Source: a virus. From it: a stretch of 21,070 nucleotides of DNA. A model generated the notes under the pieces. The model was not told the origin of the DNA and ran no database searches. It was given only the letters and a program-made list of their open reading frames with translations. The stretch is from IMG/VR virus record IMGVR_UViG_3300010334_000337, positions 1 to 21,070 of that record. One strand, 5' to 3'. Position numbers and translations under genes: made by a program. Shown one piece after another: positions 1 through 21,070 of this stretch (position 1 is its first letter; each line of letters opens with the position of its first letter).

Positions 1-74
1 AGATATTTATTATCAGTTGAACCTGCGACCTCGATGTTAAAAGCATCTTGCTCTACCTATTGAGCTATGGGTCC
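1..74 (-). tRNA. tRNA-Lys(UUU)-like gene with aberrant 3' part
   Basis: Read on the minus strand from 74, the sequence forms a 5' acceptor strand GGACCCA, a D arm (GCTC/GAGC), an anticodon arm AGATG-CTTTTAA-CATCG with anticodon TTT, a variable loop and a T arm 5' strand GCAGG with loop TTCAACT. From base 14 down to 1 it reads GATAATAAATATCT, which pairs with neither the T stem nor the acceptor stem (CCTGC then TGGGTCC would be expected). As it stands the gene cannot fold into a complete tRNA. It may be a remnant, an attachment or recombination junction, an intron-interrupted gene, or an assembly artefact at the window edge. The anticodon assignment is firm; functionality is doubtful. Confidence 0.6.
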
Positions 75-81
75 AAATAAA

Positions 82-107
82 ACAGGGGAGCCACTAAGCT
101 CCCCTGT
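82..107 (-). terminator. Rho-independent terminator after the winged-helix gene
   Basis: CAGGGGAG (83-90) pairs perfectly with CTCCCCTG (99-106) around an 8-nt loop. On the minus strand the hairpin is followed by TTTTATTT. It lies 26 bases after the stop of the gene ending at 133 and just before the tRNA-like gene. Confidence 0.85.
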
Positions 108-132
108 ACATCCGAGGTAGAGCCTAGTCCGA

Positions 133-354
133 TTAGACTGCCATTGCAGACTGACGGTGCGTCCCTAGACGGTACTTCATGAGCTTAGAGCCGTCGTAGC
201 CCTTGCGGGCGTTGAGGTAGATTGCATGGCCTTGTTCGCGAAGGTTGTAGATCGTGGATGCTGGGTTAGCGACCTTGTAGCGAGTAGCGATCTGCTTTGC
301 TGTAAGCTCTTGACCGTTGGCGAGTGCTGCGAGTACGCGTTGTGCTTTAGACAT
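133..354 (-). CDS. Small winged-helix/HTH DNA-binding protein (73 aa)
   Basis: The 73-residue product has the pattern of short phage winged-helix proteins: an N-terminal helix (KAQRVLAALANGQ), then LTAKQIATRYKVANPASTIYN as a helix-turn-helix with the recognition helix near residues 29-40, then a GHAIYLNARKG beta hairpin as the wing. It probably binds DNA as a small transcription regulator; the target is unknown. The ATG at 354 follows GGAG with a 7-nt spacer. The gene has its own promoter (399-427) and terminator (82-107), so it is a separate unit downstream of the helicase gene. A GGGAA-TGA-TTCCC hairpin plus T run lies in its leader and may attenuate transcription. The fold is inferred from pattern, not from a search. 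Confidence 0.8.
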   Translation of the reverse strand: MSKAQRVLAALANGQELTAKQIATRYKVANPASTIYNLREQGHAIYLNARKGYDGSKLMKYRLGTHRQSAMAV

Positions 355-376
355 TCATTTTCTCCATGACAAAAAC

Positions 377-389
377 GGGAATCATTCCC
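377..389 (-). terminator. Short hairpin plus T run in the leader (attenuator or gp41 terminator)
   Basis: GGGAA (377-381) and TTCCC (385-389) form a stem with a 3-nt loop. On the minus strand it is followed by GTTTTTG. It lies after the helicase stop (437) and after the promoter at 399-427, so it could end helicase transcripts or attenuate the winged-helix mRNA. The stem is short, so strength is uncertain. Confidence 0.4.
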
Positions 390-398
390 ACAATCTTT

Positions 399-427
399 AT
401 ATTATAACAGTGTTGCATATTTGTCAA
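399..427 (-). promoter_or_regulatory. Sigma70-type promoter for the winged-helix gene
   Basis: On the minus strand TTGACA (427-422) is followed by TATAAT at 406-401 (15-nt spacer) or TAATAT at 404-399 (17 nt). The 17-nt choice matches the other promoters in this window. It lies between the helicase stop at 437 and the gene starting at 354. Confidence 0.75.
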
Positions 428-436
428 CGACTATTT

Positions 437-1825
437 TCACTGGAGCATGTCTTTTATTCGCTTTTTCTTGTCCTCGTCCATCTGCCGGCCTCCGAAGCTG
501 GACTTGTTGAATACTGGGGCGTTCTCGTTCATGATCCCGTCCTGTGCAGAGTCCTCTGCATTGTAGAGTCGCATCTTGGCTCGGTCGATGCCGACGACGA
601 AACGGCGATGGATAGTAGGGTCGTTGTAGCGATTCTTGAGCTGCTTGATCATGAGTTGGTTGAGGTCTTCAAGCTCCTCGGTAGAGATGAGCGCGAACAT
701 CAAGTCAGCGGTGGCAGGTAGGCCAAAAGACTCTGAGGTATCAGTGAGCTCCACGTCAGAGTTTCCGTAGCCGCCTCTAGTAGTTTGAGTAGCAGAAACC
801 ACAGGAACGTTAAACTCAACGGCAAGACCACGTAGCTCCTCAGCGATTGCCTTAATGTACGTGTACGAGTTGACATTAGCTCCAGACTTAATGCGGCTAG
901 AAGAACAGATGTTGAGATAGTCGATATAGATAACATCAGGAACAAAGTTTCGCTTGATACGAAGTTCGTTAAGAAGATGACGGAAGTGAGCGCTGCCAGC
1001 AGAGGCAGTTGGGTATTCCTTAACGATGAGCTTTCCAACAGTCTTCTCCTTGAGTCGGTTTATCTTCTTGTCGTATGCGTCCTTAGGAAGCGTGGCGAGT
1101 TCGTCGACGGTCACGTTGAGCAGGTTGGCGTCGATGCGCTCGGCGATCTTCTCCTCGGCCATCTCCATCGTGATGTAGAGTACGTTCTTGCCGTTCACGA
1201 GGTTATTCGAAGCACAGTGACACATAAAAAGAGATTTCCCAACACCAGTGCCTGCAAGGGCAATGTTGAGAGTCTTTCGAACAAGACCACCCTTAGTGAT
1301 CGTATTAAGGTAGTCAAGGTCAAAGGGAATATGTTCTTCCTTGCGATGATAGAAGTCAAACCGATCATCAGCATTAAGGAAATAATCGTGACCGATGCTG
1401 ACATCAAAGCTGACGCCAAGAGCGTCTGAGAGCAGATTAGGAATAGCTCCCGTAGAGCTCGATCCAGTCTTGTCGTCAAGGATCTTAATCGATGCCATGA
1501 TCGCATTGTAGATAGCCTTCTCTTGACAGAACTTCTCGGTGCTGTCGAGAAGCCACTTGATCTCCGTATTGTCTACCTGCAGGTCCTCGATCATTCGCTT
1601 CGAGTCCTTGAACGTGCCTTCGCTGAGTCCGTCAAGGTTCTGGAGCTCGATCTGCAGTACCTCCTTGGTAGGAGTGTTGTTGTACTTCTTTACGTACTCG
1701 TCGATCAGCTTATAGACTGTCTTGTCAGATAAGTTCTGAAAGTACTCGTCCTTCAAGAACGGGAGGATCTTTCTAGCATACGCCTCGTTGAATACCAGGT
1801 GCGATAGGATTGTCTTCTCGATCAT
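437..1825 (-). CDS. 41: Replicative DNA helicase, T4 gp41/DnaB type
   Basis: At 462 aa it is close to T4 gp41 (about 475 aa). Gp41 is the hexameric 5'-3' helicase that unwinds the fork and works with the gp61 primase. Residues 1-135 form the helical N-terminal domain. The RecA-like domain carries Walker A GTGVGKS near residues 193-199, a Walker B-type VIYIDYLN near residue 300, and the DnaB-like SATQTTRGG segment further on. The ATG at 1825 follows AGAGG and overlaps the stop of the 49-codon ORF (ATGA). It ends the uvsX operon, as gene 41 lies near uvsX and 40 in T4. No primase is visible in the window. Confidence 0.95.
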   Translation of the reverse strand: MIEKTILSHLVFNEAYARKILPFLKDEYFQNLSDKTVYKLIDEYVKKYNNTPTKEVLQIELQNLDGLSEGTFKDSKRMIEDLQVDNTEIKWLLDSTEKFCQEKAIYNAIMASIKILDDKTGSSSTGAIPNLLSDALGVSFDVSIGHDYFLNADDRFDFYHRKEEHIPFDLDYLNTITKGGLVRKTLNIALAGTGVGKSLFMCHCASNNLVNGKNVLYITMEMAEEKIAERIDANLLNVTVDELATLPKDAYDKKINRLKEKTVGKLIVKEYPTASAGSAHFRHLLNELRIKRNFVPDVIYIDYLNICSSSRIKSGANVNSYTYIKAIAEELRGLAVEFNVPVVSATQTTRGGYGNSDVELTDTSESFGLPATADLMFALISTEELEDLNQLMIKQLKNRYNDPTIHRRFVVGIDRAKMRLYNAEDSAQDGIMNENAPVFNKSSFGGRQMDEDKKKRIKDMLQ

Positions 1826-1971
1826 TTCCAGTACCTCTTAATCATAAGTGGACCAATTCTCCAGTAGTAGTATGGATACCCGCTGTTAAAGCGGGCACCA
1901 TTCCATGCGAACAGCGATCCACGCCATCCTATCCATAATATACTGATCTGATTTTTTGTCAACCACTTCAT
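1822..1971 (-). CDS. Hidden 49-aa aromatic-rich basic protein
   Basis: A 49-codon ORF fills the apparent gap between the 63-aa gene and the helicase gene. Its ATG (1971-1969) overlaps the upstream TGA as ATGA, and its TGA (1824-1822) overlaps the helicase ATG as ATGA, so it fits perfectly into a translationally coupled chain. It starts MKWLTKNQISILWIGW and ends PLMIKRYWK. It contains six Trp and five Tyr, including a PYYYWR stretch, and is basic. The N-terminal third could be a short membrane segment. The ribosome-binding site is weak (AGTGGA, about 13 nt away). I do not recognise a family. The double overlap and unusual but protein-like composition make it likely real. A promoter-like sequence (1935-1962) lies inside it. 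Confidence 0.6.
   Translation of the reverse strand: MKWLTKNQISILWIGWRGSLFAWNGARFNSGYPYYYWRIGPLMIKRYWK
1879..1895 (-). other. GC-rich stem-loop upstream of the helicase start
   Basis: CCCGCT (1879-1884) and AGCGGG (1890-1895) pair around GTTAA. There is no following T run on the minus strand, so it is not a terminator. It lies inside the 49-codon ORF, about 55 bases before the helicase ATG, and could shape the leader or coupling. Confidence 0.4.
1935..1962 (-). promoter_or_regulatory. Possible sigma70-type promoter for gene 41
   Basis: TTGACA (1962-1957), a 16-nt spacer and TATTAT (1940-1935) on the minus strand would start transcription about 100 nt before the helicase ATG. The match is good, but the segment also codes for the 49-aa ORF and the spacer is shorter than in the family, so chance is possible. 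Confidence 0.45.
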
Positions 1972-2159
1972 TTGTTGAAAGTGTCCACTAGTGCCTTGCG
2001 TCCGTCGGCGCTGTACTGGTTCTCGAATATCATTATTGCTTTTCTAAGCATGCCGACAGCCAGAAGCAGTACGTCGTTTACGTCGTCACACATCAGTATC
2101 TGAGTCTCGACCGGAAGCATCAGCTTCTGGATCTTTCTCTCTTGCTTTTCTCTGTCCAT
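1968..2159 (-). CDS. Conserved-looking small phage protein (63 aa)
   Basis: The product begins MDREKQERKIQKLMLPVE and has an amphipathic helical middle (DDVNDVLLLAVGMLRKAIMIF), suggesting a small helical, possibly oligomeric protein. No function is recognised. The start at 2159 is chosen because GGAG precedes it by 7 nt. A longer reading from 2177 lacks such a site. The first 74 nt overlap the end of the 127-aa gene in another frame, and the stop overlaps the ATG of the 49-aa ORF. Its place between uvsX and gene 41 corresponds to the position of T4 gene 40 (a small gp41-region membrane protein), but I see no similarity that would justify that name. Confidence 0.75.
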   Translation of the reverse strand: MDREKQERKIQKLMLPVETQILMCDDVNDVLLLAVGMLRKAIMIFENQYSADGRKALVDTFNK

Positions 2160-2469
2160 CTTGAAACTCCACACCATTGCTGATAGCGTTGTGAATATCC
2201 ATGTAGCCTGAGTCCATGCCGACTAGGTATGCGTCCATGTCGAACTCAAATACGTCGTAGAGTACGTAGCGGAATGAACCCTGATCTACAACGTCGCCCT
2301 TGTGAATCCGCTTAGTGATGATATAGAAGGCCTTCAACTTATCATTGTAGGACAGGTCTTTCCACCAATCCTCGCACTCGACGTCGTAGATGTCTCTACC
2401 TTCTTTGTAGATCCTACGTATCTCTTCCATCTCTGGGCTGTTAAGCCAATCTTTGAGAGTATCAGTCAT
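2086..2469 (-). CDS. Conserved hypothetical protein downstream of uvsX (127 aa)
   Basis: The protein begins MTDTLKDWLNSPEMEEIRRI and is acidic and Trp/Tyr-rich (DIYDVECEDWWKDLSYNDKL). The body through about residue 100 looks folded. The tail (QRKAREKDPEADASGRDSD) is charged and low-complexity, exactly where it overlaps the next gene in another frame. It resembles small conserved proteins next to uvsX in marine T4-like phages, from memory only; no function is known. ATG 2469 is preferred over an in-frame GTG at 2478. The start overlaps the end of uvsX by 8 nt, so translation is probably coupled. A replication or recombination accessory role is inferred from position. Confidence 0.8.
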   Translation of the reverse strand: MTDTLKDWLNSPEMEEIRRIYKEGRDIYDVECEDWWKDLSYNDKLKAFYIITKRIHKGDVVDQGSFRYVLYDVFEFDMDAYLVGMDSGYMDIHNAISNGVEFQDGQRKAREKDPEADASGRDSDTDV

Positions 2470-3502
2470 CTTCTTCACTCACTAGGTTGCCGCCGACTAG
2501 GGTGTACTTGCTCTTGATCCAGTCAGCAAAGTCAGTTGTCGAGAGTAGCTCTTTCCAGACGTCTCCGTTGTCTTCTACCTCAGAAGCTTTGAACTTCTGT
2601 CCAGTGACCTCGCCAGTAGCGCGGTCGACGAACTGATAAGACTGAGTGGTAGGCTTTGCGATATAGCCACCCTCAAGGGCCAGATCCAAGAGTCCGGACC
2701 ATTTCTTGATCCCACCCTCATAGGAGACAGTAATAGGTATCTTAGACTTTTCCTTGACATAGCGTGACTTCTCTACGTTGATTACGAAGTTGTAGCCGGT
2801 GATCTCCTTGCCGTCTTTCTCCTGCTGACGACCGAGGATCCAGATCGTGTCAGCAGAGTAGTAGATACCGGTACCGCCGGAGACGATGTCGCGTGGATAG
2901 AGTGCCATCTCCTTGTAGGTATGGTTGACCACGATCAGAGGGATGTCCTTGAGGGACAGGTGCGGAGTAACCATGCGAAAGAGGGACTTGAGTGCCTTAG
3001 CGCGAGACATGTCGGCTACCGACTTACCCTCGAGTGCGTCCTCAGTCTCTTTCTTAGATGCTAGGTTGCCGACTGAGTCGATCACCATCACTACCTTGTC
3101 GTCGCGCTTAATCTCTTGAAGCTGCTGCACGATGTCGAACTTAAGCTTCTCGATGTCGGTGATGGGCGTATGGATGACTCGGTTCATGTCGATGCCGAAC
3201 GACGTGAAGTAGCCCTGAGGCGTACCGAACTCTGAGTCGTAGAATAAAAGGACGCTCTCGGGATACTGCTTCATATATGCGGCTGCCATAAGGAGAGAAA
3301 AGGCAGACTTGAAGTGCTTCGACGGACCGGCCAGTACTGTAAGACCGGGTGTAAGTCCACCGTCGATGCGACCCGAGAGCGCTACGTTCACCATTGGAAC
3401 GCTAGTTGGAATTATGTCTTTGCGGTTGTAGATCTTGCTATCTACGAGAAGAGACGTCTCATCGATCGTAGAGTTCTTGATTAAGCGGTTCAGTAGCGAC
3501 AT
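2462..3502 (-). CDS. uvsX: UvsX RecA-like recombinase
   Basis: UvsX is the T4-family RecA homologue that forms filaments on single-stranded DNA and drives strand exchange and recombination-dependent replication. The Walker A is GPSKHFKS at residues 59-66, nearly the T4 form GPSKSFKS. Walker B is VVMVIDS near residues 137-143. The protein is 346 aa, shorter than T4 UvsX (about 391), and ends in an acidic tail SEEDD, as expected for interaction with single-strand binding protein or mediator. ATG 3502 follows CGGAG with an 8-nt spacer. It is downstream of gene 43 and upstream of gene 41. No uvsY is visible. Confidence 0.95.
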   Translation of the reverse strand: MSLLNRLIKNSTIDETSLLVDSKIYNRKDIIPTSVPMVNVALSGRIDGGLTPGLTVLAGPSKHFKSAFSLLMAAAYMKQYPESVLLFYDSEFGTPQGYFTSFGIDMNRVIHTPITDIEKLKFDIVQQLQEIKRDDKVVMVIDSVGNLASKKETEDALEGKSVADMSRAKALKSLFRMVTPHLSLKDIPLIVVNHTYKEMALYPRDIVSGGTGIYYSADTIWILGRQQEKDGKEITGYNFVINVEKSRYVKEKSKIPITVSYEGGIKKWSGLLDLALEGGYIAKPTTQSYQFVDRATGEVTGQKFKASEVEDNGDVWKELLSTTDFADWIKSKYTLVGGNLVSEEDD

Positions 3503-3518
3503 ATAAAACTCCGATGTG

Positions 3519-3752
3519 TCATTGATTTAGTATATTATTGATCTTTTCTATAAAAATGTCAATCTTTTTTACGCGGTCTGGCCAAACAATATTCGGCTTC
3601 TCAGGATTCTTCTTTAGATTATTAAGAAGAGGCATGATAGCATCGTACATCTTCTGAGCTTTGCTCTCAGCAGAGTCTACTGCTACAGATAAGTCGTCTG
3701 CAAAATCAAAGCCAAAGTCGTGACTATTTTCTATCTCTACTCTATTCTTCAT
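3519..3752 (-). CDS. Conserved small phage protein, NPEKPNIVWPDR motif (77 aa)
   Basis: The start at 3752 is set by GGGAG upstream and by a TAATG overlap with the PP-loop gene stop. A longer in-frame reading has no support. The N-terminus is acidic (HDFGFDFADD), followed by a helical segment and a characteristic LLNNLKKNPEKPNIVWPDRV motif and a Lys/Ile-rich C-terminal helix. This ending recurs in small proteins of many T4-like phages as I recall, with no known function. It sits between the PP-loop protein and uvsX in a coupled operon. Its 3' end contains a promoter-like sequence for uvsX. Confidence 0.8.
   Translation of the reverse strand: MKNRVEIENSHDFGFDFADDLSVAVDSAESKAQKMYDAIMPLLNNLKKNPEKPNIVWPDRVKKIDIFIEKINNILNQ
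3534..3562 (-). promoter_or_regulatory. Possible promoter for uvsX
   Basis: TTGACA (3562-3557) followed by a TTTTTATAGAAAA-type spacer as in other promoters here. The -10 is ambiguous: AATAAT at 17 nt (3539-3534) or TAATAT at 19 nt. It lies within the end of the 77-aa gene, about 30-60 bases before the uvsX ATG. Confidence 0.5.
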
Positions 3753-4408
3753 TATAGTCTCCCAAATCCCCACTTTCTCTCTAGACACCACCAGCAACCA
3801 GTACCGCAGTGTGGTTCAGTATGAGGTACACTTACGTTTTCACAGCTTCTAGTTATTGGAAAAAGATTTTCCATAAGATCGTAGTTTCTATAGAGCTCAG
3901 CTACTCCGCGCTTGTTTATATTTGCTAGTGGAGTAAATGATCTTCCACGAGGACTCACTGTAGGCTTTATAGTACCGTCAGGATCTCTCTCATCATCTCT
4001 TATAAACAAGTTTTCAATATCGACTTCATCTTTAGGGGGATTAAGAGTAATACCTGCAAAGTGACAGTCAACGACGTTTGTTTTATACAGACTCTTCATA
4101 AGTGTATTCTGTGAAATTGAATAGTCTTCAGGAGATACCCACTCATCTGGTATAACATGTTCTGAAAACTTAATCTTTAACTGATCTTCAATGAATGATA
4201 CTATAGCCTTAGCATATATGTCTTGCCATGGCTTTATTGAGTTTATAACAGTAATTGGTACTATATTAATGTCTCTAACTTGCTTCTTATATAATCCAAT
4301 CATGTATGCAAGTACTGCGCTGTCGACGCCGCCAGATAATTTTATTCCGACGTTATTTTCAGCTGGGTTTATTATAACTTCACCTTGAGATGTTTGAGAT
4401 ACTATCAT
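3752..4408 (-). CDS. PP-loop ATPase resembling QueC (7-cyano-7-deazaguanine synthase-like)
   Basis: The 218-aa protein has the PP-loop signature SGGVDS at residues 25-30, which binds ATP pyrophosphate in enzymes that adenylate a substrate. Its C terminus has four Cys (189, 201, 205, 208) in SC...HCGTGCWWCLERKW, close to the QueC zinc site (C...CGxCxxC followed by ER) but with one extra residue. QueC makes preQ0, a precursor of queuosine and of 7-deazaguanine DNA bases in some phages. No queD, queE, folE or base-exchange enzyme is visible here, so the substrate is uncertain; asparagine synthase-like or tRNA-thiolation roles remain possible. ATG 4408 overlaps the gene 43 stop (TAATG) with GGAGG upstream, and its stop overlaps the next ATG. 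Confidence 0.75.
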   Translation of the reverse strand: MIVSQTSQGEVIINPAENNVGIKLSGGVDSAVLAYMIGLYKKQVRDINIVPITVINSIKPWQDIYAKAIVSFIEDQLKIKFSEHVIPDEWVSPEDYSISQNTLMKSLYKTNVVDCHFAGITLNPPKDEVDIENLFIRDDERDPDGTIKPTVSPRGRSFTPLANINKRGVAELYRNYDLMENLFPITRSCENVSVPHTEPHCGTGCWWCLERKWGFGRL

Positions 4409-6933
4409 TAGAAAAAGTCCTCCAGTGAGCTCTGCTTAGATACACTCCAGCCAATGGCATCGAGGATGGATTTAATTGGCTCGACGAACGCCTTGTCGTA
4501 CTGGGTATCGTAATCTATATATCTGTTAAGGCCGAACTCTGGGGGCATGCTGGTAGGGCAGGCAAACACGTTCTCTCGCATCGGGTTGGGCAGCTTCATG
4601 TAGCAGAACTTTATCTTGTCGCCGTCCTTGATCATCTCGTATCTGTTCTCGAGTTTCTTGTCCCTGATCATCTTGTTGTAGAGAAGAGCTGCTCGGATGT
4701 GAATGGGAAGAGACTTGTCACCGAGCTCATACTGGCTTATTCCCTTGCAACCGCGAGGGAAAGCAACTTGGTCGAACGGGAGCTTCATGAACTCTGACTT
4801 AAAGTCGCTGATGAACTCGATAACGGAGTCCTCATCTTTCTCGAGGATCACCTTCAGGCACTTCTTAATGCTCTCGCGACAAGATGCAGGAGTAGAGGAG
4901 CGCACTGCCTCGATGCCGGTGAGCTTGATCTTCGGCTCAGTGTAGGCTACACCCTCGTTATTCCAAACGCTGAGAACGCATCGCTTCTTGGCCATCCAGA
5001 TCCCCTTATCGGCGATGGCCTCGCGCTTCATCTTCATCTTCTGTGAGAAGGCATTAACATATTCGCCAAGCTGTTCGTAACAGCTATCAATAAATGGTTC
5101 AACGCGATGCTCACAGAAGTGATCGATGAGCTTGACGATCTCTTGAGTTTCTCTATTCTCAAGACCGCACTGACTGACCAGCGGGTCAAGCGTAATGTAC
5201 ATAGAATCCGTATCGCAAGCAATGACATAGTCTTTCTTCTCCGTCTTGAATAGCTTATTTAAGTAGACGTTCATGTCACGCTCGATCCACTTAATCGAGA
5301 GTTGTCCGGAGAGAGTGATCGACTCAGCTATCTGGTCATCGTACCAGCGAAAGTACTTATTGGATAGAGCACCGTAAGCTGAGTTCAACTGGATCTTCTT
5401 GGCGAGCTGCATATTGTGGTTCTGCGCGATGGCCTTCTCAGTCTCATACGACGGGCTTATCTCGTGCTGCTGCTTTGCCTCGAGCATCTTCTTCTTGTAG
5501 ACGACTCGGTCGTTGTACATCTTCTCCATGAGCTTTGGAAGAAAGCCATGAGTATCTTTTTGAAAGAGAACACCGGATCCAGTGCACGTTAAGTTCTCTG
5601 ACAAGAGAGACTCTCTTCTTGAGTCGAGATATCCAGACATGATCTTCTCGACTGACTCATCTGGACCGAGATCGAAGCTGCCGTAGTAGGTCTCAGGCGA
5701 GATGTTGTACTGCATGATAAGGTGCGGGTACAGTGAGTTTAAGTCGAATGACACTACCCACTTGTGCATGCCGATTATCGGGTCCTTGACCCAGCCACCG
5801 AGAATGCTCTTGCTCTTCTTAAGAGACTTCTTCTGTGGTATGACTATGCGCTGGTCTAGAAGATAGTTGTGTATGATGACGTCCCAGATCCTCACCGAAG
5901 TCATGGCATCTGGGTAGAGAACCTTGGCGTCGTAGGCGATGGCGTATACCTGCTCAATGAGCTTGAGCTTATCATCGAGTTTCTTAACGAGCTCAACGTC
6001 CCTGATGTTGTACTCTATGAACTTCTGGTAGTCCTGGCGGTACAGGTCCAAGAGAGACCCGTACTCGGAGTAGTCGATCTTCTTTACGCCGAGCTCAACT
6101 TGAGAGATGTAGTCGAGCCGGTACGACTCTTGGTTAGAGAAAGAGAACTTCTTGTAGAGCTCCAAGTAATCGAGAGATGAGATGCCGTAGATATCGTAGA
6201 CCTTATCAACTCTATCATCGATGCCCTTGCCACCGCGAGCAACTGACTTGCCGCGTATGATCTCGCGCTCCTCGACCATGCTCCATGGCGAGAGCTTCTT
6301 GACCATCTCATCACCGAGAAGAGACCTGATGCGGTTCACTAAGTAGGGGATGTCGAAGTGCTCGATGTTCCAACCCGTCACGATATCTGGGTTGATAGCT
6401 CGCCAAGCGTCGAGGAACTTCAGGAGTAGCTTGAGTTCGTTCTCGCACTTGATGTACTTGATATTCTCATCACTTGAGACGAAGTCGCCGCACCCGAGCA
6501 CGACGTATAAGTCACCCGCTTGCATCGTGATGGCAGTGATCTTCTTGTCAGCGAGGTGGGGGTCCGGGAACCCCTCATCAGCTGCGACCTCGATATCGAT
6601 GTTGACGGTCGTGATCGTTCTCGGATCGTAGTCGATGGCTCCGGGATACTCATCGTTCAAGAAAGTATAGAGGTAGTTCGTCATGCCGTACACGTCGAAG
6701 CCGCTGACGTTCTCGTATCTCTTAACGAAGTCCCTAGCTTCCGCGTGGCTGCTGAAGTCCACCCTCTCAACCGGAGCGCCCTTGAGAGTCCGGTAGACTG
6801 TGTTGTCGCTCTTTGAGTTCACGAAGAGGTAGGGCTTGCATGGGAGCTTGCGCTGTACGCGCTTTCCGTTCTCATAGCCGCGGAGGTGGATCTCATTTCG
6901 ATATAGGAATGCAGAAGTATAAAATTTGCTCAT
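4408..6933 (-). CDS. 43: DNA polymerase, family B, T4 gp43 type
   Basis: This is the phage replicative polymerase with 3'-5' proofreading (841 aa; T4 gp43 is 898). Exonuclease motifs are DIE at 113-115, NIEHFD at 189-194 and YNIRD at 308-312. Polymerase motifs are DLNSLYP (motif A, 397-403), KKIQLNSAYG (motif B, 512-521) and DTDS (motif C, 574-577), so all catalytic aspartates are present. The C terminus SSLEDFF looks like the clamp-binding peptide used to attach to gp45. The gene has an upstream terminator/promoter pair. The start has only a distant GGAG (11 nt), and a short overlapping reading frame starts 7 nt earlier, which may indicate control of initiation. In T4, gp43 represses its own translation. 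Confidence 0.97.
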   Translation of the reverse strand: MSKFYTSAFLYRNEIHLRGYENGKRVQRKLPCKPYLFVNSKSDNTVYRTLKGAPVERVDFSSHAEARDFVKRYENVSGFDVYGMTNYLYTFLNDEYPGAIDYDPRTITTVNIDIEVAADEGFPDPHLADKKITAITMQAGDLYVVLGCGDFVSSDENIKYIKCENELKLLLKFLDAWRAINPDIVTGWNIEHFDIPYLVNRIRSLLGDEMVKKLSPWSMVEEREIIRGKSVARGGKGIDDRVDKVYDIYGISSLDYLELYKKFSFSNQESYRLDYISQVELGVKKIDYSEYGSLLDLYRQDYQKFIEYNIRDVELVKKLDDKLKLIEQVYAIAYDAKVLYPDAMTSVRIWDVIIHNYLLDQRIVIPQKKSLKKSKSILGGWVKDPIIGMHKWVVSFDLNSLYPHLIMQYNISPETYYGSFDLGPDESVEKIMSGYLDSRRESLLSENLTCTGSGVLFQKDTHGFLPKLMEKMYNDRVVYKKKMLEAKQQHEISPSYETEKAIAQNHNMQLAKKIQLNSAYGALSNKYFRWYDDQIAESITLSGQLSIKWIERDMNVYLNKLFKTEKKDYVIACDTDSMYITLDPLVSQCGLENRETQEIVKLIDHFCEHRVEPFIDSCYEQLGEYVNAFSQKMKMKREAIADKGIWMAKKRCVLSVWNNEGVAYTEPKIKLTGIEAVRSSTPASCRESIKKCLKVILEKDEDSVIEFISDFKSEFMKLPFDQVAFPRGCKGISQYELGDKSLPIHIRAALLYNKMIRDKKLENRYEMIKDGDKIKFCYMKLPNPMRENVFACPTSMPPEFGLNRYIDYDTQYDKAFVEPIKSILDAIGWSVSKQSSLEDFF

Positions 6934-6938
6934 AGTTC

Positions 6939-6967
6939 ATAGTACTCCACATTCACAAAAATGTCAA
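6939..6967 (-). promoter_or_regulatory. Promoter for gene 43
   Basis: TTGACA (6967-6962), a 17-nt spacer and TACTAT (6944-6939) on the minus strand. Predicted initiation would fall at about 6932, essentially on the gene 43 ATG at 6933, so this promoter would give a nearly leaderless mRNA. Confidence 0.65.
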
Positions 6968-6974
6968 CATAAAA

Positions 6975-6995
6975 AGAGGGGGAAGATCCCCCTCT
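6975..6995 (-). terminator. Rho-independent terminator after the Hsp20/DUF1127 operon
   Basis: AGAGGGGGA (6975-6983) pairs perfectly with TCCCCCTCT (6987-6995) around a 3-nt loop. On the minus strand TTTTTATG follows. It separates the Hsp20 unit from the gene 43 promoter just downstream. Confidence 0.9.
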
Positions 6996-6998
6996 GTA

Positions 6999-7052
6999 TT
7001 ACTTGCAGCCATCATTGATTATGATGAGCTCGTCTTCATTATAGGGCCACAT
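6999..7052 (-). CDS. Possible 17-aa microprotein MWPYNEDELIIINDGCK
   Basis: A 17-codon frame overlaps the last 14 nt of the DUF1127 gene. Its ATG (7052-7050) has AGGGG 7 nt upstream, and its TAA ends four bases before the terminator hairpin, so it fills the space exactly. The peptide is acidic and compact-looking. It is too short for composition tests, and no homologue is known to me. It should be treated as a candidate only. Confidence 0.35.
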   Translation of the reverse strand: MWPYNEDELIIINDGCK

Positions 7053-7218
7053 TGACTGCCCCTGAATTTTCTCTAGCGACCCTGTCAATATCGCACCTGT
7101 TGATGCCGATATCGTTTAAGTCTCGGTCTGTCAACAGAGACAACTCTCTACGAGTACGGTTGATACGCTCCTGCTGCTTCATCCAGCGGCGCGTGTCTTT
7201 TACGATCTTATTGAACAT
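7039..7218 (-). CDS. DUF1127 (YjiS-like) small protein (59 aa)
   Basis: This 59-codon gene begins MFNKIVKDTRRWMKQQE and carries the DUF1127 signature RRELSLLTDRDLNDIGINR followed by DIDRVAR, about residues 23-49. In bacteria, chiefly alphaproteobacteria, such short Arg-rich proteins are linked to RNA-related and metabolic regulation (for example phosphate and carbon metabolism in Agrobacterium and RNA binding in Rhodobacter). Its ATG overlaps the Hsp20 stop (TAATG), with AGAAGGAAAG upstream, so the two are co-translated. A host-derived regulator taken up by the phage is a plausible reading. The match is by signature; I am confident of the family. Confidence 0.85.
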   Translation of the reverse strand: MFNKIVKDTRRWMKQQERINRTRRELSLLTDRDLNDIGINRCDIDRVARENSGAVNVAL

Positions 7219-7715
7219 TACTTCTTTCCTTCTGCTAAGAATGTCTTTTCAGACTTTACTTCTTCAGTCGGATCGACGATCTCGACTTTCTTTGGCTTCT
7301 TTGACTCTGGTATGATGTTCTCAAGCCAGATCTTCAACATGCCATTGAAGAGTTCGGCGTTCTTGATCTCAATAGTATCTGATATGTTGAATAGACGCTT
7401 GAAAGAACGGTCTGCAATACCCTTATACAGGTAGTGATTGTTCAGACCTTCTTTTTCTAGGTCACCGATGTCTGTAAACCCAGAAACTGAAAGGGTTCCA
7501 TCATTGATCTCGATGTCTAGATTGTGCTTGCCAAATCCCGCTACGGCCATCTCGATCACGTACTTGTTGTCGTCTACCTTGACGATGTTGTACGGTGGAT
7601 AGTTAGGGATCGACTTAGAGATTGATTGTGAGAGCTCGTTCATTCTCTTTACCATCGGCTCATAGCCGACAAAGAACTTTGCATCGAGCATGTTGAATGG
7701 GTCGAAAGTAGTCAT
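7218..7715 (-). CDS. Hsp20/alpha-crystallin small heat-shock protein
   Basis: The 165-aa protein has an alpha-crystallin domain of roughly residues 40-135: PPYNIVKVDDNKYVIEMAVAGF, then DIEINDGTLSVSG and the typical sHsp strand YLYKGIADRSFKRLF (Y-x-x-R-x-F type), followed by the GMLKIWLE strand. Small heat-shock proteins hold unfolding proteins as ATP-independent chaperones and are common in marine T4-like phages, where they may protect phage assembly or replication proteins. ATG 7715 follows AGGAGG. The gene has its own promoter (7780-7808). The mRNA leader contains an 8-bp GC-containing hairpin (7749-7774), possibly stabilising or temperature-responsive. DUF1127 follows in the same operon. 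Confidence 0.92.
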   Translation of the reverse strand: MTTFDPFNMLDAKFFVGYEPMVKRMNELSQSISKSIPNYPPYNIVKVDDNKYVIEMAVAGFGKHNLDIEINDGTLSVSGFTDIGDLEKEGLNNHYLYKGIADRSFKRLFNISDTIEIKNAELFNGMLKIWLENIIPESKKPKKVEIVDPTEEVKSEKTFLAEGKK

Positions 7716-7748
7716 GTAGTCCTCCTAGTTATAGCAAGGTTTGTAAGT

Positions 7749-7774
7749 ATGTCGTACCGTTATGGCTACGACAT
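7749..7774 (-). promoter_or_regulatory. 5' leader stem-loop of the hsp20 mRNA
   Basis: ATGTCGTA (7749-7756) and TACGACAT (7767-7774) pair perfectly, with two further CC/GG pairs next to small bulges. With the promoter at 7780-7808, transcription should start near 7773, so the stem-loop forms the extreme 5' end of the transcript. There it could protect RNA from decay. Confidence 0.55.
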
Positions 7775-7779
7775 TATTA

Positions 7780-7808
7780 TATATAGTACTTTCTGCTAGA
7801 AATGTCAA
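7780..7808 (-). promoter_or_regulatory. Early sigma70-type promoter for hsp20
   Basis: TTGACA (7808-7803), a 17-nt spacer and TATATA (7785-7780) on the minus strand. The spacer follows the shared TTT...AAAGTAC pattern. It diverges from the late promoter at 7835. Confidence 0.85.
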
Positions 7809-7834
7809 CAGTTATTGTATACCAGCTATTCAGA

Positions 7835-7842
7835 TATAAATA
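7835..7842 (+). promoter_or_regulatory. T4-type late promoter TATAAATA
   Basis: This is an exact match to the T4 late promoter octamer, which is recognised by the gp55/gp33-modified polymerase with the gp45 clamp. It stands 35 bases before the first plus-strand ORF, at the strand switch, and needs no -35 element. Confidence 0.85.
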
Positions 7843-7869
7843 GAATATCCTAATGGGCCTCTGCGTCAG

Positions 7870-7986
7870 ATGTATAAGATCATTGAGTGGCATACGCGTC
7901 GGGGTAAGAGGCTGTACAGCGTCTACCTCAACGGTAAGCTGATCATTATTACTGGACAGAAGTATGTAGCAGAAAGCTATAAATAA
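7870..7986 (+). CDS. Small 38-aa basic protein of the late region
   Basis: A 38-codon frame starts MYKIIEWHTRRGKRLYSVYL and continues with strand-like segments (NGKLIIITGQKYVAESYK). The composition suggests a small beta-rich basic protein rather than noise. It is the first ORF after the late promoter at 7835, about 28 bases from it. The ribosome-binding site is weak (GGGCC, distant). The stop codon overlaps the second late promoter (7978-7985). A competing 29-codon frame from 7853 is less protein-like. The family is not recognised. Confidence 0.5.
   Translation: MYKIIEWHTRRGKRLYSVYLNGKLIIITGQKYVAESYK
7978..7985 (+). promoter_or_regulatory. Second T4-type late promoter TATAAATA
   Basis: Exact late promoter octamer, overlapping the stop of the 38-aa ORF. 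It lies 66 bases before the 165-aa gene at 8051, so initiation near 7992 would give a short leader holding the hairpin at 8010-8041. Confidence 0.85.
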
Positions 7987-8009
7987 TAAGAATTGATCTT
8001 TGACGTTAA

Positions 8010-8041
8010 CCTTTTTGAAATGTTTTGTAATATCAAAAAGG
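8010..8041 (+). promoter_or_regulatory. Leader hairpin masking the ribosome-binding site of the 8051 gene
   Basis: CCTTTTTGA (8010-8018) and TCAAAAAGG (8033-8041) are perfect 9-nt inverted repeats with a 14-nt loop. The Shine-Dalgarno AAGGA (8038-8042) lies in the 3' arm, so folding should hide it. T4 uses such hairpins to silence late genes on early transcripts; here the late start is also upstream. Confidence 0.6.
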
Positions 8042-8050
8042 AACTAATCA

Positions 8051-8548
8051 ATGATGGATCCAAAATCAGCAGCAAAGTTCGGCAACGCCCTTGGTAAGGG
8101 TCTCAGCGACCAGGTGTTCGGCATCGTCGACGACGTGCGCAATGCTAAGAACGTCAAGGCTGCCAACAACCAGAGAATAATTAATCAGAACAAGATTACC
8201 GAGATCAATAATCAGGTAGTCAAGAACAACAATGCCCTGCGTGAGCAGGCAATGCGAGAGATAGCTGCAGAGCAGGAAGCAGACATGATATCTCGCATGT
8301 CACCTGCTCAGCGCAAGGCTTTCTACGAGGCGAGGAATGCCGCTGCCCATGAGGCACACATGGCAAAGGTGAGAGCCGAGAGAAAGAGAGAAGAGTTCTG
8401 GGAAGCTTTCTGGGCGCTCTTTACCATATTCATAGTCTTACCATTCATTGTATGGATTGGTCTGATGATCTGGGGAATTTCTGACGTCATGGCCTGCTAC
8501 AGCATGAAAGGAATAGTTCCCTTAATGAAGGCGCTGTGTGGAAGATGA
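8051..8548 (+). CDS. Late membrane-anchored coiled protein (165 aa)
   Basis: Residues 1-110 are helical and charged, with an Asn/Gln-rich stretch (NNQRIINQNKITEINNQVVKN pattern) and an Ala/Glu/Arg-rich helix (AAAHEAHMAKVRAERKREE), suggesting a coiled coil. Residues 118-145 form a strong hydrophobic span (FTIFIVLPFIVWIGLMIW), so the protein is probably anchored by a C-terminal membrane helix. I recognise no family. It is expressed from late promoters with a hairpin over its ribosome-binding site, and its stop overlaps the next ATG (ATGA). Late timing and membrane location suggest roles in lysis, egress or virion/membrane assembly; this is inference. Confidence 0.8.
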   Translation: MMDPKSAAKFGNALGKGLSDQVFGIVDDVRNAKNVKAANNQRIINQNKITEINNQVVKNNNALREQAMREIAAEQEADMISRMSPAQRKAFYEARNAAAHEAHMAKVRAERKREEFWEAFWALFTIFIVLPFIVWIGLMIWGISDVMACYSMKGIVPLMKALCGR

Positions 8549-8811
8549 AGAAGCATCACGAGACCAAGGATGACGAGCATCCTTGGTTGAATGGGTTTGA
8601 AAAGAAGCACGGAAACGAGAAGATAGATATACTAAAGAAGAGGATCAAGGAGCTCGACAACCTAGTCGGTACTGCATCTGTGATCATCGTCTGTCAGCTA
8701 ATACTGTTTCTAGGTCTGATTATCGGCTTAGTATTTTCAGGTGCAGTCTCAGTAAGTTCAGACGCTGCCAGCAGTATGATAGGATTCGTGAAGTCAAACT
8801 TTAAGAAGTGA
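8545..8811 (+). CDS. Late small membrane protein (88 aa)
   Basis: The start at 8545 is chosen from the ATGA overlap with the preceding gene and GTGGAAG upstream. An in-frame GTG at 8536 is less likely. Residues 1-45 are very charged (KKHHETKDDEHPW...KKRIKELDNL). Residues 48-70 form one membrane helix (ASVIIVCQLILFLGLIIGLVF). A short Ser-rich, then basic tail (FVKSNFKK) follows. The family is unknown. Co-translation with the previous membrane protein suggests that the two act together. Confidence 0.8.
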   Translation: MKKHHETKDDEHPWLNGFEKKHGNEKIDILKKRIKELDNLVGTASVIIVCQLILFLGLIIGLVFSGAVSVSSDAASSMIGFVKSNFKK

Positions 8812-8818
8812 TTTTTTA

Positions 8819-10108
8819 ATGACAGAAGTTTTTTGTCCACTACCATGGTATCATCTCGCTACTAAAGCAAACGGCGATCTAAGAATCTGCTGTCAGTCTA
8901 ATCAAGGACCGACAAGAGGTATTCTTAAGAACGAGAGCGGCGATACGTACAATCTAAATAAACACGGAATTATGGATTCTAGAAACGCACCTCTAGCTAA
9001 AGAAGTGCGCGCAGCGATGCTCAATGGTATTAAGCACCCAGAGTGCTCTAGGTGTTGGAAAGAAGAGAGCAGTGGAATACGTAGCAAAAGAATAGGCTCA
9101 ATCGAGCTTCATAGCATGTATGACTCATACGGCGAAGCTATTCAGGTTACTCAGCCAGATGGTACAATACCGCAAGACTTTCCATATAGAGACTACGATC
9201 TTAGATTTGGAAACTTATGCAACTTAAAGTGTAGAATGTGCGGACCGACTGAAAGTTCAATGTGGTATGACGACTACTTTGAACAGCACGGTAAAAAGTT
9301 CGATGATACGGGTTATAGATGGCACGAGAGACCGGAGATATGGAGAGACTTAGAATCTCAGATGGAATATTCAGAGTACGTCTATATTATTGGAGGCGAG
9401 CCTACTCTAATACAGAAGCATTTTGAATTTTTAGAGAAGTGTATTAAGAACGATCACTCTAAACGCATGAGACTTGAGTACGCATCTAACATAACTAACA
9501 TTCATCAAAAGTACTTTGATATATGGAGTCAGTTCAAGAAAGTACATATAGCGTGCTCAATAGACGGTGTTGGAGCGGTGAATGACTACATACGATTTCC
9601 AAGTAAGTGGAAAGTCATTGAAAAAAACTTAGAGAAGCTAGTAGCATATTCGTCTAAGAAAATAAGAATTACGATATCACTTACGGTGAACGCCTATAAC
9701 GTGTACTATCTAGACGACGTATATAAGTGGAATCTTCAGAACCTAGAATGTAAGATTAATCCACACCCTCTCCATGGCCCGCGACTAATGAGCACAAAGA
9801 TATTTCCTAAATACATTAAAGATGATATAGCTAAGAAGATAAGGTCTCTTTATCAGTGGATGAAAAATAACGGTCATGGTGATAAAGTGGAGAATATATC
9901 AAGACAAATAGAAAGTCATATACACTTTATGATGAGTGAAGATCTGTCTCAACTCATGCCAGAATTCTGGAAAGAGACAGACAAACTAGATGCAATTAGG
10001 AGACAGAATATATCAAATTCTCTCCCAGAGCTCTATGATTTGATAAAAGATACTCGAAATTTATTAAACATAGGAGACTACAATGGCATCAAAGAGCCTT
10101 CAGCCTGA
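8819..10108 (+). CDS. Twitch-domain radical SAM enzyme (late)
   Basis: The 429-aa protein has the radical SAM cluster motif CNLKCRMC (C134, C138, C141), followed by GGEP near residues 192-195, which binds S-adenosylmethionine. Before it, Cys residues 6, 24, 25, 76 and 79 (FCPLPW, ICCQS, CSRCW) form an N-terminal auxiliary-cluster region like the twitch/SPASM-related proteins found in marine phages. Radical SAM enzymes with auxiliary clusters often modify peptides or proteins, but the phage substrate is unknown. The gene lies seven bases after the small membrane-protein gene, with a poor ribosome-binding site (AAGAAG). It overlaps the EF-hand gene by 26 nt. Late-strand placement argues against a simple early metabolic role. 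Confidence 0.85.
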   Translation: MTEVFCPLPWYHLATKANGDLRICCQSNQGPTRGILKNESGDTYNLNKHGIMDSRNAPLAKEVRAAMLNGIKHPECSRCWKEESSGIRSKRIGSIELHSMYDSYGEAIQVTQPDGTIPQDFPYRDYDLRFGNLCNLKCRMCGPTESSMWYDDYFEQHGKKFDDTGYRWHERPEIWRDLESQMEYSEYVYIIGGEPTLIQKHFEFLEKCIKNDHSKRMRLEYASNITNIHQKYFDIWSQFKKVHIACSIDGVGAVNDYIRFPSKWKVIEKNLEKLVAYSSKKIRITISLTVNAYNVYYLDDVYKWNLQNLECKINPHPLHGPRLMSTKIFPKYIKDDIAKKIRSLYQWMKNNGHGDKVENISRQIESHIHFMMSEDLSQLMPEFWKETDKLDAIRRQNISNSLPELYDLIKDTRNLLNIGDYNGIKEPSA

Positions 10109-10400
10109 CTCAAAATACAATAAGTTTGACATAGACCACGACGGCGTAGTGACGGACGATGAGATGAAGAAAGTGGAGGAGATGATTGAGTTTGAGAACA
10201 AAGACAAGAAAGAAGACCAGCTGCGTCAGATGGCTTGGATGGCTATGGGCAGCATGGTACTGTTTACTGGTATTCTGTTCTCACCTATCGTCGACGTCGC
10301 TAGGATAACTGCTCTCGGCAGCATCCTGCAGATGTTCTACATTGCACAGGCGGGAGTAGTTGCAACTTTCTTTGGCGCCAATGCGTACTTAAGTAAGTAA
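10083..10400 (+). CDS. EF-hand protein with C-terminal membrane segments (105 aa)
   Basis: Residues 16-27 spell a canonical EF-hand loop, DIDHDGVVTDDE: acidic residues at positions 1, 3 and 5, Gly at 6, hydrophobic at 8 and Glu at 12, so calcium binding is likely. A charged helix follows, then two hydrophobic spans at about residues 50-70 and 78-100, suggesting a two-helix membrane protein with a small calcium-binding cytoplasmic or periplasmic head. ATG 10083 has GGAG upstream and lies inside the end of the radical SAM gene. It ends the late block, and its stop directly abuts the stop of the convergent gene. I recognise the EF-hand but no wider family. Confidence 0.85.
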   Translation: MASKSLQPDSKYNKFDIDHDGVVTDDEMKKVEEMIEFENKDKKEDQLRQMAWMAMGSMVLFTGILFSPIVDVARITALGSILQMFYIAQAGVVATFFGANAYLSK

Positions 10401-11444
10401 TTACCTTAAGAACTGGTCTTCGAAGTGGTCATGCTCTACTGAGCAAGTCTTTGCACACATTCGCAGTTTTCCTTCTGCGAGTGACGGCGCGCTCCATGAC
10501 TTCTCAATCTTATCAAAGAATCCGCTCTCGAAGACGCCGTTTATACCGTGCACCTTTGCATCTATATCTGATTTATCACTTATTATGTGCTTAAACAGGT
10601 GACTGTCTTTATATTTTGATACTTCGGGATCATACATCTCGGAGCCACCTATCCAGCAGCAAGGTACCACTAGCCCTTCTGCACTAACGTACATTGAATT
10701 CTGCTTAACGACCCTGCACCCAATCTCAGTCTTATCTAAGAACTTATCCCAGCCCCCAAACTTCTGCTTAGCGCGCTCTCTAAAGTCGTTTACGTCGTGT
10801 ACGTATTCTTTCTTTTCCGGCTGAGATAGGTGTTTATATACTGACATGCCGTTCTGCCAGCGCGATGTACGCTTTGGTATAAAAGCCTTGAACCCTAGCT
10901 TCTTAGCCAGTGCTCGAGCTTCTTCTACCTGATGCTCGTTATGCTTGAACACTAGAAAGTGCCACTCGGCTTGGCCGCCAGCACCTATGAAAGACTCCAT
11001 CGCATTCATTACCCTGTCCCACTGGACGTTTTCTCTGTAGATATGGTTCGTATCTTCCAGTCCATCGACCGAGAAGGTAACTCGACCTTCATACAGCACC
11101 GATGCTAGGTCTCTCCACCACTCTGAGCTGCGCGCTCCTCCGTTGGTGAACATGCTCAGCTTCATAGATAGATTAGTATACCTAAAATACTCAAACACTT
11201 CAAGCGTGTCTCTAGCCATTATAGGATCGCCGAAGTTTCCACACATGTACATGGCATGGAGCTGCTTGATAAAGTCTTTCTCAAAGATGTTCTTGCAGTC
11301 TTCTAGAGAAAGCTCAGCGTTCGTTAGGTGGTGCATTAGCTTTCCGCTACCGCTGCTGTCGTGTCTAGGACACATGGCGCAGCCGGCCTGACACTTCTCA
11401 GTTATCTCTAGGTGTACCTTGCGTATATCCCTGTACTTATACAT
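10401..11444 (-). CDS. Radical SAM/SPASM enzyme (minus strand)
   Basis: With start at 11444 the protein is 347 aa. CQAGCAMC (C18, C22, C25) is the radical SAM cluster motif, right after a beta strand (KVHLEITEK). The middle has the typical SAM-domain pattern (MYMCGNFGDP, FTNGG, FSVDGLED). The C terminus carries SPASM-like Cys (GCRVV, VPCCW, MCAKTCS) for auxiliary clusters. Members often act in peptide or cofactor modification; the substrate is unknown. The start at 11444 overlaps the stop of the upstream membrane protein by one base (TGATG). A longer reading to 11537 lacks support and starts with out-of-character sequence. It is unlike the plus-strand radical SAM in architecture. Confidence 0.87.
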   Translation of the reverse strand: MYKYRDIRKVHLEITEKCQAGCAMCPRHDSSGSGKLMHHLTNAELSLEDCKNIFEKDFIKQLHAMYMCGNFGDPIMARDTLEVFEYFRYTNLSMKLSMFTNGGARSSEWWRDLASVLYEGRVTFSVDGLEDTNHIYRENVQWDRVMNAMESFIGAGGQAEWHFLVFKHNEHQVEEARALAKKLGFKAFIPKRTSRWQNGMSVYKHLSQPEKKEYVHDVNDFRERAKQKFGGWDKFLDKTEIGCRVVKQNSMYVSAEGLVVPCCWIGGSEMYDPEVSKYKDSHLFKHIISDKSDIDAKVHGINGVFESGFFDKIEKSWSAPSLAEGKLRMCAKTCSVEHDHFEDQFLR

Positions 11445-11659
11445 CAGATGGTCGTCGGTGACTTCATCGGATCGTAAGGGTCGATCTTCTCTATGCGGCT
11501 GAGAGCGTCTTTCTCGTAGCGAAGAACTTGATACCATCCGAGGAAGGCAGTAAAGTCTGCAAACATGGCCGAGTAGTTCTGGTTGAAGATCTCAATGATA
11601 AAAGAAACCGCGACTACTGCTAGGATCGCGTACGAGAGCTTAATAAAGGTATGTATCAT
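11444..11659 (-). CDS. Small membrane protein before radical SAM enzyme (71 aa)
   Basis: One strong hydrophobic segment (about residues 8-26, SYAILAVVAVSFIIEIF), a weaker one near 31-45 and a polar C-terminal tail (RIEKIDPYDPMKSPTTI). Its ATG overlaps the preceding stop (ATGA), and its stop overlaps the radical SAM start (TGATG), so all three genes of this operon are translationally coupled. The family is not recognised. Pairing a small membrane protein with a radical SAM enzyme repeats the arrangement on the opposite strand. Confidence 0.78.
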   Translation of the reverse strand: MIHTFIKLSYAILAVVAVSFIIEIFNQNYSAMFADFTAFLGWYQVLRYEKDALSRIEKIDPYDPMKSPTTI

Positions 11660-11850
11660 GCCGCCCTCACTTTAAAGTTAAAGAATTTTCCATCGCGGTT
11701 GAGCTTTGAGACTGCATCTACCCAGTCTCTCGCATCGCGCTCGTCGATGAAGTGTAGACGATCCTTGACCGTCAGACCATTCAGACGACCCTTCTTGATG
11801 AGCTTTTCAAACTCAACTACGTACTTGTATGAACCAGGGTATACAGACAT
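11656..11850 (-). CDS. Small hypothetical protein (64 aa)
   Basis: The ATG at 11850 is chosen because GGAG precedes it by 8 nt; a GTG at 11859 is only 3 nt from the same site. The protein begins MSVYPGSYKYVVEFEKLIKK, is basic and has a DERDARDWVDAVSKLNR helix and a final beta-like segment (GKFFNFKVRAA). No family is recognised. It is the first gene after promoter 11877-11904 and is coupled to the next gene by an ATGA overlap. Confidence 0.7.
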   Translation of the reverse strand: MSVYPGSYKYVVEFEKLIKKGRLNGLTVKDRLHFIDERDARDWVDAVSKLNRDGKFFNFKVRAA

Positions 11851-11876
11851 TCCATTCACTCCACTGCTATAGACTA

Positions 11877-11904
11877 ATTATACACTATTCTACAGACTTG
11901 TCAA
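11877..11904 (-). promoter_or_regulatory. Strong sigma70-type promoter of the radical SAM operon
   Basis: TTGACA (11904-11899), 16-nt spacer, TATAAT (11882-11877): both consensus hexamers are perfect. It starts just after the tRNA 3' end and drives the three genes from 11850 to 10401. Confidence 0.85.
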
Positions 11905-11913
11905 CAAGAGAAT

Positions 11914-11989
11914 TGGTGGGGGATGAGGGACTCGAACCCCCGATCAGACCGTTATGAGCAGCCGGCTTTTGCCACTAAGCTAATCCCCC
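11914..11989 (-). tRNA. tRNA with CAU anticodon (Met, or Ile2 if lysidine-modified)
   Basis: The cloverleaf is complete. The acceptor stem GGGGGAT/ATCCCCC is perfect, the D arm is GCTT...AAGC, and the anticodon arm GGCTG-CTCATAA-CGGTC gives CAU. The T arm GGGGG-TTCGAGT-CCCTC is followed by discriminator A and an encoded CCA (11916-11914). The G1-C72 pair argues against an initiator. CAU could read AUG (elongator Met) or AUA after host TilS modification (Ile2), as phages often carry the latter; sequence alone does not settle it. It sits at the end of the DUF932 operon, 7 bases after the last stop. Confidence 0.93.
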
Positions 11990-11996
11990 GAATTTA

Positions 11997-12233
11997 TTAT
12001 TTCTTAGTCCGCAGTGGGAACGTAGCCATGTAGGACTCGAACTCCTCGTGGACCATGAAGTACTCGATTACCCGCTCAAAGCTCGCGAGCGTATGCTCGA
12101 ATTCTTCCTTGGTATCATATACCAAGACGTCTTTTGCGTAGTCTTGCAGTAGACCCTCGTAGCAGTACTTTAGTTCCTGCAGGACGATCGCGTCTACCTG
12201 CTCGTATTCCATATCGAACGTTACCTTTGGCAT
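11997..12233 (-). CDS. Conserved-looking small acidic phage protein (78 aa)
   Basis: The protein begins MPKVTFDMEYEQVDAIVLQEL and is mostly helical and acidic, with an aromatic-rich C-terminal half (FERVIEYFMVHEEFESYM). It has the general look of small helical proteins common in phages that carry a beta strand followed by two or three helices. The function is unknown. ATG 12233 follows AGAGGTGATAT and is 3 bases from the previous stop. It is the last protein gene before the tRNA. Confidence 0.75.
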   Translation of the reverse strand: MPKVTFDMEYEQVDAIVLQELKYCYEGLLQDYAKDVLVYDTKEEFEHTLASFERVIEYFMVHEEFESYMATFPLRTKK

Positions 12234-12236
12234 ATA

Positions 12237-12473
12237 TCACCTCTTAATGTAGCAGACCCATTCTTTGTCGCCGATCTTGTACCGAGCATAGGAGTTCTTG
12301 TCCATGTCGGCACACCGGCCCTGATCCATGGAGAGGATAGCTCTAAATTCGTTGCGTGCACCAATATAGACACCATCCACACCATCGTCTCTCTTAGCAA
12401 ACTGACACGTCTCATGTCGTACCCATGCTGTATTATCCCACTGCACTGCTAGGTAGTCGCAGCTGACTGGCAT
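12237..12473 (-). CDS. Small hypothetical protein (78 aa)
   Basis: It begins MPVSCDYLAVQWDNTAWVRH and has four Cys and several Trp/Tyr, with a strand-rich pattern and a WVCYIKR end. It starts inside the last 25 nt of the preceding gene, with AAGGA touching the ATG, so the ribosome-binding site is poor and translation probably depends on coupling. No function is recognised. Confidence 0.65.
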   Translation of the reverse strand: MPVSCDYLAVQWDNTAWVRHETCQFAKRDDGVDGVYIGARNEFRAILSMDQGRCADMDKNSYARYKIGDKEWVCYIKR

Positions 12474-12730
12474 TCCTTATTTATGGACTCTGCCTGCATC
12501 TTGACGTTCTCTTTTACCTGCTCAAGATAAGACTGCTTCCAAGTATCTGCTTGTACTTTCAGGATATCAAGCTCACGCTTTACCCTACTAAGTTCATTAG
12601 CAAGAGAACATAACTTTGTCTCAGTTCTTCCTGCAAGTGTGTACAAATACATGTGAATACCACTAATAGGATCACTCTTTGACCATTCATTGAATAGCTC
12701 ATCACATAGATGTTTTACTTCTTCATCCAT
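12449..12730 (-). CDS. Coiled-coil small protein (93 aa)
   Basis: ATG 12730 is chosen: it overlaps the preceding TGA as TGATG and has GGAGTAGAG upstream (a GTG at 12733 is also in frame). Residues 38-85 have the heptad-like pattern of a coiled coil (LANELSRVKRELDILKVQ and the following LEQVKENVKMQ). The family is unknown. A dimeric scaffold or adaptor is possible but not demonstrated. Confidence 0.7.
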   Translation of the reverse strand: MDEEVKHLCDELFNEWSKSDPISGIHMYLYTLAGRTETKLCSLANELSRVKRELDILKVQADTWKQSYLEQVKENVKMQAESINKECQSAATT

Positions 12731-12971
12731 CACTCTACTCCAAAATATTTCTTTATATCATCACGAATCTGTTGAGCAGTGCCATCAATCGTAGCATGAG
12801 CATCACACGATTCCAAGCATTCACGCACAATCAACTTGGCAAACTTCTCGACATCTTCTTGTTCGGCATGGCCATTAATGAAGTAGTGTCTAGGTGTTTC
12901 ATGATCTACATAGTTCAACAACCCAGCATCAAGTGCGAGTTTTATAAATCTATCGTTCATCACTCTACTCC
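12728..12971 (-). repeat. 14-bp direct repeat at two gene junctions
   Basis: GGAGTAGAGTGATG occurs identically at 12741-12728 and 12971-12958 on the minus strand. In each case it holds the ribosome-binding site, the TGA stop of one gene and the ATG of the next. The repeat spans complete functional junctions and suggests insertion of the 76-aa gene by recombination between copies. Confidence 0.8.
12730..12960 (-). CDS. Small hypothetical protein (76 aa)
   Basis: It begins MNDRFIKLALDAGLLNYVDH and contains HYFINGHAEQEDVEKFAKLIV followed by a C-terminal QQIRDDIKKYFG helix, so it is probably all-alpha. Start ATG 12960 overlaps the preceding stop (TGATG) after GGGAGTAGAG. Phage proteins with an ALDAGL...F...ECAxxC-type layout are common as operon filler genes, with no known role. 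Confidence 0.72.
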   Translation of the reverse strand: MNDRFIKLALDAGLLNYVDHETPRHYFINGHAEQEDVEKFAKLIVRECLESCDAHATIDGTAQQIRDDIKKYFGVE

Positions 12972-13148
12972 CTTGATGGTTAGTGTGGCTTCTCTGAGGC
13001 GGTATTCATTGTCTAACTCCTTGATTAGGTCGCGTATGAACTGACGCCAGTGCTCTTTCTGATCTTCATTGTAGTGGGTGGCCCACTTGCCACCGTTGTT
13101 ACCCAGAGCAACTCGAATAGCAAACTCCTCGATCTTATCGTCGCTCAT
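12960..13148 (-). CDS. Small hypothetical protein (62 aa)
   Basis: It begins MSDDKIEEFAIRVALGNNGG, continues with WATHYNEDQKEHWRQFIRDL and ends with a TLTIKGVE tail. It is acidic and helical, unlike any family I can name. ATG 13148 overlaps the upstream stop (TGATG), with AAGGTGG upstream. A longer reading from 13163 is not needed. Confidence 0.72.
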   Translation of the reverse strand: MSDDKIEEFAIRVALGNNGGKWATHYNEDQKEHWRQFIRDLIKELDNEYRLREATLTIKGVE

Positions 13149-13450
13149 CACGCCACCTTCCATGTATACTCATCCTGCGTCATGACAGTCTCCCTGCCGT
13201 CGTACTCGTCGATGCGGTACAGAGTCCCCTCTGGGATCTCGCGTATATACAGGTCAGAGAAAGCACTGTCTGCCTCCTCACCCAGCTCCTCGACTACCTG
13301 CACCAAGATAGGGTCTGCACGATCTTCCTCCAGATCATACCGAGTAAAGGCGTCGTGCACTGGCAGTCCCTTGAGCTCCCAGTAGCGAGCGACTGCCTTG
13401 TCAGACAGCCCAAAGCCGCCGTAGCAGCCGTTGTATACGATCTTAGTCAT
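13148..13450 (-). CDS. Conserved phage protein, IVYNGCYGGFGLS type (100 aa)
   Basis: The N-terminus MTKIVYNGCYGGFGLSDKAVARYWELKG is a recurring signature of a conserved phage/plasmid hypothetical family that I recognise from many tailed phages; its function is unknown. The middle is acidic (DLEEDRADPILVQVVEELGEEAD), and the C terminus is strand-rich (REIPEGTLYRIDEYDGRETV). ATG 13450 overlaps the preceding stop (TGATG) and follows GGAGGGAAG; an in-frame GTG precedes it by one codon. Confidence 0.82.
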   Translation of the reverse strand: MTKIVYNGCYGGFGLSDKAVARYWELKGLPVHDAFTRYDLEEDRADPILVQVVEELGEEADSAFSDLYIREIPEGTLYRIDEYDGRETVMTQDEYTWKVA

Positions 13451-13641
13451 CACTTCCCTCCAAACAAGTTCTTGCCCTCGATGCAGATCGTGTGGTCGAT
13501 ATAGACACCACCCAGAGTCTCACACGCAAACTTTAAGCTGGCGCTGCGCTGATAGTCGTCATAGACTAATAAACCCATCAGCAAGAAGGGGCCTACCATT
13601 ACCAACGGCATTAGTACGTAGTCAACTATGATCTTCTTCAT
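13450..13641 (-). CDS. Small single-pass membrane protein (63 aa)
   Basis: One strong hydrophobic helix at about residues 7-26 (DYVLMPLVMVGPFLLMGLLVY), followed by a short soluble tail with two Cys (ACETLGGVYIDHTICIEG) that could form a disulfide in the periplasm. ATG 13641 follows the DUF932-type gene stop by one base (TGAGATG). The family is unknown. Confidence 0.75.
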   Translation of the reverse strand: MKKIIVDYVLMPLVMVGPFLLMGLLVYDDYQRSASLKFACETLGGVYIDHTICIEGKNLFGGK

Positions 13642-13642
13642 C

Positions 13643-14575
13643 TCAGGCCCCCGCAAATTCGAGGGCCTTCTGGAGCGCCTGCACCTTGCGGTTGCGATTG
13701 CCGCCGAACCAAGCCGACTGAAGCCGAGTATCTGCACTGTGGCCTAGAATGTGGTCAGTGGTATACGTGACCGCATTGAATGCCTGCCACCACGTACCCC
13801 TGCCGAACTCTGCACCCGGCTGTGTCTCGAGCACCTCGAACGCCTGAGTCGCAGGGCGCGAGAGGATGTCGTTGTCCTTCTTCGTCATCGCTGGGAAGAT
13901 GGTGCGCAGGTAGTCCACGACGGTGTCGGCAGTGAAGTTCTTGCTCGAGAGGAACTCAGCGGCCTCTTGATAGGTGCCGAGAGACTTACGAGCGATGCCG
14001 AGAGTGCGCTTGACCATCTCAGGGTTGAACTCACGACGGTGGTTGAGTCGCACCATCATGTCGAACTGGCCAGCCAGCGAGAGAGTCAGCGTGTTGTTGC
14101 AGACCACTCGGATGGCGGTGAAGCGGATGTCGATGCACTTGCCGTACTGGTGCGGGTTGGAGAAGAGGAGGTAGGGCTCTACGCGGTCCTCGCCTAGGAT
14201 GGTAAAGGAGTCCTTCACCTTCGCGAGTGCCCAGATGTTGGTGCCGCCCTTGAGTGAGCCGGCAGTGTGCATCTCCATGTCGCCTTCCATGACGAACTCG
14301 TTGAAGAACTCAAATGCCTCGTGGTTCTGCACTGGGTTCCAGTCTTCAGAGACCATCGTGAGGATCTTGTTGTCGGACGAGCGGACGAGAGCCTGAGAGG
14401 GAGTAGGTACTTTCTCGCCGGCTACCTCGACGAATGTCTGGTACTTGTCGACCGTCCAGTCGAGTCCAGCCTTCTCAAGCATCTGGGCCGGTGTGAGGTC
14501 GTTGTGGACGGGAACTCCGAGGCCGTGCCAAGGGGTCTCGCCTGCGTATGCCATAGTCTCAACTTCGTGTGCCAT
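13643..14575 (-). CDS. DUF932 / phage-plasmid-like protein (TIGR03299 type)
   Basis: The 310-aa protein starts MAHEVETMAYAGETPWHGLG, the hallmark opening of the DUF932 (TIGR03299) family of phage and plasmid proteins. The body has the family's conserved blocks (ALVRSSDNKILTMVSEDWNP, FTAIRVVCNNTLTLSL and a basic FGGNRNRK end). The family is widespread on mobile DNA and its function is not established. ATG 14575 follows CGGAGATACACA in the standard cassette leader. It has its own promoter at 14609-14637 and leads an operon of eight protein genes plus the tRNA. Confidence 0.92.
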   Translation of the reverse strand: MAHEVETMAYAGETPWHGLGVPVHNDLTPAQMLEKAGLDWTVDKYQTFVEVAGEKVPTPSQALVRSSDNKILTMVSEDWNPVQNHEAFEFFNEFVMEGDMEMHTAGSLKGGTNIWALAKVKDSFTILGEDRVEPYLLFSNPHQYGKCIDIRFTAIRVVCNNTLTLSLAGQFDMMVRLNHRREFNPEMVKRTLGIARKSLGTYQEAAEFLSSKNFTADTVVDYLRTIFPAMTKKDNDILSRPATQAFEVLETQPGAEFGRGTWWQAFNAVTYTTDHILGHSADTRLQSAWFGGNRNRKVQALQKALEFAGA

Positions 14576-14608
14576 TGTGTATCTCCGTTTGGTTTAGCTT
14601 GTATTCTG

Positions 14609-14637
14609 ATATTAGTACTTTTTTCAAAAAATGTCAA
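14609..14637 (-). promoter_or_regulatory. Promoter of the DUF932 operon
   Basis: TTGACA (14637-14632), 17-nt spacer TTTTTTGAAAAAAGTAC, TAATAT (14614-14609). The -35 hexamer contains the TGA stop codon (14636-14634) of the upstream 64-aa gene. Confidence 0.88.
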
Positions 14638-14828
14638 CCGTTGTTTTCAACTGGCTGAGAAAAAAGTACAGTCTCGTGGATCTGAAAGTCGCTCTTGCCG
14701 TACTCGACATTGTGTCGGCCGTACTCGTGAGCGCCGGCCCACGAGTCAAACACCATCGGCTTTCCGATCATGCGACCAGTCGTACCATCGTGGTTGACTT
14801 TATGAAACGTGAGGACGAAGTAGCTCAT
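14634..14828 (-). CDS. Small hypothetical protein (64 aa)
   Basis: It begins MSYFVLTFHKVNHDGTTGRM and has a strand-rich first half and GAHEYGRHNVEYGKSDFQIHE further on. It is probably a small beta-rich domain; function unknown. ATG 14828 overlaps the KOW-like gene stop (ATGA). A longer reading to 14921 is out-of-character. Its stop lies inside the next promoter's -35 element. Confidence 0.7.
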   Translation of the reverse strand: MSYFVLTFHKVNHDGTTGRMIGKPMVFDSWAGAHEYGRHNVEYGKSDFQIHETVLFSQPVENNG

Positions 14829-15139
14829 GCTGCCACCAGCATGTTGAGTGGAACGTTGTAGAGCGCAGTCGCTGGAACTCGCTGCATCTTGGCGTTGTAG
14901 GCCGTGCCAGCCACTGGACACTCGACCACGGCTTTCTTGATCTTGATCGACTTGATCACGCCGGTGTAGTCCACTCCGCGGCTGGAGAAATTGACCTTCG
15001 TACCTGCCGTGAGTGCGCGGCGGTTCATGCGAGCCAGACGATCCCGACCGATCAGGAGAGCCTGATAGATTTGGTCGATGTCGGCTTGGGTGGCTGAGTT
15101 GCAGATGAACTCTACAGAGGACTTGAGCTTGGCATTCAT
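14825..15139 (-). CDS. Small protein with KOW/SH3-like segment (104 aa)
   Basis: Residues 1-40 are helical (TQADIDQIYQALLIGRDRLAR). Residues 42-95 are beta-rich, with LTAGTKVNFSSRGVDYTGVI resembling a KOW/SH3-like turn (Gly in the middle of a strand pair), then VECPVAGTAYN. Such proteins occur in marine T4-like phages without a known role. A nucleic-acid-binding fold is possible. ATG 15139 follows AAAGGAGTCTACC. It is driven by promoter 15171-15199. Confidence 0.75.
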   Translation of the reverse strand: MNAKLKSSVEFICNSATQADIDQIYQALLIGRDRLARMNRRALTAGTKVNFSSRGVDYTGVIKSIKIKKAVVECPVAGTAYNAKMQRVPATALYNVPLNMLVAA

Positions 15140-15170
15140 GGTAGACTCCTTTGGTTTAGCTTATATTCTT

Positions 15171-15199
15171 ATATTAGTATTTTTTTGATAAAATGTCAA
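15171..15199 (-). promoter_or_regulatory. Promoter of the 104-aa gene (PeSL-like cassette)
   Basis: TTGACA (15199-15194), 17-nt A/T spacer, TAATAT (15176-15171) on the minus strand, immediately after a terminator hairpin (15206-15234). Confidence 0.88.
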
Positions 15200-15205
15200 C
15201 AAAAA

Positions 15206-15234
15206 AATGGCATTTTTATGAAAAAAATGCCATT
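15206..15234 (-). terminator. Terminator hairpin of PeSL-like cassette 1
   Basis: AATGGCATTTTT (15206-15217) pairs perfectly with AAAAATGCCATT (15223-15234). On the minus strand a T run follows, then the next promoter's -35. It ends the transcript of the 69-aa gene. Confidence 0.85.
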
Positions 15235-15252
15235 GAAAAGATTGAGTTTTTT
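15233..15252. repeat. 20-bp cassette repeat, copy 1
   Basis: TTGAAAAGATTGAGTTTTTT, identical to 15550-15569 and nearly matched at 17936-17954 (TTGAAAAGATTAAGCTTTT). All copies lie at gene 3' ends next to the hairpin or promoter of the following cassette. Confidence 0.85.
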
Positions 15253-15460
15253 ATAGGAAGACGTTTTGGTGTGGATAGCCAATTTCGTCAAGTGCGGCGA
15301 GTGCCGATTTTTGGTTAGGGAATTCGAGGGTTACAGTTTGGTTGGGTAGGTCGATGTTGAGGTTGTGAGATGATACGAGTTTGGCAGAATAGGCGTTTAA
15401 GAAGTCGAGGAAGTCGAAGAGGTCGGTGGTGGTGGGGAGGTCGATTTTGATGAATGTCAT
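15251..15460 (-). CDS. Small hypothetical protein in cassette (69 aa)
   Basis: It begins MTFIKIDLPTTTDLFDFLDF, with alternating strand/helix pattern (LNIDLPNQTVTLEFPNQKSA, LDEIGYPHQNVFL). The composition resembles a small alpha/beta domain such as a ferredoxin-like fold; no family is recognised. ATG 15460 follows GGAGATACAAA. It is bracketed by its own promoter (15487-15515) and terminator (15206-15234), so it is a single-gene mobile-looking unit. Its T-rich, low-GC sequence differs from the neighbouring accessory genes. Confidence 0.75.
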   Translation of the reverse strand: MTFIKIDLPTTTDLFDFLDFLNAYSAKLVSSHNLNIDLPNQTVTLEFPNQKSALAALDEIGYPHQNVFL

Positions 15461-15486
15461 TTTGTATCTCCATTGGTTATATTATT

Positions 15487-15515
15487 AATATAAGCTTTTT
15501 TGATAAAAAAGTACA
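15487..15515 (-). promoter_or_regulatory. Promoter with degenerate -35 for the 69-aa gene
   Basis: TGTACT (15515-15510) replaces TTGACA, but the 17-nt spacer TTTTTATCAAAAAAGCT and TATATT (15492-15487) follow the family, and the leader shares AATAATATAA...AATGGAGATACAAA with other cassettes. Confidence 0.7.
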
Positions 15516-15521
15516 CAAAAA

Positions 15522-15551
15522 AACAGCACTTTTAACAAAAAAAGTGCCGTT
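15522..15551 (-). terminator. Terminator hairpin of PeSL-like cassette 2
   Basis: AACAGCACTTTT (15522-15533) pairs with AAAAGTGCCGTT (15540-15551) with one G-U pair. A T run follows on the minus strand, then the next promoter. It ends the amidinotransferase transcript. Confidence 0.82.
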
Positions 15552-15569
15552 GAAAAGATTGAGTTTTTT
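15550..15569. repeat. 20-bp cassette repeat, copy 2
   Basis: Same TTGAAAAGATTGAGTTTTTT as 15233-15252, placed 4 bases after the amidinotransferase stop on the minus strand. Confidence 0.85.
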
Positions 15570-15572
15570 CTG

Positions 15573-16658
15573 TCACAATCGGGGTAGGGAGCCTCCCCTG
15601 TGAAGCTCCGTGGTATTGCAGTGGATTCCACCATCAAAAAAGAATCTGTGTCTCAGGGGTGATATGTGTGGCACTATGCCATGCTTCTCAAAGGCATCAA
15701 AAGCCTGCTTGTTATAAGAAGAAACTATGACGTTCTTCTCATCTATTGTCAAAATATTGACATCAAATATGTTTTCTCTGATATGCTTAGACCAGTCATT
15801 CATCCACTTCTCTACGTACTCTACGAGCTCGTCATCGTCCTGAGCTCTAGGCATGTACCACTTTCCATGGTTCTTCTTCTTTGAAGCAAGAAAATCATTC
15901 ATTGAATTTAGTCTGCTGTTCTTGAAGTAGATGACTTCCCATCCGGGGAACGTCTTACTATAAGTGTCTGGGCTATAGACTGAGAATATAAGACCCGGCT
16001 TTACTGGATTAAAGCAGCCATCTGTATGACCACCACTCGTTACAGGAATGACGCTGTAGTCTCTAAGCCAGTTCTCCCACACGTAGTCTACAGCGTCTAT
16101 CATCTCAAAGTCGGTAAGCTTCTTGCTCGATCCAAAGAGTATATCTTTGCCAGTTCTCCATATACCGTTTAGCCTAATTAGGCTTAAAACATCATCGCTC
16201 TCACCTCGAATTATCTTATTTCCGTTTGACTCAACATAGTCAAATACATTATCAAAGCACGAACTTAAGTTTTCTTTTTTGATGTCTTCAAGACTTAGCT
16301 TTATAGCACACTGTCTATTCTGCTTTATAACAATCTGATCGGGTGGAAATGAAAAGAACTTATCTCCTATCATTATTATCTGGTCTCTAGGTACAGCGGA
16401 GACTGCAGGTGGTATGCTTATACCCTTTGATATATACTTTTCTGTATCTACTAGCGGCACCCTAGGGCGCAATACGTCTATGTTAAACGTCTTTAAGATG
16501 GAGATTAGTTTCTGCTTGTCTTCTTCCACCTCTATCGCAATCTGCTCAAACAGATTGCGAAGCCTACGGTTCTTCATAAAGCTAAAGAACTCAGGTGGGT
16601 AGCTTCTTCCTACCACGCATACCTTGAGTGGGTCCCACTCTTGATTCACTGTTAACAT
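15573..16658 (-). CDS. Pentein-fold amidinotransferase/deiminase-like enzyme
   Basis: The 361-aa protein opens NQEWDPLKVCVVGR, like the EWDPL-V-VGR opening of amidinotransferases. Predicted catalytic residues are present: PRD at 90-92, H211 and D213 (SGGHTDGCFNP), and Cys347 in FDGGIHCNTTELHR near the C terminus, the Cys nucleophile motif of glycine and inosamine-phosphate amidinotransferases. Such enzymes transfer an amidino group from arginine to an amine; close relatives instead deiminate arginine. The acceptor here is unknown. The start is 2 nt after the HAD gene stop, and the two genes are probably coupled. A cassette terminator and 20-bp repeat follow it. The family is confident, but transferase versus hydrolase is not decided. 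Confidence 0.87.
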   Translation of the reverse strand: MLTVNQEWDPLKVCVVGRSYPPEFFSFMKNRRLRNLFEQIAIEVEEDKQKLISILKTFNIDVLRPRVPLVDTEKYISKGISIPPAVSAVPRDQIIMIGDKFFSFPPDQIVIKQNRQCAIKLSLEDIKKENLSSCFDNVFDYVESNGNKIIRGESDDVLSLIRLNGIWRTGKDILFGSSKKLTDFEMIDAVDYVWENWLRDYSVIPVTSGGHTDGCFNPVKPGLIFSVYSPDTYSKTFPGWEVIYFKNSRLNSMNDFLASKKKNHGKWYMPRAQDDDELVEYVEKWMNDWSKHIRENIFDVNILTIDEKNVIVSSYNKQAFDAFEKHGIVPHISPLRHRFFFDGGIHCNTTELHRGGSLPRL

Positions 16659-16660
16659 GT

Positions 16661-17278
16661 CTAAGCGGTGTACCTCTTCATTGATCCGTCTGGTCTGACG
16701 TGATACGCATGGAACTGAGTGTGTGGGTATTCTCTCTTGAGTCCTAAGAAAGCATCCAAGTTCTCGTGGCTGTCATCATACATCCTAACGTGAGTGTAGG
16801 GATGATTTGCGAGGTGCTGTCTAATGAATGTAAGCTTCTTGTTAGCCGGCTTCTCGTTACCCGGAATGTTTCCAGCTCGATGCACATGGATGTCGTGCAT
16901 GTTATGAATGCCATGCGCAGTGAGAGTATTTAAGAACCTGTGCTTGTCATCGAAGTCTGCTCGAGCCGTGTTGATGATGACCCTGTTCTTTGGGTTCTTC
17001 TTCCTAGTCGCAGAAGTAGCATTGATCGTGTTGATCATGCGATGGATCGGCTTTGACTTACTAAACACGCGAGAGCTCTTGAACTCATGATAGTCGTAGT
17101 GGTGTCCGGGTGGAAGCCTATGGCTGTTGTACTCAGACGTAGTCAGCTTCTGGACAGTATGCCCGTGTGGGTCCTTTACGTGCACCTTCGCGTTCGAGTG
17201 GACTAGCGTATCGTCCACGTCGAACACGTGCAGTGTAGATGACTCTGATATGAACTCTGAGAAGGGCTTCAGTTGCAT
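16661..17278 (-). CDS. HAD-superfamily hydrolase with capsid-targeting-like N terminus
   Basis: The 205-aa protein (start 17278) has HAD motif I DVDDT (D20, D22), motif II Thr in INTARAD (T105), a Lys in the NEKPANKK segment and motif IV MYDDS at 167-170, so it looks like an active phosphatase. The first residues, MQLKPFSEFISES, resemble the capsid-targeting peptide of T4 internal proteins (F-x-E-F-I-x-E-A), with an I-x-E|S site for a gp21-type prohead protease just before motif I. The longer frame from 17344 begins with GTG and is not supported. It overlaps the secreted protein gene by 10 nt, and the ribosome-binding site is weak. The substrate is unknown. Confidence 0.83.
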   Translation of the reverse strand: MQLKPFSEFISESSTLHVFDVDDTLVHSNAKVHVKDPHGHTVQKLTTSEYNSHRLPPGHHYDYHEFKSSRVFSKSKPIHRMINTINATSATRKKNPKNRVIINTARADFDDKHRFLNTLTAHGIHNMHDIHVHRAGNIPGNEKPANKKLTFIRQHLANHPYTHVRMYDDSHENLDAFLGLKREYPHTQFHAYHVRPDGSMKRYTA

Positions 17279-17568
17279 ATTCTTTGATACTGTTCTACCC
17301 AAGCGTATCCATTCCACTGACGACCCATGAATACTATCTGACACTGGCGATCGTAGATCGAAGGCTCTTGAATGTAGGTACGCTGCTGGTTAGCCATGAT
17401 GCCGCCGAGGATCATGCCGCCGATGAGTCCGCCGAAGAGTGCTGCTCCAGCGTCACCGCCACGGTTGTAGTAGTTGCGCTGCTCGAAGCGACGCTGTTCC
17501 CATCCATGGGCTGAGGCTACCGATGTCATCGCCATCGTTGCTGCTAGCGCTATTGCGATCTTTCTCAT
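17269..17568 (-). CDS. Secreted/periplasmic glycine-zipper protein (99 aa)
   Basis: Start ATG 17568 has GGAG 6 nt upstream; an ATG at 17580 overlaps that site. Residues 1-20 (MRKIAIALAATMAMTSVASA) form a classical signal peptide with an ASA|H cleavage site. Residues 40-60 contain a glycine-zipper pattern (LFGGLIGGMILGGIMA), suggesting insertion in, or association with, the outer or inner membrane. The C-terminal part has two Cys and many Tyr/Gln (DRQCQIVFMGRQWNGY). Phage-encoded early envelope proteins can act in superinfection exclusion or envelope remodelling, but nothing here proves that. It has its own promoter at 17594-17622. Confidence 0.78.
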   Translation of the reverse strand: MRKIAIALAATMAMTSVASAHGWEQRRFEQRNYYNRGGDAGAALFGGLIGGMILGGIMANQQRTYIQEPSIYDRQCQIVFMGRQWNGYAWVEQYQRICN

Positions 17569-17593
17569 ATCAATCTCCATTGCTTATATTATT

Positions 17594-17622
17594 AATATAG
17601 CGGTTTTATTAAAAAAGGTCAA
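17594..17622 (-). promoter_or_regulatory. Promoter for the secreted glycine-zipper gene
   Basis: TTGACC (17622-17617), 17-nt spacer, TATATT (17599-17594) on the minus strand, followed by the family leader AATAATATAAGCAATGGAGA. Confidence 0.82.
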
Positions 17623-17630
17623 CAGTTATT

Positions 17631-17864
17631 TTAGCTGTTATCTCCATTAAAAGCATTGGCATAATCGTTGAGTTGGGAAGGTGTCAAGCTAGCCAAGAAA
17701 GGATCAACCTTCTGAGGACGACGAACAGAAGATAGGCTAGCCCATGGGCTAACACGACGAACAGCATCCTGGATATCTGCATCATTGCAGCCATCTGGCA
17801 AGCGAACTGTTACCGTACCACCAAAGTCTGCGTAACCCTTAGGCCAAACTTCCAGAAGAATCAT
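17631..17864 (-). CDS. Small hypothetical protein (77 aa)
   Basis: Start ATG 17864 is fixed by GGAGAGATACAA upstream and by promoter 17892-17920; the longer frame to 18008 would run through that promoter. It begins MILLEVWPKGYADFGGTVTV with a beta-rich first half, then an acidic helix and a VSPWASLSSVRRP segment with a helical C terminus. The function is unknown. It is a single-gene cassette between the LpxH-like gene and the secreted-protein gene. Confidence 0.72.
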   Translation of the reverse strand: MILLEVWPKGYADFGGTVTVRLPDGCNDADIQDAVRRVSPWASLSSVRRPQKVDPFLASLTPSQLNDYANAFNGDNS

Positions 17865-17891
17865 TTGTATCTCTCCATTGCTTATATTATT

Positions 17892-17920
17892 AATATAGTC
17901 TTTTTTTGAAAAAATGTCAA
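17892..17920 (-). promoter_or_regulatory. Promoter for the 77-aa gene
   Basis: TTGACA (17920-17915), 17-nt spacer TTTTTTCAAAAAAAGAC, TATATT (17897-17892) on the minus strand, with the family leader. Confidence 0.88.
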
Positions 17921-17935
17921 CAGAAAAATAAGCCA

Positions 17936-17954
17936 TTGAAAAGATTAAGCTTTT
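17936..17954. repeat. Cassette repeat, copy 3 (diverged)
   Basis: TTGAAAAGATTAAGCTTTT matches the 20-bp repeat at 15233 and 15550 with small changes. The LpxH-like stop codon (17945-17947) lies inside it, so the gene end coincides with the repeat. Confidence 0.75.
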
Positions 17955-18715
17955 CCCCACATCACGACCTCGAACCGACCGTCCAGATGCTCGACCACAG
18001 CCGAGCAAGTCTCGACCCAGTCGCCGCAGTTAATGTAAGTAGTCCCCGAGATATCTCTAAGGTTAGGATGGTGGATATGACCACAAACAATGCCTTGTAC
18101 GCCCTTAGATACTGCATAATTACTGAGATTCTCTTCATACTGACTTATAAAGTTCACTGCTTTCTTTACCTTGTACTTGGCCCACGCTGATAGCGACCAG
18201 TGAGGTAGATTGAGCAGGTTCCTGATCTTGACTACGGCTACATTGATATAGATGAGAAAGTCATATGCCCAACTACCGAGATGTGCTAGCCACTTCATCT
18301 TGTTAATCACGACGTCAAACTGGTCGCCGTGCATTACTATGTACTTCTTGCCGTCCGGACCTAAGTGCACTATAGTATCGGTAAGTGAGATGTTGCCGAA
18401 CTCGTGGTCGCCGAACGACCTCAAGAACTCATCGTGGTTACCCGGAAGGTAGACTACTCGAGTACCCTTGCGAGCCCTTCTCAGGATCTTCTGTATAACG
18501 TCGTTGTGGTCCTGCGGCCAGTAGAAGCCAGAGTTGAGCGCCCAGCCGTCGACTATATCGCCGACTAGGTATAGGTTATCACACTCGAATGTCTTGAAGA
18601 ATTCTAAGAGAAAGTCGGCACGGCTCATTTTGGTACCGAGGTGCACGTCGGAGATGAATACGGAGCGGTACCTCAGTACCTGTTGCCGATCGTGTACTTC
18701 GTCACTAGGTTCCAC
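17945..18715 (-). CDS. LpxH-like metallophosphatase (UDP-2,3-diacylglucosamine hydrolase-like)
   Basis: The 256-aa calcineurin-like phosphoesterase shows all metal-binding motifs: DVH (D23, H25), GDIVDGW (52-58), GNHDE (92-96), HGD (129-131) and CGHIHH (211-216). The overall sequence (SDVHLGTK, VGDIVDGW, YWPQDHNDV, WSLSAWAK) is very like bacterial UDP-2,3-diacylglucosamine diphosphatases and their paralogues, which act in lipid A assembly at the inner membrane. A phage copy could adjust the host envelope or act on another pyrophosphate; activity is not proven. The start is uncertain. GTG 18715 lies within regA (43-nt overlap, weak AGAGAAG), and no better start precedes motif I. The stop falls in a cassette repeat. 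Confidence 0.88.
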   Translation of the reverse strand: MEPSDEVHDRQQVLRYRSVFISDVHLGTKMSRADFLLEFFKTFECDNLYLVGDIVDGWALNSGFYWPQDHNDVIQKILRRARKGTRVVYLPGNHDEFLRSFGDHEFGNISLTDTIVHLGPDGKKYIVMHGDQFDVVINKMKWLAHLGSWAYDFLIYINVAVVKIRNLLNLPHWSLSAWAKYKVKKAVNFISQYEENLSNYAVSKGVQGIVCGHIHHPNLRDISGTTYINCGDWVETCSAVVEHLDGRFEVVMWGKA

Positions 18716-19068
18716 TGAGACTTCTCTTTATAAGGAATGATCTTGACTTGATTGATAGGTGCTATTGGATCTTTGACCTGATCCTTGTCGACAATCTCTA
18801 CGAGGTTCCACTCGTCCAGCAGCAGCACTATCTTGTTTCTTCTAGCAACGTCGCTCTCAGAGAAGTCTGCCTGCTTTCCATCGAGCATAAAGAGCTCTTT
18901 GAAGTGCACGATGTAGTACCTACCCTGCTTGTGCAGGATGTGGCAAGATTGATACAGCGTATTGTCTTTTTTGGAAGCTAGCCCTATGCGAGACAGTGTC
19001 TCTTTAACTTTTAGAAAATCTTCAGAGCTTCTAAGACGAACTTCCACCAGTTGACTTAGATTGAACAT
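18673..19068 (-). CDS. regA: RegA translational repressor
   Basis: The 131-aa protein matches T4 RegA (122 aa) clearly: the EDFLKVKETLSRIG segment, LYQSCHILHKQGRYYIVHFKE, and the YTIGN ending. RegA binds ribosome-binding sites of early mRNAs and represses translation of replication genes, including its own and those of the clamp loader. The start at 19068 lies within the end of gene 62 (38-nt overlap) and follows AAGGCGG. An additional N-terminal MFNLSQLVEV precedes the T4-like start. It keeps its T4 position after genes 44 and 62 but is separated from gene 43 by accessory genes. Confidence 0.95.
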   Translation of the reverse strand: MFNLSQLVEVRLRSSEDFLKVKETLSRIGLASKKDNTLYQSCHILHKQGRYYIVHFKELFMLDGKQADFSESDVARRNKIVLLLDEWNLVEIVDKDQVKDPIAPINQVKIIPYKEKSQWNLVTKYTIGNRY

Positions 19069-19453
19069 CAGTACCGCCTTTTATTATTCTTGTTCTTATA
19101 AGGTCGATCTGCTCTTTAGTAAGGATCTTAGATAACTCCAGCGCTCTCGCATAATTTATCTTGTAGTATTCCTGTACACATTGAACGTCGGGATCCTCAA
19201 CGTGCTTAGCCCACTTTGAGAACCTCTTTCCTTTTCTGACTATATTTATAAAATAGTCGTTTTGCAGTCGATTTTCTAGCAAATGGTTAACGTTCATCTC
19301 GTTTGCGTGGTATATCGTCTCAGGAAAGTAGGAGAGAGCCTTGTTTGTAAGGAACGGGTTGTAAGACTTCTCCGCGAGCACAGGGTTGTCTGAGTCGCGG
19401 ATCAAGTCTTTCTTCGTGGTATTGATTGCAGTGACAAAGTCAAAAGGGTTCAT
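19031..19453 (-). CDS. 62: Clamp loader small subunit gp62
   Basis: With gp44, gp62 forms the clamp loader (gp44 tetramer plus one gp62) that opens gp45 and loads it onto primed DNA. The 140-aa product is shorter than T4 gp62 (187 aa) but shares blocks such as NKALSYFPETIYHANEMN and RKGKRFSKWAKHVED. Start ATG 19453 overlaps the gene 44 stop (ATGA), with GGAG 6 nt upstream, so both subunits are translationally coupled, as in T4. The C-terminal ST/G/S-rich tail overlaps regA. Confidence 0.92.
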   Translation of the reverse strand: MNPFDFVTAINTTKKDLIRDSDNPVLAEKSYNPFLTNKALSYFPETIYHANEMNVNHLLENRLQNDYFINIVRKGKRFSKWAKHVEDPDVQCVQEYYKINYARALELSKILTKEQIDLIRTRIIKGGTDVQSKSTGGSSS

Positions 19454-20391
19454 TTGAACTCCACTGTCATCATGACCTCAGTCAAGAAGGCTGCAAGGTT
19501 GACTTCTTGGTCGGCGACGAACGCTGCCTGATACTGGTAGCGAGCAAGCAGGATTACGAGGTCTGCAATAGACCCAGCCTTCATGTACTCGTGTGCCGTA
19601 TCGTAGAACTTACGAAACATCGAGGTAGAGTCCATGTCAGAGTTCTCACCGACCCACTTACGCATCTCAGTGAACTTCTTTTCTTTCAAGAGACCGATGA
19701 GGTTGCGGAAGTTATCCTCGCCGAGGTTGGCGAAGATGCCGGTATCGATGTGACCGTTTACGGAGTATCTCTGTAGTTCATTAAGTACCCGACGCCAATC
19801 AGGCACGTGACGCTGAATAAGCTCAGCAATAGTAGCTTTATCATATCCGATTCCCTCTGAGTTGAGGATCTTTAGAGTGCGCTTGAAGAACTCACCGGCG
19901 AGAAGCGGAAGAGAGCTCTTAGGGATCTTGAACTCTACGACAGAGCACCGAGAATGTAGTGGTTCGATAATTCTGTTCTTGAAGTTACAGGTAAGGATAA
20001 ATCCGCAGTTCCTAGAATACTCTTCCATGAAGTTTCTAAGTGCGGGCTGGGTGGAATTGGCATTAAGGTAGTCAGCCTCATCGAGGATGACGTATTTGCG
20101 TCCACCAGTGAGAGAGACGCTTGAGGCGAACTGCTGTATATCGTTGCGAAGCGTGTCGATGTTTCCATTCATACTCCCGTTGATTACGATGTAGTCTGCA
20201 CCGACCTGCTCGAGCATGGCTCGGGCCACCGTCGTCTTACCGACGCCGGGGCCACCAGTCAAGAGGAGGTTCGGGATCTCCTTCATGTCCACGAACTTCT
20301 GAAAGGTACTCTTTAGTTCTTCAGGAAGCACGCAGTCACTTATAGTCTTTGGGCGATACTTCTCCACCCACAAGAATTCATCACGAACCAT
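19450..20391 (-). CDS. 44: Clamp loader ATPase subunit gp44
   Basis: The 313-aa AAA+ ATPase has Walker A GGPGVGKTT (46-54), Walker B VILDEAD (about 97-103) and an arginine-finger SRC motif (HSRCSVVEF, about 155), as expected of gp44/RFC-type loaders. ATP hydrolysis drives loading of the gp45 clamp onto DNA. It opens EFLWVEKYRPKTISDCV, the usual family start. ATG 20391 follows AAGGTGATATA and lies 9 bases after the gene 45 stop. The stop overlaps gene 62. Confidence 0.96.
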   Translation of the reverse strand: MVRDEFLWVEKYRPKTISDCVLPEELKSTFQKFVDMKEIPNLLLTGGPGVGKTTVARAMLEQVGADYIVINGSMNGNIDTLRNDIQQFASSVSLTGGRKYVILDEADYLNANSTQPALRNFMEEYSRNCGFILTCNFKNRIIEPLHSRCSVVEFKIPKSSLPLLAGEFFKRTLKILNSEGIGYDKATIAELIQRHVPDWRRVLNELQRYSVNGHIDTGIFANLGEDNFRNLIGLLKEKKFTEMRKWVGENSDMDSTSMFRKFYDTAHEYMKAGSIADLVILLARYQYQAAFVADQEVNLAAFLTEVMMTVEFK

Positions 20392-20400
20392 TATATCACC

Positions 20401-21063
20401 TTAGTTGTTGAAAGTGCTGTTGGACTCAGTAGGCACGTAGTAGTTGATGGTACTCGACGTAAAGAGTGCGAGACCCTTTGAAGAGATCTTGACGTTGTAT
20501 CCAGTCGAGATCAGCTTCATGATGTTCTCAGCCTTGAACACCATGTTGAACGACTTGTCAGTCGTACCGACGTCTACCATGAAGGTATCGGCCGATGGGT
20601 TCTTTGAGTTGTCAGCGCATAGGCGGATGACGCTGCCGTCACCGACCACGGTGATCTCAGGGAGTTGAAGAACGCCGGTAGCGCGTACTACTCGCTGCAG
20701 CTCTTCCTGAGTGATGTCGAACTCGATGTCAGGAGAAGGAAAGGTGATGTCCTTCTCAGGAGGAGTAACGATCATCGATGGGTCTGCATACGTATAGAGC
20801 AGAGACTGCTTGCCTGAGCTGATCTTCATGTTCTTCTCGCCGAACTCGATCTCAGGGTCGCTGAAGAGCGAGAGAACGCCGAGGAACTTAGAGAGCTCAT
20901 AGATGGCGAACTGTGAAGGAAAAGTCTCCTCCACAGTCACCTTAGCAAAGATCGTCTTCATCTCTGAGATTGTAGAGAGGACGCTTCCGGGCTTCACCAA
21001 GATCGACTTGTTGATAGTGGCGAAGTTCTTGAAGATTGCGATTGTATTTTCACTGATTTTCAT
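20401..21063 (-). CDS. 45: Sliding clamp gp45
   Basis: The 220-aa protein begins MKISENTIAIFKNFATINKS, matching T4 gp45 (228 aa; MKLSKDTTALLKNFATINS), and has FLGVLSLFSDPEIEF and the PTESNSTFNN C-terminal end like T4 LEADSTHDF. Gp45 is the trimeric ring that holds the polymerase on DNA. In T4 it is also the mobile activator of late transcription through gp33/gp55. The late promoters at 7835 and 7978 would use this activity. The start at 21063 is close to the window edge; its promoter and ribosome-binding site lie outside. It heads the 45-44-62-regA operon. Confidence 0.96.
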   Translation of the reverse strand: MKISENTIAIFKNFATINKSILVKPGSVLSTISEMKTIFAKVTVEETFPSQFAIYELSKFLGVLSLFSDPEIEFGEKNMKISSGKQSLLYTYADPSMIVTPPEKDITFPSPDIEFDITQEELQRVVRATGVLQLPEITVVGDGSVIRLCADNSKNPSADTFMVDVGTTDKSFNMVFKAENIMKLISTGYNVKISSKGLALFTSSTINYYVPTESNSTFNN

Positions 21064-21070
21064 AATGTAT

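Follow-up and report, generated by a model that had tools for sequence, protein, structure and literature searches.

A gene labelled lpxH in a T4-like phage replication operon is best read as a captured plcP

Viral genes named lpxH have been presented as lipopolysaccharide synthesis genes in Lake Baikal (PMC9611531) and in oligotrophic offshore water (PMC10653327). A gene with a database annotation of this kind, UDP-2,3-diacylglucosamine diphosphatase, stands beside regA in the DNA analysed here, and a preliminary description made from the sequence alone had taken it for an LpxH-like enzyme, rare in phages, that could act on the host envelope through lipid A. Is it an enzyme of lipid A synthesis or another metallophosphatase, and what would a phage gain from it?

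A metallophosphatase gene in the replication operon

The window, by which we mean the whole stretch of DNA analysed (21,070 bases of a virus record), is a fragment of a T4-like phage with the minus-strand gene order gp45, gp44, gp62, regA and plcP (Table 1). The first four of these genes lie on one side of plcP, and gp43, uvsX and gp41 are found further along. The plcP reading frame is intact, with its stop codon at 17945-17947, and the extent of its overlap with regA follows from the regA frame. The GTG start is credible because the interval between it and the conserved core contains no ATG, GTG or TTG, because one relative (L007) keeps the GTG and because another (L011) has an ATG at that codon; the overlap had been described in the same terms before. 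A second group of relatives uses an ATG for plcP, located a few bases from the regA stop. Host contamination of the contig was ruled out by the overlap of plcP with regA within a phage replication operon, and also by the same gene order in ~20 other viral loci. The earlier view of a host-derived gene in the replication operon stands, with a metallophosphatase of cellular origin next to regA in a T4-like phage.

Table 1 Features of the plcP-like locus (window coordinates)
Feature	Position	Strand	Basis or remark
plcP-like gene (LpxH2/PlcP family metallophospholipase C, probable assignment)	17945-18715	-	ORF, tree, identities; 256 aa, GTG start
regA translational repressor, upstream operon partner	18673-19068	-	phrog_242, E=2.1e-58
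Overlap of plcP start and regA 3' end, 43 nt	18673-18715	-	GTG start; ATG at same codon in L011
gp62, gp44 (clamp loader) and gp45 (sliding clamp) genes, upstream	19031-21063	-	translations; order shared with plcP-bearing relatives
Repeat element after plcP, overlapping plcP stop codon	17865-17954	-	copies D1 17865-17949, D4 17923-17954
SDVHLG motif (ligands D23, H25)	18635-18652	-	alignment
GD motif (ligand D53)	18557-18562	-	alignment
GNHDE motif (ligand N93; His94 at LpxH's diagnostic Arg, GNRD)	18428-18442	-	alignment
HGD motif (ligand H129)	18323-18331	-	alignment
GHIH motif (ligands H213, H215)	18071-18082	-	alignment

At its other end, the frame closes inside a cassette repeat, as had been noticed, with the stop codon falling at the edge of the element, within D1 and D4. 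Read on the minus strand, this element holds a promoter-like TTGACA-17-TATATT (17920-17892), followed by a Shine-Dalgarno sequence and then by the next small accessory gene. With its start inside regA and its stop at the edge of this element, plcP is coupled to the replication operon, and the later accessory genes carry promoter-like cassettes of their own.

Promoter-like cassettes of the form TTGAC[AC]-17-TATATT or TAATAT occur on the minus strand at 14609-14637, 15171-15199, 17594-17622 and 17892-17920. Those in the window share a downstream leader and Shine-Dalgarno sequence and precede small accessory genes; the repeated cassettes are possibly units by which accessory genes are exchanged.

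Several further genes of the window were recorded. The minus-strand gene at 17269-17568 encodes a small protein whose N-terminus (MRKIAIALAATMAMTSVASAHG) resembles a signal peptide and whose relatives adjoin plcP in many viral loci, and that at 16661-17344 (-) encodes a protein resembling a polynucleotide kinase family (phrog_415), which is kept near plcP in many relatives. The 361-aa product of 15573-16658 (-) had no Pfam match; its C-terminal part is like amidinotransferases (arginine:glycine amidinotransferase and HsvA; E ~1e-8), and a similar protein is encoded near plcP in L004-L006 and L011. Between gp43 and uvsX, a PP-loop protein (3752-4408, minus strand) has an SGGVDS motif, a Cys-rich C-terminus and weak matches to QueC and to 4Fe-4S tRNA-U34 thiolase. 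Two radical SAM genes (8819-10108, plus strand, phrog_14086; 10401-11537, minus strand, phrog_21308) converge around a small gene.

Assignment to the PlcP family

The protein matched the Pfam Metallophos family (PF00149) at 3.8e-11, above the cut-off, and carries all seven metal ligands listed for the metallophosphoesterase fold (PMC5016852), namely D23, H25, D53, N93, H129, H213 and H215, which bears out the original call of an intact, full-motif metallophosphatase. Its motifs agree with the PlcP/LpxH2 set D-GD-GNH(E/D)-H-GHXH, which has His in the third block (set defined in PMC3087551). The curated LpxH models did not accept it: its score was 48 bits with NF003743 (cut-off 134) and 43 bits with TIGR01854 (cut-off 190).

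The residues that separate the two families point the same way. The third block reads GNRD in seven of seven aligned LpxH rows and GNHDE in the window protein; the Arg of this block is restricted to LpxH, where it binds a substrate phosphate, and the LpxH2 paralogue lacks most of the contacts with lipid X (PMC5016852). At about ten further positions that distinguish LpxH from PlcP, the window protein is of PlcP type, among them D134 (Cys in LpxH), C211 (His), Y227 (Arg) and N229 (Val). These family-specific PlcP positions are the same in cells and phages.

Over almost its whole length, the window protein shares 52% identity with the product of the Sinorhizobium meliloti plcP locus, 49% with PA3219 of Pseudomonas aeruginosa and 53% with a SAR11 homologue, and has the motifs GNHD, HGD, GHIH and GDW in common with them; the S. 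meliloti and PA3219 references are themselves only 48% identical to one another. Identity to the LpxH rows was 24-28%. A tree of 91 proteins set LpxH apart with 100/100 support and placed the window protein outside it, inside the LpxH2/PlcP family, in a clade of 30 phage rows only (98/95), nested among PlcPs of proteobacteria; the order in which this set and the cellular groups branch was without support. Five other phage sequences (Mosig, S-SRM01, L047, L048 and L053) lay outside the 30-row set. In each of five proteobacterial genomes (G009-G013), a true LpxH, at 245-279 bits, is accompanied by a distinct PlcP-like protein, at 44-57 bits.

Two reference loci anchor these comparisons. The S. 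meliloti locus lies next to genes with the annotations AHL synthase and LuxR-type regulator, and it was named on the assumption that plcP (SMc00171) of this species adjoins sinI/sinR. PA3219 was established as the phospholipase PlcP by deletion and lipidomics, with the glycosyltransferase PA3218 as its partner (PMC8528852). An evolutionary study (PMC3087551) uses the name LpxH2 for the proteins of these two species, and, as cited there, P. aeruginosa lpxH2 does not compensate for loss of lpxH in Escherichia coli. We infer that this PaLpxH2 is PA3219 because both are 270 aa long, and also from the glycosyltransferase and adenylate cyclase genes that adjoin plcP at the PA3219 locus.

A structure search confirmed the fold only. 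The nearest solved structures were LpxH (TM ~0.5), no PlcP structure was found in this search, and the helical lid region of the model had low confidence; Foldseek also matched DNA-processing metallophosphatases, more weakly than LpxH.

LpxH identity was rejected on the models, the key residue, the tree and the co-occurrence with true LpxH. Judged from sequence, the protein almost certainly belongs to PlcP/LpxH2, and the best reading of the gene is a phage-captured plcP (the family also called LpxH2) misnamed lpxH. The envelope is probably still the target, as first proposed, but probably not by way of a lipid A enzyme.

Distribution in viruses and pairing with agt

The gene had been considered rare in phages, but a wide scan returned at least 591 confirmed viral PlcP relatives. 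A scan for viral relatives also found a separate, distant family of viral metallophosphatases (L059-L065, 24-25% identity), which are probably not PlcP. Viral plcP often stands in one of two operons: after regA and the clamp-loader genes in the window group, L007, L011, L024-L026, L029-L034 and others, and in the ribonucleotide-reductase (nrdAB) operon in L008-L010, L012-L018 and L020-L022.

In three loci (L024-L026), a 333-aa GT4 glycosyltransferase, 43-44% identical to PA3218, is encoded directly 3' of plcP with an overlap of a few bases. Pairs of plcP with a PA3218-like glycosyltransferase were also present in L035, L037, L041, L044 and L047, and in L053 the neighbour is a more distant glycosyltransferase. 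A phage Agt used as scan query gave 81 matches. Overall, plcP and agt-like genes lay ≤600 nt apart on the same strand in 99 of 216 viral loci (82 distinct plcP sequences), a proportion that is not a frequency, many of the loci having been fetched with Agt as the query. Phage Agts carry GT4 domains, and most of them group with plcP-linked cellular Agts, including PA3218 and that of SAR11 (support 88).

The pair was found among contigs with regA, gp44 and gp62, and on contigs that measure 216-338 kb and encode a T4-type capsid. A T4-type major capsid accompanied plcP-agt in L041 (338 kb), L037, L267 (337 kb), L283 (327 kb), L265 (323 kb), L230, L318, L186, L311 and L269. The 338-kb contig (IMGVR_UViG_3300032334_001259; L041/L189) also encodes a terminase.

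Within the 21 kb of the window contig, no agt was seen. Three relatives with no adjacent copy (G016, G018 and G015, the last being the 157-kb L011 with regA-plcP) had none elsewhere either. Full remodelling in G015 or in the window phage would therefore need a host Agt, and in the window lineage PlcP may act alone or together with such a host enzyme.

The cultured Pelagibacter phage Mosig (EXVC030M) carries a 46% identical homologue under the same misleading kind of name, 'putative UDP-2,3-diacylglucosamine hydrolase'. Unlike the window gene, it is not in a regA operon: it and a phosphate ABC transporter gene are oriented divergently, with 151 bp between them, and its product lies outside the window's phage clade.

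Selection and promoter sites

Among phage plcP copies with usable synonymous distances, dN/dS was mostly 0.04-0.09, indicating purifying selection; one pair gave 0.18, and one near-identical, uninformative pair gave 0.77. Ratios against distant relatives, where synonymous sites are saturated, were not used. Pho-box-like sites (≤2 mismatches) were located upstream of 6 of 80 cellular plcP genes, with 0.03 expected from shuffles, compared to 0 of 34 viral plcP genes, none above chance. In phages, control of plcP through the replication operon seems to have taken the place of starvation control.

Discussion

In two articles (PMC8231724, PMC4796936), PlcP is described as a Mn-dependent metallophosphoesterase, a phospholipase C that converts phosphatidylglycerol and phosphatidylethanolamine to diacylglycerol under phosphorus stress, and Agt as the enzyme that adds glucose or glucuronate to diacylglycerol. 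For the phage gene, phosphorus-scavenging lipid remodelling is the likely role on the comparisons made here. The phage PlcP would be made along with the replication proteins and, using two metal ions (probably Mn), would remove the head groups of phosphatidylglycerol or phosphatidylethanolamine in the host, leaving diacylglycerol and the phospho-head-group. Phosphorus freed from membrane lipids in this way would enter dNTP/nucleotide and DNA synthesis of the phage, whose output phosphorus can limit because virions are DNA-rich. Agt would turn the diacylglycerol into a glycolipid free of phosphorus, and this replacement would keep the membrane working until lysis; many relatives encode the enzyme themselves, and in the others it presumably comes from the host.

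A real PlcP could instead serve the phage by changing the cell surface or membrane, through a block on superinfection, altered receptors or the timing of lysis. Membrane lipid composition alters phage attachment in Ruegeria (PMC9938194), lipid remodelling alters interactions with predators (PMC9457565), and an Agt partner would itself alter membrane lipids. The Ruegeria effect, however, is due to aminolipids and not to PlcP, and the replication and nrdAB operons, together with the phosphate transporter next to the Mosig gene, fit phosphorus supply better; we regard a benefit of this kind as unlikely. Less probable again is a PlcP descendant with a changed substrate, for example a phosphoesterase that acts on nucleotides or nucleic acids and is linked to replication. 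Replication and dNTP genes are indeed its operon neighbours and DNA-processing metallophosphatases were among the Foldseek matches, but the PlcP-specific positions are conserved from cells to phages, and the agt gene that is often adjacent in phages fits a producer of diacylglycerol. A true LpxH, that is, a UDP-2,3-diacylglucosamine pyrophosphatase raising or altering lipid A synthesis, is very improbable: it has the database label, the nearest solved structures and the common fold with its seven metal ligands in its favour, against scores far under the model cut-offs, ~25% identity, His in place of the Arg80-type residue, many other differing positions, a separate clade, genomes that hold both proteins, the agt linkage and the reported failure of P. 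aeruginosa lpxH2 to complement lpxH.

The setting of the phage gene departs from that of its cellular counterparts. The gene order and enzyme pair of the plcP-agt operon of marine and soil proteobacteria, where an agt neighbour is frequent, recur in many viral contigs; unlike the cellular operon, the phage pair is joined to regA and the clamp loader or to nrdAB, and Pho-box control has apparently been dropped. Within the PlcP/LpxH2 family, a genomic link to genes for lipids that lack phosphorus (agt or btaAB) is widespread without being universal; the window gene, itself phage-encoded, has no adjacent agt. Among genes already known from phages, it is comparable to those for phosphorus acquisition (pstS, phoD, ugpQ and others; PMC10987575), which are host-derived and likely ease phosphorus limits during infection, but plcP would tap the membrane pool.

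The phage phosphorus genes that we found in the literature concern transport, phosphate esters or regulation, and the main text of the 2024 survey of such genes (PMC10987575) mentions neither phospholipase nor plcP. Searches of the open-access literature returned nothing on plcP or plcP-agt in phages.

On a broader reading, which we hold slightly more likely than not, a functional plcP-agt pathway is widespread in phages of T4 type, including those of jumbo size, and draws phosphorus from host phospholipids during infection while swapping in glycolipids; the viral 'lpxH' (lipid A gene) of surveys would then at least partly be this pathway. The reading is directly testable because cultured Mosig carries a homologue. 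If it is true, the recurring annotation of viral lpxH as lipopolysaccharide synthesis would be corrected, and the host membrane would become an internal phosphorus store for phages that bring a phospholipase and its glycosyltransferase, with viruses rebuilding the membranes of their hosts.
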